From a virus, in the IMG/VR virus record IMGVR_UViG_3300044701_004513, positions 1 through 62,872 of that record: a DNA stretch of 62,872 nucleotides; one strand, written 5' to 3'. The notes beneath the pieces were generated by a model. That model had not been told where the DNA came from and searched no databases. It saw only the letters and a program-made list of their open reading frames with translations. Position numbers and translations under genes: made by a program. Below are positions 1 through 62,872 of the stretch, piece after piece (position 1 is the first letter of the stretch; the number at the start of each line of letters is the position of its first letter).

Positions 1-102
1 GAAATGTGTTTTTCGGCGCTATATAATGGAATAAAATTAAAAAATACTAGCTCGAAATCAATAAATCTCTTAATTGCAAAACATGACACTTGGTACAGGT
101 AA
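1..102 (+). CDS. 3' end of an upstream gene (truncated by window edge)
   Basis: The first frame is open from base 1 to a TAA at 100-102 and encodes 33 residues ending in LLIAKHDTWYR. The start lies outside the window. It would overlap the next gene (ATG at 83) by about 20 bases in another frame, and overlaps of this kind are common here. With so little sequence no function can be given. The sugar-modifying genes that follow make a glycosyltransferase-cassette member plausible, but this is inference only. It could also be a chance open frame, although the residue composition looks protein-like. Confidence 0.45.
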   Translation, partial: EMCFSALYNGIKLKNTSSKSINLLIAKHDTWYR

Positions 103-952
103 AAAAATAGTAACGTCAATTTATGACTTAAATTACATAACAGAAAGAGGGGGAGGACTTTATAAAGGTTTCCATGTCCTTGCCAAAACAATTGAAAATA
201 TAATATTTGACGAATACGAATATGTAATTTATACCGATAAAAAAACCTTGGAAAATCACAACTTGAATGAATTATTTAATAAACCAAACATTACAATTAA
301 AATTAATGAATTGAATGGTGAATTTTTTTCTGAAGTTATAAAACCATTACAATTAAAAAAAATATCAGAAGGTTGTATATGGGATAGAATTCATTGCGTT
401 GACAATTATGTTGAAGTAATGTATAACAAGTTAGATTATTTGATTAGAGAATCAGAAAATTTTGATGGTTCTGTAGTGTGGATTGATTCAGGATTGTTTG
501 GTACAAGTTGTGGTGTTGGTTGGAGAGATTATATGTGTGAAATTGCTCATAGTAAAAAATTCTTGGACGGAATTTTTTCGAACATTCAGGATTTTGGTTT
601 CATTTCTTTGAAAGGAAATCATATAGTTTTCAATTATCAAGAAAAGGCTTGGATTGATAGTATGTTTGGGGTTTCTTCATTCATAATACCCGGTGGGCTC
701 TTTGGTGGAAGTAGTAAATTAGTTCTAAATTATTTTAAGGATTATCAAAATATTATTAAGAGAATGGTCAACGAACACGGATTTTATACAAGTGACCAAG
801 AAGTTCTTTGTGTTTTGATAAGTAAACAAGAACAAATCAAATATTTTGAATTTGACGATTGGAATGACTTACAAAAGGGCATTCTAAAAATTATGGATTT
901 GTATGACGAGTCAAAATATAGTACTGAAAGTTGTTCCTCTTATAAAGATTAA
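83..952 (+). CDS. HtrL/YibB-like protein, putative glycosyltransferase
   Basis: About 289 residues. The segment VVWIDSGLFG near residue 132, the later PGGLFGGSSKLV and the acidic stretch TSDQEVLC resemble the HtrL/YibB (WlaTC-like) family, whose members sit in surface-sugar loci and are thought to be glycosyltransferase-related. I chose ATG at 83 over an in-frame TTG at 74; an in-frame TAA at 71-73 blocks further extension. The middle domain of the fusion protein at 1648-3984 has matching motifs (FFWIDGG, GGFFGGKKG), so the phage carries two copies of the fold. Likely role: sugar modification of phage DNA, virion or host surface. The family call is moderately sure; substrate and reaction are unknown. 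Confidence 0.75.
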   Translation: MTLGTGKKIVTSIYDLNYITERGGGLYKGFHVLAKTIENIIFDEYEYVIYTDKKTLENHNLNELFNKPNITIKINELNGEFFSEVIKPLQLKKISEGCIWDRIHCVDNYVEVMYNKLDYLIRESENFDGSVVWIDSGLFGTSCGVGWRDYMCEIAHSKKFLDGIFSNIQDFGFISLKGNHIVFNYQEKAWIDSMFGVSSFIIPGGLFGGSSKLVLNYFKDYQNIIKRMVNEHGFYTSDQEVLCVLISKQEQIKYFEFDDWNDLQKGILKIMDLYDESKYSTESCSSYKD

Positions 953-955
953 AAT

Positions 956-1642
956 TTGATTGTGCAGAAATATTATATATTTTATCACATTTACTTGTTT
1001 ATGGATTGGTCATCCATTGTTAAAGAACAATTAGATAAATTAAAGGATTCAGGACTACTAAGTTTGTCTACCTTGAAATTAGGTGTTGTTCATAATGGAA
1101 ACGCTGAAAAAGATATACAAAGATTTAATGAACTAATGTTAAATTATTATAACTACGAAATTATGTTCATTGAACCCACTACATCAACTGCTGAATCGTC
1201 AACAATAATTGAATTGAAAAAGTTTTGTGATGAGTCAATTCAAAACTACAAAATATTGTACATACATAGTAAGGGCGTAACACACCAAGGAACTGAGAAT
1301 GAAATACCCTGTATGAATTGGAGAGAAATGATGGAGTATTTCTTGATTGAAAACTGGACGAAATGTGTTGATATACTCGAGGAAGGCTATAATTGTTGCG
1401 GAATAAATTATCAAAATCATTCTGCATCGATAAACGGAGAATATAAATTAATTAAAATATTTAATGGGAACTTTTTTTGGGTTAATTCTTTTTATGTAAA
1501 AAAAATTGATAAAAATTTCAAATTCGAAACTAGATTCTCTGCCGAGAATTGGATTTTAAGTGAGCCTCACAACGCATATTCTTTATTTAATACTCCATCT
1601 CATGTAAATTTATATAAAGATATTTTCACAGACTATAAATAA
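956..1642 (+). CDS. glycosyltransferase-like protein
   Basis: About 228 residues, with the pattern YIHSKGVTH ... NWREMMEYFLI ... GNFFWVNSFYV ... RFSAENWIL. This recalls a group of glycosyltransferase-like proteins found in phage, giant-virus and polysaccharide loci. The start is uncertain. TTG at 956 and GTG at 962 both keep the conserved-looking N-terminal segment KYYIFYHIYLF; the first ATG (1001) would remove it, so a non-ATG start is preferred. The gene starts 3 bases after the preceding stop and ends 5 bases before the fusion gene, so the three are probably one transcript. A role in glycosylation is inferred from motifs and neighbours; donor and acceptor are unknown. Confidence 0.7.
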   Translation: MIVQKYYIFYHIYLFMDWSSIVKEQLDKLKDSGLLSLSTLKLGVVHNGNAEKDIQRFNELMLNYYNYEIMFIEPTTSTAESSTIIELKKFCDESIQNYKILYIHSKGVTHQGTENEIPCMNWREMMEYFLIENWTKCVDILEEGYNCCGINYQNHSASINGEYKLIKIFNGNFFWVNSFYVKKIDKNFKFETRFSAENWILSEPHNAYSLFNTPSHVNLYKDIFTDYK

Positions 1643-1649
1643 TATTTAT
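1643..1649 (+). promoter_or_regulatory. TATTTAT element (candidate late promoter)
   Basis: TATTTAT directly overlaps the ATG at 1648. It is one copy of the element that recurs before structural genes in this window. If it acts as a -10 element the transcript would begin inside the gene, so this copy may be a chance match in AT-rich DNA. Confidence 0.25.
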
Positions 1650-3984
1650 GCCAAGAAGTACAGGATATTTCAAAAAAGAAACAAAAAATTATATTTTACA
1701 AAAATATAAAAAAGATTCAAAGATTTTAGATGTTGGTCCAGGTGTTGGAACATATTCCGATTTACTACGCCACGAGGGATATAATAACATAGATTGCGTA
1801 GAAATTTTTGAACCCTACGTAGATGATTACCAACTTAAAGAAAAATATAATAATGTATTTGTTGGGGATATAACCGAATTAAATATAAATTTCGACGAAT
1901 ACGATTTGATAATATTTGGTGATGTTATAGAACATATTTCTTTACCTAAAGCAATATCTTTACTTAATAAAGTATCAAATTCCAATGCAATAGTTGCAGT
2001 ACCTTTTGATTCTAAACAAGGGGAGCATTTTGGTAATGTTTATGAAACTCATTTACAAGATGATTTAACTTTTCAAAACTTTTTCCAAAGATTTTTGGGT
2101 TTCTATCCTTTCTGTGTTCGTTTTGATTATGGAGTATTTGTTAAAGACCCAACAAATAAAATTTTTGTAGAGACAGGACAAAACCCCTTACCTACGGAAT
2201 TTTCAAATTATATCAAGGACAATTTTGGTTATATGAATCTGCATGATATTTCTCTCGCAGAAGAAGCTATCGTAACACAAGAAAAAACAAAGAATGAAAA
2301 GCATAATACCACTATTGTCACAGGAATGTGGAATTTAGGGAGAGGTGAATTAAATTCTTCTTTCAAAAGAAATTATACCGATTATTTGGAAAGATTTGGA
2401 CAATTACTAAAATCTGATATTCCAATGTATATTTTTGCAGATAAATCCGACGAAGATTTTATTTGGAGTATACGAAAAAAGGACAATACTGTTGTTAATT
2501 TTATGAGTTTGGACGAATTGAAAAATTGGTTTGAATTTACAAACAAAACAAATGAAATAAGAAAACAGGAAAAGTGGTTGTCTCAAGCTGGGTGGTTGAG
2601 GGAGTCTCCACAAGCAACTTTGGAACACTATAATCCTTTAGTGATGAGTAAAATGTTCATGTTGAATAACGTTACTATTTGGAACCCATTCAACACAGAA
2701 TACTTTTTTTGGATTGATGGAGGAATTACAAGTACGGTTAATTATGGTTATTTTACCCACGATAAGGTTTTTGATAATTTGCAAAAAGCAATGTCGGAAA
2801 CAAAAGATTTTATTTTCTTGTCATACCCTTATGAGGGAGGTGAGGAGGTCCATGGCTTCGAAAGAAAACCTCTTGCAAGATATTGTAATACAGACTATGT
2901 GAAATATGTTTGTAGAGGAGGTTTTTTTGGAGGTAAAAAGGGAACTATAAATGAAATAAATGGTTTGTATTACGGATACTTGAAAAATTCATTGTATGAG
3001 GGATATATGGGTACTGAGGAGAGTATTTTTACAATATTAATGCACAATCATAGTGACATTATTTCTCAATATTCTATCGAAGGTAATGGACTTGTGTGGC
3101 CGTTTTTCGAGGAGTTGAAAAGTAGTAGTATTACCAAAAAAATAGTTAATCGAGAAGAAAAAAACTTAGACATAACTAAAGTTGGGTTGTATGTGATTAC
3201 TTTCAATAGTCCAAATCAATTTGAAACTTTAATACAATCAATGTTGGAATACGATGAAAACTACATATCAAAAACAAAAAAGTTTTTATTAGATAATTCA
3301 ACCGATAGTTCTACATTTGAAAAATATAAAGTACTTTGCGAAAAGTATAATTTTGAACATATCAAAAAAGATAATTTGGGTATTTGTGGTGGTAGACAAT
3401 TTATTGCCGAGCATTTTGAAAAAAACACTGATTTAGATTTTTATTTATTTTTTGAAGATGACATGTTTTTCTACCCAAAAAAAGGGGAAGTCTGTAAGAA
3501 TGGATTTATTAGATATGTAGATGAGTTGTATTTGAAAACGTTAGAAATAGTCAAAAAAGAAAAGTTTGATTTTCTTAAATTAAATTTTACGGAATTTTAT
3601 GGAAATAACTCAACACAATGGTCGTGGTACAATGTACCTCAAAACATCAGAGAAACGTTTTGGCCTGAAAAATCCAAATTACCTGAAGTAGGACTAGACC
3701 TAAATGCCCCGAAGACCATCTACAAAAATGTTTTATCACACAAAGGGACTCCCTATGCAACAGGGGAGGTTTATTATTGTAATTGGCCTCAAATTATTAC
3801 AAGACAGGGAAATAAAAAAATGTTTTTGGATACTACTTGGGCTCACCCATTTGAACAAACATGGATGAGTCACATGTACCAATTAGTTAAAAAGGGAGAA
3901 TTGAATCCTGGTATATTATTAATGACTCCTACCGAACACAATAGATTTGAACATTATAGTAAGGACCTTCGTAAAGAATCATAA
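1648..3984 (+). CDS. three-domain fusion: SAM methyltransferase + HtrL/YibB-like + GT2-like glycosyltransferase
   Basis: 778 residues in three parts. Residues about 15-180 are a class I SAM-dependent methyltransferase: motif I ILDVGPGVGTYSDLL at about 26-40, then IIFGDVIEHI. Residues about 220-500 are an HtrL/YibB-like domain (TIVTGMWNLGRGELN, FFWIDGG near 354, GGFFGGKKG, TEESIF). Residues about 510-778 begin like a GT2-type glycosyltransferase (VGLYVITFNSP, then LFFEDDMFF near 602 with an acidic cluster like the metal-binding DxD). Together they suggest one polypeptide that builds and methylates a sugar. It shares its middle domain with the protein encoded at 83-952. Domain calls are by motif; the actual substrate is unknown. 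Confidence 0.8.
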   Translation: MPRSTGYFKKETKNYILQKYKKDSKILDVGPGVGTYSDLLRHEGYNNIDCVEIFEPYVDDYQLKEKYNNVFVGDITELNINFDEYDLIIFGDVIEHISLPKAISLLNKVSNSNAIVAVPFDSKQGEHFGNVYETHLQDDLTFQNFFQRFLGFYPFCVRFDYGVFVKDPTNKIFVETGQNPLPTEFSNYIKDNFGYMNLHDISLAEEAIVTQEKTKNEKHNTTIVTGMWNLGRGELNSSFKRNYTDYLERFGQLLKSDIPMYIFADKSDEDFIWSIRKKDNTVVNFMSLDELKNWFEFTNKTNEIRKQEKWLSQAGWLRESPQATLEHYNPLVMSKMFMLNNVTIWNPFNTEYFFWIDGGITSTVNYGYFTHDKVFDNLQKAMSETKDFIFLSYPYEGGEEVHGFERKPLARYCNTDYVKYVCRGGFFGGKKGTINEINGLYYGYLKNSLYEGYMGTEESIFTILMHNHSDIISQYSIEGNGLVWPFFEELKSSSITKKIVNREEKNLDITKVGLYVITFNSPNQFETLIQSMLEYDENYISKTKKFLLDNSTDSSTFEKYKVLCEKYNFEHIKKDNLGICGGRQFIAEHFEKNTDLDFYLFFEDDMFFYPKKGEVCKNGFIRYVDELYLKTLEIVKKEKFDFLKLNFTEFYGNNSTQWSWYNVPQNIRETFWPEKSKLPEVGLDLNAPKTIYKNVLSHKGTPYATGEVYYCNWPQIITRQGNKKMFLDTTWAHPFEQTWMSHMYQLVKKGELNPGILLMTPTEHNRFEHYSKDLRKES

Positions 3985-3989
3985 CAACA

Positions 3990-3996
3990 TATTTAT
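3990..3996 (+). promoter_or_regulatory. TATTTAT element (candidate late promoter)
   Basis: TATTTAT lies 4 bases before the ATG at 4001, in the 16-base gap after the fusion gene. Same orientation as the gene. The short distance would give an almost leaderless transcript. Confidence 0.3.
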
Positions 3997-4000
3997 TGTT

Positions 4001-4378
4001 ATGGAATTTTTTATAAAAAAGAATGCAAATCTTCCTATACTTAAAATGCAAGTTGTAAAAGACGGAAGAGCCGGGTTCCAAGAATTAATGGAAAGTCTTC
4101 CTGTTTCTTCGATTTATTTTTCAATGAAGGATACGTCTACAGGAATCCCTAAAATTGTTGATGCTCCTTGTGGAATTGTTTCATTAGATTTACCTGCGGG
4201 CTCAACTCCAGAATATTACATATATTTCCAATTTACAGAAAGAGATACAAACACTGTTGGAAGATACGTTGGTGAGTTTCTTATTAAGAACGACGAAGGG
4301 AATCTTATTCTTCCTTTGAGAGAGGAAATTTACATCAATGTTCAAGATAGTTTTTCGAGCACGGAGCCTTGTTGTTAA
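4001..4378 (+). CDS. small conserved-looking phage protein, possible Ig-like/baseplate-type domain
   Basis: 125 residues from ATG 4001. A longer in-frame version from 3947 would run into the upstream gene and add unlikely sequence, so the internal ATG is chosen. The pattern looks like an all-beta domain: alternating hydrophobics, a GxYVGEFLI strand, a DEGNLILPL turn and a final YINVQDSF strand, similar in layout to N-terminal domains of phage baseplate upper proteins. It ends with a CC pair. I do not recognise it with certainty. It sits between the sugar-modification genes and the DNA polymerase, so the neighbours do not settle its role. Confidence 0.7.
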   Translation: MEFFIKKNANLPILKMQVVKDGRAGFQELMESLPVSSIYFSMKDTSTGIPKIVDAPCGIVSLDLPAGSTPEYYIYFQFTERDTNTVGRYVGEFLIKNDEGNLILPLREEIYINVQDSFSSTEPCC

Positions 4379-4469
4379 TTTGATTAGTTCAAATCATTTT
4401 TTATATTTATCTTTGAAGACTAACTTCATCTTTAGGTGAAAGCAAATGTGTCAAACTTAAATACGATTT
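4379..4469 (+). promoter_or_regulatory. upstream region of DNA polymerase gene with two promoter-like elements
   Basis: This 91-base gap contains TATTTAT at 4404-4410 and, overlapping it, TATCTTTG at 4408-4415, which fits the Bacteroidetes -7 consensus TAnnTTTG. A TTTG at 4379-4382 could be the -33 element, but the 25-base spacing is longer than usual. The start codon has no Shine-Dalgarno sequence before it. The polymerase may therefore be expressed both early and late; this is inference. Confidence 0.4.
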
Positions 4470-7259
4470 ATGATTACAAATGAGCAAATAGAGTCGTTCT
4501 TGCATGGAAACGACCCCGAAGAATTTATTGTTGCAATAGAATTTGACTACGTCTCAAACTCAATTTATAAGATAAAAGAAATACCCAACAAAGGTAAGGA
4601 AATTAGAAAGGATAGTTTCATTCCATTTGCTTGGGTTGGAGATTTGCGTGGATTAAATTTTTATAATAATTCAAAGGCTTCACAGAAAGAAGCAATGTCC
4701 AAACATGGAATCCTCATAGAAAAACTTGAAACCCAAGATAATGAAAGGTTAGAAAATGGTCTCACTTACATTGTCAAATCTTTGAAGGGTTATAGAGAAC
4801 TTATACAATTTTTTAGAGAAGGTAATTTGGACCCTTGGTCTGAGAAAGCAAAAGACAAAATATTAGTATTGCCTCCAGTTGAACAATATCTTATTTCAAA
4901 AGAAAAAAGATTGTTCAAAGGATTCGAAGATTATGACCAAGTGACAAGATTGGTGTTTGACTTAGAAACTAATGCTTTGGAGCCTAAAGATGGTAGAATC
5001 TTCATGATTGGAATCAAGACAAACAAGGGCTATCATAGAGTCATTGAATGCCTTGATGAAAAGGAAGAAAAGGGGGCAATCATTGAGTTTTTTAATGTAA
5101 TCAACGAATTGAAACCAAGTATTATTGGTGGATATAACTCAGCAAACTTCGACTGGCATTGGATTTTTGAAAGATGTAAGATATTAGGAATAGAACCAAA
5201 AAAGATATGTAAGTCATTACACCCTGAACATTCTTTCAGTAGAAAAGAGAATATATTAAAACTAGCAAACGAGGTTGAAAATTATATTCAAACATCTATT
5301 TGGGGTTATAATGTAATTGATATTATTCATGCTGTAAGAAGGGCTCAAGCAATTAATTCAAATATTAAAAGTGCAGGTCTTAAATATATCACAAAATTTA
5401 TTGAAGCTGAAGCCCCTGACCGTGTATACATTGACCACGAAAATATTGGTAAGATGTATAGCAACAATGAGGAATATTGGTTGAATGTTCAAAATGGGAA
5501 ATATAAAAAAATATCTGAATTTGCTGACTTGGACCTTAAGTTTCCAGGTGTTTATATAAAAACCAATGGTTCTAACTTAGTTGAGCGATATTTGGACGAT
5601 GACTTGGATGAGACTTTAAAAGTTGACCAAGAATTTAATCAAGGCTCCTTCTTACTTGCGGCAATGATTCCAACAACATACGAAAGAGTATCTACCATGG
5701 GAACAGCAACATTATGGAAAATGTTGATGTTGGCGTGGTCATATAAAAATAACTTGGCAATACCCGCTAAACAAAGTAAGACAGACTTCGTAGGGGGTCT
5801 TTCCCGACTACTTAAGGTTGGATATAGTAAGAACGTTCTTAAGTTGGACTTCTCGTCTCTATACCCTTCCATTCAGCTTGTACATGATGTTTTTCCCGAT
5901 TGTGATGTAACAGGTGCGATGAAGGGAATGTTAAAGTATTTTAGAGACACCCGTATCAAATACAAACAACTGGCAGAGGAATTTTATGAGAAAGACAAGA
6001 AAAAGTCCGAATCATATTCTAACAAACAATTACCAATCAAAATCTTTATTAACTCAATGTTCGGAGCATTGTCAGCACCTCAGGTTTTTGCGTGGGGTGA
6101 CATGTATATGGGTGAACAAATCACTTGTACAGGAAGACAATATCTTCGACAGATGATTAAGTTTTTTATGACAAAAGGTTATGTTCCACTTGTTATGGAT
6201 ACGGACGGTGTGAACTTTTCAAGCCCTGATGATGCAAATGAGAGGGAATACGTTGGTCGTGGCTTGAATTGGAAAGTTAAAGAAGGTAAAATTTATAAAG
6301 GTCCTGAGGCTGATGTTGCTGAGTATAATGATATATTCATGAGAGGTGAAATGGCTTTAGATACTGACGGTGTTTGGCCATCGTGTATTAATTTGGCCAG
6401 GAAAAATTATGCGGTAATGGATGCCAAAGGGAAAATAAAATTGACTGGCAATAGCATTAAGTCAAAAAAATTACCATTATATATCGAGGAATTCTTAGAT
6501 AAAGGAATAAAAATGTTATTACATGGTCAAGGTAAAGAATTTATAGAATATTATTATGAATATCTAACAAAAATCTATGACAAAAAAGTACCATTATCTA
6601 AAATTGCTCAAAGAGCCAAAGTCAAACTTACCATAGATGATTATATAAAAAGATTATCTACAAAGACTAAGGCGGGAAATTCTATGTCTAGAATGGCACA
6701 CATGGAGTTGGCAATTCAAAATAATATAAGTGTGAATTTAGGTGACGTTATTATGTATGTTAATAATGGAACTAAAGCATCTCAAGGAGATGTACAAAAG
6801 ATGACGGCAAAACAAATTAAGGATACAAATGCCGTGAATTTACATAATAACCCTAAAGCAAAACCAATTACAGATGGTGTTATGGTTAATTGTTATATGT
6901 TGGATAAGGATATTTTAGAAAAAGACCCTGAGTTGACTGGCGACTACAACGTTCCAAGAGCAATAACAACTTTCAATAAAAGAATAGAACCTCTACTTGT
7001 TGTATTTCAAGATGAGGTGAGAGAGTCATTGATTGTTTCTGAACCTTCCGAGAGAGGAATATTCACAACAGCTCAATGCCAACTGATAAATGGGAATCCA
7101 TTAGGTGAGGGAGACCAAGATGATTTACAAAAAGACGTACTTGATGTTACTGAACAGGAACTGAAGTATTGGGAAAAAAGAGGATTGTCCCCTGATTATA
7201 TGTATGAATTGGCTGAAAATGGGTGGGAAACAAAATTAAGATTGTTTCAAACCGTCTGA
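4470..7259 (+). CDS. family B DNA polymerase (T4 gp43-like) with 3'-5' exonuclease
   Basis: 929 residues, close to T4 gp43 (about 900). The exonuclease half shows Exo I (VFDLETNALEP) and an Exo II-like NFDWHWIFERC. The polymerase half shows motif A LDFSSLYPS with Asp at about 460, motif B KIFINSMFGA, and motif C MDTDGVNF with the catalytic DTD at about 577-579. This is the replicative polymerase and would act with the SSB, helicase and RecA-like proteins encoded at 34475-39560. It is separated from that cluster by about 27 kb of mostly tail genes. Its last 24 bases overlap the 3' end of a minus-strand gene, so transcription converges here. Confidence 0.97.
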   Translation: MITNEQIESFLHGNDPEEFIVAIEFDYVSNSIYKIKEIPNKGKEIRKDSFIPFAWVGDLRGLNFYNNSKASQKEAMSKHGILIEKLETQDNERLENGLTYIVKSLKGYRELIQFFREGNLDPWSEKAKDKILVLPPVEQYLISKEKRLFKGFEDYDQVTRLVFDLETNALEPKDGRIFMIGIKTNKGYHRVIECLDEKEEKGAIIEFFNVINELKPSIIGGYNSANFDWHWIFERCKILGIEPKKICKSLHPEHSFSRKENILKLANEVENYIQTSIWGYNVIDIIHAVRRAQAINSNIKSAGLKYITKFIEAEAPDRVYIDHENIGKMYSNNEEYWLNVQNGKYKKISEFADLDLKFPGVYIKTNGSNLVERYLDDDLDETLKVDQEFNQGSFLLAAMIPTTYERVSTMGTATLWKMLMLAWSYKNNLAIPAKQSKTDFVGGLSRLLKVGYSKNVLKLDFSSLYPSIQLVHDVFPDCDVTGAMKGMLKYFRDTRIKYKQLAEEFYEKDKKKSESYSNKQLPIKIFINSMFGALSAPQVFAWGDMYMGEQITCTGRQYLRQMIKFFMTKGYVPLVMDTDGVNFSSPDDANEREYVGRGLNWKVKEGKIYKGPEADVAEYNDIFMRGEMALDTDGVWPSCINLARKNYAVMDAKGKIKLTGNSIKSKKLPLYIEEFLDKGIKMLLHGQGKEFIEYYYEYLTKIYDKKVPLSKIAQRAKVKLTIDDYIKRLSTKTKAGNSMSRMAHMELAIQNNISVNLGDVIMYVNNGTKASQGDVQKMTAKQIKDTNAVNLHNNPKAKPITDGVMVNCYMLDKDILEKDPELTGDYNVPRAITTFNKRIEPLLVVFQDEVRESLIVSEPSERGIFTTAQCQLINGNPLGEGDQDDLQKDVLDVTEQELKYWEKRGLSPDYMYELAENGWETKLRLFQTV

Positions 7260-7571
7260 TGAAAGAATGTACCAATAACCACCAACAAATCTGAATTCAA
7301 CACATGCACCTAAATCCATCTCAATTTCATCGAATTGTTCATCAATTGTGTTCACATCAGGTTTGATTATTAAGTGAGTCATAGCTTTAACTACAATATG
7401 GTCAGTAGTTCTAGAATTCAAGGTGAGGACACACGAGGGAATACCTCTAACAATAATACAATCTTCTCCTTGTGTGGAATAATCTGTTTCGGAAACTACG
7501 GATATTTCTGAAGTATCTATTAATCTCCCATGTACTAATCTTTGGGCTGGTATACTTTTGATGATTGCCAT
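7236..7571 (-). CDS. small unknown protein, possibly virion-associated
   Basis: 111 residues from ATG at 7571; an upstream in-frame TTG at 7577 is less likely. The sequence is rich in beta-strand-like segments (EDCIIVRGIPSCVLTL, HIVVKAMTHLIIKP) and ends YWYILSSDG, like small structural domains that decorate phage virions. No family recognised. It lies 6 bases downstream of the neck-like gene on the same strand and is probably co-transcribed with it. Its 3' end overlaps the polymerase gene tail to tail. Confidence 0.7.
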   Translation of the reverse strand: MAIIKSIPAQRLVHGRLIDTSEISVVSETDYSTQGEDCIIVRGIPSCVLTLNSRTTDHIVVKAMTHLIIKPDVNTIDEQFDEIEMDLGACVEFRFVGGYWYILSSDGLKQS

Positions 7572-7577
7572 AAACAA

Positions 7578-8699
7578 TTATATTACATAAATTTGTCTAG
7601 GAAAGGCATGGTACTTAAGTTGTTTGTTAAGATTTTCGGCAATTAACGCTTCTTTTTCCATTTGTTTTTCAGGCCTCAACCTTTCTAGTCTGAGTTTAAG
7701 TTCCTCATCTAATTTTGCTTTTTCGTTTGCCGCTTCGGTCAAAAGACTTGTATAGTCCATTTGAAGTTCGCTATCAGGGGTTTTCAAATTCCCACTATAT
7801 TTTCCTCTAACTCTTGCTAAGGTTTCTTTTACATATGCTGTAAACCATCTACGTACCCACTGTTTTGCCGGTTCGTTTAAATCAACCCATTGTAATTGAC
7901 CAATCGGAACATCTGAAGGTAATTTAATTATATCAGGATTTGACCTTAAACAATCATCCCTATCTTCACCTGTAGTGTCATAATACCAATACCAAACATT
8001 TTTTCCAACGTACTGACTATAACTTGTCCAATTGAACCTTCCGTTAGGCGTATTCATTAGGTGAATGAGTTTTTTTCCATCAGGTAATCCTGTTATTCTG
8101 TAGGTTAAACTACCACCTAAAATTCTATTTAAAATATTTGCTTCTTGTGCTCTTATCAGATAATCAAAACCTGACATCATAAAATACGAACCTTGGTACC
8201 CAAATTGTGCATATCCTGCCTGAGGAGCGCCTAACCCCGCACCATCCAAACCAAATCCTAATCCCACACCACCCAATCCGAACATCGTCCATGGTTGGTT
8301 ACTAAACCAAAGAAGTTCATTTACTTCACGACCAGCGGGAATTGTATATGTTTGAGTGTTTGCACTAAGAGTGAAATAATCTTTTTTTAGTACCCAAGGA
8401 CCCGATGTTTGAAGACCCACAATTTTTGAATATGAATATTGAAATTGTTGTTCAAAATCCATTGTCCTTGTGACAAGTGCTTTTGCAACTGATTTCACAC
8501 TCATATCTAAATTCACAAGATTAACCCAATTGGTTTCTATCAACCAATCCAAAACGTATTGTTCGTAGTCTTGAATTGAAAGTTCCATGAGGGAATCCAT
8601 CATCTCGTCTTCTACTTCAACGCTTCTTAATGGTGCACCCAATAAATGTTTGATTCTTGTGTAAATCTGACTTCTTTCTGGTTCTGCTATTACTGGCAT
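7578..8699 (-). CDS. virion structural protein, neck/head-tail connector-like
   Basis: 373 residues. The N-terminus (QIYTRIKHLLGAP, then VEDEMMDSLMELSIQDYEQYVLDW) has the helical layout seen in T4-like neck proteins of the gp13 type. It is followed by WVLKKDYFTLSANTQTYTIP and a Gly-rich loop (FGLGGVGLGFGLDGAGLG) of the sort found in virion proteins. The C-terminal third is charged and helical, probably a coiled coil. A neck or connector role is inferred from pattern only. In T4 the neck genes sit beside the sheath gene; here this gene is inverted relative to the tail genes. A TATTTAT element lies just upstream on the minus strand. Confidence 0.75.
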   Translation of the reverse strand: MPVIAEPERSQIYTRIKHLLGAPLRSVEVEDEMMDSLMELSIQDYEQYVLDWLIETNWVNLVNLDMSVKSVAKALVTRTMDFEQQFQYSYSKIVGLQTSGPWVLKKDYFTLSANTQTYTIPAGREVNELLWFSNQPWTMFGLGGVGLGFGLDGAGLGAPQAGYAQFGYQGSYFMMSGFDYLIRAQEANILNRILGGSLTYRITGLPDGKKLIHLMNTPNGRFNWTSYSQYVGKNVWYWYYDTTGEDRDDCLRSNPDIIKLPSDVPIGQLQWVDLNEPAKQWVRRWFTAYVKETLARVRGKYSGNLKTPDSELQMDYTSLLTEAANEKAKLDEELKLRLERLRPEKQMEKEALIAENLNKQLKYHAFPRQIYVI

Positions 8700-8702
8700 A
8701 CC

Positions 8703-8712
8703 AATAAATATT
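8703..8712 (-). promoter_or_regulatory. minus-strand copy of the TATTTAT element
   Basis: Read on the minus strand this is AATATTTATT, ending 3 bases before the ATG at 8699. It has the same orientation relative to its gene as the plus-strand copies, which argues for a directional signal rather than composition alone. Confidence 0.35.
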
Positions 8713-8728
8713 CTAATAAACGAATATA

Positions 8729-10486
8729 TTATTGTGCTCCTTCATTTATTCTATTCATTATCTCTTCAACAAAATCAGCACTATTAATATTGTCTCCCAT
8801 TACAGTGGCAATAACTTGTTTTTTTGCAATCAAAATATCATATATAAGGCCTTCAATAGTATTTTCAAACAAAGGATAATAGACGAGAACATTATTTTTT
8901 TGCCCTATACGATATGCTCTGTCTTCAGCTTGTGAATGGTCTGATGGTAAGAATGATAAATCATTCATTATAACCGCTTCAGCCGCTGTTAGAGTTATAC
9001 CTACACCAGCCGCTTTAATGTTTCCAACAAATACTTTTATTTTTTCATCTTCTTGGAATCTATCGACACTGTGTTGTCTATCGTTTTTAGACATTGAGCC
9101 ATCAACCTTTACCGCGGTTTTTCCAAAATGAGAAACTATGTTGTTTAGTGATTCTGTAAAATTACAAAATATAATAACTTTTTTTCCTTGTTCTATTATG
9201 TTCTCGGCAAGTTCAATCGTCTGTGAAATTTTTTCATTTGCAATTACCTGTCGGACCTTTGTTAGTTTAGTAAATTGAATTGTTAAAGAATTACTTTCGT
9301 TTGGGTTACTTCTATACCATTCGTAGTATTCCCCCATTAAGTTTTCATATTCTTTAGATTTTAATCTAAGATAGATTGGGGTTATAATTTTATCAGGTAA
9401 ATCCAATACATCTTCTTTCAATCTTCTGAGTATTGTATTATTTGTTCTATCTCTTAGTTCTTCTAAGTTTGATGCACCCATAACATTCCACACTTTCTTA
9501 GCACCGACTTTAAATTGATAGCCAGAACAATACCTTACAACATATGCCATCCAATTTTTTGCGACAGGAGAATCAACTAAACTAAGTAGGTTATAATAAT
9601 CGATTGGTCTTGATGTCATTGGAGTACCTGTAAGTAACCAAAGTCTTTCAATGTCTTTAACAATATCGTTAATTAATTTGGTTCTTTGAGCTTGAGCATT
9701 TTTTATATAATGTGCTTCATCGATTATTACTAAGTCAAATCCCGTGTTTAATATTTGAGATTCCTTTTTCTTTTTTGGGTCATGGAAATTTTTAATTATA
9801 TCATAATTTATGATAATAAAATCCGCTTCGGAACTGTAATTTTTTCCTTCACAAATGAAAATTTCTCTATCTGTGTAATTTTCTATCTCTCTTTTCCAGT
9901 TTATTTTAAGTGTTGCTGGACATATTATCAAAACTTTTTTTGCACCGGTTTCTAACGCCGCAATAATTGTACTTGTCGTTTTTCCAAGTCCCATGTCATC
10001 AGCTAAAATAAATTTTTTATTTTCAACTAATTTCTGAATAGATTCCTTTTGGTGTGATAATGGAGGTCTCTTTTGATATTTTGTGTAATCAACAACAACA
10101 TTTTTTACTGTGTTGTCTTTTATAACCGATGCTTTAGGGAGCCAAAATTCGTGGAGTTCACTTTCTTCAAAATACTTTCCCCAAACATGATAAGCCTTTT
10201 CACGTTCTGATAAAAGTTTTTCAATCCAAACTTTCTCAGGGACTTTTGTTAATAATTTGTCGTTGGCAAATTTCTGAGCAAAATAAGAATCTAAAATTAC
10301 CCACTTTTTGGCAACCTTAGGATTTTTGTCGTGATTTTCTATAATGTATTCACATTGACTTCTGGTCGGGTAAAATTTTCTATTTATTTCGGATTTCCTT
10401 TTCAACTCCAAAATATAATTGTTTGACCCATCATAGACATACAGAATGTCCATCGCCCTTGTTTCTAATGTTTCATGTGCCATCAT
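8729..10486 (-). CDS. SNF2-family DEAH ATPase/helicase (SMARCAL1/HARP-like)
   Basis: 585 residues with a full SNF2-type helicase set: Walker A ADDMGLGKTT (about 162-171), DEAH box in VIIDEAHYIKNAQ, motif III LWLLTGTPM, motif IV KKVIIFCNFTESLN, motif V AAGVGITLTAAEAVI, and motif VI RAYRIGQKN. The first 140 or so residues are a separate domain with no clear match. Such ATPases translocate on duplex DNA and remodel protein-DNA or forked structures; in phage they may serve replication restart or recombination, like T4 UvsW, although UvsW belongs to a different helicase group. The start overlaps the stop of the SET gene (ATGA), so the two are probably translationally coupled. Confidence 0.95.
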   Translation of the reverse strand: MMAHETLETRAMDILYVYDGSNNYILELKRKSEINRKFYPTRSQCEYIIENHDKNPKVAKKWVILDSYFAQKFANDKLLTKVPEKVWIEKLLSEREKAYHVWGKYFEESELHEFWLPKASVIKDNTVKNVVVDYTKYQKRPPLSHQKESIQKLVENKKFILADDMGLGKTTSTIIAALETGAKKVLIICPATLKINWKREIENYTDREIFICEGKNYSSEADFIIINYDIIKNFHDPKKKKESQILNTGFDLVIIDEAHYIKNAQAQRTKLINDIVKDIERLWLLTGTPMTSRPIDYYNLLSLVDSPVAKNWMAYVVRYCSGYQFKVGAKKVWNVMGASNLEELRDRTNNTILRRLKEDVLDLPDKIITPIYLRLKSKEYENLMGEYYEWYRSNPNESNSLTIQFTKLTKVRQVIANEKISQTIELAENIIEQGKKVIIFCNFTESLNNIVSHFGKTAVKVDGSMSKNDRQHSVDRFQEDEKIKVFVGNIKAAGVGITLTAAEAVIMNDLSFLPSDHSQAEDRAYRIGQKNNVLVYYPLFENTIEGLIYDILIAKKQVIATVMGDNINSADFVEEIMNRINEGAQ

Positions 10487-10881
10487 TTTACTTCAGTATG
10501 TGTTCTTCCGTCTTGCCAATAAGCATCTCCACCGTAATAAACTAATATTTCTTCCCCAATTTCAATATCTTTAGTACACACAAATTCAAAAGTCCCTTTT
10601 TCTAAATTTGAACGCCAATAAGCATTTGCTTGATTCGAATGATTATATAATGAACCGTATCCCCAAGCAACTACTTGTTTTTCCCACTTAGATTCACCTT
10701 GAGGCCAATTAAATCTATAATCAACCAATACCGTCGAAGATTCGCCATACTTCATACCTAAATCTAAAATGGGGCATTCTTCTATTATTTCACCTTCTAA
10801 TATTTTTTCTCGGGCAAAAACTCCATACCCATGGATATTACTTTTGGTAATATAAATTTTTGAGGGAGGAAATATTTCCAT
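10483..10881 (-). CDS. SET-domain protein (putative protein-lysine methyltransferase)
   Basis: 132 residues, almost entirely a compact SET domain. The SAM-binding GYGVFA is at 18-23. YNHSNQAN is at 79-86, matching the canonical NHSxxPN except that the Pro is Ala. GEEILVYYG is at 109-117 and supplies the expected C-terminal tyrosines (115/116). No pre-SET or post-SET cysteine clusters are present, as in short bacterial SET proteins. The predicted reaction is methyl transfer from SAM to a lysine of a protein, but the target is unknown. It is the first gene of a minus-strand transcript and overlaps the SNF2 ATPase gene by four bases, suggesting a shared function. SET proteins are uncommon in phage. 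Confidence 0.88.
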   Translation of the reverse strand: MEIFPPSKIYITKSNIHGYGVFAREKILEGEIIEECPILDLGMKYGESSTVLVDYRFNWPQGESKWEKQVVAWGYGSLYNHSNQANAYWRSNLEKGTFEFVCTKDIEIGEEILVYYGGDAYWQDGRTHTEVK

Positions 10882-10948
10882 AATATATTTTGAGATTAAA
10901 TGTAATAATATTTCGTGTATTTATCAATAAGGTAAAATTTTATAAAAA
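10882..10948. promoter_or_regulatory. divergent intergenic region between SET gene and plus-strand block
   Basis: 67 bases separate the minus-strand SET gene from the plus-strand gene at 10949. A plus-strand TATTTAT lies at 10918-10924, 24 bases before that ATG. On the minus strand the region contains TACATTTA, one base from the TAnnTTTG consensus, which could serve the SET gene. No Shine-Dalgarno sequence is seen on either side. Confidence 0.45.
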
Positions 10949-11464
10949 ATGTCAGAAAAATTAGTTCCGATTACCAGACTTGGAAAATTCTTTGGTGCTG
11001 AGGATTATGCGTTGGATATTGGGATGGGACAAGAGTGGCTCCAAGGGGACATGAACTTTACTGTCATACTATATAGGGTGGACAGATATAAAACCAAAAC
11101 AGACGATGTATATGGAGAAGCACCCGAGGATGGAATTCAATTCTTACCACCAATAGAAATAAAGGGTCTTGTTCAAATTGTGGGTCCAACCAACATGAGA
11201 CTTGGGGGAAGTAAAGTAGAACAGGAAGAACCGGGTAATATGAGATTTTCTGTATATCAAAAGTATTTGGATGATTTGGGTGTTGATATTGCTTTTGGCG
11301 ATTATTTAGGATATTACGAGACGGAGTCCAAAGTTAGGTATTATAGTGTTCAAGATGATGGTAGGGTTGTTTCGGATAATAAACACACATATGCTGGTTA
11401 TAAACCTTTTTACAGAACAATAACTGCAACTCCGGCATCAACTAATGAATTTACAGGATTGTGA
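10949..11464 (+). CDS. putative virion/neck-region protein
   Basis: 171 residues; no family recognised. The segment FGDYLGYYETESKVRYYSV followed by QDDGRV, and the turn-rich C-terminus, look like small beta-barrel head-closure or neck proteins of myophages. It heads a block of four tightly packed genes ending in a tail-terminator-like gene just before the sheath, which is where neck and head-completion proteins are expected. The stop overlaps the GTG start of the next gene (GTGA). Function is inferred from position and pattern only. Confidence 0.8.
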   Translation: MSEKLVPITRLGKFFGAEDYALDIGMGQEWLQGDMNFTVILYRVDRYKTKTDDVYGEAPEDGIQFLPPIEIKGLVQIVGPTNMRLGGSKVEQEEPGNMRFSVYQKYLDDLGVDIAFGDYLGYYETESKVRYYSVQDDGRVVSDNKHTYAGYKPFYRTITATPASTNEFTGL

Positions 11465-11883
11465 AAATAGTAATAACAGAAGAACAAAGAAAAAAAATTG
11501 TTGATTCACTAATAGGTGAAAAGGTTATGGTATATTATAATCTGCACAAACATACATTTTCAATTAAAATACGTGAAATTGTTATGGCACACGTAGATTA
11601 TGCTAAATTAAAAAATGTGGAATTTAGAGTTAGAACAGGAGGGAAAGAAATGGTTAGAGCAAAAAAACAAAAAAATGTTCATGCTTTTGTAATTGGAACC
11701 TTGTTGGATTACTGTGAACACCCCTGTGAAAATTTACCCGAAGAACCATTTGGTGATGTGGTTACTTACAATCCTTACAAATATGATAGTTTCATTATCA
11801 AATCAACAGAAGAGCCCGTCTTCAATGCGGACTTAGTTGAAATGATAAACTCAAAAAATAAAATTTTTATAGTAGAAAACTAA
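11461..11883 (+). CDS. unknown conserved-looking phage protein
   Basis: 140 residues from a GTG that overlaps the preceding stop. It begins MKIVITEEQ and contains VMVYYNLHKHTFSIKIRE and KNVHAFVIGTLLDYC, a layout I associate with an uncharacterised phage family, but I can name no domain. The compact alpha/beta pattern suggests a soluble protein. Its TAA overlaps the next ATG by one base, so it is translationally linked on both sides. The role is unknown. Confidence 0.8.
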   Translation: MKIVITEEQRKKIVDSLIGEKVMVYYNLHKHTFSIKIREIVMAHVDYAKLKNVEFRVRTGGKEMVRAKKQKNVHAFVIGTLLDYCEHPCENLPEEPFGDVVTYNPYKYDSFIIKSTEEPVFNADLVEMINSKNKIFIVEN

Positions 11884-12413
11884 TGGCAAACATAGGATAT
11901 AAACAAACTAAGATTGGGGACTTCTTAATTACGGTTCCAAATAACTTTAAAAAGACTATGCCTTTTGCTGTGGTATTTGGGGGTTTGTACAATACTACAG
12001 GGGAATGGATGAAAAAAAGAGTGCCTGAAGAATTGTTGAGAATGAAACCTTTTGTTTTTGCCCCTTGGGAAACAACATTGGAGTCTATAAATAATACTAT
12101 ACCAGGTATTAAAATAAATTCAGTTTCGGGTTATTCCAAAGGAGGGGTGAGGGCCTATCCTGCGTTGTCCATGGGTTTCAATTTTGTTGGTTTAATAGAC
12201 CCATCTATCGAGGGTGATTATAGTAAAGTTGTAATACCACCAAACGCAAATTTTGTTTTGGCGTATCAGAGTGGTAGAACTTGGGGTGCTTCGGGTCTGA
12301 ACTATGCCGCGGAAAAACTAAAAAAAATAAATCCTAATAATGTTTTGGCCGTAAATGTCGGACACTCCGAGTTTCCTGAATATTTCTTCAAAACATTTGG
12401 AAGTAGACTTTAA
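11883..12413 (+). CDS. alpha/beta-hydrolase-like protein
   Basis: 176 residues. The order of elements fits a small alpha/beta hydrolase: a strand and oxyanion-type turn FAVVFGGLYN, a nucleophile elbow SGYSKGG with Ser at about 84, an acid in GLIDPS, and a late histidine in VGHSEFPEYF. Possible substrates are an ester, peptide or cell-wall bond; none can be assigned. The gene lies between structural genes, so the product could be virion-borne and act on the host surface, or act during assembly. Relationship to the hydrolase fold is by motif only and moderately sure; a degenerate, inactive copy is possible. Confidence 0.7.
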   Translation: MANIGYKQTKIGDFLITVPNNFKKTMPFAVVFGGLYNTTGEWMKKRVPEELLRMKPFVFAPWETTLESINNTIPGIKINSVSGYSKGGVRAYPALSMGFNFVGLIDPSIEGDYSKVVIPPNANFVLAYQSGRTWGASGLNYAAEKLKKINPNNVLAVNVGHSEFPEYFFKTFGSRL

Positions 12414-12417
12414 TAAT

Positions 12418-13461
12418 ATGCCGTTTCCGAAACAAATAAAAAAATCATTACCTCTTGTTCCACAAAAAACTTTGTTGGCAAGAAGGGAGCAGTTAAAAGA
12501 TTATATCAATAAAGATGGTACTTATCTTCCCAAGTCAGTATTACATGCCGATTTAGATAGAGGAATGTTGGATTTTGTTAAAACTGATTTGAAATTAGTT
12601 GTTTCAGGAAAGTTAGTACCTATGGTTGATATTTTAATTACAACTCAAAGTTGGACACAGTTTACAGAAACATGGAACTTTGTTGACCAAGATTTTAACG
12701 TGAAACCTCCATTTATTACCGTTGTAAGAAATCCTGATGTAAAATATGGTACAAACCCTTCTTTACAATGGACTATACCAAATAGAAAAGAATTTTATTA
12801 TGCATCTGTACCTAATTGGAACGGAAATCAAGAAGGTATGGACATCTATAAGATTCCACAACCTGTACCTGTAGATATTACATACAACGTAAGAATTATA
12901 TGTAATAGGATGAGGGAATTAAATCAGTTTAATAAAATTGTTCTTCAAAAATTTTCTTCAAGGCAAGCTTACACATTTATAAAAGGACAATATGTTCCAA
13001 TCTTGATGAATAGTGTAATAGATGAAAGTGTGATGGATTTAGATAAAAGAAAATATTACGTTCAAAACTACGAGTTTACAATGTTAGGTTATTTGATTGA
13101 TGAAGATGAGTTTGAAATAAAACCTGCCATTTCGAGAATATTACAAGTCATGGAGGTTAGTAATACTACTACGAGACCAAAGGTGAAACCTCTCGAACCT
13201 GACAACCCCGATACATTTACACAGGATTTTTTATTTGTTACGGGAAATACAGTTTTGAATGAGTTGGTGGATTATAGAGTTAATATGTCTCCTGAATCTA
13301 CAACCAACGTGACAAGTTACGATGTGTACATCAATAATGAATTTTATGGGTCTGATGTAAATGAGATACTAATTGACACTAACGACATCCTCAGAGTTGA
13401 GGTGACAAAGACTGATAATACTAAGGAATCGAAGATTGTTTTTATTAATAAGTTGGTTTAG
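12418..13461 (+). CDS. tail terminator / sheath-stabiliser-like protein (T4 gp15 type)
   Basis: 347 residues from ATG 12418; a longer in-frame start at 12355 would overlap the hydrolase gene by 59 bases. The central part (VPVDITYNVRIICNR ... QFNKIVLQKFSSRQAYT ... YYVQNYEFTMLGYLIDED) has the layout of T4-like tail terminators, which cap the tail tube and hold the sheath. The C-terminal 90 residues form an added beta-rich domain (TFTQDFLFVTG ... TSYDVYINNEFYG). The position immediately before the sheath supports the call. Its stop overlaps the end of a minus-strand small gene. Confidence 0.65.
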   Translation: MPFPKQIKKSLPLVPQKTLLARREQLKDYINKDGTYLPKSVLHADLDRGMLDFVKTDLKLVVSGKLVPMVDILITTQSWTQFTETWNFVDQDFNVKPPFITVVRNPDVKYGTNPSLQWTIPNRKEFYYASVPNWNGNQEGMDIYKIPQPVPVDITYNVRIICNRMRELNQFNKIVLQKFSSRQAYTFIKGQYVPILMNSVIDESVMDLDKRKYYVQNYEFTMLGYLIDEDEFEIKPAISRILQVMEVSNTTTRPKVKPLEPDNPDTFTQDFLFVTGNTVLNELVDYRVNMSPESTTNVTSYDVYINNEFYGSDVNEILIDTNDILRVEVTKTDNTKESKIVFINKLV

Positions 13462-13625
13462 TCTTCCCCGTAAATATCTTTTTTTTCTTTACATTTTTCG
13501 TAAATAAGTTGCTCTAGAAACTTGTAAATTTTTATCCCTTTTTTATCACAATACTTCTTTAAAAGGGTGTGAGCGTCTTTTGATATTTTAATGTTCTTTA
13601 TTGGGTTTGAATATATGCTGGCCAT
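13458..13625 (-). CDS. 55-residue basic protein, ribbon-helix-helix-like
   Basis: A complete small gene on the minus strand: ATG at 13625, TAA at 13458-13460. After a short leader it reads IKISKDAHTLLKKYCDKKG then IKIYKFLEQLIYEKC, i.e. a beta strand followed by two helices rich in lysine. This is the shape of ribbon-helix-helix DNA-binding proteins. It fills most of the gap between the terminator-like gene and the sheath gene and overlaps the former by four bases tail to tail. A role as a small transcriptional regulator is inferred; its promoter region would be shared with the sheath gene. Confidence 0.7.
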   Translation of the reverse strand: MASIYSNPIKNIKISKDAHTLLKKYCDKKGIKIYKFLEQLIYEKCKEKKDIYGED

Positions 13626-13747
13626 AAAAGATAAAAAAGGCAGAAAACTTTCTTACTAAATACAAATAGATTGGGAAAAGTCAAGTTTTTTGGTGTGAAT
13701 ACTAATATTTATGAATAAAAATAAATCTTTAATAGAAACCAATAATA
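13626..13747. promoter_or_regulatory. divergent promoter region of small regulator-like gene and tail sheath
   Basis: 122 bases between two divergent genes. A plus-strand TATTTAT at 13706-13712 lies 35 bases before the sheath ATG and is the best candidate for the late promoter of this highly expressed gene. The rest is AT-rich, with no clear hairpin or Shine-Dalgarno sequence. Confidence 0.5.
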
Positions 13748-16700
13748 ATGGCAACAGCTCAAGTAAATCAGAAAGTGTTTGTTTCTCCAGGTGTTTATAC
13801 TTCAGAAACCGACTTGTCTTTTGTGGCACAGAGTGTGGGTGTTACAACTTTGGGTTTAGTAGGTGAGACAATAAAAGGTCCTGCCTTCGAACCAATCTTT
13901 ATAACAAACTACGATGAATTCCAAGCGTTTTTCGGGGGAACCGAACCAACTAAATTTCAGGGGACACAAATCCCAAAATATGAAGCAGCTTACATTGCAA
14001 AATCATATCTTCAACAATCAAACCAACTTTTTGTTACAAGAATTTTAGGTTTGTCAGGATATGACGCAGGTCCTTCTTGGACTATAACTGCAACGGCTAA
14101 TGTTGACCCAACTTCAATTGATTTTTCAGTCGTTGGTGGTACTCCTTGGACTTGTACATTTAGTGGAAGTGCAACAGGCAACACAATTGAATTAACAGGT
14201 TCTTTACCGGCTCAGGTACAATCTCTTTTAAATGTTCAGTATAGATTGAGCGACGGTTCTGTTTCAACGTTCAACAATGATTTTTCTGTTTATTTAGGCC
14301 AGTTTTTAGATACTCCAGCAACTACTGCAACAACTGCAATTGTTTATGGTTCTATCTTGGAAAGTGATTATACAGATTTATCTGCAAATTATACAACATT
14401 AACAAATACCTTTGGAGTAAACTCTTTGAACTTTACACTGAATGATTTATCAAATTCTGACAATTATCCTTGGTTATATTCTAACTTCGATAATTACTCA
14501 GGTGATAATTACTCAGGATTTTCATTTGATTATGTAGTTAGTTCTTTAACTGACGACGGAGATTCAAACTTCACAGGTACTATCTCAGGTAATGTATATT
14601 CTTATTCAGGTACTGCATACGAAGATTATAATAATATGGTTTTAGCAACTCTTCGTTCAAGAGGTATTTCTTTGTACGATTCATCTAACCATGGTCCTCA
14701 ATATCAAGTTACTGGAACTTCTGATGTAAATATGGTTTGTACTGGTTCGTACTCAGGTGTAAGTTCTGACCCATTCGGTACATTCTTAATATCAGGTATA
14801 ACTGTTGATTCTGATACTTTTTCATTTGAAACTTCTTTCTCATCAGTTAGTAGCAAGTACTTAACAAAAGTATTCGGAGTTTCCAATTTTGATAAATCAA
14901 GATTTGAAGTTCCTCTTTTTGTGGAAGAAATTTATCCTGTGGAACTAAATGAGTTATATGACAAAGGGTATATTAAAGGATTAAGTTGTAATTTGATTTC
15001 TCTACCAGCGGCAGTATCGTTCAACTCAGATTCAATTGCTTGGAATTTAGAAAAATATCAAAGTCCTATTACTCCTTTCTTAGTATCTGAGTTAAGAGGT
15101 AATAAGGTTTATAAATTATTTAGATTTATGTCCATCTCTGATGGAACGGATGCTAACACTGAAATCAAGGTGTCAATTTCGAATATTTCGTTTTCTAATT
15201 TGTCGTTTGATGTATTAGTTAGAAACTTCTTTGATACTGACCAAAATCCAGTTGTTATTGAGAAATTCACTAACTGTACAATGGACCCGGCTTCAAATAG
15301 TTTTATTGGTAAAAAAATTGGTTCTTATGATGGTGAATATCCTTTGGTTTCTAAATACATAATGGTTGAAATGTCTGAGGAAGCTCCTATAGACGCTTTA
15401 CCTTGTGGATTCTATGGATATGACCAAAGAATTTACGATTCAACAACTAACAAATCTCCAATTCCTATTTATAAAACAAAATATGATTTTCCAGGTGAAG
15501 TAATTTACAATCCTCCTTTTGGAATTTCAGCTTTTGGTGCATCGATTGATGAATCTACTGGTGATAATGTTAGAAGAACATATTTAGGTTTTTCAACAAA
15601 AATTGGTACTGACGTTTCTTTCTTACAATATAAAGGTAAAAGAAATCCATCAGCAGCAACTTGGGGTATTGCAACTGACTCAACTCCTTGGAACTACCTT
15701 ACCCAAGGTTTCCATATGGACTCAGGGGCAACTGTGGTTACTATCGGAGCAGAATACGTAACAAGTGGTGAAACAGCGTTTGCTTGTGGAGACGCAGATT
15801 TTAGAGCAGAACCTGACACACAAGAAAACCCTTATTATTTTATTTACTCAAGGAAGTTCACAGTGTGTTTCGCAGGTGGTTTCGATGGATGGGACATCTA
15901 TAGAGAATACCGTACAAATGAGGACAGATATAGATTAGGAGCTTCTGGTTACTTGGCAGGTGCGGCACCTTCTTCGAGGTACCCATCAGCAACAGGTGAA
16001 GGAATGTTCAAGAGAATTATTGTAGAGAAAAATACTCAAGATTTTGCAAACTCTGACTATTACGCATACCTACTTGGTATATTGTCTTTCCAAAATCCTG
16101 AATCTACAAACATAAATGTATTCGCAACATCAAGTATCGATTATGTTAATAATCCAAAACTTGTCGAAGCGGCAATAAACATGGTTCAATTCTCTAGAGC
16201 AGACTCAGTATACATCTGTACTACTCCTGACTATCCTATGTACACAACAGATTCTAATAATGGTGATTTAATTATTTATCCACAGGAAGCTGTAGATAAT
16301 TTAGATAATTCAGCAATTGATTCCAACTATACGGCAACGTATTATCCTTGGATTCTTGTTAGAGACACTGTTAATAATACACAAATTTATATACCTCCTA
16401 CAGGTGAGGTTTGTAGAAACTTAGCTTTGACTGACAACATCGCATTCCCTTGGTTCGCATCAGCGGGTTACACAAGAGGTCTTGTTAATTCAGTAAAAGC
16501 GAGATTGAAACTAACTCAAGAAGATAGAGACACTCTTTATCAAGGTAGAATTAATCCAATTGCAACTTTCTCTGATGTCGGAACTGTAATTTGGGGTAAT
16601 AAAACCCTCCAAGTAGCAAGTTCAGCACTAGATAGATTGAATGTGAGAAGGTTATTACTACAAGCACGTAAGTTGATTTCGGCAGTTGCAGTTAGATTGT

Positions 16701-16942
16701 TGTTCGAACAAAACGACCAAATCGTTAGACAACAGTTCTTAGATAGTGTAAATCCAATTTTGGATTCTATCAGAAGAGACAGAGGTTTATATGACTTCCG
16801 TGTGACCGTATCTTCTTCACCTGAAGATTTGGATAGAAATACTCTTACAGGTAGAATTTATCTCAAACCAACAAAGGCACTCGAATTTATAGAAATAGAG
16901 TTCTTTATCACTCCAACAGGAGCTTCGTTTGAAAACATATAA
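13748..16942 (+). CDS. tail sheath protein (T4 gp18-like), with large central insertion
   Basis: 1064 residues, much longer than T4 gp18 (659). The N-terminus (VFVSPGVYTSETDLS, LVGETIKGPAFEP, YLQQSNQLFVTRIL) and the C-terminal 200 residues (WGNKTLQVASSALDRLNVRR, AVRLLFEQND, RDRGLYDFRV, GRIYLKPTKALEFIEIEFFI) are classic contractile sheath sequence. The extra length is in the middle, roughly residues 105-400, rich in Ser, Thr, Gly, Tyr and Asp, with near repeats such as DNYSGDNYSG and Ig-like strands. It is probably exposed on the sheath surface. The gene has its own TATTTAT element upstream and a strong terminator downstream, so it is likely a late transcription unit of its own. Confidence 0.96.
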   Translation: MATAQVNQKVFVSPGVYTSETDLSFVAQSVGVTTLGLVGETIKGPAFEPIFITNYDEFQAFFGGTEPTKFQGTQIPKYEAAYIAKSYLQQSNQLFVTRILGLSGYDAGPSWTITATANVDPTSIDFSVVGGTPWTCTFSGSATGNTIELTGSLPAQVQSLLNVQYRLSDGSVSTFNNDFSVYLGQFLDTPATTATTAIVYGSILESDYTDLSANYTTLTNTFGVNSLNFTLNDLSNSDNYPWLYSNFDNYSGDNYSGFSFDYVVSSLTDDGDSNFTGTISGNVYSYSGTAYEDYNNMVLATLRSRGISLYDSSNHGPQYQVTGTSDVNMVCTGSYSGVSSDPFGTFLISGITVDSDTFSFETSFSSVSSKYLTKVFGVSNFDKSRFEVPLFVEEIYPVELNELYDKGYIKGLSCNLISLPAAVSFNSDSIAWNLEKYQSPITPFLVSELRGNKVYKLFRFMSISDGTDANTEIKVSISNISFSNLSFDVLVRNFFDTDQNPVVIEKFTNCTMDPASNSFIGKKIGSYDGEYPLVSKYIMVEMSEEAPIDALPCGFYGYDQRIYDSTTNKSPIPIYKTKYDFPGEVIYNPPFGISAFGASIDESTGDNVRRTYLGFSTKIGTDVSFLQYKGKRNPSAATWGIATDSTPWNYLTQGFHMDSGATVVTIGAEYVTSGETAFACGDADFRAEPDTQENPYYFIYSRKFTVCFAGGFDGWDIYREYRTNEDRYRLGASGYLAGAAPSSRYPSATGEGMFKRIIVEKNTQDFANSDYYAYLLGILSFQNPESTNINVFATSSIDYVNNPKLVEAAINMVQFSRADSVYICTTPDYPMYTTDSNNGDLIIYPQEAVDNLDNSAIDSNYTATYYPWILVRDTVNNTQIYIPPTGEVCRNLALTDNIAFPWFASAGYTRGLVNSVKARLKLTQEDRDTLYQGRINPIATFSDVGTVIWGNKTLQVASSALDRLNVRRLLLQARKLISAVAVRLLFEQNDQIVRQQFLDSVNPILDSIRRDRGLYDFRVTVSSSPEDLDRNTLTGRIYLKPTKALEFIEIEFFITPTGASFENI

Positions 16943-16961
16943 GTTCAATCAAACAAAATCT

Positions 16962-16989
16962 AAACCCTTCAGAAATGAAGGGTTTTTTT
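16962..16989 (+). terminator. Rho-independent terminator after sheath gene
   Basis: A perfect 10-base stem (AAACCCTTCA / TGAAGGGTTT) with a GAAA tetraloop, running into seven T residues. It starts 19 bases after the sheath stop codon. Confidence 0.93.
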
Positions 16990-17015
16990 GTTAGGTAAAT
17001 TATTCGTAGTTTTGA

Positions 17016-17022
17016 TATTTAT
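17016..17022 (+). promoter_or_regulatory. TATTTAT element (candidate late promoter)
   Basis: TATTTAT followed by ATCATAT, directly downstream of the sheath terminator, so a new promoter is expected here. The same extended word TATTTATATCATAT recurs at 17910 before the tail tube gene. Confidence 0.5.
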
Positions 17023-17027
17023 ATCAT

Positions 17028-17858
17028 ATGTTGAAAATAGTTAAAGAATCTTTTAAAGACGAGACAACACCCAATATGAAATACTATGCATTCGATTGGG
17101 ATGATAACATTGTTCATATGCCCACCAAAATAATGGTGAAAAATTCTGACGGGAAAGAAGTGGGGATGAGTACTGAGGATTTTGCCAAATACAGAGGTCA
17201 AATTGGGAAAGAGACTTTCAATTATAATGGTGAAGAAATAGTAGGATATGCTGACCAACCTTTCCGTTATTTTAGAACTGAAGGTGATAAACAATTTATA
17301 ATTGATTCACTTAGGGCTAAAGAAGGCCCTGCTTTCGATGATTTCAGAGAGGCCATAAATAATGGTTCGATATTTTCAATCATAACTGCTCGAGGACACA
17401 ATCCTGAAACTTTAAAGCAAGCGGTGTACAATTATATTGTCTCCGGTTTTGGGGGGATAGATAAAAATGAACTTTTAAAAAATTTAAGAAAGTACAGGTC
17501 TTTTGTGGGGGAGGAAGAAATGTCCGACCAAGAACTTATCAAATCTTATCTTTCATTAAACAAATACTTCCCCGTATCATTTGGTTCAGAGTCAAGTCCT
17601 GCATCACCCGAGGAACTTAAAATTATGGCGATGGACGATTTTATAGATTACATTAAGGGAATGGCAGCTCTATTAAACAAAAGAGCTTATTTAAAAAAAG
17701 ATTTAGGTAATAAATTTATGCCTAGTGATTTTATGATAGGTTTTTCAGATGATGACCCTAAGAATATAGAATCAATGAGAAAACATTATAAAGATAAACC
17801 AGAAAAACCAGTTAAAACTTTTTATACTGGAACTGGAAGTAAAGAAGAATATAAATAA
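17028..17858 (+). CDS. HAD-superfamily phosphatase-like protein
   Basis: 276 residues. HAD motif I is FDWDDN at 22-27 (Asp23 and Asp25), motif II is the threonine of IITARGH near 119, and motif III is GFSDDDPKN near 240. The protein is expected to be a Mg-dependent phosphatase or nucleotidase; the substrate is unknown. The start is open: ATG 17028 lies only 5 bases after the TATTTAT element, whereas Met17 (ATG at 17076) would begin directly at the catalytic domain and leave a normal leader. It sits alone between sheath and tube, an odd place for an enzyme, and may act on phage assembly or simply be an inserted gene. Confidence 0.82.
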   Translation: MLKIVKESFKDETTPNMKYYAFDWDDNIVHMPTKIMVKNSDGKEVGMSTEDFAKYRGQIGKETFNYNGEEIVGYADQPFRYFRTEGDKQFIIDSLRAKEGPAFDDFREAINNGSIFSIITARGHNPETLKQAVYNYIVSGFGGIDKNELLKNLRKYRSFVGEEEMSDQELIKSYLSLNKYFPVSFGSESSPASPEELKIMAMDDFIDYIKGMAALLNKRAYLKKDLGNKFMPSDFMIGFSDDDPKNIESMRKHYKDKPEKPVKTFYTGTGSKEEYK

Positions 17859-17909
17859 ATGTATTTTTTTTAAATTACAAAGTAAATAGAAAAATTTTTA
17901 AACATCATA

Positions 17910-17916
17910 TATTTAT
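17910..17916 (+). promoter_or_regulatory. TATTTAT element upstream of tail tube gene
   Basis: TATTTATATCATAT, identical over 14 bases to the copy at 17016, lies 33 bases before the tube ATG. The longer match makes this pair the strongest evidence that the element is functional. Confidence 0.55.
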
Positions 17917-17949
17917 ATCATATAAACGAAAAAGTAAAAAAATTTTAAC

Positions 17950-18438
17950 ATGGCTGACTTACTAATGAAAATGCCAATACCCTATGAACCGAAACGTCAG
18001 AATCGTTTCATTTTGAGGTTTCCGTCGAGTTTGGGTATCAATGAATGGTTTGTAGAAAGTACTGCTAGACCTCATATACAAATCGCTGCAACTGAGATTC
18101 CTTTCCTTAATACATCTGTATGGGTTGCAGGAAGATTTAACTGGCAAACACTTAACGTAACATTTAGAGACCCAATCGGTCCTTCAGCTTCACAAGCTTT
18201 GATGGAGTGGGTACGTTTACATGCAGAATCTGTAACAGGTCGTATGGGTTATGCTGCAGGTTACAAAAAAGACGTAGACTTGGAAATGTTGGACCCAACA
18301 GGTGTAGTTGTAGAAAAGTGGATTCTTTACGGAACATTCTTGACTGACGTAAACTTTAATTCTTTGGCTTATAACCAAGATGGTTTAGCAACTATAACTG
18401 CTACTATGAGAATGGACCGTTGTGTATTAGTTTATTAA
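17950..18438 (+). CDS. tail tube protein (T4 gp19-like)
   Basis: 162 residues, the same size as T4 gp19 (163). Typical tube features are QNRFILRFPSSLGINEWFV, RPHIQIAATEIPFLN, WQTLNVTFRDPIGPSASQAL and a final NSLAYNQDGLATITATMRMD. It polymerises as stacked hexamers inside the sheath. Codons are more regular than in neighbours, as expected for an abundant protein (observation by eye). It has its own upstream TATTTAT element and a terminator just downstream, so it is probably a single-gene late transcript. Confidence 0.95.
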   Translation: MADLLMKMPIPYEPKRQNRFILRFPSSLGINEWFVESTARPHIQIAATEIPFLNTSVWVAGRFNWQTLNVTFRDPIGPSASQALMEWVRLHAESVTGRMGYAAGYKKDVDLEMLDPTGVVVEKWILYGTFLTDVNFNSLAYNQDGLATITATMRMDRCVLVY

Positions 18439-18470
18439 TATTATTTATTTAAAATTAATTGGTATTATAT

Positions 18471-18508
18471 TTAACCCTAAAGGCATAAACTTTAGGGTTA
18501 ATTTTTTT
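18471..18508 (+). terminator. Rho-independent terminator after tail tube gene
   Basis: A 12-base perfect inverted repeat (TTAACCCTAAAG / CTTTAGGGTTAA) with a 7-base loop, followed by seven T residues. It ends only two bases before the ATG of the next gene, so that gene depends on read-through or its mRNA starts inside the hairpin. Confidence 0.92.
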
Positions 18509-18510
18509 AT

Positions 18511-19254
18511 ATGGATGACCAATCAAGACAATACGGACAAGAAAATTTAACATTACCACATGATGTAGTACCTCTACCTTCAGAGGGATTCTTTTACAAG
18601 AATAAAAAAAGGTCGGTTAAAGTTGGATATTTAACTGCCGCGGATGAGAACATTATAATGGGAGGTTCTGATAATTTAACACTTAATTTAATAAGAAATA
18701 AATTGTATGAGCCAGATTTAAAAGTGGAAGAACTTTTAGAGGGTGATGTAGAGGCAATACTCATATTCCTAAGGAACTCATCTTTTGGACCGGATATTAA
18801 CATAAATGCCACTGACCCAAAAACAAGTAAACAATTCAGTACAACTGTTAGGTTAGATGAATTACCAATTGTTAAAGGGCAAGAACCTAATGCTGATGGT
18901 ACTTTCTCTTTAGAACTGCCTAAAAGTAAAGTAAGTGTGAAACTTAAACCACTCACTTTAGGTGACTCTAGTGAAATAAGTAAAATATTAGACAGCTATC
19001 CGCAAGGTAGAATTTCACCTTCAGTAACAACCAAACTTCAAAAACAAATAGTAGATGTTGGGGGAAATACAGACAAAGGATATATTGCAAAATTCATAGA
19101 ACAACTTCCGATTTCGGATTCTAAATTAATTAAAAAATTCTTGGATGAAAATACTCCAAGGTTAGATTTAAGAAAAACAATCACAACCCCATCAGGAGAA
19201 AAACTCACAATCAACGTTGGGTTTGGGGTTGAATTTTTTCGTCCTTTCTTCTGA
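18511..19254 (+). CDS. tail assembly chaperone / T4 baseplate (gp26/gp51) family protein
   Basis: 247 residues. PLPSEGFFYKNKKRSVKVGYLTAADENII, taken as its two halves PLPSEGFFY and VGYLTAADENII, matches the start of the T4_baseplate family (gp26/gp51-like), followed by LRNSSFGPDININA and the LDLRKTITTPSGE region. It lies between the tube and the tape measure genes, the classic slot of the lambda G/GT-type tail assembly chaperone. An open frame immediately follows its stop in the +1 (equivalently -2) frame and fills the gap to the tape measure gene, so a longer frameshifted form is probably also made. The ATG is two bases after the tube terminator. Confidence 0.82.
   Translation: MDDQSRQYGQENLTLPHDVVPLPSEGFFYKNKKRSVKVGYLTAADENIIMGGSDNLTLNLIRNKLYEPDLKVEELLEGDVEAILIFLRNSSFGPDININATDPKTSKQFSTTVRLDELPIVKGQEPNADGTFSLELPKSKVSVKLKPLTLGDSSEISKILDSYPQGRISPSVTTKLQKQIVDVGGNTDKGYIAKFIEQLPISDSKLIKKFLDENTPRLDLRKTITTPSGEKLTINVGFGVEFFRPFF
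19231..19241 (+). other. candidate programmed frameshift site (T6 run)
   Basis: GAATTTTTTCG, with six T at 19234-19239, lies 12 bases before the chaperone TGA. Slipping back by two bases, or forward by one, on this run enters the downstream open frame. No clear downstream pseudoknot was identified by eye. Confidence 0.45.
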
Positions 19255-19393
19255 TTATAGGGTTGGACAACTAGACGAATTTTATTATTTATCTACTCTA
19301 TTAAAAGTCTCATGGGAAGACTTTATGAAAATGCCAATTTTCGTTAGGAAATATTTGCTCGACAAGTGGATAGAACTCAATAAGAAAGTATAA
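19235..19393 (+). CDS. frameshift-encoded C-terminal extension of tail assembly chaperone
   Basis: About 52 residues in the frame shifted relative to the chaperone, ending at TAA 19391-19393. It contains DEFYYLSTLLKVSWEDFMKM then PIFVRKYLLDKW. This resembles the short helical segments (hydrophobic, WxxxMxMPxxxRxxL) found in the second frame of tail chaperone pairs and in the equivalent slot of T4-like phages. No ATG starts it; TTG at 19229 is the nearest alternative. It accounts for the otherwise empty stretch between 19254 and the tape measure ATG at 19412. A separate gene with a TTG start, rather than frameshifting, is the main alternative. Confidence 0.65.
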   Translation, partial: FFVLSSDYRVGQLDEFYYLSTLLKVSWEDFMKMPIFVRKYLLDKWIELNKKV

Positions 19394-19400
19394 TTCACCC

Positions 19401-19407
19401 TATTTAT
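19401..19407 (+). promoter_or_regulatory. TATTTAT element before tape measure gene
   Basis: CTATTTAT 4 bases before the ATG at 19412, in the 18-base gap after the chaperone extension. The spacing is very short for a promoter of this gene. Confidence 0.35.
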
Positions 19408-19411
19408 TTTT

Positions 19412-21331
19412 ATGGATGTTTTAGAAAGTTTTATAAAAGCCTTCACAACTAAAGGTACAGTAGATAATGAAAATAAAGAAGGCCAAGGTCTTGGACTAGA
19501 TGGTGTCAAACATGTAATGAAGGAATTAGAGGGTAGGGCTAGAAGTGTTAATTACCTGTTTGGAATGACCAGAGAAAGAGTTGCAGAGCTCAAAGTTGCT
19601 CTTGCAGATGCAACACCCGAAGCGGCTCTCTTAGGTTTAAAATTCGAAGATGCTGCACAGGCTTTTGAAGCAATTTCCGTTGCCACAAGAAGAAATGTAA
19701 TAGCAAGCACAGATGATATTAAAAGTTTATTATCCGCAAGCCAAGTTATGGGTAGGACAGTGGATAGTATGGTAGAAGATTTTCAATCAATAGGAGTACA
19801 ATTCTCAAGAATAGGACCCGAATTAGAAAATGCCATAGGTTATGTTAGAAACGTAGGTGCAAACCTTGTACAAGTTATGGACACCACGTTTCAATACATG
19901 AGCAAAATGAATCAATTTAATTTTCAAGATGGTGTTGAAGGATTGACAAGGATGGCTACTAAAGCCACAGTCCTCAAATTCGACATGAACCAAGTCTTCC
20001 AATTAGCGGAAAACGCACTTAAACCTGAGAAGGCAATAGAACTTTCGAGCGCGTTCCAAAGATTAGGTGTGTCAGTTGGAACTTTAACAGACCCATTTGA
20101 GTTAATGTATAAATCACTTATGGACCCTGAAGGACTACAAGATGCTTTGGTTGAAATGACCGCACAATATAGTGAATTCAATGAGCAAACAAAAAGATTT
20201 GAAATTACACCTTACGGTAAGTTAATGTTGAGAGAAATTGCGGACCAAGCAGGTATGAGTAGTGAAGAACTTATGAAATTATCACTTAATGCTGCAGACG
20301 TTCAAAGGAAATTAGAGATGATAAAACCTGATTTCCAATTCGAATCCGAGGAAGACAAAATGTTACTTGCCAACTTAGCGAGGATGGATAAAGAAGGAAA
20401 GTATGTAATTGATATGCTTCAAGACGACGGAAGTAGAAAATCGGTTGAATTACAAAAACTGTCTAACGACCAAATTGAAACACTTATTGAATTACAGAAA
20501 GGAGCACCCAAAACTTTGGAGGAAATTCAGAGAAGTCAATTAGATACACAAACATTGATGAATACAAATATTGCATCAATAAAGGATAGATTAACACTTG
20601 GTCTTGCCTCAGGAAAAACTGTAATAGAACTTCAGGAAACATTAAGAAGATTAGGATATGCAGTAACCAAAACTGCCGCTGACCAAACAGGAATCACAAC
20701 AGAGGGTTCTAGAGAAAAGTCAAATGCGTTGTTTCGTGGGGTTAAAGAAAGCGTTGAAAGTTTAATTAAAGGTGACGATAATGCTATAAAAGACTTGGAA
20801 AAATCACTCGAAACTTTGGGTGAACAGGTTGCAAAAGAAGCCAAAGAAAGAGCAGGAGGAATCCCAACTAGCGCTACTGATTTTCCCAAAATGTTAAATA
20901 TGATAAAAGATGAGGCGGCAAAAATTAATGAGTTAATGAAAAATCAACCAATGATTTCGGGTGCGGAAATGACCGATGAGATGAAAAAAAGAAACCAAGA
21001 ACAAAGAAGAGCTCAACGAGAACTTAAACAAGCGGAACAAAGGATAAGTCAGATAATAAATAATCAGTCATTAACTCAATATTATTCAACTGGAATTCAA
21101 GGAAGACAGTTTACACAACAGGGATTGATGCCAAACAAAATAGATGTAAATGTAACTGGAGGACAAATAACAAAGATAGAACTCACAGGAAGTCCTGAAC
21201 TTGTAAAAATGTTGTCAACCATGCCAGAAATGGACAGGAAAAAATTTGTTGCTCAATTTGATGAGGAATTGTTCAAAATTATCAAACAAGGGGTAAATAA
21301 GGTAGACGGTGATTATATGCCGAAAAGATAA
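19412..21331 (+). CDS. tape measure / tail length protein
   Basis: 639 residues, mainly long alpha-helix rich in Ala, Glu, Lys and Leu, as expected for a protein stretched inside the tube. Recognisable stretches include FEDAAQAFEAISVATRRN, LSSAFQRLGVS and ADQAGMSSEELMKLS, patterns common in phage tape measures. The C-terminal part (QRRAQRELKQAEQRISQII) is a strong coiled coil and the final 70 residues form a separate small domain. No transmembrane segment is obvious, which is unusual for a tape measure; membrane-like sequence appears instead in the 1575-residue protein at 44175. Its place after the chaperone supports the call. Confidence 0.82.
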   Translation: MDVLESFIKAFTTKGTVDNENKEGQGLGLDGVKHVMKELEGRARSVNYLFGMTRERVAELKVALADATPEAALLGLKFEDAAQAFEAISVATRRNVIASTDDIKSLLSASQVMGRTVDSMVEDFQSIGVQFSRIGPELENAIGYVRNVGANLVQVMDTTFQYMSKMNQFNFQDGVEGLTRMATKATVLKFDMNQVFQLAENALKPEKAIELSSAFQRLGVSVGTLTDPFELMYKSLMDPEGLQDALVEMTAQYSEFNEQTKRFEITPYGKLMLREIADQAGMSSEELMKLSLNAADVQRKLEMIKPDFQFESEEDKMLLANLARMDKEGKYVIDMLQDDGSRKSVELQKLSNDQIETLIELQKGAPKTLEEIQRSQLDTQTLMNTNIASIKDRLTLGLASGKTVIELQETLRRLGYAVTKTAADQTGITTEGSREKSNALFRGVKESVESLIKGDDNAIKDLEKSLETLGEQVAKEAKERAGGIPTSATDFPKMLNMIKDEAAKINELMKNQPMISGAEMTDEMKKRNQEQRRAQRELKQAEQRISQIINNQSLTQYYSTGIQGRQFTQQGLMPNKIDVNVTGGQITKIELTGSPELVKMLSTMPEMDRKKFVAQFDEELFKIIKQGVNKVDGDYMPKR

Positions 21332-21347
21332 AAAAATTACAATAGGC

Positions 21348-21354
21348 TATTTAT
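21348..21354 (+). promoter_or_regulatory. TATTTAT element before the 1657-residue tail protein
   Basis: CTATTTAT 13 bases before the ATG at 21368, in the 36-base gap after the tape measure gene. Confidence 0.4.
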
Positions 21355-21367
21355 TAAAAAAGTATAA

Positions 21368-24300
21368 ATGGCTAGCCCACTACTAGTATCATCAGAAAGT
21401 TTTAGGAAAAAACTTATTGTTAGGAATTTGGTTCCTTATCCCAAATCACCTAGCAAAGTTAGTGCACCCATAGATTATGATGCACCTATATCAAACTATT
21501 CTGTAGTTGATTCGCCCGACACTCTTATAGACGAACCCTTATTTTCAAAAGATTTATACAAGGTTAATCAGTACGGTGCGGAAGGAGGATACAAACAAGT
21601 CCCCGACCCTGGTGCTTTACTAAATACTAAATCTAATGAAGGCGAATATGGCTACCAAGATGCCAATATTGTTGAGGAAGGAAAACAAGAAGCTAGGAAA
21701 TACAGACCACTCAACCCTTATGCAGATGGAGTTAATATATTTGATGGCGCAGAAGCGGTTTCTTCTCTTGAAACTGTAATAAGAGACGGTAATAGATTAC
21801 CTAATGGACAACCATATTACCCACTACAATTTGTACCATCCTACTATAGAAACGTAAGTATTCTTTTGTCGAGAGACCCTGTAGGTAGTGATGGATTACT
21901 TAGTCAAGATTCATATATTGCTAGATTGGGCGCAGACCTTTTAAGAAAAGGGTTCGAAGAAAGAATAGCCGCGGAAATCAGAATCAATACGATAGGAAGA
22001 ATTAACGCTTTCAATGTTAGAGGGGGTACTGATATATTGAGTTTAGCAACAGGCAGAGTACCTCTCATAGAACCAAATTACAGAATTACTTCCCCGGCCA
22101 ATCCAATTCTTGCTGCGACAGATTTTGCATTAAGACTGGCCGGCACAATAATACCTGTATCAACCATACCAGGTTCTTATTTTGACCCATCAATCAACTC
22201 AGGACAACCTGTAACTATTCAACAACTAAATAACGCTTTTAGAAAAAGTGCGGTTGGTAAGTTTGTTAATTCTCTTTTGGGCACGAATAGGTCGGGTTCA
22301 CAACTATTTTTAGATAATACAGGAGGAGGACAAAAGTCTAGATTATTTGGTAATTTGGACTACAACAGATACAAACCAGGATATTCTCGTGGTGTGTTTG
22401 ATAGATTATTAGGAGCTATTGTCGGTACAAATGAAAACAATAGTAATTTCTATATAGGTTCCACAACTTCAGAACCATCAAGAGTATTCTCACCTTCGGG
22501 AGACCTACCAAACAATAGCTTCGGACAAGAACAACAAAGTGCGGTTTATGGACCAAGTGAGTTGGCACAACTTTATGAAGGACCAAGTAGAGAGGTAAGA
22601 TTAGGTGCAAACGGTCTTGCATATACCAACGGAGGAGGTATTGAGGGAGGACTTACATGGATTTCTCCTGGTACAGAATCGAATGCAGGGAAAAAAGTCG
22701 GTATAGGAGGACAAACTTCATCTTCTGAACCAGTACAATCACCATCATCGTTTGGAACAACAACCTCTACAAAAATACAATTCAAAAACAACTCGATACT
22801 TGACAACACACAAAGGTTAATAGATAGTGCACCTAAATCTGGAGGTAGGAGATTACAACATGTTGGAAATGCGATTGACCAAGTATCCAAAGTTTTTAAT
22901 GATGGATATAAAGAACTAACCAAAGGTTCAAGAGTATTAAGTTACACATATAACACTGAAAACAAAACTGTTGAGGGTGGTGTGGAATATTGCAGAGTAT
23001 TTTCTAAAGATTTACCCTATTTGCAATACAATGATTTACAAAAATCACAAGGTATGACCACCCAAAATAGAAGAATATCTTCTTCAGTTTTGGATAGCAC
23101 ATACAACTTAAACATATATCCAAACAAAAAGAATAGTACAGCTGATTCTACAAATTTAGTTGGCAATCCTGACACAGACGGATATGCTAAAAAATACATG
23201 TTTTCATTGGAAAATTTGGCATGGAGGACATCTAGCAAACCTGGATTCACTTGGGCTGATTTACCAATATGCGAAAGAGGACCGAACAAAGGTAGAGTTA
23301 TGTGGTTTCCTCCCTATGGACTAACATTTAGTGAAAATACAAGCGCATCATGGAAAGACTCAAATTTTATTGGAAGACCTGAACCAATTTATACGTATAG
23401 TAATACAAGTAGAACAGGTTCACTTTCTTGGAAAATAGTTGTCGACCATCCATCGGTTTTGAATTTAATTGTTAATAAAGTTATTAACGACGGAGAAAGT
23501 AGAGAAAAAATAAACTCCACAATCGATTCATTTTTTGCTGGATGTTTGAAATATGACTTGTACGAGTTGGTAAAAAAATATCCATTAGCTAACCCAAATG
23601 ATTTATATATAATTCAAAAAGAAATTGAACTTGGGCAACTAAATGTGGAACAAGTTGTATGGACACAAAAAGAATTAGCATCTGGAAACGACTCAACAAC
23701 AAATGCAGATAAAAATGTGGCAGAATCACCTAATTTAAGTTTGGATGCAATAAAAAATGATATTGCGGGATTAGGGTTTTACTTTAACAATAATTCACCT
23801 CAAGGCTCATCTATCTCACCATACAGTATTTACTACAATCAGTACATAAACGAGAAGAACGATGTCATTAATAATGCACCAACAACAACCAACCCAAGCA
23901 GTAGTAGGGACCAAGTTGCGGTATTTTTTAATAATGTAATTGAACAAAATTTTTCTTTTATTAATCAACAACTAAATAAGATATATGAATTAGCGGTTAA
24001 TGGTACTATTTCATCAGTAAATTTTAATTTAGTTGGAACAACTTCGGCTCTCGGCGGTCAAAATACTAATCAGGCTTTATCTCAAAATAGAGTAGAATCT
24101 GTCAAAGAATATATCAATAATTATATACCAAATATAACTGCAAAGCCTAAATTGAGTAAAATTCCAAATTTCACAGTAAATTTCAAAGAACAAGCAGAAG
24201 GTGAAAGTACCGCCCAAGTCAAAGAAGGAACAAAATTTGGAGATACATATACATGTGGGCAGAAAGACTCAGAAGCTCCTTCGAATGAAGTGAACACCGT

Positions 24301-26341
24301 GAATGCTATGGCTTGTAGAAGTGTTAGAATCAAATCTATCGACTTGAAAGCAAATTTATCTGCAAACTCAACAGCATCTGAAGAACCCGTTTTTGTCCAA
24401 CAATTTCAGCAAACACAAATTCCAGTAACTGCATTTGTCGACAGAACACGATTTAGAAACAATATAACCAAAAGAGTTTTGAGACTTATGATGACAGAGT
24501 GTGATTACTTCGAGTCTATAAAGGAAGATACACCAATGGTGTATGACAACCTTAGAGACAAACTTAAATTTTTTAATCCGGCCTTTCACTCAACAACACC
24601 TGAAGGTTTGAACTCAAGACTTACTTTTTTACAACAATGTATGAGACCTGGTGAAACAATACCCACCGTAAGGTCAGTCAACGGAACCGAAACATTAGAA
24701 TACAACAACGCAGTGAACACATCATTTGGTGCACCACCAGTACTTGTTCTTAGAGTTGGTGACTTTTTCAACACAAAGATAATTCCCGATAGTTTACAGA
24801 TTCAGTATGAAAATTTGGATTTGAATCCTGAAGGTGTAGGTATACAACCAATGATTGCGAATGTTACTCTTTCATTCAAATTTGTTGGAGGAAGTGGTAT
24901 TAAAGAAGCGATTGATAGAATTCAGAACGCTCTGTCTTTCAATTACTATGCAAATACCGAAGTATATGATGATAGAGCAGATGTAACAGATTTCAGTCTG
25001 AATAAATATGATAAAGATTTTCAAGAACTAAATCCAATCACTGAAACTCCTGCAGATAATAAAACACAAAATAATAATGGTCAAAACAATAATTCATTTA
25101 TTGGTGAGGTATTGACATCTGTAAATGCAGAAAGCGGAACAACAGGAGAAGTTTCATATAATACATTTATATCTTCATTTGTTGATGAAACTCAAACTTA
25201 TTTTAATAGTGTGTTTAATAAAAACAAAGAAGTACTTTCTCAATACAATGAAGGTATTAGACAACTTTGGACATATGGAAGAGGATACACTAAAGGTAGT
25301 ATTCCTCCAAATGGAACGGACACTGAATATTTTATTGGTAAACCTCTACAATATCAACAGAATATAAAAGAGATATTCTCAGAATATAACTATCAAATAG
25401 TAAATGACATAGACAAGTTTTTGAATTTTATAATGAATAACAAAAACATCTCGGTTAAGGCTATAAGACAAATCAAACAAAATTATCTTAACTTAATAAC
25501 TCAAAAACAAAATGGATTTGAAAACTCTCTATCCAAAATTGTCCAAGATGTGGTTCTTGTTCAACAAAAATATTACAAAGATTTACAACGACTTTTGATT
25601 ATAACTTTTGGAAATAATTCTGGAACAGATGGATTGCAAAACAAAAAAGGAGAAACATTTGTTTATTATACAACAGGAAATAGCCTAAACACGTTGATTG
25701 AAGACAAAAATAAAACTGAAGAAAATTTAAAAAAGTATTATATAGAAACTACTAAAGAATTAAATTTCACAACTTCTTCAGGAAAAGAATCAAAAAATAT
25801 ATTGGTTCAACCAGCGAATAACAAATTTTCAGTTACAACACCTTTCACACCCGTTTCTCAAAGCAATTTTCCTGATGAACTCTCGGTGAAATTTCAGTAT
25901 ATGATTCTGAATCAAGATATAGTTGATGATAAAAAATATCAGTCTTTCAAAGATTCTTTGATTGCAGATGTATTGTCTAACCCATCTTTAATGGAAAACA
26001 GTAATCCTGAGCTTTCTAAAATAGTTGACGATTATTGGATTGGATATTGTAAGCCTATATTTGTAACCGAAAATAAAGATGCCCAATCATTCTTGGATAG
26101 TATTGAAAGAGGACAGTTAAGAGATTATCTTAACTATACGGCAATAAACAAAACAACGGAAAGAAAATTGAAATATTCAAATTTACCTGATGCAACAGAG
26201 GACACATATAAAGAAGCCCGTAATGATTACATAGTATCACTCGGAGGAAGCACAAATAACAACACAAACACAGAAACCTTTAATGATGCTGCATCAGGAC
26301 CTTCGGGCTCAATATATATAAGTAAATCAAAACTTAACTAA
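21368..26341 (+). CDS. large tail/baseplate structural protein with OmpA-like segment
   Basis: 1657 residues; function inferred from position between tape measure and hub. Residues about 640-700 (RVMWFPPYGLTFSEN, FIGRPEPIYTYSNTSRTGSL) match a pattern recurring in large myophage tail proteins. Residues about 860-917 look like an OmpA/MotB peptidoglycan-binding domain (SVNFNLVGTTSALGG, then NQALSQNRVESVKEYI), where the LSxxRVxxVKxYI helix is typical. The remainder is rich in Asn, Ser and Gln with few recognisable domains. Binding cell wall during penetration is a reasonable guess. The last base is shared with the next ATG (TAATG). It may combine jobs done by several T4 hub or tail-tube proteins. 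Confidence 0.8.
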   Translation: MASPLLVSSESFRKKLIVRNLVPYPKSPSKVSAPIDYDAPISNYSVVDSPDTLIDEPLFSKDLYKVNQYGAEGGYKQVPDPGALLNTKSNEGEYGYQDANIVEEGKQEARKYRPLNPYADGVNIFDGAEAVSSLETVIRDGNRLPNGQPYYPLQFVPSYYRNVSILLSRDPVGSDGLLSQDSYIARLGADLLRKGFEERIAAEIRINTIGRINAFNVRGGTDILSLATGRVPLIEPNYRITSPANPILAATDFALRLAGTIIPVSTIPGSYFDPSINSGQPVTIQQLNNAFRKSAVGKFVNSLLGTNRSGSQLFLDNTGGGQKSRLFGNLDYNRYKPGYSRGVFDRLLGAIVGTNENNSNFYIGSTTSEPSRVFSPSGDLPNNSFGQEQQSAVYGPSELAQLYEGPSREVRLGANGLAYTNGGGIEGGLTWISPGTESNAGKKVGIGGQTSSSEPVQSPSSFGTTTSTKIQFKNNSILDNTQRLIDSAPKSGGRRLQHVGNAIDQVSKVFNDGYKELTKGSRVLSYTYNTENKTVEGGVEYCRVFSKDLPYLQYNDLQKSQGMTTQNRRISSSVLDSTYNLNIYPNKKNSTADSTNLVGNPDTDGYAKKYMFSLENLAWRTSSKPGFTWADLPICERGPNKGRVMWFPPYGLTFSENTSASWKDSNFIGRPEPIYTYSNTSRTGSLSWKIVVDHPSVLNLIVNKVINDGESREKINSTIDSFFAGCLKYDLYELVKKYPLANPNDLYIIQKEIELGQLNVEQVVWTQKELASGNDSTTNADKNVAESPNLSLDAIKNDIAGLGFYFNNNSPQGSSISPYSIYYNQYINEKNDVINNAPTTTNPSSSRDQVAVFFNNVIEQNFSFINQQLNKIYELAVNGTISSVNFNLVGTTSALGGQNTNQALSQNRVESVKEYINNYIPNITAKPKLSKIPNFTVNFKEQAEGESTAQVKEGTKFGDTYTCGQKDSEAPSNEVNTVNAMACRSVRIKSIDLKANLSANSTASEEPVFVQQFQQTQIPVTAFVDRTRFRNNITKRVLRLMMTECDYFESIKEDTPMVYDNLRDKLKFFNPAFHSTTPEGLNSRLTFLQQCMRPGETIPTVRSVNGTETLEYNNAVNTSFGAPPVLVLRVGDFFNTKIIPDSLQIQYENLDLNPEGVGIQPMIANVTLSFKFVGGSGIKEAIDRIQNALSFNYYANTEVYDDRADVTDFSLNKYDKDFQELNPITETPADNKTQNNNGQNNNSFIGEVLTSVNAESGTTGEVSYNTFISSFVDETQTYFNSVFNKNKEVLSQYNEGIRQLWTYGRGYTKGSIPPNGTDTEYFIGKPLQYQQNIKEIFSEYNYQIVNDIDKFLNFIMNNKNISVKAIRQIKQNYLNLITQKQNGFENSLSKIVQDVVLVQQKYYKDLQRLLIITFGNNSGTDGLQNKKGETFVYYTTGNSLNTLIEDKNKTEENLKKYYIETTKELNFTTSSGKESKNILVQPANNKFSVTTPFTPVSQSNFPDELSVKFQYMILNQDIVDDKKYQSFKDSLIADVLSNPSLMENSNPELSKIVDDYWIGYCKPIFVTENKDAQSFLDSIERGQLRDYLNYTAINKTTERKLKYSNLPDATEDTYKEARNDYIVSLGGSTNNNTNTETFNDAASGPSGSIYISKSKLN

Positions 26342-26664
26342 TGGCATTCGGATATTACAATAGATATGATGAATTTTTGATAAACGGACAACAAACCGTA
26401 GTACCTTTTGTTTTTCTTCCTAGAAAGACTTCGGACAAAAGTTATATATATAAAGTTGCTAGAAGTAGGCTTGATAAAGTTTCACAGGAATTTTACGGGA
26501 CACCGTATTTTGGTTGGTTAATATTACAAGCAAATCCTGAGTTTGGTGGATTGGAAACAAATATATATGACGGGGCTATATTGACAATTCCATATCCTTT
26601 AGTAGCATCCTTACAAGAATATAAAGGTGCGTTAGAAAATTATTTTTATTATTATGGTAGGTAA
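26341..26664 (+). CDS. LysM / tail protein X-like baseplate protein
   Basis: 107 residues. The core DKVSQEFYGTPYFGWLILQANPEFGG and ILTIPYPL, in separate parts, fits the phage tail X / LysM-like fold (xxxYGxxxxWxxIxxANP ... GxxLxIP), also present in T4 gp53. Such proteins sit at the baseplate hub or wedge and bind tail tube, hub or glycans. The gene overlaps by one base with the previous stop and by 11 bases with the next start, so all three are coupled. Confidence 0.78.
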   Translation: MAFGYYNRYDEFLINGQQTVVPFVFLPRKTSDKSYIYKVARSRLDKVSQEFYGTPYFGWLILQANPEFGGLETNIYDGAILTIPYPLVASLQEYKGALENYFYYYGR

Positions 26665-29600
26665 TTTACAACCTGATAATTCTGGAAATATTTTGGTTGA
26701 ATTTGATTATGATAATATCATCATCGTTGACCCAAATAAAACCATTGATTATCAAGGTAATATTAAAGAAAGATTAGTCGACCATGAGAATTTGGTTATG
26801 TATGCAAACTTGGAAGCAGAGGTCTTACCAAGAACAAAACTTGCTGTCGGAGGAAGTCCACAAGATACAAGTAGAACAATTTCCATTGCAAAAATTAATT
26901 TTTTAGGGCCAAACAAAAAAGACTACTTTGCCACAACATATTATGATGAATTGACAGGTAAAGATACTACCTCGAAAGACCCTAATGGTAAATACGGAAT
27001 GGGTGCTAATCAAAAGACAGAAACCCTAATTCAATCACCAAATCGAAAAGAGTCGTACAATAAATCGGGAATCAAATCCAACGGAATAGATGGTAGTGTT
27101 GATAATGGACTGTTAGGTATAACAAGTATCTTGGTAAAAATAACGAGCTCGTTCATACCCACTGTTTCAATAACAATGGAAGATGTACAAGGAAAGGCAT
27201 TATTTTCTTTGGGAGACCAATCGCCTTATGCGGCATTTTTCAATATGCCATACCCTCCTTTCTACTTAACATTAAAAGGATATTTTGGTAAGGCAATTAG
27301 GTACCAACTAAATCTTAAAAGTTTCAATGCAAGGTTCAACACATTCAGTGGGAACTATCAAGTCAATTTGGAATTCCAAGGATTTAAATTTGGAATATTG
27401 AATGAGGTACAAATGCAACATTTGCTTGCGGCACCTCACATGTACTCAACTATATATAACATTACAAGAAGTTCGAACCCGACAGAAAACGTACAAAATG
27501 CGGCTATCGCCACAGGTAATAACGCACCACAACCACTCAATACAAACAATAATCAAGTCGTTAGTTCATTAGTGACAGAAAAAGGTTATGAGAAAATTGT
27601 TGAGGTTTACAGTGAATACAAAGCAAAAAAATTATTACCAAAAGATTTTCCTGAAATAACGTTCTACCAATTAATTGACATTATACAAACTTTTGAAACT
27701 AGAATATTAGAATCTTTTACAGAGGCTGATGTCCAACCTTTAACAGATTGTAGAGATTATAAAGGAAATTTGAAAAAATATGCCGACCAAGTTTTGTTGG
27801 CAAACGATTCTTGGTTTATCCAATGGGTCGACCCTGTCCCAATTATTTTGAAAAACGGAGGTAGGGTATACACATTCAAAGAAAATAGTTTCAATGTCAC
27901 TGAAAAAAATACCGCTCTTGAGGAATTAAAAAGAATTATAGGTGAATATACAGAAACTTTGGCAAATGCTGGTACATTAGGTAAAAGAGGAAAGTTCCCA
28001 ATTATTAATCCGATAAAATTTGATACTATCGTGATTAGTAATTTTGATACTGCAACGGTAGACTTACTAAAAAGTGCTCAAGAGAAAGGGATATTTGCGC
28101 AGTCAGTAGACTCACCTGAAGTAGAGAATTATAAACAACAAAGAAAAAATCTATTTACAGGATACAAACAAGTCGACTCTAGTGGTAAAGAATCTATAAT
28201 ATTCGGACCAGTTTTCGATTTTGATGGTTTTTTACAAAAACTACAAGTAATGGAAACTAGTGCCAATAGAAAACAGGCGGATTATGAATCTCTAATAACT
28301 ACAGAACTTTCCAAAAAAATAGAAGACCCTAAACAAGGTATTGGTTTTAGACCTTCAATAAGAAATATTGTTGGAATTATAATGGCAACTACCGAGGGAT
28401 TTTTGAGATTACTTGACGATGTTCATACTAAAGCATGGTCTTTGAGAAACGACCCGATAAGGAAAAGTGTTTACACTAATCAATTTTCAGTAAAAAGTTC
28501 AGATTTAAAAGGTGATGAAGTTCAGATAAGTACTATTGATAGTACACCATTGGATGATGCTAAAGAACTTGTTTATCCGTGGCCACAATTTTTTGTTGAA
28601 ACAAACAAAGATGTTGAAGGTAGATTTCAATTAACCTATTTAGCTGACCCATCAGTTGTTGGGTTGACAAAGGCGGATGAGTATGACAAATGGCCTGAGG
28701 TTGAGTTTGTTGAGGAATATTGTAAGGGACTTACTCAAAAGTTTGATATACCGGTTTCTCAACCACCATTAGACACATCAGAACAAACAAATTTAATTAA
28801 TATTAACGCAATAGAATATCCTCAGTTAGATATTGCATATAGAAATAAAGATGAACTCAAATTTTTCTATGAAATTTGGGAGAGACAATTTGTTACGGCT
28901 TATTATACTGGATTAGGTAGAACACCCGAGAACAGAAAAACATATCTGACAACTCTTTTACAAGACTTAGAAAGTCAAAACATAGAATTAAGTTTGGGGG
29001 TAAGTACTCCATACTTAAATTATAAATTGAAGAATTATGACATTACTGCCAATAATTATTTGAATCTTTTGAAAGGGTTTTCTAACCAAGGTACAGGTAG
29101 GTCTTGGCAAGATTTTATAAGAGATTTTTTTGTCACTCCTTATCTTAGGACACTTACTGACAAATCTTTCTCAATACTCGAAGTGAGTGAGTTAGGACCT
29201 GAGCCACAAAAAAACCTACCAAATACAAACGAACAATTACGTTCAGTAATCGAAATAGATACGGAACCAAATATCATGGACACTTATCCGTTTATCAACG
29301 ATACATGGTGTGAAACAAATTTGGTGGGGTATGACCAAAACAAAGCAAATAAAAGATATAATACTAATGCTGTATTAGAAGTTTTTGAACAAAGAAATGT
29401 CATTTCGAATTTTAACGATTTGGACAATTATAATGTAAAAAGACCTGTCACAAATTTTTGTTATTTGTATTCTAATAATCCGAACAAAATAGTAACAAAT
29501 TCTTTGTTGATAAATGAGTTTTATAACTCAACTTTCCCTTCAGACTTTCCTCCAACAGTAGGATATACTTTTACAGACTCGCCAGCAAGAACTGCTGCAG

Positions 29601-32600
29601 GACAAAGACAATTACCCATTGTGACAACAACATCAATGTTGAATACCCCCTTCTTTATAAATTCAATATCCAAAGGGGTTGATAATTTGAGAAGGTCATC
29701 ACAAAACCCATTTAAAGCGGCGGCTTACCTTTTCTTGAATTCATTACCACTAATAAGTCTTAGAGAGAAACTTAAATCAACATCAACGGTGACAACCACC
29801 GCTGATATAGAAATAGGTTTACAAAATCCAATTGACGATTTGAATTACATGTTTGCATCACTAAAAAAATATGGTGCAATACACAAACTTCCTTATGCAT
29901 GGATTTTAAAAATGGGTTCAATTTGGCACCGATATAAAACATTCAAACAAACAGGTGGAGACATCTTATCTGATGTTTGGAGTAGTTTCAACTTTGTTGA
30001 CCAATATGACCCAATAACTAGAAATGTTGCCAAAACTTATAGTTATGTAAAAAATGGTCAAGAACAAAAAATTCAATTACAATCAGGATATAGTCAAATT
30101 AATAATATAGAAGTGGGATTTTATCCCAAAACAATAAATGACTTTAATGTATTCTATAACGGGTATGATTTATTCAAGGACTATACTGATGATGAAATCC
30201 AAAGTGCTGTGAATAGAGGTATGAACGTTTATAACTTCCCCACCTCTAATATATCTAATGTGCAAAACGGTAGTAATTCATTCAATGTGAAAACTTGGTC
30301 AGTTTTAATTCCGGCAAATATCGAGTTTTCATCGACCACATTAGATTGTAAAACAGAAACCAAATCAATACAAGAAATGTATGTGATGCCGTCATTCGGT
30401 ACATACGTTAATGAGTCAGAACAAGCTCTTGTCAATGGAAATACACTAACTCAAGGATACGCATTTGCTGGAAATCCTAGCGTGTTTAACGGTTCAGTCA
30501 GACTATTTTGGGCGGCACCTAATTTCGGATATTTTGATTTCGAAAAAATAAAAAAACCAAAGTATGATGAATACATTAATGTGTTCAAAATGGAACCTGG
30601 AGAATTATCGCCTTTCAGATTTTCTGAGGTAGAAAACTACATGAAAATTGATGATATATTTTCTGTGTTCGAAAAAAAGATTTTGGATACTTTCGAAACA
30701 GAGTTCTTGAATTTTTCGAAACCCGCAACTGACCTTACTACAGGATTTCAACTTTATGGTTTAGACTCAAATGGGGTTGACAATAATTCAATATATAGAA
30801 ACTTTCAAGCGTTCTTCAGTAACATGATGAAAGTACCTTTTAACACTTCCAACGTTCCAAATCAAACATATTTTCTTAATACAATCAATACTCAGTATGA
30901 AAACATTCAGAGCAAATTAGCATCATTTTTAGAGTATGATGTTATTTTTAGATATGGTAATCCAACGAACTATAACAAAAGAATTTTTGATTCTTACTTA
31001 TACCCTCAAGGATTAGGTCAGACATTTATTGACCCGATAAAATTTGAACCATATGTAGAAGGTAGTTTACCCTCTCAAGGAGGAACAACGACTTTACAAC
31101 AATCTAAAACAAATTACCCGAAAGAGTGGCTCGAATTGGAATTAGAAGTAGGATTTTCTACAATACCTCAATTGGTATACAAAGATAATGGTTCATTCAT
31201 TACTGATTTCTTTATTGACAATAATATAAAATTCACAGTTGAAAATATTCAGCTTCTTTCTCCACTTATTAAAATTTACGCAACACAAAAACTTCAAAAG
31301 TCTAGTACAGTTTTAGGGGTTAAAAGACAATTAGAAGAATATTTTGCGGCATGTAAAGGTATACAAGATTTATTTATTGATGGGGTTTTAAATTTAATAA
31401 GAAAAAAATTACCAAATCAAAGCCAAGTAAGTGAAACGGTAAAACCAAGTATAATCGATGGACAACAATCTAAAATTAATTTTTATGAAATGTTCAAAAG
31501 TTTGAACGATAAATGGGTTGCCGGGTACGATTTTGAAACTAAAACTCTTTTTGAAGATATTCTATTTTTAGATAGAGCTTCGAGAAACATAGGAGATATA
31601 CTACTTGTTGATATTTTCGATTTAAAAACAATGCTTACATCAGCAAAAGAAAATGATAATAAGACTGTACAAGATTTAATAACATCACTGATGTTGAAAA
31701 ATAAGTTCAACGTGATGAATCTTCCCGCCTATGTTAATTTTTACAATGTCCAAGATGTTGATGGAGTCACCACTAGGAAACCAGAAGGAAGTCTAGATTT
31801 TGCGAATAATCTTTGGGGAACATTTTTAAATGTTGATTACAGAGAAAGTTCTCCAAAACTAGTAGGGTTCTTTGTTGGTAAACCATCAAATTATCCGGCA
31901 TTACCAAAAAACAAATATTTTAGATATAGAAACGATGGTTTTGATTTTGGAATACCTCCACAAGTTCCACTTAGAGAAAATTTGTCGAATAAGTCAGAAG
32001 CTGATTATGCAAAATCTAACAGATGTGTCGGATTCAATGTAGACATCGGAATTAAAAATCAAAACGTCTTTTATTCATTCCAAGTTGGACAAGATAATGG
32101 TAAGGCAACATCAGAATCTGTACAACAAACGTTAAACACAATTAATATTAACTCAGGTACTCAAACAGCAACTCAAAACACAAGTCTCTACAATTTCTAT
32201 CTACAAAGAACCTATCCTTGCACTGTTGAGTCACTGGGTAATGCTATGATACAACCTGCAATGTATTTCAATTTGAGAAATGTCCCTATGTTCTACGGAC
32301 CATATCTCATAACAGATGTTGAACACACTATAAGTCCTGGTGTATTCCAAACACAATTTACAGGAGTTAGGCAAGGTATATTTGATTTACCACAAATAGA
32401 CAAGTATCTACAAAGTATAAATCAAAATTTATTGACAAGAATTGAAACAGTAATTAGAAATAAAGTACAAAAAACACCACCAATATCTACGACGAATAAT
32501 CAAACCGCAACAAATAATTCTTCGAATAACAATAACACTTCTTCTACTTTGGGTGCATGTGACTTGACTGTAAATCAACTTTATTTACAAGACGGATTTG

Positions 32601-33496
32601 TAAACATTCCGACTGTCGTGACAAAAATTACCAAGGAAGAAATGATTAAAGTCATCAATTCTGTATTGACAGAAAGGACGGGCTCAGTTGACCCAATATT
32701 ACAAAGAGCTTTCTATGTTTATAGTTATATTTCATCTCAAATTGACAACGGGCAGATAGTTGGGTACAACAACAACTATTGTAATAAAATTAATTTGACA
32801 AACGATTACAAATCAAATTATAAATCTTTCTTTGATAAAACCTATTGTTGTGTTGATGTGGCTGATAATACAGTACCATTTGCAAACTTTGATTCTACTT
32901 TCAGATATTTTGATTTTTTAAATTCTCGAATGGAAAAAAATAAAAAAAGAATAGTTCAGGAAGGATTGAATAAGTATTTTTATTGTTTCTTTAACCCATC
33001 AGGAACTTCTGTAAACACATACAATACATTACTTTCGAGTAATACATCTTCAGTCAAAATTGATTCTGATAGAATGAAAGAAGCTTTGAATGATATGAAT
33101 AAGTTGGCAACAATAACCAATTTGAATATATCACAAATGACCACAGAAGAAATCAACAAAATTGTTGATGGAACAATAACAACCGCAAACACAAGTACAG
33201 GAACCAACCCACAAAACAATTTGAATACTCAAGACGACACCAAGGAAACTTGTGAAAAACCAACGATAATTAACTTTAATCCAACAGGCTCAACAGAAAT
33301 TGTACCAATTACACTTTCAGGTACTAATTTAATCGGTAAAACTATGGTTTATTTAAATGGGTCAGGTACAACAATAAACGAAAATACACAAACAAAAATT
33401 GTATTTGTTCCTCAATATAAATCTGGAGGGAAAATTAAAGTTGTTACTACGGGTGGAGAAGCTCAGTCAACAACGGATTTTACTTTCCTACCTTAG
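26654..33496 (+). CDS. baseplate hub/spike protein, multidomain, with cell-wall-hydrolase-like and TIG domains
   Basis: 2280 residues, the largest protein here. Residues about 150-260 (ILVKITSSFIPTVSITMEDV, PPFYLTLKGYFGK) look like the first barrel of gp27/gpD hub proteins. Residues about 1860-1915 (AMIQPAMYFNLRNVPMFYGP, ITDVEHTISPGVFQTQFTG) match the C-terminal part of gpD-like hubs. Residues about 1980-2110 (EMIKVINSVLTERTG, GYNNNYCNKINL, VPFANFDSTFRYFDFL) recall glucosaminidase domains (NNxxGI ... FxxFDS) but in a degenerate form. Residues about 2200-2280 are an IPT/TIG Ig-like domain (PTIINFNPTGS, ITLSGTNLIG). It probably opens the cell wall at the tail tip. The middle 1500 residues are unassigned. 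Confidence 0.82.
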   Translation: MVGNLQPDNSGNILVEFDYDNIIIVDPNKTIDYQGNIKERLVDHENLVMYANLEAEVLPRTKLAVGGSPQDTSRTISIAKINFLGPNKKDYFATTYYDELTGKDTTSKDPNGKYGMGANQKTETLIQSPNRKESYNKSGIKSNGIDGSVDNGLLGITSILVKITSSFIPTVSITMEDVQGKALFSLGDQSPYAAFFNMPYPPFYLTLKGYFGKAIRYQLNLKSFNARFNTFSGNYQVNLEFQGFKFGILNEVQMQHLLAAPHMYSTIYNITRSSNPTENVQNAAIATGNNAPQPLNTNNNQVVSSLVTEKGYEKIVEVYSEYKAKKLLPKDFPEITFYQLIDIIQTFETRILESFTEADVQPLTDCRDYKGNLKKYADQVLLANDSWFIQWVDPVPIILKNGGRVYTFKENSFNVTEKNTALEELKRIIGEYTETLANAGTLGKRGKFPIINPIKFDTIVISNFDTATVDLLKSAQEKGIFAQSVDSPEVENYKQQRKNLFTGYKQVDSSGKESIIFGPVFDFDGFLQKLQVMETSANRKQADYESLITTELSKKIEDPKQGIGFRPSIRNIVGIIMATTEGFLRLLDDVHTKAWSLRNDPIRKSVYTNQFSVKSSDLKGDEVQISTIDSTPLDDAKELVYPWPQFFVETNKDVEGRFQLTYLADPSVVGLTKADEYDKWPEVEFVEEYCKGLTQKFDIPVSQPPLDTSEQTNLININAIEYPQLDIAYRNKDELKFFYEIWERQFVTAYYTGLGRTPENRKTYLTTLLQDLESQNIELSLGVSTPYLNYKLKNYDITANNYLNLLKGFSNQGTGRSWQDFIRDFFVTPYLRTLTDKSFSILEVSELGPEPQKNLPNTNEQLRSVIEIDTEPNIMDTYPFINDTWCETNLVGYDQNKANKRYNTNAVLEVFEQRNVISNFNDLDNYNVKRPVTNFCYLYSNNPNKIVTNSLLINEFYNSTFPSDFPPTVGYTFTDSPARTAAGQRQLPIVTTTSMLNTPFFINSISKGVDNLRRSSQNPFKAAAYLFLNSLPLISLREKLKSTSTVTTTADIEIGLQNPIDDLNYMFASLKKYGAIHKLPYAWILKMGSIWHRYKTFKQTGGDILSDVWSSFNFVDQYDPITRNVAKTYSYVKNGQEQKIQLQSGYSQINNIEVGFYPKTINDFNVFYNGYDLFKDYTDDEIQSAVNRGMNVYNFPTSNISNVQNGSNSFNVKTWSVLIPANIEFSSTTLDCKTETKSIQEMYVMPSFGTYVNESEQALVNGNTLTQGYAFAGNPSVFNGSVRLFWAAPNFGYFDFEKIKKPKYDEYINVFKMEPGELSPFRFSEVENYMKIDDIFSVFEKKILDTFETEFLNFSKPATDLTTGFQLYGLDSNGVDNNSIYRNFQAFFSNMMKVPFNTSNVPNQTYFLNTINTQYENIQSKLASFLEYDVIFRYGNPTNYNKRIFDSYLYPQGLGQTFIDPIKFEPYVEGSLPSQGGTTTLQQSKTNYPKEWLELELEVGFSTIPQLVYKDNGSFITDFFIDNNIKFTVENIQLLSPLIKIYATQKLQKSSTVLGVKRQLEEYFAACKGIQDLFIDGVLNLIRKKLPNQSQVSETVKPSIIDGQQSKINFYEMFKSLNDKWVAGYDFETKTLFEDILFLDRASRNIGDILLVDIFDLKTMLTSAKENDNKTVQDLITSLMLKNKFNVMNLPAYVNFYNVQDVDGVTTRKPEGSLDFANNLWGTFLNVDYRESSPKLVGFFVGKPSNYPALPKNKYFRYRNDGFDFGIPPQVPLRENLSNKSEADYAKSNRCVGFNVDIGIKNQNVFYSFQVGQDNGKATSESVQQTLNTININSGTQTATQNTSLYNFYLQRTYPCTVESLGNAMIQPAMYFNLRNVPMFYGPYLITDVEHTISPGVFQTQFTGVRQGIFDLPQIDKYLQSINQNLLTRIETVIRNKVQKTPPISTTNNQTATNNSSNNNNTSSTLGACDLTVNQLYLQDGFVNIPTVVTKITKEEMIKVINSVLTERTGSVDPILQRAFYVYSYISSQIDNGQIVGYNNNYCNKINLTNDYKSNYKSFFDKTYCCVDVADNTVPFANFDSTFRYFDFLNSRMEKNKKRIVQEGLNKYFYCFFNPSGTSVNTYNTLLSSNTSSVKIDSDRMKEALNDMNKLATITNLNISQMTTEEINKIVDGTITTANTSTGTNPQNNLNTQDDTKETCEKPTIINFNPTGSTEIVPITLSGTNLIGKTMVYLNGSGTTINENTQTKIVFVPQYKSGGKIKVVTTGGEAQSTTDFTFLP

Positions 33497-33528
33497 AAAC
33501 ATAAATAAACAATTTGTTCTTTTGCATA

Positions 33529-33535
33529 TATTTAT
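33529..33535 (+). promoter_or_regulatory. TATTTAT element before small gene at 33549
   Basis: ATATATTTAT ending 13 bases before the ATG at 33549, in the 52-base gap after the hub gene. Confidence 0.4.
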
Positions 33536-33548
33536 AAGAAAAGATTTT

Positions 33549-33773
33549 ATGAGTATTAATAATATCTTGAACAACTATTTAGGAAAAAAAGTAAGATTTA
33601 GTGAATCAGATAATGGAGATGGCTCCAAAGAAGTTTGTGATTTGGATACAGGAGAATGTTACGTTGTGAGAGAAAGAGATGGATTAATCGAAAGAGCAGG
33701 GCACCAAGTTTTTGCAAATAGAAAAGTAAAAGTAGAAACAGTAGGTGGAATAAAACAATTATTAAATGGCTAA
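33549..33773 (+). CDS. 74-residue unknown protein
   Basis: Begins at ATG 33549; in-frame sequence further upstream overlaps the hub gene and is not used. It reads as a small beta-rich domain: LGKKVRFSESDNGDGSKEVC, DLDTGECYVVRERDG, KVKVETVGGIKQLL. No family recognised. It lies 2 bases before the next gene and may be co-expressed with it. Compact size and charge do not indicate a structural role in particular. Confidence 0.7.
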   Translation: MSINNILNNYLGKKVRFSESDNGDGSKEVCDLDTGECYVVRERDGLIERAGHQVFANRKVKVETVGGIKQLLNG

Positions 33774-33775
33774 AA

Positions 33776-34396
33776 ATGGGTATAGATAAAAAAATTTTAA
33801 GTGAAATTGAGAGGTATCATTTTATTAACAAGTATATAAATGAACAGGCCGGAGCACCTGAAGCTCTACCTCCAGCTCCACCACCTACGCCAGAGGATGC
33901 TCCTCAACCCGAGGAAACTGCAATGGATACACAACCCGAAAAGATTGATGTAGAAACTGATACTGATGTTGAAAAAATAGATGACCAAGGAACTTCAGAA
34001 GAAGATACTGGTAAAGAAGAATTGGAAGTAACAGATTTAGTAAAATCTCAAGAGAACATAGAAAGAAAACAAGAGGAGTATTTTAACTCATTATTTTCTC
34101 AAGTTTCTAATTTAGAGCAAAAACTTTCTCAGATGGATGCTGTGTTAAATAAACTGAATTCTTTAGAAGGTAAAATAGAAAAATACAGAGAAAAGACACC
34201 TGAAGAAAAATTGGAATTAAGAACTTATGATTCGTATCCATTTAATCAAAAACTTTCAGACTTCTTCGAAGATAAAAAGGAAGAAATGGAAAAGACGGGA
34301 AAACATGATTATGTTTTGACTTCTGACCAAATAACTGATGTTAGTGATAAGGAAATGAAAGATAGTTTCCAACCACACTTCAACCCAGAATATTAA
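33776..34396 (+). CDS. acidic coiled-coil protein of unknown role
   Basis: 206 residues. An N-terminal helix is followed by a Pro/Glu/Asp-rich disordered region (PPAPPPTPEDAPQPEETA, then repeated EKI/ETD). A coiled coil (YFNSLFSQVSNLEQKLSQM) follows, then a charged C-terminal part ending SFQPHFNPEY. Highly acidic, flexible proteins with a coiled coil can be scaffolding or assembly factors, but no family match is evident. It is the last gene of the tail block and is followed directly by a strong terminator. Confidence 0.75.
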   Translation: MGIDKKILSEIERYHFINKYINEQAGAPEALPPAPPPTPEDAPQPEETAMDTQPEKIDVETDTDVEKIDDQGTSEEDTGKEELEVTDLVKSQENIERKQEEYFNSLFSQVSNLEQKLSQMDAVLNKLNSLEGKIEKYREKTPEEKLELRTYDSYPFNQKLSDFFEDKKEEMEKTGKHDYVLTSDQITDVSDKEMKDSFQPHFNPEY

Positions 34397-34400
34397 TGAG

Positions 34401-34422
34401 AGGTCCCTTACGGGACCTTTTT
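34401..34422 (+). terminator. Rho-independent terminator between tail block and SSB gene
   Basis: Perfect 7-base stem AGGTCCC / GGGACCT with loop TTAC, then TTTT. It starts 4 bases after the stop codon at 34396 and ends the tail-block transcript. Confidence 0.93.
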
Positions 34423-34424
34423 AA

Positions 34425-34456
34425 TTTGACAAAGTTGTTTATTTGAACTATATTTG
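34425..34456 (+). promoter_or_regulatory. Bacteroidetes-type promoter for SSB gene
   Basis: TTTG at 34425-34428 and TATATTTG at 34449-34456, separated by 20 bases, match the Bacteroidetes primary sigma factor pattern (-33 TTTG, -7 TAnnTTTG). Transcription would begin near 34463, a dozen bases before the SSB ATG at 34475. It lies immediately after the terminator, so the SSB gene is insulated from upstream late transcription. Confidence 0.75.
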
Positions 34457-34474
34457 TAATATAAATTTTATAAC

Positions 34475-35317
34475 ATGAATACATTAGACGCCGTATTGGC
34501 ACAGTACGAAAAATCGAAAATTTCAGGGGGCGGGGCCCAAGGAAAAATGTCTCAAGACGAAAGAATGAAAAAGTATTTTGCTCTCATTTTGGGTGATAAA
34601 GAAAGTTCAGGACAAAGGAGAATAAGAATTCTCCCTACACCAGATGGTTCATCACCATTTAAAGAAGCTTGGTACCACGAAATCCAAGTTGGAGGTAAAT
34701 GGCAAAAATTCTATGACCCAGGAAAAAATGACAACGAACGTTCACCTCTGAATGAAGTTTATGAAGAACTTATGTCAACAGGTAAAGAATCTGACAAAGA
34801 GTTAGCAAAACAATACAAATCTCGTAAATTCTATATTGTTAAGGTAATAGATAGAGACAACGAACAAGACGGACCTAAGTTTTGGAGATTCAAACACAAT
34901 TATAAAAACGAGGGCATTCTCGATAAGATTATTCCTATTTGGAGAGCTAAAGGTGATATTACAGATGCTGAAAAAGGTAGAGATTTGATTATCGAATTAA
35001 CAAAATCTAAAACTCCAAAAGGTAAAGAATATACAACTGTATCAACAATTATGTACGATGACCCAACTCCAGTACATTCTGAAAAAGAACAGGCTTCTGA
35101 GTGGGTTAAAGATGAGTTGACTTGGAACGATGTGTATTCTAAAAAACCTGTAGACTATTTGGAAGCAATTGCTAGAGGTGAGACACCAAGATGGGATTCA
35201 GAATTAGGTAAATATATCTACGGAGATAGTACCGAGGGAGAAACATCGATTGGTGGTAGTAAAAAATATAGTGACCCACAGGCAGAATCTGAACCAGACG
35301 AAGACTTACCGTTTTAA
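34475..35317 (+). CDS. single-stranded DNA-binding protein (T4 gp32-like)
   Basis: 280 residues. The core IRILPTPDGSSPFKEAWYHE and FWRFKHNYKNEGILDKI fits the gp32 family (OB-fold SSB of T4-like phages). The C-terminus is acidic and ends EPDEDLPF, the docking tail typical of SSBs, used to bind polymerase, helicase loader and recombinase. The N-terminus is basic/Gly-rich. There is no cysteine in the whole protein, so the zinc site of T4 gp32 is absent. It has a dedicated promoter and a terminator on both sides, fitting the need for large amounts early in infection. Confidence 0.88.
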   Translation: MNTLDAVLAQYEKSKISGGGAQGKMSQDERMKKYFALILGDKESSGQRRIRILPTPDGSSPFKEAWYHEIQVGGKWQKFYDPGKNDNERSPLNEVYEELMSTGKESDKELAKQYKSRKFYIVKVIDRDNEQDGPKFWRFKHNYKNEGILDKIIPIWRAKGDITDAEKGRDLIIELTKSKTPKGKEYTTVSTIMYDDPTPVHSEKEQASEWVKDELTWNDVYSKKPVDYLEAIARGETPRWDSELGKYIYGDSTEGETSIGGSKKYSDPQAESEPDEDLPF

Positions 35318-35327
35318 TTTTTAATAA

Positions 35328-35360
35328 GTGGGTGGTAAATGCCACCCACAATTTTTTTTT
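35328..35360 (+). terminator. Rho-independent terminator after SSB gene
   Basis: Perfect 8-base stem GTGGGTGG / CCACCCAC with a 6-base loop, followed by nine T residues (35352-35360). Starts 10 bases after the SSB stop. Confidence 0.95.
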
Positions 35361-35371
35361 AATATAGAAAC

Positions 35372-35659
35372 ATGAAACTCGAAGAATTTTTACAATTTCA
35401 GATTAACAATACTAAAATAGTTCTGACTGAGGAAGAAGCCATGAAGAATCCAAATCAAAGATATTCTTCAGGAAGAAAAATAGAGGTTGGTGATAAAGTA
35501 TTAGTTGGTTTTATAATGGAATCTGACCCTGTAAGTAAATTACCGGTTACTATAATATCGTTTCACGAAGATGAAATTGGTACAGTGTATGTACAAGATG
35601 AGCAAATGACAAAAGAGAAAATAGGTATGGATATACCAGTCTTGAAGAAATTAAAATAA
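35372..35659 (+). CDS. 95-residue unknown protein in replication cluster
   Basis: Starts with a short helix, then a small beta domain (KIEVGDKVLVGFIMESDP, SKLPVTIISFHEDEIGTVYV) that looks SH3- or OB-like. No family recognised. It lies between SSB and UvsX, ending 6 bases before the UvsX start, so a role with recombination or replication proteins is likely by position, for example as a small mediator; this is inference only. Confidence 0.75.
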   Translation: MKLEEFLQFQINNTKIVLTEEEAMKNPNQRYSSGRKIEVGDKVLVGFIMESDPVSKLPVTIISFHEDEIGTVYVQDEQMTKEKIGMDIPVLKKLK

Positions 35660-35665
35660 TTTATA

Positions 35666-36667
35666 ATGGCAATAAAGAAAAATGAATTCAGTAGTTTAAA
35701 GAAAAAGTTTTCTACTTCGGCAAAATATAAACCACAAAGATTTTTTGATTTGGGTCAAGATTTTTTGGATGCGGTTGGAATACCTGGTCCGGCAATTGGG
35801 CATATTAACATGTTCTTAGGTCACTCAGACACAGGTAAAACCACAGCAGCAATTAAATCAGCAGTCGATGCGCAGAAAAAGGGTATTTTACCTGTGTTCA
35901 TTATTACAGAACAAAAATGGAGTTTTGACCATGCCCGACTTATGGGTTTTGAATGTGAGGAAGTTCCTGATAAAGAAACAGGTGAGATGGATTGGGATGG
36001 ATTTTTCCTTTTCAACAACAATTTTAGTTATATAGAACAAATAACTGAGTACATTAATCAATTACTTGACGCTCAAGAAAAAGGAGAACTAACCTATAGT
36101 TTATGTTTTATTTGGGATTCAGTTGGTTCTGTTCCGTGTAAGATGACTTATGAGGGTAAGGGTGGTAAACAACATAACGCATCTGTACTATCAGATAAAA
36201 TTGGTATGGGAATCAACCAAAGAATATCAGGTTCTAGAAAGGCTGATACTGAATATGAAAATACTTTGATTATTATTAATCAACCATGGGTAGAACTTCC
36301 TGATAATCCATTTGGTCAACCCAAAATTAAGGCGAAAGGTGGTGAATCTGTTTGGTTAAATTCTTCTTTAGTTTTCCTATTTGGAAATCAAAAAGGAGCA
36401 GGAACTACCAAGATTACAGCAACCAAAGACAAACGTTCAGTTAAGTTTGCGATAAGAAGTAAAATATCTGTTTTGAAAAATCACATCAATGGTTTAGGAT
36501 ATGATGATGGTAAAATAATTGTAACTCCTCACGGATTCTTGGCGGGTAAAGATTCTGCAGAAGAAAAAACCTCTATCGAAGAATACAAAAAAGAGTATGC
36601 TGATTATTGGAAAGACATTATCGGTTCTGATGGTGATTTCACTTTAACAGAAGAAAAAGAAGATTGA
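35666..36667 (+). CDS. uvsX: UvsX/RecA-like recombinase
   Basis: 333 residues. Walker A is GHSDTGKTT at 52-60, inside INMFLGHSDTGKTTAAIKSA. It is followed by VFIITEQKWSFDHARLMGFE, a Walker B-type strand LCFIWDSVGSVP, and the DNA-binding-loop region around KGGKQHNASVLSDK. The pattern is that of phage RecA/UvsX proteins, which form filaments on ssDNA and drive strand exchange and recombination-dependent replication. Genes for SSB, 5' nuclease and helicase are adjacent. The UvsX C-terminal tail is acidic, as in other RecA homologues. Confidence is high for a RecA-family ATPase; UvsX rather than another RecA branch is inferred from the phage setting. Confidence 0.9.
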   Translation: MAIKKNEFSSLKKKFSTSAKYKPQRFFDLGQDFLDAVGIPGPAIGHINMFLGHSDTGKTTAAIKSAVDAQKKGILPVFIITEQKWSFDHARLMGFECEEVPDKETGEMDWDGFFLFNNNFSYIEQITEYINQLLDAQEKGELTYSLCFIWDSVGSVPCKMTYEGKGGKQHNASVLSDKIGMGINQRISGSRKADTEYENTLIIINQPWVELPDNPFGQPKIKAKGGESVWLNSSLVFLFGNQKGAGTTKITATKDKRSVKFAIRSKISVLKNHINGLGYDDGKIIVTPHGFLAGKDSAEEKTSIEEYKKEYADYWKDIIGSDGDFTLTEEKED

Positions 36668-36687
36668 GAACCCTTTAAAAAAGGTAT

Positions 36688-37680
36688 GTGACAAAAACAC
36701 TATTAGTAGACGGAGATAATTTATTTAAGATTGGATTTCACGGTGCAAAGGATTACTTTAACGAGAATCAACACGTTGGGGGAGTATTTCATTTTATCAA
36801 CACTCTCAAAAAGTTTCTAGAAGAGCATAACCACGATAAGGTAGTTGTATTTTGGGATGGTGATACTAATTCATCAACCAGAAAGTCACTGTACCCCCAA
36901 TACAAGGCTAATCGAAGACAATCCATGGCTGAGTACAAGTACGAAGCTTACCTGCAACAAAAGGTTAGAGTGAAACAATACTTAGAAGAGGTTTTTGTCA
37001 GACAGGTTGAAATTAAAGATAATGAGGCAGATGACTTAATTGCATATTATTGTAAAATCGCTATAGACGAGAAAATTATAATATTCTCAGCAGATAAAGA
37101 TTTAACACAATTAATTTCAGAAAAAGTTACAATCTTTTCACCAATCCAAAAAAAGTATTATAAAAACGGTGATAAGATAAAAATGGGGGACATTGAAATA
37201 CCCCACCAAAATGTACTCCTTTTCAAGATATTGACGGGGGACAAATCAGACAACATAGATGGTGTAGAAGGATTAGGTGAAAAAACAATTACCAAAATAT
37301 TTCCTGAAATGACTGAAAAGTCCTGCACAATCGAAGAATTCTTCGACTACGCTCGAAATATCATGCAAGAAAAAAAGTCAAAAGTTCTTACTAATATTTT
37401 GACTGGTAAGTCTAAAAATGGTATACTTGGTGAACAGTTATTTGAACTAAACAAAAAAATTGTTGATTTGACAAATCCGCTGATTACTGATGATGGTAAA
37501 GAACTTGTGACGAGTATATATTCAGATGTTTTTGACCCTACAGACAGGGGATACAAAAATCTTATGAAGATGATGATTGAAGATGGTATGTTTAAATTTC
37601 TACCAAAGAATGACGAAGCTTGGGTGAATTTTCTTAAACCATTTATGAAATTAACTAGAAAAGAAAAAAGAAAAATATAA
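36688..37680 (+). CDS. 5'-3' exonuclease / RNase H-type flap nuclease (T4 rnh-like)
   Basis: 330 residues from GTG 36688. An overlapping ATG at 36686 is out of frame and meets a stop at once. FEN/PIN-domain acidic motifs are visible: LLVDGDNLF near 6-14, VVFWDGD, DNEADDLIAYY, SADKDLTQLI, and TGDKSDNIDGVEGLGEKT with the helix-hairpin-helix. This family removes RNA primers and flaps during lagging-strand synthesis. The bases before the start (AAAAAAGG) give one of the few possible Shine-Dalgarno-like sequences in the window. It follows UvsX by 20 bases. Confidence 0.92.
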   Translation: MTKTLLVDGDNLFKIGFHGAKDYFNENQHVGGVFHFINTLKKFLEEHNHDKVVVFWDGDTNSSTRKSLYPQYKANRRQSMAEYKYEAYLQQKVRVKQYLEEVFVRQVEIKDNEADDLIAYYCKIAIDEKIIIFSADKDLTQLISEKVTIFSPIQKKYYKNGDKIKMGDIEIPHQNVLLFKILTGDKSDNIDGVEGLGEKTITKIFPEMTEKSCTIEEFFDYARNIMQEKKSKVLTNILTGKSKNGILGEQLFELNKKIVDLTNPLITDDGKELVTSIYSDVFDPTDRGYKNLMKMMIEDGMFKFLPKNDEAWVNFLKPFMKLTRKEKRKI

Positions 37681-37698
37681 TAACCAAAAAAATAAAAA

Positions 37699-38151
37699 AT
37701 GAAAGAACAAGACATCACGAAACTGGAATTCCTTTTGACACTGAACGACAATATTGTAGTTCAAAGATTCTTCAATGTGAAGGGATTCAATCCAAGGGCA
37801 AGAAACTCTTATGACCTCTACGAATTTTTAAAAAATACTGCAGAGACACTTCAGTATGATTTGAAAATGAAAACTGTGGTTTATATGTTGGACAACAAAG
37901 AGAGTATCATGCACGACCCATCAGTAATGGAAACATCTTTTACAGACGGACCTGAATATTTTAACATTTATATCAAGTTAGGAGACCAGACAATTTGTCA
38001 TAGAATTTTTGATGGAAAAAAGTTTCCACCAAAAGTTAGGTATACTGTTGATGTAAGACCATATTTGAAAGATATACTTAAAGGTCTGACTGACATCTTT
38101 TCAGAAACTGTATTAAATTTTGAATTTTTAGAATACGAGCTGTCTAAGTAA
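37699..38151 (+). CDS. unknown protein of replication cluster
   Basis: 150 residues with mixed alpha/beta pattern (FLLTLNDNIVVQRFFNVKGF, FNIYIKLGDQTICHRIFDGK, VRPYLKDILKGLTDIF). The first and third segments look like two related half-domains (LLTLNDNIVVQRFF versus IKLGDQTICHRIFD), suggesting an internal duplication. No family recognised. It lies between the 5' nuclease and the replicative helicase, so a helper role such as a helicase loader or primase-associated factor is possible but unsupported. Confidence 0.8.
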   Translation: MKEQDITKLEFLLTLNDNIVVQRFFNVKGFNPRARNSYDLYEFLKNTAETLQYDLKMKTVVYMLDNKESIMHDPSVMETSFTDGPEYFNIYIKLGDQTICHRIFDGKKFPPKVRYTVDVRPYLKDILKGLTDIFSETVLNFEFLEYELSK

Positions 38152-38177
38152 GTATTTAATAAAGAGGGTCTTTAATT

Positions 38178-39560
38178 ATGAATAAAAATTTCGATTATCT
38201 TGGAAATACATTCCAACTACAATTACTCAACCAGTTAATCTTAGACAAGACCTTTTCCACAACAATTATAGATGTTCTAGAAAGTTCTTATTTTGACAAT
38301 AAGTATTTCAAGATAATAACTCAGATGATTAAAGAGTATCATAAAAAGTATGAATCCTCACCCTCATTTGAAACCCTGGAACAAATTGTCAAGTCAGAAA
38401 TTCAACAAGAGTTAGTTTCTAAAATAGTATTGGATACTATCAAACAAATAAAATCTGCCCCACTCGAAGGTTCCTTTTTCGTTCAGGAAAAAGGGTTGAA
38501 ATTCTGTAAGCAACAAGAACTTCAAAAGGCAATGGAAAAGGCTCAAAAAATTATCAACGAAGGTGATTTTGAGTCTTACGATAAAGTGGAGGGATTAATA
38601 AGAGATGCACTACAAGTTGGTCAGTCTCAAGATGGAATGTCAGATGTGTTCAGTGATTTGGAAACGGTTCTTGATGAAGATTTCCGTCACCCAATTCCTA
38701 TGGGTATTGCCGGTATTGATAGACTACTCAAGGGAGGTTTGGCAAAAGGAGAGATAGGTGTTATATTGGCCCCTACTGGTGTCGGTAAAACCACAATCCT
38801 AACAAAGATTTCTAACACAGCATTTAATATGGGATATAATGTTCTTCAAATATTTTTTGAAGACAACCCGAAAATAGTACAAAGAAAACATTTTACTCTT
38901 TGGACTGGTATTGAGCCTGATAATTTAGTCTTGAGTAAGGATATTGTTATGGACAAAATCAAGAATATCAAAGAGACTATGTCCAACAGATTAATCTTGA
39001 AGAAGCTCCCTTCGGACTCATTGACTATGTTACAAATTAAGAATCAGGTTAGGAAAATGATTGCAGACGGAATCAGAGTCGATTTAATTTTGATTGACTA
39101 TATCGATTGTGTTCTACCCGAAAACCCTAACAAAGATGAGTGGAAGAGTGAAGGTTCAGTTATGAGACAATTTGAGGCAATGTGCCATGAACTAAATCTT
39201 GTTGGTTGGACGGCAACCCAAGGAAACAGGTCATCTATATCTTCAGAAGTCGTAACTACAGACCAAATGGGAGGTTCAATCAAGAAGGCACAGGTTGGTC
39301 ACGTTATTATATCAATAGCAAAAACACTACAACAAAAAGAAATGAACTTGGCAACAATAGCAATTACAAAATCTAGACTTGGAAAAGACGGAGTAATATT
39401 CGAAAACTGCAAGTTCAATAATGAATTACTTGAGATAGACACAGAATCGTCTGTGACTTTCTTAGGATTTGAAGAACAGAAAGAAGAAAAGAATAGAGAT
39501 AGAGTTAGGGAACTTTTGGAGAAAAGAAAACAAAAGGAACAAAAAAATACACCAAACTAA
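38178..39560 (+). CDS. replicative DNA helicase (T4 gp41 / DnaB-like)
   Basis: 460 residues. The N-terminal helical domain (NTFQLQLLNQLILDK, YFDNKYFKIITQMIKEYH) is followed by a RecA-fold motor with Walker A APTGVGKTT at 198-206, Walker B VDLILIDYIDCVLP, sensor-like GWTATQGNRSS, and the C-terminal ITKSRLGKDGVIFENCKF loop typical of DnaB/gp41. It unwinds the fork as a hexamer. The C-terminus is a charged helix (RVRELLEKRKQKEQK). No separate primase gene was identified nearby. Confidence 0.93.
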   Translation: MNKNFDYLGNTFQLQLLNQLILDKTFSTTIIDVLESSYFDNKYFKIITQMIKEYHKKYESSPSFETLEQIVKSEIQQELVSKIVLDTIKQIKSAPLEGSFFVQEKGLKFCKQQELQKAMEKAQKIINEGDFESYDKVEGLIRDALQVGQSQDGMSDVFSDLETVLDEDFRHPIPMGIAGIDRLLKGGLAKGEIGVILAPTGVGKTTILTKISNTAFNMGYNVLQIFFEDNPKIVQRKHFTLWTGIEPDNLVLSKDIVMDKIKNIKETMSNRLILKKLPSDSLTMLQIKNQVRKMIADGIRVDLILIDYIDCVLPENPNKDEWKSEGSVMRQFEAMCHELNLVGWTATQGNRSSISSEVVTTDQMGGSIKKAQVGHVIISIAKTLQQKEMNLATIAITKSRLGKDGVIFENCKFNNELLEIDTESSVTFLGFEEQKEEKNRDRVRELLEKRKQKEQKNTPN

Positions 39561-39689
39561 ATATCTACTTTTTTTCAAAAAAACTTATTTTTTTTCTTGT
39601 AAAATGTAGTCCGCTTTCAGAGCAACACTATATTTATTTGAAAAATCGACGATTTTTTTATAAAAAATAACAACAATAAAAATTAAAAA
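39561..39689 (+). promoter_or_regulatory. intergenic region upstream of ribonucleotide reductase
   Basis: 129 bases, very T-rich. It holds TATTTAT at 39631-39637 and, just after it, a short inverted repeat AAAAATC GAC GATTTTT followed by more T, which could be a weak hairpin. No TAnnTTTG element, Shine-Dalgarno sequence or cobalamin-riboswitch-like structure was recognised, although the gene downstream is B12-dependent. Confidence 0.35.
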
Positions 39690-41546
39690 ATGGACATTTC
39701 GAACAGAATACTCAGTGATATTACAGTGTACATGAAGTACGCTAAGTTTATTCCTGAGTTGAACAGAAGAGAAACGTGGCAAGAATTAGTCACAAGAAAC
39801 ATGGAAATGCATATCAAGCAATTCCCTAAATTAGAAAAAGAAATTAGAGAGAACTACATGTATGTTTTTAAAAAACAAGTTCTCCCATCAATGAGGTCAA
39901 TGCAATTTGCAGGAAAACCAATTGAGATTTCTCCAAACAGAATTTATAACTGTGCTTTTGCACCAATTGATGATTGGAGAGTTTTTTCTGAAGTAATGTT
40001 CTTGTTACTCGGTGGTACAGGTGTTGGATATTCTGTTCAAAAGCATCATGTTGAGGCTTTACCTGAAATCCTTAAACCAAATAAGGAAAGAAAAAGAAGA
40101 TGGTTAGTTGCTGACTCTATTGAAGGATGGGCAGACGCAGTCAAAATTTTAGTAAAGTCATACTTCTTTGGTGGTTCGCAAATTGAATTTGATTTCAGTG
40201 ACATCAGACCAAAAGGTGCGAGACTTGTTACTTCCGGTGGAAAGGCTCCAGGCCCTCAGCCATTAAAAGAGTGTCTCATTAAACTCGAAGGTATTTTAGA
40301 TTCAAAAGAAAACGGAGAGAAGTTAAGACCAATTGAAGTTCACGATATGGTTTGTCATATTGCAGATGCAGTATTGGCGGGTGGTATTAGAAGAGCTGCT
40401 CTTATATCATTGTTCTCTGCAACTGATGATGAGATGATTGGATGTAAGTCAGGTGCGTGGTGGGAAACAAATCCACAAAGAGGTAGAGCAAATAACTCAG
40501 CTGTGTTGCTCCGACACAAAATAACTAAAGAGTACTTCATGGACCTTTGGAAGAGAATTGAAGCAAGCGGAGCTGGTGAACCCGGAATTTATTTAACCAA
40601 TGATAAAGATTGGGGAACCAATCCTTGTTGTGAAATTGCACTTAGACCATTCCAATTCTGTAATTTAACAGAGGTAAACGTGTCTAATGTTGTTTCTCAA
40701 GAAGACTATGAAGATAGAGTTAGAGCTGCGGCTTTTTGTGGTACGCTACAAGCTGGTTACACTAACTTCCATTACCTGAGACCTATATGGCAAAGAACTA
40801 CTGAGAAAGATGCACTTATCGGAGTATCAATGACAGGGATTGGTTCAGGCGCAGTATTAAAATTAGATATGAAAGCCGCATCTAAAATTGTTAAAGAGGA
40901 AAATAAAAGAGTCGCTGAACTACTTGGAATTAACCCAGCGGCGAGAACAACTACTGTAAAACCTGCAGGAACTACTTCACTTACATTAGGAACTTCTTCT
41001 GGAATCCATGCTTGGCACAATGATTATTATATCAGAAGAGTTAGAGTTGGTAAGAACGAAGCAATCTATACTTACTTGAAGGAGAATCACCCTGAGTTGG
41101 TTGAAGATGAATATTTCAGACCACACGATACTGCGGTTATTGGTATTCCTCAGAAAGCTCCTGAAGGTTCAATTTTGAGAAACGAATCACCAATTCAACT
41201 CTTAGAAAGAGTTAAAAAAGTACACGTAGATTGGATTAAACCTGGACATAGAAGCGGTAGTAACTCTCACAACGTATCTGCAACAGTTTCTATTCGTGAA
41301 CACGAATGGCCTGCGGTAGGTGAGTGGATGTGGGAAAACAGAGACCACTATAACGGATTATCCGTACTTCCTTATGATGGAGGTACATATATTCAAGCTC
41401 CTTTCGAGGATTGTACCAAAGAAAAGTACGAAGAGTTAATGGAAACATTACATGAGGTTGATTTATCTAAAATTGTAGAATTGGATGATGAAACTGATTT
41501 GAGTGGAGAGTTAGCTTGTGCTGGCGGAGCATGTGTTTTAGTTTAA
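39690..41546 (+). CDS. class II (adenosylcobalamin-dependent) ribonucleotide reductase
   Basis: 618 residues, somewhat shorter than monomeric bacterial class II enzymes (about 740). Visible features are NRIYNCAFAPIDDWRVFSE with the first redox cysteine, LLGGTGVGYSVQKHH, the active-site NPCCEI at 311-316 followed by FQFCNLTEVN, VKPAGTTSLTLGTSSGIHAW, and the C-terminal redox pair in CAGGACVLV (Cys610 and Cys615). It reduces ribonucleotides to deoxyribonucleotides for phage DNA synthesis. No second subunit is encoded nearby, as expected for class II. Activity would need cobalamin from host or environment. Confidence 0.92.
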   Translation: MDISNRILSDITVYMKYAKFIPELNRRETWQELVTRNMEMHIKQFPKLEKEIRENYMYVFKKQVLPSMRSMQFAGKPIEISPNRIYNCAFAPIDDWRVFSEVMFLLLGGTGVGYSVQKHHVEALPEILKPNKERKRRWLVADSIEGWADAVKILVKSYFFGGSQIEFDFSDIRPKGARLVTSGGKAPGPQPLKECLIKLEGILDSKENGEKLRPIEVHDMVCHIADAVLAGGIRRAALISLFSATDDEMIGCKSGAWWETNPQRGRANNSAVLLRHKITKEYFMDLWKRIEASGAGEPGIYLTNDKDWGTNPCCEIALRPFQFCNLTEVNVSNVVSQEDYEDRVRAAAFCGTLQAGYTNFHYLRPIWQRTTEKDALIGVSMTGIGSGAVLKLDMKAASKIVKEENKRVAELLGINPAARTTTVKPAGTTSLTLGTSSGIHAWHNDYYIRRVRVGKNEAIYTYLKENHPELVEDEYFRPHDTAVIGIPQKAPEGSILRNESPIQLLERVKKVHVDWIKPGHRSGSNSHNVSATVSIREHEWPAVGEWMWENRDHYNGLSVLPYDGGTYIQAPFEDCTKEKYEELMETLHEVDLSKIVELDDETDLSGELACAGGACVLV

Positions 41547-41551
41547 AACCT

Positions 41552-41749
41552 ATGGAAAATACAAATAAAGAAAGGGAGAATCAAAATCAGATTCTCCCTT
41601 CTGATTATTACGTTGAAAACAATCGAGTGGTGTTTACTGAAGAATACCACATAAGAAGAGGTCATTGTTGTGGTTCACATGGAGGATGTAGGCATTGTCC
41701 GTACCAACCAAAAGGAGTTAAAGGAAATACTACTTTAGTTGAAAAATAG
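41552..41749 (+). CDS. DUF5522 family Cys-rich small protein
   Basis: 65 residues from ATG 41552; a longer in-frame start at 41516 would overlap the reductase gene. The pattern YYVENNRVVFTEEYHIRRG followed by HCCGSHGGCRHCPY fits DUF5522, a small family widespread in Bacteroidetes. Cys39, 40, 46 and 49 probably bind a metal, by analogy with similar Cys clusters. Function unknown; adjacency to the B12-dependent reductase, whose C-terminus is also a cysteine pair, suggests a redox link, but this is inference. A strong hairpin lies inside its first codons. Confidence 0.82.
   Translation: MENTNKERENQNQILPSDYYVENNRVVFTEEYHIRRGHCCGSHGGCRHCPYQPKGVKGNTTLVEK
41574..41598 (+). other. 9-bp perfect inverted repeat inside start of DUF5522 gene
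   Basis: GGGAGAATC at 41574-41582 and GATTCTCCC at 41590-41598 with a 7-base loop. It begins 22 bases after the ATG and 28 after the reductase stop. No T run follows, so it is either a weak terminator for the reductase transcript or an mRNA structure that controls DUF5522 translation. Confidence 0.6.
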
Positions 41750-41757
41750 AATTTGTA

Positions 41758-41764
41758 TATTTAT
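41758..41764 (+). promoter_or_regulatory. TATTTAT element before gp25-like gene
   Basis: TATATTTATG, 5 bases before the ATG at 41770, at the junction from nucleotide metabolism to the baseplate block. A late promoter is expected here. Confidence 0.45.
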
Positions 41765-41769
41765 GTAGT

Positions 41770-42240
41770 ATGGCAAATGGTATTACTTATGGACTCTTTT
41801 TTCCATTCCAAGATTCTCGTAGAGGGGATTATTTGGCACTTACTGAATACGAACCACAGGAGATAAGGTCCGATTTAATTCATCTACTTTTAACAAGAAA
41901 GGGTTCTAGATACTTTTTACCTGATTTTGGAACTCGTTTGTATGAATATATATTTGAACCATTCGACGGACTTACATTCTCGGCTCTTGAGGCTGACATA
42001 CGAGATTCAATTTCTACGTATTTACCTAACCTTACAATAAATAATATCTCTATCGAACCAATTACTCCCGAAGATGAGGTTGATGGAGACTACGTCACAA
42101 CTGCGGGAGGTAATCAAGTTTTCGATGTTTATAGAGTCCCAGGAAAAAATACAAGCGAATATACCGCTAAAGTGAGGATAGATTATTCATCGAGTAATTC
42201 AGTTTTCGCACAATCTGATTTTGTTATAATCAATATTTAA
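41770..42240 (+). CDS. baseplate wedge protein (T4 gp25-like)
   Basis: 156 residues. IRSDLIHLLLTRKGSRYFLP followed by DFGTRLYEYIFEPFD and LEADIRDSISTYLPNL is the gp25 (GPW_gp25) fold, the universal contractile-system wedge protein that templates sheath assembly. The arginine/glycine-rich RKGSR...P.FG core is intact. It lies 6 bases before the gp6-like gene, the same pairing as in many myophages. Confidence 0.93.
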   Translation: MANGITYGLFFPFQDSRRGDYLALTEYEPQEIRSDLIHLLLTRKGSRYFLPDFGTRLYEYIFEPFDGLTFSALEADIRDSISTYLPNLTINNISIEPITPEDEVDGDYVTTAGGNQVFDVYRVPGKNTSEYTAKVRIDYSSSNSVFAQSDFVIINI

Positions 42241-42246
42241 TATAAG

Positions 42247-44085
42247 ATGGCAAATAATAAAATTTCTTATACGGTCCGAGATTACCAAGGAATCAGAGCC
42301 GAACTACTCAATTATGTCAAAACTTATTATCCTGATTTAATTCAGGATTTTAACGATGCATCAGTTTTCTCTGTATTCTTGGATTTGAATGCTGCCGTTG
42401 CAGACAATTTACATTATCATATAGATAGAAGTATTCAAGAAACTGTTTTGCAATATGCGCAACAGAGGTCATCTATATATAATATTGCTAGAACATACGG
42501 TCTTAAAATACCGGGTCAGAGACCTTCAGTATCACTTGTTGACTTTTCTATTACGGTTCCTGCTTTCGGTGATAAAGAAGATGAAAGATATTTGGGTCAA
42601 TTAGTAAGAGGTTCGCAGATTACAGGAGCGGGAATAGTATTTGAAAATGTATATGATATTGACTTCGCATCTCCTTACAATGCTCAAGGGTACCCAAATA
42701 GATTGAAAATTCCAAACTTTAATTCTAACAACGTAATTATAAATTATACAATTACAAAAAGAGAACTTGTTGTAAACGGTATAACGAAAGTTTTTAAGAG
42801 AGTAATTTCTCCTAACGATGTTAGACCTTTCTTTGAATTATTCTTACCTGAAAAAAATGTTTTGGGTATAACAAGTGTTCTTTTGAAAAATGGAACAGAT
42901 TATACAAACATACCTACAGCGGCGGAGTTTTTGGGATTAGCAAACAGATGGTATGAAGTAGATGCTTTGGCGGAAGATAGAATTTTTATAGAAGACCCAA
43001 CAAAAGTATCTGACCAACCAGGAATCAAAGTAGGAAGATACATTCAAACTAATAACAGATTTATTTCTGAATTCACTCCTGAAGGTTTTAAAAAAATGAC
43101 ATTTGGAGGTGGAACAACTTCATCACAGGAACAATTGAATTTATTTACAAACTTAGGAGGTCCACTCAATATACAAAACTATCTTAATAATTTTTCTTTA
43201 GGTTCTGCGCTAGTACCTAATTCTACATTATTTGTTCAATACAGGGTAGGTGGTGGATTGGGAACAAACTTAGGTACAAATGTTATTAACCAAGTTGGAA
43301 ACGTAACATTTTATGTAAATGGTCCTTCGGAGGCAACAAATAATTCCGTAATTAATTCATTGAGATGTGTGAACGTAACAGCAGCGATTGGAGGGGCAAA
43401 TCAACCTACAACAGAGGAAATTAGAAATTATGTTTCGTTCAACTTTTCCGCACAAAAAAGAGCAGTTACTGTATCCGATTATGAGTCATTGATAAGAACA
43501 ATGCCGGCCGAATTCGGGGCTCCAGCTAAAGTTGCAATCACTGAGAATAACAATAAAATTTTAATTCAAATATTATCTTACGATACACAAGGGAAACTTA
43601 CAAGTATTGTTTCTAATACACTTAGACAAAATATTGCAAATTATTTATCAAACTATAGAATGATGAATGACTACATCTCAGTAGAGACAGCTAAAGTAGT
43701 TGATTTGAGTGTGGAAGTATCCGTTGTATTAACTACAACACAAAATTCAGGACAAATTATAACAGATATTGTTAATAAAGTCTCTGAATATTTCAATCCA
43801 CTATTCAGAGAATTGGGACAAAACGTTTATCTATCCGAGATAAGAAGTATTATTCAAAATCAAAATGGTGTCATAACTGTTGCAGGGTTAGATGTCTTCA
43901 ATAATGTAGGAGGACAGTATTCTTCTTTCGAAACATCTATGGCTTATTCAAATAGTGAGACTAGACAAATAAGACCTGTAGACGATACAATTTTTGCAGA
44001 ACCTAGTCAGGTATATCAAATTAGGTACCCAACAAGAGACATAAGAGTTAGTGTCAAAAATTTCCAAAACACGACACTTTCTTAA
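42247..44085 (+). CDS. baseplate wedge protein (T4 gp6 / P2 gpJ-like)
   Basis: 612 residues, similar to T4 gp6 (660). The N-terminal VRDYQGIRAELLNYVKTYYP, DFNDASVFSVFLDLNAAVAD and LHYHIDRSIQETVLQYAQQR are typical of gp6/J wedge proteins. The middle carries the RAVTVSDYESLIRTMPAEFG segment, another family hallmark, and the C-terminus (NQNGVITVAGLDVFNN) closes the domain. It forms the inner baseplate ring with gp25. Confidence 0.93.
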   Translation: MANNKISYTVRDYQGIRAELLNYVKTYYPDLIQDFNDASVFSVFLDLNAAVADNLHYHIDRSIQETVLQYAQQRSSIYNIARTYGLKIPGQRPSVSLVDFSITVPAFGDKEDERYLGQLVRGSQITGAGIVFENVYDIDFASPYNAQGYPNRLKIPNFNSNNVIINYTITKRELVVNGITKVFKRVISPNDVRPFFELFLPEKNVLGITSVLLKNGTDYTNIPTAAEFLGLANRWYEVDALAEDRIFIEDPTKVSDQPGIKVGRYIQTNNRFISEFTPEGFKKMTFGGGTTSSQEQLNLFTNLGGPLNIQNYLNNFSLGSALVPNSTLFVQYRVGGGLGTNLGTNVINQVGNVTFYVNGPSEATNNSVINSLRCVNVTAAIGGANQPTTEEIRNYVSFNFSAQKRAVTVSDYESLIRTMPAEFGAPAKVAITENNNKILIQILSYDTQGKLTSIVSNTLRQNIANYLSNYRMMNDYISVETAKVVDLSVEVSVVLTTTQNSGQIITDIVNKVSEYFNPLFRELGQNVYLSEIRSIIQNQNGVITVAGLDVFNNVGGQYSSFETSMAYSNSETRQIRPVDDTIFAEPSQVYQIRYPTRDIRVSVKNFQNTTLS

Positions 44086-44174
44086 TAGATTTATTTATTT
44101 AGTTCTATTTCTAAATTTCAATTACCCATCTTCCATTAAAATTTTGGGGTAAACTATTTATCATAAAAGACTCT
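44086..44174 (+). promoter_or_regulatory. intergenic region with two TATTTAT elements
   Basis: 89 bases. TATTTAT occurs at 44092-44098 and again at 44155-44161, the latter 13 bases before the ATG at 44175. Between them TTACCC and GGGGTAA form an imperfect, long-loop inverted repeat without a T run. Confidence 0.4.
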
Positions 44175-47100
44175 ATGGGTCAAAGTTATAGAATTAGAAC
44201 TGAAGTTGGTGTTGACAAAACAATTAATTTACAATTAGACCAAGACTTTGAATTTTTAGAAATACTATCTTTAAAAATTCAACAAGCTGACGTATACACA
44301 AGATATTGTGCGGATTATGGTGTTGTAGTCGGAAGAGTCACTGCAAATAACGGAACGGGAATTCCAAATGCTAAAGTTTCTGTTTTTATTCCTGTATCAG
44401 AACAAGACTTACTAAATCAAGAGTTACGTTCGATATATCCGTACACATCAACTGATGATGTGAATGAAGACGGTTATAGATATAATCTATTACCTTATGA
44501 AAAGTCATATAGTAAACATGCGGCAACAGGCACTTTCCCAACAAGATTAGACGTATTAACAAATGCAACCGCAGCAGAAATATATGACAAATATTTCAAG
44601 TTTACGGTAAAAACAAACGATAGTGGTGATTACATGATAATGGGGATTCCTTTGGGTTTCCAAACAATTGTAATGGATGTTGACCTTTCAGATATTGGGG
44701 AGTTTTCTTTAACACCACAAGATTTAATAAGAATAGGGAGGGCAACAGAAGCACAAGTTTCAGGTGGTAGTTTCAGAACATCTTCGGATTTAAGTACATT
44801 ACCGCAAATTGTTAATATAACTAAAACAGTTGAAATTGCACCTCTTTGGGGTGAACCTGAGATATGCCAAATTGCAATCAACAGAGTCGATTTTGATTTG
44901 AGAGAAGATGCAAATATTGACATACAACCAACTTCTGTTTTTATAGGCTCTATATTTTCTAACTCGGATGAATATAGGGTAAGAAAAAATTGCAGACCGA
45001 GGGACAATACGGGAGAACTTTGTAGTCTTCAGTCAGGGCCAGGTCAAATTTTAGCAATAAGACAAACAATTCAACAAGACGAAGACGGTAATCCTATATT
45101 GGAACAATATCAATTGGAACAATCAGGAAATGTAATTGACGAAGATGGAACGTGGGTCACTGAACTACCCATGAATTTAGATTATATTGTGACTAATGAA
45201 TTTGGTGATAGAATATTATCACCTGACCCTGAAGTTGGTATTCCTACAAAGGCAAGATATAGATTTAAAATAAAATGGCAACAGGCTAAAGGGTTGACAC
45301 AACAAACAAGAAGAGCTGATTTTCTTGTTCCTAATGTAAGAGAGTATGGATGGAGAACTTCGGCGGACCCATACTTAACTACATTAAGTACTTCCTCTGA
45401 ATATAAACAACTAAGAAGTTCGTATTATTTTGGTTTGGATTGGTCCGGTTATACAAATGGATTCGGGGATTCAACTAACCAAGTATTAGATAGTATAATC
45501 AATTGTGAAGATACTTTTTTTGAATTTAAATTCAATAAGGTATACACCATCTCAGGACTTATAGACCAATATAAGAAAGGAAACAGGGCTAGGTTTATAG
45601 GGATTAAAGAAATAGGTAATAACGATTGTGCAGCAACTGTGAATAAATTCCCTGTCAATGAGGGATATAGGAATTTTGATACACTATTTTTTGTGTTTTC
45701 ATTATTAGTCACACTTTTCCAATATATTGGTTCTTATCTATTGATTTTGGCTCACGTAATTGTTGGAACAATATATCAAATTATAAATTTTTTAGGTCGT
45801 CTAATAGGCATAAAACCAAAGACTGGTGGTATACCTATAAGATTACCTATGATTACTTATCCTGAATGTCAGAGTTGTGATTGTAAACCTGCAGATACAA
45901 CAACATCACTGATTGATGCATTTGGAAATGGAGTTCTAACACCAGTATCGAGTCCTTTCAAATACTACGAAAATTTTACTCAGTATTTGTATGGTAGAAA
46001 TTATCAACCTGAAGAGGATGTAAGTATAATAGCAGACCTTTACTCACAAGGTATGGGTGGTAATATAGACTCTGGAGATGCTACTGTTTACAAAGTTCCA
46101 AAATCAAATGTGCAGAGAGAAGTTTCTGAGGATGAAGATAAGATGTTTGTTTGGAGTATGGACCTACCATTGGGAGAAAGAATTAATATTTTCAATCAAA
46201 GAACTTCATATTTTACAGGAATAAATAGAATTAGGGTTAGCTTCGATAATCCAAATAATGTAGGCTCAAACCATCTTGATAATACAATCACAGTTTTATC
46301 AACTAGAAGTTATAGTACGGGACAACTTCTCACCACCGTTAATCCTGGTACTACTTCAGATGTAAATGCAACATACGTAGAAGTAACTAATAATGGTGAA
46401 TTTTTTGGAATCACAGGAACACCAGTGACAGGACCACAACAAATTACCTTAAGATATTGTAATGAAAATAACCAAACGTTAGAAAAAACCACTACATATA
46501 ATTTAAGTACAGGAACTACTTTCAATAGACAAGGTTTTCCTATGGATAGAGAATATTTTCAAGTAGTAACCGCAATAACAGTTTCGGAGTTTTTAACACT
46601 ATCTAACAGTTCAGAATTACACACATTTCCAAATGTTATATCTTCCAAAACAACTCTAAGGTGGATGGAACATAACAATGGTGTTGAATACAGAGAAAGA
46701 AGTGTTCCAACAAACGCATTTGCTTATAAGGATTTTTATGAAAATTTTGGAGAAGAGTATGTTTTGATATTACAAAGAGGAGTCGACCCATATTCACCAT
46801 TATTACCAAACAAATATAATTTAGGTAGAATTTTTGGATATAATATAGATGATAGTAGATTTTCTTTCACAATTAATTCGAGATTGAATATACCAATACA
46901 AAAGGTTAATCCAACCTCAACAGTACAACAATTTAATAATCAAAATAATTTATTTTATAATTCATATTTCTTTACTCCAGGTTCACAGTTTTCTGCTTTT
47001 ACATCATCTTCTGTCGGGTACTATGGTAAGTTAGGAAATAGGGTTTTTCCTGAACCAGAAGTTTTTCCTGGAATACCAACTACATCTCTTTTTGCTGGAC

Positions 47101-48902
47101 CTGTACCTTTATTTGGTGCTGTCGGATTAATTAGTCAAAGTACTAACGATTTTCATAGTAATAACATTAGTGTTGGAAAGTACGATAATTCAGAAGACGT
47201 TTCAGGGAACGCAGTTATATTTGGAGAAGTTACAAGGGTTAAAGGGTGGCTTTCTTTTTTGAATCCTGTAACCGCAATTTTAGACAGTACCAACATTGCA
47301 TATAATGAAGTAGAATACTATTATTACTCTCCAAATCTATATCCTGATTTACTTCAAAATCCATTACCTATTTCAGATAAAAATAAAATTATTATGAGGA
47401 CTGATGCTTTACCATCATCAGACGCTTTGGATGGGTTAAAGTGGAGTTCACCAAATGTTGCAGTCTTACAACAAAATATAAATTTTGCATTTTATGAGAT
47501 TGTAGACCCAACAACAAATTCAATATCTTCCCAATATCCTGTAGGTGCGGACCAAATACAACCAGATATTGAAGACCAAATTTATGCAGCTAATGTTTTG
47601 GAAAGTTTCAATTGTGAAAACATGGTTTCTTTAGATTGTTATACAGGGTTCAGTAATAATTTTGGTATTAGTACCGCGTGCGCTAAAAATGACCAAGTTG
47701 AAAGCGGATGTTATGTCTTATTTACAAGACCACTTTTTGGTCTCGCAAAAGATATACAAAAATTCAATGAATGGGGTATTAGATATAAATTTTTCTATGG
47801 AATTTGTAGGGGTGTTCTTTCACAAACATTTACAAACAATTGGGTAAACGGTACACTTTTTGCATTCCCCATACAAGTTGACACTTATTATGATAGACAA
47901 AATAAACCATCAGATGTCAGGTTTTGTAAAGATTTAGTTTTTTTCGATGACGATACTTCTAATTTTTATTATAGAAGTAGCCCATACAGTCTCCTTCGAA
48001 ATAAATTTATTGGTAAAAATGCGACCGAGTCATCAGCCGTAAACCAAAAAAATCTTTTATTTCCAACGACAATAATTGATTTGGGATATAAAGATAGTTT
48101 TTACGACGAAATAACGTTGGACCCAGCAACTAATGCATTTATATTAGATGGTCTAAACCCAACAAGTTATTCTGACACGTCTGATATAATAAATTTATTT
48201 GTAATTTCAAGAATATTGAATTCATCCTTTTTACAAGGAGATGCAATTCAAAATTTATTTAGTAGAAATAGTGGTAGGAGTAGAAGAGTTGACGGTGATT
48301 TAGTGCAAATGTTGTCAATAAATTCAGAGGAAGGATTGATAAAATTCAGTCCTGAGTTTTATGATACAAACACCGACAATAGTCCTGTTGGAATTTACGG
48401 AACTCCAAGCAATCCTACCATAGGTATATTTTTCTCATCGACAAGTGAAAATCTCCAGTTTAAAGATTTTATTACACCAGGTAGAATAAATTTCAGAAGT
48501 TCACCTACGGCAAATGCCACACCGTATTATTATGGTATTAAAACACAAATAGTACCATTCTATCGATGGAGTTTGCAAAATGATTCAAACATTTTTGGTA
48601 CTCAAATAAATAATTGGGCTACAAATGAAATTGATATTGTGCAAGAGGGCTACCAATCTGTCGATAGAGTGCTTAATCAATATTTTAAAGGCAGTGGGAT
48701 TGTTAATGACTTGAATATGAGAGGGTACATATTCAATGTTCTAAATGATACTGTCCCGAATTCTGGAACAGAATTTAAACCAAAGGGACCTCCAATAAAT
48801 AATAAATTTTTAGTAGGTGCACCATTCCATTTTTATTTCGGAACAATAGTTGGTGCAACGGCATTAGAAAAATTCAAAGAAAAATACGGGTTAAGTGAAT
48901 AG
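44175..48902 (+). CDS. 1575-residue baseplate/tail protein with carboxypeptidase-regulatory-like domain and membrane-like segment
   Basis: The N-terminal region, residues about 50-190, resembles a carboxypeptidase regulatory-like (transthyretin-fold) domain: VVVGRVTANNGTGIPNAKVS, then TNDSGDYMIMGIPLG. Residues about 501-547 are strikingly hydrophobic (LFFVFSLLVTLFQYIGSYLL and LILAHVIVGTIYQIINFLG), long enough for two membrane spans, and are followed by a cysteine cluster CQSCDCKP. The rest is large, Asn/Ser/Tyr-rich and unassigned. By position it may replace T4 wedge proteins gp7/gp8. A membrane-like stretch in a wedge protein suggests insertion into the host membrane or burial in the virion. 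Function is inferred. Confidence 0.8.
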   Translation: MGQSYRIRTEVGVDKTINLQLDQDFEFLEILSLKIQQADVYTRYCADYGVVVGRVTANNGTGIPNAKVSVFIPVSEQDLLNQELRSIYPYTSTDDVNEDGYRYNLLPYEKSYSKHAATGTFPTRLDVLTNATAAEIYDKYFKFTVKTNDSGDYMIMGIPLGFQTIVMDVDLSDIGEFSLTPQDLIRIGRATEAQVSGGSFRTSSDLSTLPQIVNITKTVEIAPLWGEPEICQIAINRVDFDLREDANIDIQPTSVFIGSIFSNSDEYRVRKNCRPRDNTGELCSLQSGPGQILAIRQTIQQDEDGNPILEQYQLEQSGNVIDEDGTWVTELPMNLDYIVTNEFGDRILSPDPEVGIPTKARYRFKIKWQQAKGLTQQTRRADFLVPNVREYGWRTSADPYLTTLSTSSEYKQLRSSYYFGLDWSGYTNGFGDSTNQVLDSIINCEDTFFEFKFNKVYTISGLIDQYKKGNRARFIGIKEIGNNDCAATVNKFPVNEGYRNFDTLFFVFSLLVTLFQYIGSYLLILAHVIVGTIYQIINFLGRLIGIKPKTGGIPIRLPMITYPECQSCDCKPADTTTSLIDAFGNGVLTPVSSPFKYYENFTQYLYGRNYQPEEDVSIIADLYSQGMGGNIDSGDATVYKVPKSNVQREVSEDEDKMFVWSMDLPLGERINIFNQRTSYFTGINRIRVSFDNPNNVGSNHLDNTITVLSTRSYSTGQLLTTVNPGTTSDVNATYVEVTNNGEFFGITGTPVTGPQQITLRYCNENNQTLEKTTTYNLSTGTTFNRQGFPMDREYFQVVTAITVSEFLTLSNSSELHTFPNVISSKTTLRWMEHNNGVEYRERSVPTNAFAYKDFYENFGEEYVLILQRGVDPYSPLLPNKYNLGRIFGYNIDDSRFSFTINSRLNIPIQKVNPTSTVQQFNNQNNLFYNSYFFTPGSQFSAFTSSSVGYYGKLGNRVFPEPEVFPGIPTTSLFAGPVPLFGAVGLISQSTNDFHSNNISVGKYDNSEDVSGNAVIFGEVTRVKGWLSFLNPVTAILDSTNIAYNEVEYYYYSPNLYPDLLQNPLPISDKNKIIMRTDALPSSDALDGLKWSSPNVAVLQQNINFAFYEIVDPTTNSISSQYPVGADQIQPDIEDQIYAANVLESFNCENMVSLDCYTGFSNNFGISTACAKNDQVESGCYVLFTRPLFGLAKDIQKFNEWGIRYKFFYGICRGVLSQTFTNNWVNGTLFAFPIQVDTYYDRQNKPSDVRFCKDLVFFDDDTSNFYYRSSPYSLLRNKFIGKNATESSAVNQKNLLFPTTIIDLGYKDSFYDEITLDPATNAFILDGLNPTSYSDTSDIINLFVISRILNSSFLQGDAIQNLFSRNSGRSRRVDGDLVQMLSINSEEGLIKFSPEFYDTNTDNSPVGIYGTPSNPTIGIFFSSTSENLQFKDFITPGRINFRSSPTANATPYYYGIKTQIVPFYRWSLQNDSNIFGTQINNWATNEIDIVQEGYQSVDRVLNQYFKGSGIVNDLNMRGYIFNVLNDTVPNSGTEFKPKGPPINNKFLVGAPFHFYFGTIVGATALEKFKEKYGLSE

Positions 48903-50604
48903 ATTTACAATCATACCAAGTTCTCAACAATACAAGTCGGCACCTTCCGAGGACCAACAATTGCAAATAAGTTTACAAGAACAAAGTCAAACGTTGGTTG
49001 AATATGATAGGACTGCGAATGTTAGTTTAGCTCAAGTATTCGATGAAGAAAGACAAGCATCAACAATATTCAGACCCACTTTTAAAGTAAGTTACTTGTA
49101 TGAAAATTTATTTACAGGAACAACCGAATACCTTCCATTTCAGTATAATTTATATTTGGTTGATGGACAAAGTTCAGTCTTCACAAAAGTATGGAAAGGC
49201 TACCCACAATATTATGAATTTGATTTTTTCAGAGACGACATAACAAACACTCACATAAATTATAAGTCCAAGAGTGCTTTTACATATAACTGGACGTATT
49301 ATTACTCATATCCGTTTAAAAATAATTTTGATGTAAATTTATCTGCAACTTTGAATAATACAACATTCGATTGGGTTGCAAAAGATGGAATCCCCTTCGT
49401 TATAAAAAAATCGACGGTAAATGGAAATCCAATTATATCATTTGAATGTATATCACCACATGGACTAACCGTAGGTGAATCTGTTGAACTCAAAGTAAAC
49501 AATCAAATTGTTAGTTATAGAACACAAACTTTATTTGAAGTATTCGATTTAGGTAATGGCCTACTTGGAAGTGAAGTTTATATATTCAGTATCTATGATA
49601 TAGGATTTACAGGAAATACTTTTGCTAATTCAGTTGTTGGTACTTTTAAAAGAGTTGTTAATTTTGATAATATTGAAGAAACCAAATCGAAATATTATAT
49701 CAGACAACATAAAATAATTTCTAATATCGACGATGTTATAGTGACCAAAACAGGATTTGAAAAAAACTCATTTAATGACGAAAAGAAAATTGAGTTGAGT
49801 TCAATAACTCCAAACAAAATAACAAGAATCTCACAAAAAAATAGTTCAAACACCTACACAATTACACCTGCGAGAGACTTGAATTTGGCAAATCTATTAG
49901 ATAATCAACAAAGACCTTTATCAGAACTATTCTTAACGATTATTAATCGAGGTTATTCGGGATATTTTAATGCACCAACAAACGGTGTTGCGTTAAAACA
50001 GGGATGGTTATTCAATATAACCAAAACAAATAACTCTTGGTGGTCTTCTACAAATATAAATTCAAACTCGAGTATAGGTGTAAGTTCTTACACCCAAACA
50101 AACGGAGTAACCAAAACTTTTTATTATAATCAAAACTTAAAAGTAGGAGATATAATTGATGGGGATTTTTGTGAATGGAATGAGTATTTTCAAATAGAAC
50201 GAGTAATATCGAAATATTATCACAAACTGAAATTCAATCAAAACGTGTTTCAAACATCCATATCGAGTAATCCTTCAGGTTATTATTATCAACCACACCA
50301 CTCAATTACAATAAGAGTTTTTTCTGATTATATCGAAACTGCAAAAATAAATGAAGTAGACTCAGTACCGAGTTATTCATTTTATTCTGTGTCCGATGAA
50401 AGTTTTAGATGGAGAGATTTGTACACCTATGGGTTTATTGATAATTTAGGAAGAGGGGTAGATTATCCTTTTTTCAATGGAGCTCAATATCCTTATTCAA
50501 ATACAATATTTAAATTAATACCTGACGATAGAGACTTCGACTTCAACGACGGATTGACAGGACTTGAAGTACCTTATAAACCTTTAATAGATAAGTGTGA
50601 ATAA
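48895..50604 (+). CDS. tail/baseplate-associated protein, unknown
   Basis: 569 residues from a GTG that overlaps the preceding stop by 8 bases. Beta-rich, with aromatic-rich strands (TYNWTYYYSYPFKNNFDVNL, YYQPHHSITIRVFSDYIETA). A segment ISPHGLTVGESVELKVN resembles domains found in phage fibre and wedge proteins. No family named. Position between wedge and fibre genes suggests a peripheral baseplate component. Confidence 0.8.
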   Translation: MNRFTIIPSSQQYKSAPSEDQQLQISLQEQSQTLVEYDRTANVSLAQVFDEERQASTIFRPTFKVSYLYENLFTGTTEYLPFQYNLYLVDGQSSVFTKVWKGYPQYYEFDFFRDDITNTHINYKSKSAFTYNWTYYYSYPFKNNFDVNLSATLNNTTFDWVAKDGIPFVIKKSTVNGNPIISFECISPHGLTVGESVELKVNNQIVSYRTQTLFEVFDLGNGLLGSEVYIFSIYDIGFTGNTFANSVVGTFKRVVNFDNIEETKSKYYIRQHKIISNIDDVIVTKTGFEKNSFNDEKKIELSSITPNKITRISQKNSSNTYTITPARDLNLANLLDNQQRPLSELFLTIINRGYSGYFNAPTNGVALKQGWLFNITKTNNSWWSSTNINSNSSIGVSSYTQTNGVTKTFYYNQNLKVGDIIDGDFCEWNEYFQIERVISKYYHKLKFNQNVFQTSISSNPSGYYYQPHHSITIRVFSDYIETAKINEVDSVPSYSFYSVSDESFRWRDLYTYGFIDNLGRGVDYPFFNGAQYPYSNTIFKLIPDDRDFDFNDGLTGLEVPYKPLIDKCE

Positions 50605-51403
50605 ATTCAATTTTTTAAGGAATATTGCACCTAATAAAAACATCAACATACCAATTGAGTTGAAATGGGATTATGAGGGACTTGACGATGCTATTGACCA
50701 ATATGAAATAAAATCGGTAAAAGACGTTGTTGGTGTTGGGTATGATTTTGAGGTCAACAGATTTCCACACGCTGCCGACACGAACGGGAAAACGGAAATA
50801 AATTATGAGTTTTATTTTTATTCTGGTGGTAGTTTAACTTCATCTACAAATTGGCAAAATAGTTATTTGGGAGAAGGATTTACCTCGCAAGATATATTTT
50901 ATTACCGAAACAGATTTTCAAATTCTTTTTTCAAATTGGATTTTTATGATAGTGTTGACGAGAAAAGACAAAAAAATTATTTCACAATTATTATACCCAC
51001 ACAACAGGGAGAATTTATGGACATCAATATGGCACGAACCCCTGTTAAAATAAGGAAACCCAAATATAAATTAGATTATATTGGGGATAAAGAAGGTTTT
51101 TTTATTTATTGGTTAAAAAGTTTGAAGTTCTTACCCATCAATACTTTCTACATGACTGCAAAATTTTACAATGCTAGTACAGGGCAATTCACTAAAATGA
51201 TGAACGAGCCTCAATCATCTTTAGCAACCTCTTCGTTTGGTAATAATGTTTATGCTTTTGACAGCACAATTTATTTTTATTATAGAGTAGTTTTAGATTA
51301 TATAGATTTAAATTACAAAATATTCGACATAAAAACAGGAACAAGAATAGGGACCACAACTCCTATTAAATGGTTCGAGTACGTAAATCCTCCAAGACCA
51401 TGA
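50597..51403 (+). CDS. tail/baseplate-associated protein, unknown
   Basis: 268 residues from GTG 50597, overlapping the previous stop by 8 bases in the same arrangement as the gene before it. Beta-rich with many Tyr/Phe (FYFYSGGSLTSSTNWQNSYL, STIYFYYRVVLDYIDLNYKI). No domain recognised. The end overlaps the next ATG (ATGA). A role in the peripheral baseplate is inferred from position. Confidence 0.8.
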   Translation: MNKFNFLRNIAPNKNINIPIELKWDYEGLDDAIDQYEIKSVKDVVGVGYDFEVNRFPHAADTNGKTEINYEFYFYSGGSLTSSTNWQNSYLGEGFTSQDIFYYRNRFSNSFFKLDFYDSVDEKRQKNYFTIIIPTQQGEFMDINMARTPVKIRKPKYKLDYIGDKEGFFIYWLKSLKFLPINTFYMTAKFYNASTGQFTKMMNEPQSSLATSSFGNNVYAFDSTIYFYYRVVLDYIDLNYKIFDIKTGTRIGTTTPIKWFEYVNPPRP

Positions 51404-52482
51404 GTAATTCTTATAAATTTATTATATCTCCTGAAACAGTAACTAGCGACATCAAAACCACAACAGTTGATGGTGTTAGTGTTGGATATTATGAATCAAT
51501 GCAAAAATTAATAAGTTCAGGACCAAATGGTACTTCTACTCTGACAGGACTTACAGTTCCTATTTTATTGACACAAACAACATATGATGCAGGATATTAT
51601 ACTCCTTTCGATGGAGAAATCTTACAACAAGACATCGTAACAAATTTTTTATTCTCAGCAACAACTTCATCACCATATACATATTATTTTTACAACACAT
51701 CGCAAAATTATCAAAAGTTTATTGAACTCTCTACTTATTCAGTAGATTGGGGTGATGGCTCACAAATAGAAGTAATAACTACTTATACACCTAATTACAT
51801 TTCACATACATATCCAACAGGAGTAAACTCATACACAATAAGATTGAAACAAGTAAATCCATGGGGTGTCGTTGATGTTTACAAAAAAATAAAAGTTCCA
51901 TTTAAAAATGAAGTAATTTATAACCCAAAGGGTAGAGTTTTCTTTACATCTAATGTTGGAAGTTGGTCTGCAACTCCCATAAGTTATGATTATATATTTA
52001 GTGGAGATGCGGTCAACACAGTTAATTCACAAATAAGTTCCAACTACACAACAGTCCCATTTACAGTTTCGTCTGAAACAAAATCTAGAGTTACAGAATT
52101 AGCACAATACGGATTGAAGACATATGTTGTTGGTGCACCTGTAATAAAGAATGGTGAAATATACGGTGCGATTACAGATATGAATCCAATATTTACGGCA
52201 TATACTATACAAAATGTTGATTATTATGATTATAAAGAAGGATTCACTTTAAGTTTTGCACAATCTTCAGGTTTAACTGAAAATAATATAACTGCAGAAC
52301 CAATTACAAAAGACGAATCTTTAATAAAAGTTATAGACCAAGGACAGATTCAGACAGACATATTTGTTGAGAGAGGAAAAAATAGTGCGTTTGAAAGAGT
52401 ACAAAGATTGGGAGAGGTAGATAATTTAGGGGATTTATTAAATTATGGATATGGATTTTTCAACGTTGAAAAAAGGACATAA
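51400..52482 (+). CDS. tail/baseplate-associated protein with PKD-like domain
   Basis: 360 residues from ATG 51400, which overlaps the previous TGA; a start at 51370 is possible but less economical. Residues about 115-170 show a PKD-type Ig fold: VDWGDGSQIEVIT, then ISHTYPTGVNSYTIRLKQVN. PKD domains usually mediate protein or glycan contacts on the outside of proteins. The rest is beta-rich and unassigned. The protein is likely a peripheral baseplate or fibre-network component; function is inferred. Confidence 0.8.
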   Translation: MSNSYKFIISPETVTSDIKTTTVDGVSVGYYESMQKLISSGPNGTSTLTGLTVPILLTQTTYDAGYYTPFDGEILQQDIVTNFLFSATTSSPYTYYFYNTSQNYQKFIELSTYSVDWGDGSQIEVITTYTPNYISHTYPTGVNSYTIRLKQVNPWGVVDVYKKIKVPFKNEVIYNPKGRVFFTSNVGSWSATPISYDYIFSGDAVNTVNSQISSNYTTVPFTVSSETKSRVTELAQYGLKTYVVGAPVIKNGEIYGAITDMNPIFTAYTIQNVDYYDYKEGFTLSFAQSSGLTENNITAEPITKDESLIKVIDQGQIQTDIFVERGKNSAFERVQRLGEVDNLGDLLNYGYGFFNVEKRT

Positions 52483-52484
52483 AC

Positions 52485-52491
52485 TATTTAT
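52485..52491 (+). promoter_or_regulatory. TATTTAT element before gene at 52510
   Basis: CTATTTAT 18 bases before ATG 52510, in the only gap of this otherwise overlapping baseplate block. Confidence 0.45.
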
Positions 52492-52509
52492 AAAATATAA
52501 TACAATAAA

Positions 52510-53418
52510 ATGGCAATAGGAACATATGGAACACTGAGACCAAGTGATGTTTCTCCAGATGATGTGGAGATAATTCTTAATTATACACCATCAAGGGATG
52601 TTACAAATTCTTTCGTGTTGAAAAGATTAGATGCATCAACAATTTTGAGACCTTATTTTAATAACTCCGAAACGGGAGGAAATAATGGTGTAGAAATTTT
52701 AGGTGGATTATATAATTTAACATTACCGGCAGATGAGTTTAACCAACTTGGAATTTACACTCTTTATTTGAGAGCTGCTCAGATTAGAACAACAATAACG
52801 GATTGCGGTATATTAAGTGCTCTTCCAAATGTTAAAGGTTTAGTTATTGATTTAACTAATGTACCCTCGAATTTTTTAAATAAATTTGTTCCACAAGGTC
52901 TAGTCGGATTTAGAATTGAATACTTAAATGCTGACGGTTCAAAAATTCCGAACTTCTTCAGAATTATAACTTCATGTTTCTATTGCGAACCAATCATAAC
53001 AAATCAAGTAAACACATCTCAAAAAGCGATTAGGTATAGGTATGTTGATGGGCAGACAAATTTACTTTTTTTAACTGTTTCACCCTCTTCATCACCAACA
53101 AACAAACCAAATGCGACACCATTTATAGGACAACCAGACCAAGATATTATTATAAGCAACACATATTTCAATCCTGTAAGTATAGAAGTTGAAATGGTAG
53201 AGTATGATATTTCATCACTGGCGATAGCTCTTTATGGAAATCAAACTAAATCAATTGATGATGGAATTTACACAATATACGATTCTGCAAATAACATTTA
53301 CAGACAATACAACTTATATGAGATTAGAGACCAATTCAACGCGTTGTTGTACGAGGTTAGAGAAAGTAGGGGCAACAATATAGATTTCAGTAAGAACTTT
53401 AACACAATAACGAGCTAA
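52510..53418 (+). CDS. tail/baseplate-associated protein, unknown
   Basis: 302 residues. It begins AIGTYGTLRPSDVSPDDVEI, and later LGIYTLYLRAAQIRTTITDC and FRIITSCFYCEP, the latter a Cys pair that might bind metal. The sequence is beta-rich. The pattern is common in Bacteroidetes-phage-like baseplate proteins by my impression, but I cannot name a family. The last base of its TAA is the A of the next ATG. Confidence 0.8.
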   Translation: MAIGTYGTLRPSDVSPDDVEIILNYTPSRDVTNSFVLKRLDASTILRPYFNNSETGGNNGVEILGGLYNLTLPADEFNQLGIYTLYLRAAQIRTTITDCGILSALPNVKGLVIDLTNVPSNFLNKFVPQGLVGFRIEYLNADGSKIPNFFRIITSCFYCEPIITNQVNTSQKAIRYRYVDGQTNLLFLTVSPSSSPTNKPNATPFIGQPDQDIIISNTYFNPVSIEVEMVEYDISSLAIALYGNQTKSIDDGIYTIYDSANNIYRQYNLYEIRDQFNALLYEVRESRGNNIDFSKNFNTITS

Positions 53419-56396
53419 TGGCGTCAACAAGGCAAAAATATTTTTATCCTCCGAGGCCAGGCAGTGGAGCTGGAACATTCTCGGATGAAATCGTAGGATT
53501 ACAAACGGTTAATGGAGGAGGTCTTACCCAAGGTAATTTTGAATTTACAACGTCTGTTGCTGAAAAAGTTAATAGAACTTTTAATGTTGGGGCATTTTCT
53601 TCACCTATTAGTTTAGAAAACTTACAAATAAATTCAACCTTAGAAGGTGATAGAATCTTACAGACACAATTCAGAGTAGTACCAAATTTTGATGTTTCAC
53701 AAGTTGGTAATTTTTCGATGTATGGTTCTCTGGCTAAAAGATTTAGTGTATCTATCACAAAGATTATTAATTTCTTTCCTGCTGGATTGGATGTACTCTA
53801 TTCACAATTAAATTTTACAACGGGAGCAACCGCAACAAATATTTCTTTCGACTCAGTTAATAATGAGACTTATTTCGAGGTTAATGTTAATAGGATTAAT
53901 AATCCTTTTGAAATAGATTATTCAACAAACGCAACAACTAATCTTAGTGTTAGAGAAATGGAAGTTTCTAAGTATAGGAACTTATCCAAAACTTATTTGG
54001 ATTATGCAATTCATATCGATGATATAGAATATAAGATAGAATCCTTTACACCTTCACCCTCACTAAGTACAGGTACAATTTCATTTTATGTTTCAGGAGC
54101 ACCTTTTGGTACAACTGCAACAACTTATTATCAAGATTTTGTTATTAGACCAAATAACATGACCGTCGATAAAGTGTTCGAAGAAAATTTTGATGTAATA
54201 GAAAAATATCTTCTGAACAGATTAGTATCTCCCGAATACACTGCAGATTTTAAAGTTCCTCAACAGGATGATTTTGGTCAATTTTATCTTTCGAATGTAT
54301 TGGTGACTTGGCCGAAAGATGGTACATGGAACTTAGATATAAGGTCAGTTGGTTTTGACAATTATTTGGAGAGACTAGAATCCGTTGCAGTAAACATGGA
54401 CGAGTTTAAAACTAATCTATTGTCGAGATTCTTGGTTTCAGGTTCATTAAAAGAATTCGATACTTTGGGACAAAAGGTTGAAAAAGTATTTCAACTTTAT
54501 GGTAGAAGTTTTGATGAAATAAAAATTTTTATTGACGGTTTGGCGTACATGACCTCAGTCGATTACGTACCGGCAAATGACATACCATCTCAATTATTGT
54601 ATAACTTAGCAAGAACTTTAGGATGGTCTTCTAACTTTTCGCCAATTGCAGATGAGAACTTTTTACAAAGTGTTTTTGGAAATCAAGCGGTGAATGAGTA
54701 TCCTGGTTTCTCTAGAACATTGACACCAACAGAACTCAATTACCAATTCTACAGAAATTTAATTTTAAATTCTGCTTATCTTTTCAAATCCAAAGGAACA
54801 AGAAGGTCTATAGAATTTCTCTTGAGATTAATAGGTGCTCCTGATTCCTTGGTAGAATTTAACGAACACATATACTTGGCTGACCAAAAAATAAATATGG
54901 AGGTCTTTGACTCTCAATACGCAGCCATATCAGGAGGTACTTACGTACAAGAATTACCATCACTACTACCTGGAGACACATATAAAATAAAGGGTCAACT
55001 GTACACAGCTTTTACTGTGACTGATGAGTATCAAGAAGTTAATGTTGATAGAGCAGATTATCCTGTTGACGATGAGGGTTTCCCCAAAGCTCCAACACCT
55101 AACGAAAATATGTTCTTTCAAAAAGGCGCTGGCTGGTACCAAGTAACCCCACAACACAGAAGTCCTGATGAAGTAGTTTTGAACGGCGCAATCTATACTG
55201 GACAAAATTATGATATACAAACACAATTACAACCTTTCACCTATGGTCAAATCTATTTGGATTTATATAGACAATTTCCTTTTATGACCGAGGGATTCAA
55301 ACTTAGAAAGGTTATTGATAATAATAAATCATGGTTGGCGGACGACGATAAAATAAGAATATCTAAACAGGGAAACTATAACGCTTATTATTTCGTAGAT
55401 AATGAGAAGTTAGTTTTGAATGCGAAGAATGTTGAAATTGCTTTGAATCCTGGACAAGGTTTGGCTTATGATGTTTGGGACGAATCTGTAAATTTTGATT
55501 ATCCAATACCTGAATCTGGTTTTAGTGCGACATTCGTAGTACCAGGTGGTATAGATATAACCTACATAAATCCTGAACCGAAAAAGAAAACATTTTTTGA
55601 ATTTTTACAGACTTTCTGGCAAAATACAATCAACACGAGAAATAGACAATTTATTACCGATGGAAAAACAGGAGGCTATCCAACTCTACAATCAATATTT
55701 TGGAAATACATAGAATCACAACAAACCGTAGGTATTCCAAATAACAAGTATACCTATCAAAAGTTAATTGATTATGTTGAGGGACTTGGTCCTTATTGGA
55801 TGAAACTGATTGAACAAATGGTTCCAGCAACAACAATATGGACATCAGGAATAAAATATGAAAATTCTATTTTCCACAGACAAAAATTTGTATATAGAAG
55901 ACAGAGAGGGTGTGAATTTGTACCTGTACCGGTACAATCTTGTTATATTGTTTCGAATATTTTTGATTATACCTGCAGCAAAGAGTTTGTAGACTTTTCA
56001 ATCTATCCTTGGTTAAACGGGGATATTACTGTTTCAAACTTCAGTAGTATTTTGAACAACAGATTGAATAATTTTCTAACATCACAAGGTTTATTAATTA
56101 CCGATTGTTTATTAGATTCTTTAAAATCAGAATGGTTTGTAGATTTAAGATTGAATGACCAAATAATAATTCAAGAACAATTCTATACGGGCTACGGTTC
56201 TACTGACGTTCCTACAAATACTGCTTGGAGAACTGCTCTTATAAATAATTTACCACAACTAACATCATATAATTTGGGATATTTTTTAAATGGTAATGAT
56301 TTGACTGTATATAATTTGACTATGACACCAATTAACATCGGAGAGAACCTGTTTTTAAATGTTGGTATAAATATAGAAATAAGTTGTGATGGCTGA
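53418..56396 (+). CDS. large baseplate protein with P2 gpI-like region
   Basis: 992 residues. Residues about 310-475 resemble the P2 gpI wedge/tail protein: DIPSQLLYNLARTLGWSSNF, then YQFYRNLILNSAYLFKSKGT and RRSIEFLLRLIGAPDSLVEF. The KGTRRSIEFLLRLIG helix is the diagnostic part. N- and C-terminal parts are beta-rich and unassigned; the C-terminus has several Cys (CEFVPVPVQSCY, DYTCSKEF). GpI-like proteins bridge the wedge to tail fibres, which fits the fibre genes that follow. The start overlaps the previous stop by one base. Confidence 0.83.
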   Translation: MASTRQKYFYPPRPGSGAGTFSDEIVGLQTVNGGGLTQGNFEFTTSVAEKVNRTFNVGAFSSPISLENLQINSTLEGDRILQTQFRVVPNFDVSQVGNFSMYGSLAKRFSVSITKIINFFPAGLDVLYSQLNFTTGATATNISFDSVNNETYFEVNVNRINNPFEIDYSTNATTNLSVREMEVSKYRNLSKTYLDYAIHIDDIEYKIESFTPSPSLSTGTISFYVSGAPFGTTATTYYQDFVIRPNNMTVDKVFEENFDVIEKYLLNRLVSPEYTADFKVPQQDDFGQFYLSNVLVTWPKDGTWNLDIRSVGFDNYLERLESVAVNMDEFKTNLLSRFLVSGSLKEFDTLGQKVEKVFQLYGRSFDEIKIFIDGLAYMTSVDYVPANDIPSQLLYNLARTLGWSSNFSPIADENFLQSVFGNQAVNEYPGFSRTLTPTELNYQFYRNLILNSAYLFKSKGTRRSIEFLLRLIGAPDSLVEFNEHIYLADQKINMEVFDSQYAAISGGTYVQELPSLLPGDTYKIKGQLYTAFTVTDEYQEVNVDRADYPVDDEGFPKAPTPNENMFFQKGAGWYQVTPQHRSPDEVVLNGAIYTGQNYDIQTQLQPFTYGQIYLDLYRQFPFMTEGFKLRKVIDNNKSWLADDDKIRISKQGNYNAYYFVDNEKLVLNAKNVEIALNPGQGLAYDVWDESVNFDYPIPESGFSATFVVPGGIDITYINPEPKKKTFFEFLQTFWQNTINTRNRQFITDGKTGGYPTLQSIFWKYIESQQTVGIPNNKYTYQKLIDYVEGLGPYWMKLIEQMVPATTIWTSGIKYENSIFHRQKFVYRRQRGCEFVPVPVQSCYIVSNIFDYTCSKEFVDFSIYPWLNGDITVSNFSSILNNRLNNFLTSQGLLITDCLLDSLKSEWFVDLRLNDQIIIQEQFYTGYGSTDVPTNTAWRTALINNLPQLTSYNLGYFLNGNDLTVYNLTMTPINIGENLFLNVGINIEISCDG

Positions 56397-58521
56397 ATTT
56401 AATTATACCATATTAATCACAGGAGACTGTGAAAGTAATTCATCAGGTAGTATAAGTATTCTACCTTTCGGTGGTACACCACCATACATAGTTACTTGGG
56501 AATCACCTGATTTGGGATATGATACAATTACAACTTTTCCATCGGTAAGAACAGGATTAAGTGCTCAGGCTTATGCGGTTAGATTGAGTGATAGTACATT
56601 ACCTACCAATCTACAATTTTTGGCTAGTATTCCAGTATCAAGTGGAGTATGTACAAATATAACTAATGTTTATAATACCACTTGTGATTTACAAAATGGT
56701 TCTATAAGTGCAAGCTCTAGTTCAGATTATTCATCTACAAATTTTTATCTTTACACTTCGGCGGGTACACTCGTAAACTCTGCAACTACAAATACAAATT
56801 TTGTAAATTTTGACAGTTTAAGTGCTGGAACGTACTATATTACTGTACTTGATTTAGGGGGGTGCACGGGACAAAGTCAAACCATGGTAATTGGTAATTC
56901 AACACCATTTGATTATGATGCGTACATAGTTCCTAATTCTTCTTGTGGAGGTTCTGCAATTGGCAAAATATACATTACAGGACAAACTGGTTATTATCCC
57001 TACACATATCTTTGGAATAATGGTCAGACAGGGGATACAATTACAGGATTGACTGAAGGAGTTTATAGTGTTACAGTGACAGATTATGTTGGATGTACTT
57101 TAAGTAAAAGCTTTACAGTACCGAAAGTAGACCCTATTGGATTTGGAAATTTTATAGTATCCCAACCAACATGTTTTCAAAATAATGGGTCACTCACGAT
57201 GGTAATCACGGGAGGAACCGTCCCTTATTTTTATTCGGCATCTACAGGTGCATTTCAAATATCTTATGCTAAAACTTTCACAGTAACAGGACTAACTGCA
57301 GGTGCCGTAACTATCAAGGTTACTGATTCAGGATTTTGTAGTATAACTGAAACCGCACAACTACTCACACCAAATGGTATGAGCTCAGTTTCAATTAATA
57401 GTACAAATTCAAACTGTTCTCAAAATAACGGAGTAATTTCGATAGATGTTGTTGGAGGAACAACTCCATATACCTATACATTAATTTATCCAACATCAAA
57501 TACAACTTCGGTTTCAACATTAAGTACATCATATGATTTTACAAACTTAACGGCAGGTACATATACTGTAGTGGTTTCAGACAGCTCAGGCTGTTCATAT
57601 CAAGAAGAAGAGACCATTATAGCGACGAACAAATTTAATATATCAACACAAATTACTGGTACTACTTGTGGTAATTCTAATGCGATTGTAAGAGTCACAA
57701 AAACCTCGGGAGGTACATCACCTTTTGATTATATTTTAGACAATACTATACAGATACTCGATACAACGCAATCAGCAGTCACATTCACAAATGTTTCTTC
57801 TGGTCTACATTCAGTATCGGTCGTTGATGCGGACGGATGTACAATTTCGGAACAATTTTATGTTGATTATTCAGAGCCAATTTCATATAGTCTTTATTCT
57901 TCGAGTTGTGGTAGTGGTAGTGAAGGAACAATAACTGCTTTCATTTCATCTGGTGTGCCACCTTTTACGTTTAGTTGGTCGGCAAATGTACCAAATAATC
58001 CTCAAACAATTACGGTCACAGGACTTACGGCTGGAACATATTCAGTTTCTATAATAGATAGTAGTGGATGTACTTTACAAAGAACTACTCAAATAACGTG
58101 TGGTTCGAGTTATGTTTCTTATCAGATTTATTCCATGGGTAGTGAGGAATTCCAAATTACTGATGGGACAAAATGTGGACTTTTGCAAATGTTGAATCAA
58201 GGTTTTTATGATTTAACGGAAACTAACAGTGGATGTATTTTGAGTTCCGCAACTTTTACTGCGAGAGTAATGGTTGAACCGGCAGGTGATACTTATGAAA
58301 GCGAATTTTATACAACTAATTCTCTTCTGTCACCTCCCTCAGATAATCTTTGGATTAATACAGTAAGGGGTTTGATATTAACAATTCCTGGTATTCAGAC
58401 AGTTACAGTAAACGAATTTTCGAATCAAATCACTATACAAGCGGCACCTGATGGTCCATTAAACAGTCAACAGCTCACAGTCGATTTGTTGATTAGTTAC
58501 GATATAATTTGTGAACAATGA
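56389..58521 (+). CDS. tail adhesin with seven SprB-type repeats
   Basis: 710 residues from ATG 56389, overlapping the previous stop by 8 bases. It is built of about seven repeats of roughly 80-90 residues with the SprB pattern: Cys, then GSIxI, GGTxPYxYxW, LTAGTYxVxVxDSSGCT. Clear copies end VTVTDYVGCT, VVVSDSSGCS, SVVDADGCT and SIIDSSGCT. SprB repeats are known from the gliding-motility adhesin of Flavobacterium johnsoniae and other Bacteroidetes surface proteins. About 150 C-terminal residues are a separate domain. The protein is probably a tail fibre or receptor-binding adhesin, possibly derived from the host. No signal peptide is seen, as expected for a virion protein. Confidence 0.86.
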   Translation: MAEFNYTILITGDCESNSSGSISILPFGGTPPYIVTWESPDLGYDTITTFPSVRTGLSAQAYAVRLSDSTLPTNLQFLASIPVSSGVCTNITNVYNTTCDLQNGSISASSSSDYSSTNFYLYTSAGTLVNSATTNTNFVNFDSLSAGTYYITVLDLGGCTGQSQTMVIGNSTPFDYDAYIVPNSSCGGSAIGKIYITGQTGYYPYTYLWNNGQTGDTITGLTEGVYSVTVTDYVGCTLSKSFTVPKVDPIGFGNFIVSQPTCFQNNGSLTMVITGGTVPYFYSASTGAFQISYAKTFTVTGLTAGAVTIKVTDSGFCSITETAQLLTPNGMSSVSINSTNSNCSQNNGVISIDVVGGTTPYTYTLIYPTSNTTSVSTLSTSYDFTNLTAGTYTVVVSDSSGCSYQEEETIIATNKFNISTQITGTTCGNSNAIVRVTKTSGGTSPFDYILDNTIQILDTTQSAVTFTNVSSGLHSVSVVDADGCTISEQFYVDYSEPISYSLYSSSCGSGSEGTITAFISSGVPPFTFSWSANVPNNPQTITVTGLTAGTYSVSIIDSSGCTLQRTTQITCGSSYVSYQIYSMGSEEFQITDGTKCGLLQMLNQGFYDLTETNSGCILSSATFTARVMVEPAGDTYESEFYTTNSLLSPPSDNLWINTVRGLILTIPGIQTVTVNEFSNQITIQAAPDGPLNSQQLTVDLLISYDIICEQ

Positions 58522-59864
58522 CAAGAGTAGAAATAATAAGTTTTACGGGTAATACACCAGCACAAGTTTATTATTGTGACTCTATGAGTGCTAATTGTGT
58601 ATTTGTTGCAAGTGTGACCATATTTCCATATTCATTTGACGTTCCTTCTCCATATGACAATAACAACTTTATTGTTAAAATTACTGATTCAAAAAATTGT
58701 ACGATTGAAGAATACGTTTATATTTTACCGTCACCAACACCTACAACAACAAACACCCCTTTCTTAACCCCATCAGATACACCTACAAATACACCAACAA
58801 CAAGTGAAACACCAACATCTACAATAACCCCTACCCCTACAAAAACACCTCCTGTGCCTACACCCTCAAGAACTCCGGCACAAACCCCACTACCACCTTG
58901 CGAATCACCATCCCAAACACCAACTATGACACCAACACCAACTGTCACTATTTCATTTGGAGCTAGTTCTACACCAACTCCATCTGTTACTGAAACACCA
59001 ACAGTAACTCCTACGAACACACCTACAAATACAGAAACACCAACAACAACCCCAACCAATACGCCAACTAATACTGAAACACCCACGGTCACTCCAACAG
59101 AAACTACGACCCCTACTGAAACTGGAACACCAACTCCGTCTGTTACTGAAACAACTACTCCTACACAGACTACGACCCCGACAGAGACTCCTTCGCCAAC
59201 CCCAACACCATCAGTCACAGAAACTACAACTCCAACTCCAACAGTAACTCCTACAAATACAGTAACCCCAAGTCTAACACCTGCGGTTGAATTTGTTTCT
59301 TTCTTATTTATAGATTCTAACCAGCTGGAAGTAAGAACAGAATTAGACAACTATATGACATCTCAAGGAAGTGTATTTAGAGGTTTTAACATCAATTCTC
59401 CAAACTTAAATAATTCGGATACTTTTAATATAGAAATGAACTCATATGTGAGGTATTCAGGGTGGGGTGTTACAGAACCATCTATTAAGACAGGGGCAAC
59501 ATATAACATAACAAGAGGTGTTGATGCATACAACATACCTATCACCGCAAATACCATGACAACAACAAGAATTCTTTCTGGAACAACGACTCCAAATGGG
59601 GTTGCAGGTTGGTATACATGGATTATTCCTACTGCTGCAACAGAGACGAGAAGATATGCGACTTTAGTGACAAATATTAATAATCCTAACCTTAACACTA
59701 CAGTCACGCAAAGGGCAAACATGTCATCAATAATATTCAATTATACTGGAGGAACAAATATACCGAATGGTGTATATAGAGTTTATTCTAGTTTCACAAA
59801 TACAGGGTCAAGAATTACACAAAATAATAATAATATTTTCTTCCGCGGAGGTACATTAATTTGA
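58518..59864 (+). CDS. tail fibre protein with Thr/Pro-rich stalk
   Basis: 448 residues; ATG overlaps the previous TGA. Residues 1-71 are a small domain resembling the tail end of an SprB-type repeat (FDVPSPYDNNNFIVKITDSK, ending CTIEEY). Residues 72-255 are a Thr/Pro/Glu stalk with near repeats such as TPTNTPTNTETPT. Residues 256-448 are a beta-rich head (FLFIDSNQLEVRTELDNYMT, SVFRGFNINSPNLNNSDTF, GVYRVYSSFTNTGSR). The stalk probably forms an extended spacer, and its many Thr are possible O-glycosylation sites in the Bacteroidetes host. Likely a fibre linking the SprB adhesin to the collagen-like protein. Confidence 0.82.
   Translation: MTRVEIISFTGNTPAQVYYCDSMSANCVFVASVTIFPYSFDVPSPYDNNNFIVKITDSKNCTIEEYVYILPSPTPTTTNTPFLTPSDTPTNTPTTSETPTSTITPTPTKTPPVPTPSRTPAQTPLPPCESPSQTPTMTPTPTVTISFGASSTPTPSVTETPTVTPTNTPTNTETPTTTPTNTPTNTETPTVTPTETTTPTETGTPTPSVTETTTPTQTTTPTETPSPTPTPSVTETTTPTPTVTPTNTVTPSLTPAVEFVSFLFIDSNQLEVRTELDNYMTSQGSVFRGFNINSPNLNNSDTFNIEMNSYVRYSGWGVTEPSIKTGATYNITRGVDAYNIPITANTMTTTRILSGTTTPNGVAGWYTWIIPTAATETRRYATLVTNINNPNLNTTVTQRANMSSIIFNYTGGTNIPNGVYRVYSSFTNTGSRITQNNNNIFFRGGTLI
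58731..59282 (+). repeat. low-complexity Thr/Pro-coding repeat
   Basis: About 184 codons dominated by ACN (Thr) and CCN (Pro), in degenerate units of 6-12 residues. Synonymous codons vary, so it is not a recent perfect DNA expansion. It lies inside the fibre gene at 58518-59864. Confidence 0.9.
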
Positions 59865-59885
59865 TGATTATTATAATTATAGGAT

Positions 59886-62872
59886 ATGCCATTTAATTAT
59901 ACATTACCTTTAGTTGACGGTGAATTTGCTTGGTACAACCAAGGAGACTCACCAAGTTTTCAGGCACCTGTGTCTCCTGCAACAGGAATACAAATAAATT
60001 CAGTTGAGCCTCTAACATATGATGTATATATTGCTGGTGGTTATATGTCTGTCTATAGTATAACTGACTTGAATTTAACAAACATTCCTCTCGAATTCTC
60101 AGGAGAAATTCTCATAACACAATCAGACCAACTAACTTCAGGAAGAAGAAAAGTGGGAATGTTAGTAAGAGTCATAGAGACAAATGAATTTTATGTTTTT
60201 CATATTACAGATTATGCTTCTAAATGGAACGCCGCGGAGAGCAATGGATTCATAACTTCAAAAGACGGGTTTCAATCCCCCAATAGTGTCGGTTTTATAC
60301 CTGTCGTTATTGGATGGGATGTTACTGACCCAACAATTATTGCGGATTTTTCTTCAGATTCAATTAATACAGGAACAACTTTAGAAACAGGTTGGAATTT
60401 AATTTCTTTGGCAGGTGGAACGGGTATAAGTGGTTCCTCAGGAAGTTCTGGTTCATCAGGAACTGATGGTTCTTCAGGTACAAGTGGAAGCTCAGGAATT
60501 GATGGTTCTTCAGGTACGTCTGGCTCATCAGGAACAAGCGGAAGTTCAGGAATTGATGGTTCTTCAGGTACAAGTGGAAGTTCAGGCACATCTGGTTCAT
60601 CAGGAACTGATGGTTCTTCTGGAACTAGTGGTTCTTCAGGAACAGATGGTTCATCAGGTACGTCAGGCTCATCAGGAACTGATGGTTCTTCTGGAACTAG
60701 TGGTTCATCGGGAACTGATGGTTCTTCTGGAACTAGTGGTTCATCGGGAACAGATGGTTCTTCTGGTACAAGTGGTTCATCAGGAACTGATGGTTCTTCT
60801 GGTACAAGTGGTTCATCAGGAACTGATGGCTCTTCTGGTACAAGTGGTTCTTCTGGTACTAGTGGTTCTTCAGGAACTGATGGTTCTTCTGGAACAAGTG
60901 GAAGTTCTGGTACATCGGGTTCTAGTGGTTCATCGGGAACAGATGGTTCTTCTGGTACAAGTGGTTCATCAGGAACTGATGGTTCTTCTGGTACATCTGG
61001 TTCTTCTGGAACAAGTGGAAGTTCAGGAACATCTGGTTCATCAGGAACTGATGGTTCTTCGGGCACAAGTGGAAGCTCAGGAACTGATGGTTCTTCGGGC
61101 ACAAGTGGAAGTTCAGGAACAGATGGTTCTTCCGGTACTAGTGGTTCTTCTGGAACATCTGGTTCATCAGGAACTGATGGTTCTTCTGGTACGAGTGGTT
61201 CATCAGGAACTGATGGTTCTTCTGGAACTAGTGGTTCTTCCGGTACTAGTGGTTCTTCCGGTACTAGTGGTTCTTCCGGTACTAGTGGTTCTTCTGGAAC
61301 AAGTGGAAGTTCAGGAACATCTGGTTCATCAGGAACTGATGGTTCTTCTGGTACAAGTGGAAGTTCAGGAAACTCAGGTTCTTCGGGAACATCAGGAATT
61401 ACACCAGCACAAACTTGTTATTTGTGGGCGGCATTTACATCAAATCCTTCAAACGGAAGATTAAGTACAAATAGTGGAGCATTAGGACCAGCAGTAAATA
61501 CAGTTTATATTAATGAGATTGATAAATACGGAGTCAACGTATCATCATATTTGAATAGCCTTACTATAGGTTCGTATATAACACTCTTAGGAGGAACAAA
61601 TCAATATACTTACCGAATAACAAATAAATCAATTAATGGTACAATATACAATCTATCAGTATTGTATATTTCAAGTAGCGGTCCGAATACAAATCCTCTC
61701 GTTGGTAGTGATATATGTATTTTTGCAACAATATTTGGAAGTTCTGGTTCATCAGGGAGCTCCGGCTCCTCAGGAATTAGTGGAAGCTCTGGAACAAGTG
61801 GTTCTTCAGGTACGAGTGGAAGTTCTGGTACTAATGGTTCTTCTGGAACAAGTGGTTCTTCAGGTACGAGTGGAAGTTCTGGTACTAATGGTTCTTCAGG
61901 AACAAGTGGTTCATCAGGTAGTTCTGGCTCATCAGGAATAAGTGGAAGTTCTGGTACAAGTGGTTCTTCAGGAACATCAGGTTCTTCTGGAACATCAGGA
62001 AGCTCAGGAACATCTGGTTCAAGTGGTACGAGCGGTAGCTCAGGAACATCTGGTTCAAGTGGTACGAGCGGTAGCTCAGGTACGTCTGGTTCATCGGGAA
62101 CTGATGGTTCTTCAGGAACAAGTGGTTCTTCAGGAACAAGTGGTAGTTCAGGAACATCTGGTTCTTCAGGTACAAGTGGTAGTTCAGGCACAAGTGGTAG
62201 TTCAGGAACAAGTGGTTCATCAGGAACTGATGGTTCTTCTGGAACTAGTGGTTCATCAGGAACTGATGGTTCTTCTGGAACAAGTGGTTCCTCTGGAACA
62301 AGTGGTTCCTCTGGTACAAGCGGAAGTTCAGGAACATCTGGTTCTTCTGGAACAAGTGGTTCCTCTGGTACTAGCGGAAGTTCAGGAACATCTGGTTCAT
62401 CAGGAACTGATGGTTCTTCTGGAACTAGTGGTAGTTCTGGTACAAGTGGCTCATCAGGAAGTTCTGGCACAAGCGGCTCATCAGGAAGTTCTGGTACAAG
62501 CGGAAGTTCTGGTACAAGTGGTTCATCAGGTACTGATGGTTCTTCTGGTACGAGTGGCTCATCAGGAACTGATGGTTCATCTGGTACAAGCGGAAGTTCA
62601 GGTATAAATGGCTCTTCAGGTACATCTGGCTCATCAGGAATTGATGGTTCTTCTGGAACAAGTGGTAGTTCGGGTACATCCGGTTCATCAGGAACTGATG
62701 GTTCTTCGGGCACGAGTGGAAGTTCAGGAACATCTGGTTCATCAGGAACTGATGGTTCTTCTGGAACAAGTGGTTCCTCTGGTACAAGCGGAAGTTCTGG
62801 TACAAGTGGTTCATCAGGTACAGATGGTTCTTCTGGTACGAGTGGCTCATCAGGAACTGATGGTTCTTCAGG
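59886..62872 (+). CDS. collagen-like tail fibre protein (3' end outside window)
   Basis: Open from ATG 59886 to the window edge, at least 995 residues. Residues 1-179 are a globular N-terminal domain (FNYTLPLVDGEFAWYN, LEFSGEILITQSDQL, VRVIETNEFYVFHITD). Residues 180-506 are 109 consecutive Gly-X-Y triplets, mostly GSS, GTS and GTD. Residues 507-617 are a non-repetitive domain (TCYLWAAFTSNPSNGRL, YITLLGGTNQYTYRITN). Residues 618-995 are a second Gly-X-Y tract still running at the edge. Such tracts form collagen-like triple helices in bacterial and phage fibres. The large open frames on the opposite strand and in other frames are shadows of the repeat. Confidence 0.9.
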   Translation, partial: MPFNYTLPLVDGEFAWYNQGDSPSFQAPVSPATGIQINSVEPLTYDVYIAGGYMSVYSITDLNLTNIPLEFSGEILITQSDQLTSGRRKVGMLVRVIETNEFYVFHITDYASKWNAAESNGFITSKDGFQSPNSVGFIPVVIGWDVTDPTIIADFSSDSINTGTTLETGWNLISLAGGTGISGSSGSSGSSGTDGSSGTSGSSGIDGSSGTSGSSGTSGSSGIDGSSGTSGSSGTSGSSGTDGSSGTSGSSGTDGSSGTSGSSGTDGSSGTSGSSGTDGSSGTSGSSGTDGSSGTSGSSGTDGSSGTSGSSGTDGSSGTSGSSGTSGSSGTDGSSGTSGSSGTSGSSGSSGTDGSSGTSGSSGTDGSSGTSGSSGTSGSSGTSGSSGTDGSSGTSGSSGTDGSSGTSGSSGTDGSSGTSGSSGTSGSSGTDGSSGTSGSSGTDGSSGTSGSSGTSGSSGTSGSSGTSGSSGTSGSSGTSGSSGTDGSSGTSGSSGNSGSSGTSGITPAQTCYLWAAFTSNPSNGRLSTNSGALGPAVNTVYINEIDKYGVNVSSYLNSLTIGSYITLLGGTNQYTYRITNKSINGTIYNLSVLYISSSGPNTNPLVGSDICIFATIFGSSGSSGSSGSSGISGSSGTSGSSGTSGSSGTNGSSGTSGSSGTSGSSGTNGSSGTSGSSGSSGSSGISGSSGTSGSSGTSGSSGTSGSSGTSGSSGTSGSSGTSGSSGTSGSSGTSGSSGTDGSSGTSGSSGTSGSSGTSGSSGTSGSSGTSGSSGTSGSSGTDGSSGTSGSSGTDGSSGTSGSSGTSGSSGTSGSSGTSGSSGTSGSSGTSGSSGTSGSSGTDGSSGTSGSSGTSGSSGSSGTSGSSGSSGTSGSSGTSGSSGTDGSSGTSGSSGTDGSSGTSGSSGINGSSGTSGSSGIDGSSGTSGSSGTSGSSGTDGSSGTSGSSGTSGSSGTDGSSGTSGSSGTSGSSGTSGSSGTDGSSGTSGSSGTDGSS
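60423..61403 (+). repeat. collagen-like repeat tract 1
   Basis: 109 Gly-X-Y codon triplets. The DNA is built of 9-base units, with a recurring 36-base theme encoding GSSGTDGSSGTS. Codons for Gly, Ser and Thr vary from unit to unit. Confidence 0.92.
61737..62872 (+). repeat. collagen-like repeat tract 2 (continues past window)
   Basis: About 126 Gly-X-Y triplets to the edge, same composition as tract 1 (GSS, GTS, GTD, occasional GIS, GTN, GID). No stop in frame. Confidence 0.92.

Follow-up and report, generated by a model that had tools for sequence, protein, structure and literature searches.

A SET-domain gene directly ahead of a SNF2-family ATPase gene in one clade of large bacteriophages

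The window analysed here is the whole of virus record IMGVR_UViG_3300044701_004513 (positions 1 to 62,872; 62,872 bases), and it carries on its minus strand a gene for a SET-domain protein followed immediately by a gene for a SNF2-family ATPase. The reading that we favour, with a probability of roughly 0.6, is that the SET gene, which encodes a putative protein-lysine methyltransferase, is an accessory that was taken up into the transcription unit of SNF2, a core DNA translocase gene of the phage. SNF2 would belong to the core genes of a phage lineage characterised by contractile tails and very large size, and its product is predicted to be a dsDNA translocase whose most likely role is in replication, recombination or the clearance of proteins from DNA. 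In one subclade the SET gene would have been placed at the head of the SNF2 transcription unit, with a promoter-like element on one side and the SNF2 start codon on the other, and selection would have retained it as an optional accessory. Its product would methylate lysine residues in a protein of phage or host origin, presumably with SAM as donor, and would be produced together with SNF2, yet act independently of it.

Organisation of the locus

The SET gene (10483..10881, minus strand) encodes 132 aa and the SNF2 gene (8729..10486, minus strand) encodes 585 aa. The initial annotation had given both open reading frames these coordinates and a 4-base overlap, and all were found as given. The overlap is an ATGA (10483..10486, minus strand) shared by the SET stop and the SNF2 start, and another ATG in the same frame follows 3 bases later. 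SET and then SNF2 head a four-gene minus-strand run from 10881 down to 7236, in which SNF2 is followed after a gap of 29 bp by a gene resembling the head-tail adaptor Ad2 (7578..8699, minus strand; phrog_211, E 3e-10), and the last member is a 113-aa open reading frame (7236..7577, minus strand) with no family match in Pfam or PHROG. The run is flanked by a family-B DNA polymerase gene (4470-7259, plus strand) and by a divergent 171-aa open reading frame (10949..11464, plus strand) that is syntenic in relatives, past which tail genes lie further on. The pair had also been described as inserted on the opposite strand to its surroundings. Both genes are indeed on the minus strand, but they head a longer run that includes the head-tail adaptor-like gene, and in relatives SNF2 without SET occupies the same divergent position.

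A 66,075-base IMG/VR contig encodes SET and SNF2 proteins identical to those of the window, and contigs of relatives of the window phage reach 317-322 kb. Elsewhere in the window, a 778-aa protein (1648-3984, plus strand) combines a class I methyltransferase domain with an HtrL/YibB domain.

SET and SNF2 overlap by 1 or 4 bases in 22 of the 37 SET-positive representatives, and most of the others lie within 5 bases. The 4-base coupling was rejected as a sign of a dedicated system because overlaps are common in the window phage, where they join 13 of 35 other same-strand neighbours.

A promoter-like element, TTGATAAATA-N13-TACATTT (10898..10927, minus strand), lies 5' of SET in the window. Its general form is TTGATAAATA-N12/13-TANNTTT, and the first half, oriented towards SNF2, was found at 75 of 76 loci, with the second half also present in most. 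The element usually precedes the first gene, which is SET if present and otherwise SNF2, by about 40-50 nt; SET thus separates SNF2 from an older promoter-like element of its own. Eight of nine contigs hold a single exact copy of the full element and the ninth holds two; its reversed control had no match in these nine contigs, and looser matches were near background. Its spacing resembles that of a Bacteroidota-type promoter. The element is probably a promoter, although a role as an operator, or in expression of the divergent gene, is also conceivable. SET and SNF2 are probably co-transcribed from a shared promoter and translationally coupled. The locus may illustrate how an accessory gene joins the transcription unit of a core gene, its entry point lying 3' of a promoter-like element that is conserved and nearly single-copy.

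The SET-domain protein

The SET protein has a complete SET fold and belongs to a type of enzyme known chiefly from chromatin. It covers the full Pfam model PF00856 (E 1.2e-12), and its best sequence match in the PDB is vSET (E 3.5e-14). Its AlphaFold2 model (pLDDT 88) retrieved vSET first when compared with the PDB by Foldseek (TM 0.86 on target, 33% identity), and a Foldseek comparison with BFVD matched phage and giant-virus SET proteins. In an alignment of 41 relatives, Y55, N80, H81, E111 and Y116 are invariant. The GxG and NHS motifs of the SAM site and the catalytic tyrosine are present, with G20 invariant as well as N80, H81 and Y116, and with G18 and S82 more than 90% conserved. Residues Y50, N72-H73, Y105 and W110 of vSET align with Y55, N80-H81, Y116 and W122 of the window protein, and we take Y55, N80, H81 and Y116 to have active-site roles. 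The claim of an intact compact SET domain is thus borne out by the full-length Pfam match, the vSET-like fold and the conserved active-site residues. The protein is probably a lysine methyltransferase with SAM as the methyl donor.

In pairwise comparisons dN/dS was about 0.05-0.12 in SET and 0.01-0.09 in SNF2, and with such low values neither gene is a chance open reading frame. Judged by these ratios, SET is under strong purifying selection.

The SNF2-family ATPase

SNF2 matches PF00176 (E 2.5e-29), PF00271 (E 3.3e-19) and the DNA helicase family PHROG 62 (E 1.8e-112). The protein has two RecA lobes, in which the alignment shows conservation of GLGKT (166-170), DEAH (256-259) and Q519..R526-GQ529; the Walker A, DEAH and C-lobe motifs are therefore intact, as the initial annotation had stated, in agreement with the Pfam, PHROG 62 and PDB matches. 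The N-terminal domain (about residues 1-135) is conserved and belongs to no named family, and the AlphaFold model of SNF2 was too weak for reading this domain (pLDDT 71, pTM 0.43). Membership of a defence system was considered and rejected, as SNF2 resembles ZorD, DpdE and DrmD solely through the common ATPase domain and SET had no match; an NCBIfam search gave sub-cutoff matches only.

Two observations were made on SNF2 loci of relatives. The SNF2 gene of L014 (6399-9278) contains an in-frame intein with Hint and LAGLIDADG matches, located inside Walker A (GLGK^TTST). In two sister-clade loci (L163:3278-4732 and L165:3279-4739), the gene after SNF2 encodes a protein at least 485 aa long that includes a complete Fe/Mn superoxide dismutase domain.

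Distribution and history of the pair

Gene neighbours were counted in IMG/VR for the best 80 of 527 matches (near SNF2 relatives) and the best 80 of 482 matches (sister clade), and the fractions therefore hold for this sampled neighbourhood, not for phages in general. SET lies directly 5' of SNF2 in 61/80 of the nearest relatives (best 80 of 527), and the divergent gene takes its place in 19/80. In the sister clade, whose SNF2 proteins are about 67-71% identical to that of the window, SET was directly 5' of SNF2 in 0/80 (best 80 of 482). The proposal that the two genes are neighbours in relatives therefore holds inside one SNF2 clade and fails outside it, adjacency being confined to that clade and not conserved across the whole family.

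The same picture emerges from an SNF2 tree of 76 non-redundant sequences, in which all 37 SET-positive loci fall in a single 44-member clade (support 98), the seven SET-negative members are scattered within that clade, and none of the 32 sequences outside it is SET-positive. SET presence changes seven times on this tree, at least five of the changes being forced by well-supported branches, and a single gain with about six later losses would be the simplest history. In the SET tree, proteins encoded at the SNF2 site separate from those encoded elsewhere with two changes. The divergent gene flanks the site at 35/37 SET-positive and 37/37 SET-negative loci; that this flanking gene is equally syntenic was a further reason for rejecting the coupling of SET and SNF2 as a sign of a dedicated system.

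At least three SET types occur at the SNF2 site. Tandem pairs of divergent SET genes were seen 5' of SNF2 (L027, L033, L034 and L036) in the orders BA, AC and CA, and type C proteins are about 121 aa long and lack the DGR C-terminal motif. The three types and the tandem pairs indicate that duplication, loss and probably some exchange occurred. In L077 (4100-5164), SET and SNF2 are fused in frame without the first ~38 SNF2 residues, via a deletion relative to L078. The fusion could be genuine or an artefact of assembly. Because it was seen in one metagenome contig, and that contig has a deletion compared with its close relative, it was kept as a lead and not accepted as Rosetta-stone proof.

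Each gene without the other

SNF2 is present and SET of any kind absent in G007 (317 kb) and in eight sister-clade contigs of 121-322 kb; G037 (322 kb) has SNF2 without SET. Conversely, SET is present with no SNF2 domain detected in 11 contigs of up to 274 kb, in a search for which control genomes gave matches. One of these 11, G032 (233 kb), resembles G031, in which SET and SNF2 are both present about 217 kb apart, and it may lack the SNF2-bearing part of its genome; where a contig may be incomplete, a missing gene is weak evidence. An obligate pair would require co-occurrence in relatives, and both SNF2-only and SET-only contigs were found. That each gene also occurs alone points to a core gene with an optional passenger rather than a two-part machine.

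SET genes away from SNF2 are often found among surface-glycan and tail-like genes. In L056 (6434-11107), a SET gene adjoins a 1557-aa phage gene with a CHU_C type IX secretion signal and a PKD domain, which suggests a Bacteroidota host for at least that phage. A first profile search of the genome contigs with the SET alignment found nothing, and a second found one gammaproteobacterial MAG, whose 42%-identical SET protein (L318:7968-8453) has a hydrophobic C-terminus. Matches to the SET alignment were present in 19 of 185 sampled gammaproteobacterial genomes, five of them strong.

Possible functions of the pair

The initial annotation had proposed that the two genes form a system of their own for modifying and remodelling a DNA-bound protein. 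This is not supported, given that each gene also occurs alone and that SET divergence follows SNF2 divergence weakly. Mean distances were 0.75 for SET and 0.19 for SNF2, so SET diverges much faster. Distances of SET (all types) and SNF2 correlated with r 0.08, compared with r 0.71 for SNF2 and the divergent gene; type A, the main SET type, alone gave r 0.47 with SNF2, and 0.32 as a partial correlation once the divergent gene was controlled for. Cooperation in which SET methylates a DNA-bound host or phage protein that SNF2 then strips or slides is unlikely in our estimation, even with the shared promoter-like element and coupling, the long-lived linkage within one clade, an acidic SET (pI 4.9) beside a basic SNF2, and reports of archaeal and bacterial SETs acting on DNA-bound proteins (PMC3980110) in its favour, since each of the two genes is commonly found without the other. 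It is further disfavoured by a search for the HU family (PF00216), the example of a target given initially, which found no match in 16 phage contigs of the lineage; a phage HU was thus rejected as the substrate, and a host HU would be the possible form of such a target. A minimal chromatin-modifier module, in which SET marks a DNA-bound protein and the co-expressed SNF2 acts on the marked complex, is made conceivable by MC1-alpha methylation by an archaeal SET together with the roles proposed for jumbo-phage helicases, and we rate it as rather improbable. If true, it would be a pairing of methylation and remodelling in a bacterial virus, and we know of no earlier pair of protein methylation and remodelling in such a virus.

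SET might also methylate and tune the SNF2 ATPase itself. Immediate adjacency with probable co-translation and the one possible fusion (L077) are compatible with this, but no SNF2 lysine tracks SET presence and none was lost in the SET-negative clade members, of which there are only seven, giving low power. SNF2 as substrate was for this reason rejected as far as lysine conservation goes. Furthermore, the lysines that distinguish the SNF2 clade from its sister clade are kept even without SET, and SET families exist without SNF2, leaving this reading very unlikely. The adjacency to SNF2 may instead be incidental, with SET methylating a virion or cell-surface protein. In the SNF2-linked lineage SET lies among structural genes, and elsewhere SET genes adjoin genes for glycosyltransferase, epimerase, sulfotransferase, LPS synthesis and CHU_C-domain proteins. 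However, this argument rests on context, with no link to a particular structural protein, and the SNF2-linked SETs form their own lineages; the proposal appears improbable.

The findings do support conserved adjacency within the phage lineage, a probable shared promoter with translational coupling, and purifying selection. Stable linkage, near-constant tight coupling, tandem SETs, the L077 fusion and the partial correlation of 0.32 leave room for real cooperation, and SET may have a helper role for SNF2. The lineage offers a natural comparison, as the same SNF2 and promoter-like element occur with, without or with two SET genes, and methyl-lysine proteomics of such relatives would make the question of the phage SET substrate directly testable. 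Phage SET proteins as such are already annotated. In the literature searched, no substrate was found for any SET enzyme of a bacterial virus, nor was clade-wide placement of SET in an SNF2 transcription unit, and no paper treated SET, SNF2 and phage genomes together, although one review of chromatin proteins encoded by viruses (PMC3243496) might mention them.

Comparison with known systems

The closest known relative in structure is vSET of Paramecium bursaria chlorella virus 1 (PDB 1n3j, 3kma), a histone H3 Lys27 methyltransferase. Both vSET and the window protein consist of one compact SET domain, about 120-130 aa long, and lack pre- and post-SET domains. In contrast, the window SET is a bacterial-virus gene product linked to SNF2, and a histone H3 target would be absent from a bacterial host. 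SET homologues in Stenotrophomonas phages Moby, Mendera and Ps15 and in a 735-kb uncultured phage are phage-encoded like that of the window, those of Moby, Mendera and the 735-kb phage being 35-48% identical to it. The Moby gene lies among small hypothetical genes with no adjacent SNF2, and no SNF2 matching that of the window is within 5 kb of SET in the 735-kb phage.

DNA-bound proteins, among them MC1-alpha and histones, are reported targets of archaeal and bacterial SET proteins, and Go1-SET of Methanosarcina mazei is reported to methylate the DNA-associated protein MC1-alpha (PMC3980110). Go1-SET and the bacterial SETs are small prokaryotic proteins like that of the window, but are encoded by cellular genes. 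Most matched bacterial and plasmid SETs are 29-43% identical to the window protein, and no SNF2 like that of the window was found within the few kb examined around these loci. Snf2/Swi2 helicases of jumbo phages (PHROG 62) are, like the window SNF2, SNF2-family ATPases of large phages, and have been discussed as possible UvsW substitutes in recombination or as RapA-like, with no SET partner mentioned in the sections consulted (PMC7824862). A parallel in gene arrangement is a dyad of SWI2/SNF2 and DNA adenine methylase in phages and plasmids (PMC5512222), which, like the SET/SNF2 pair, links an SNF2 ATPase to a methyltransferase in phage genomes; the dyad methyltransferase modifies DNA, whereas the window SET is a putative protein-methyltransferase, unrelated in fold.
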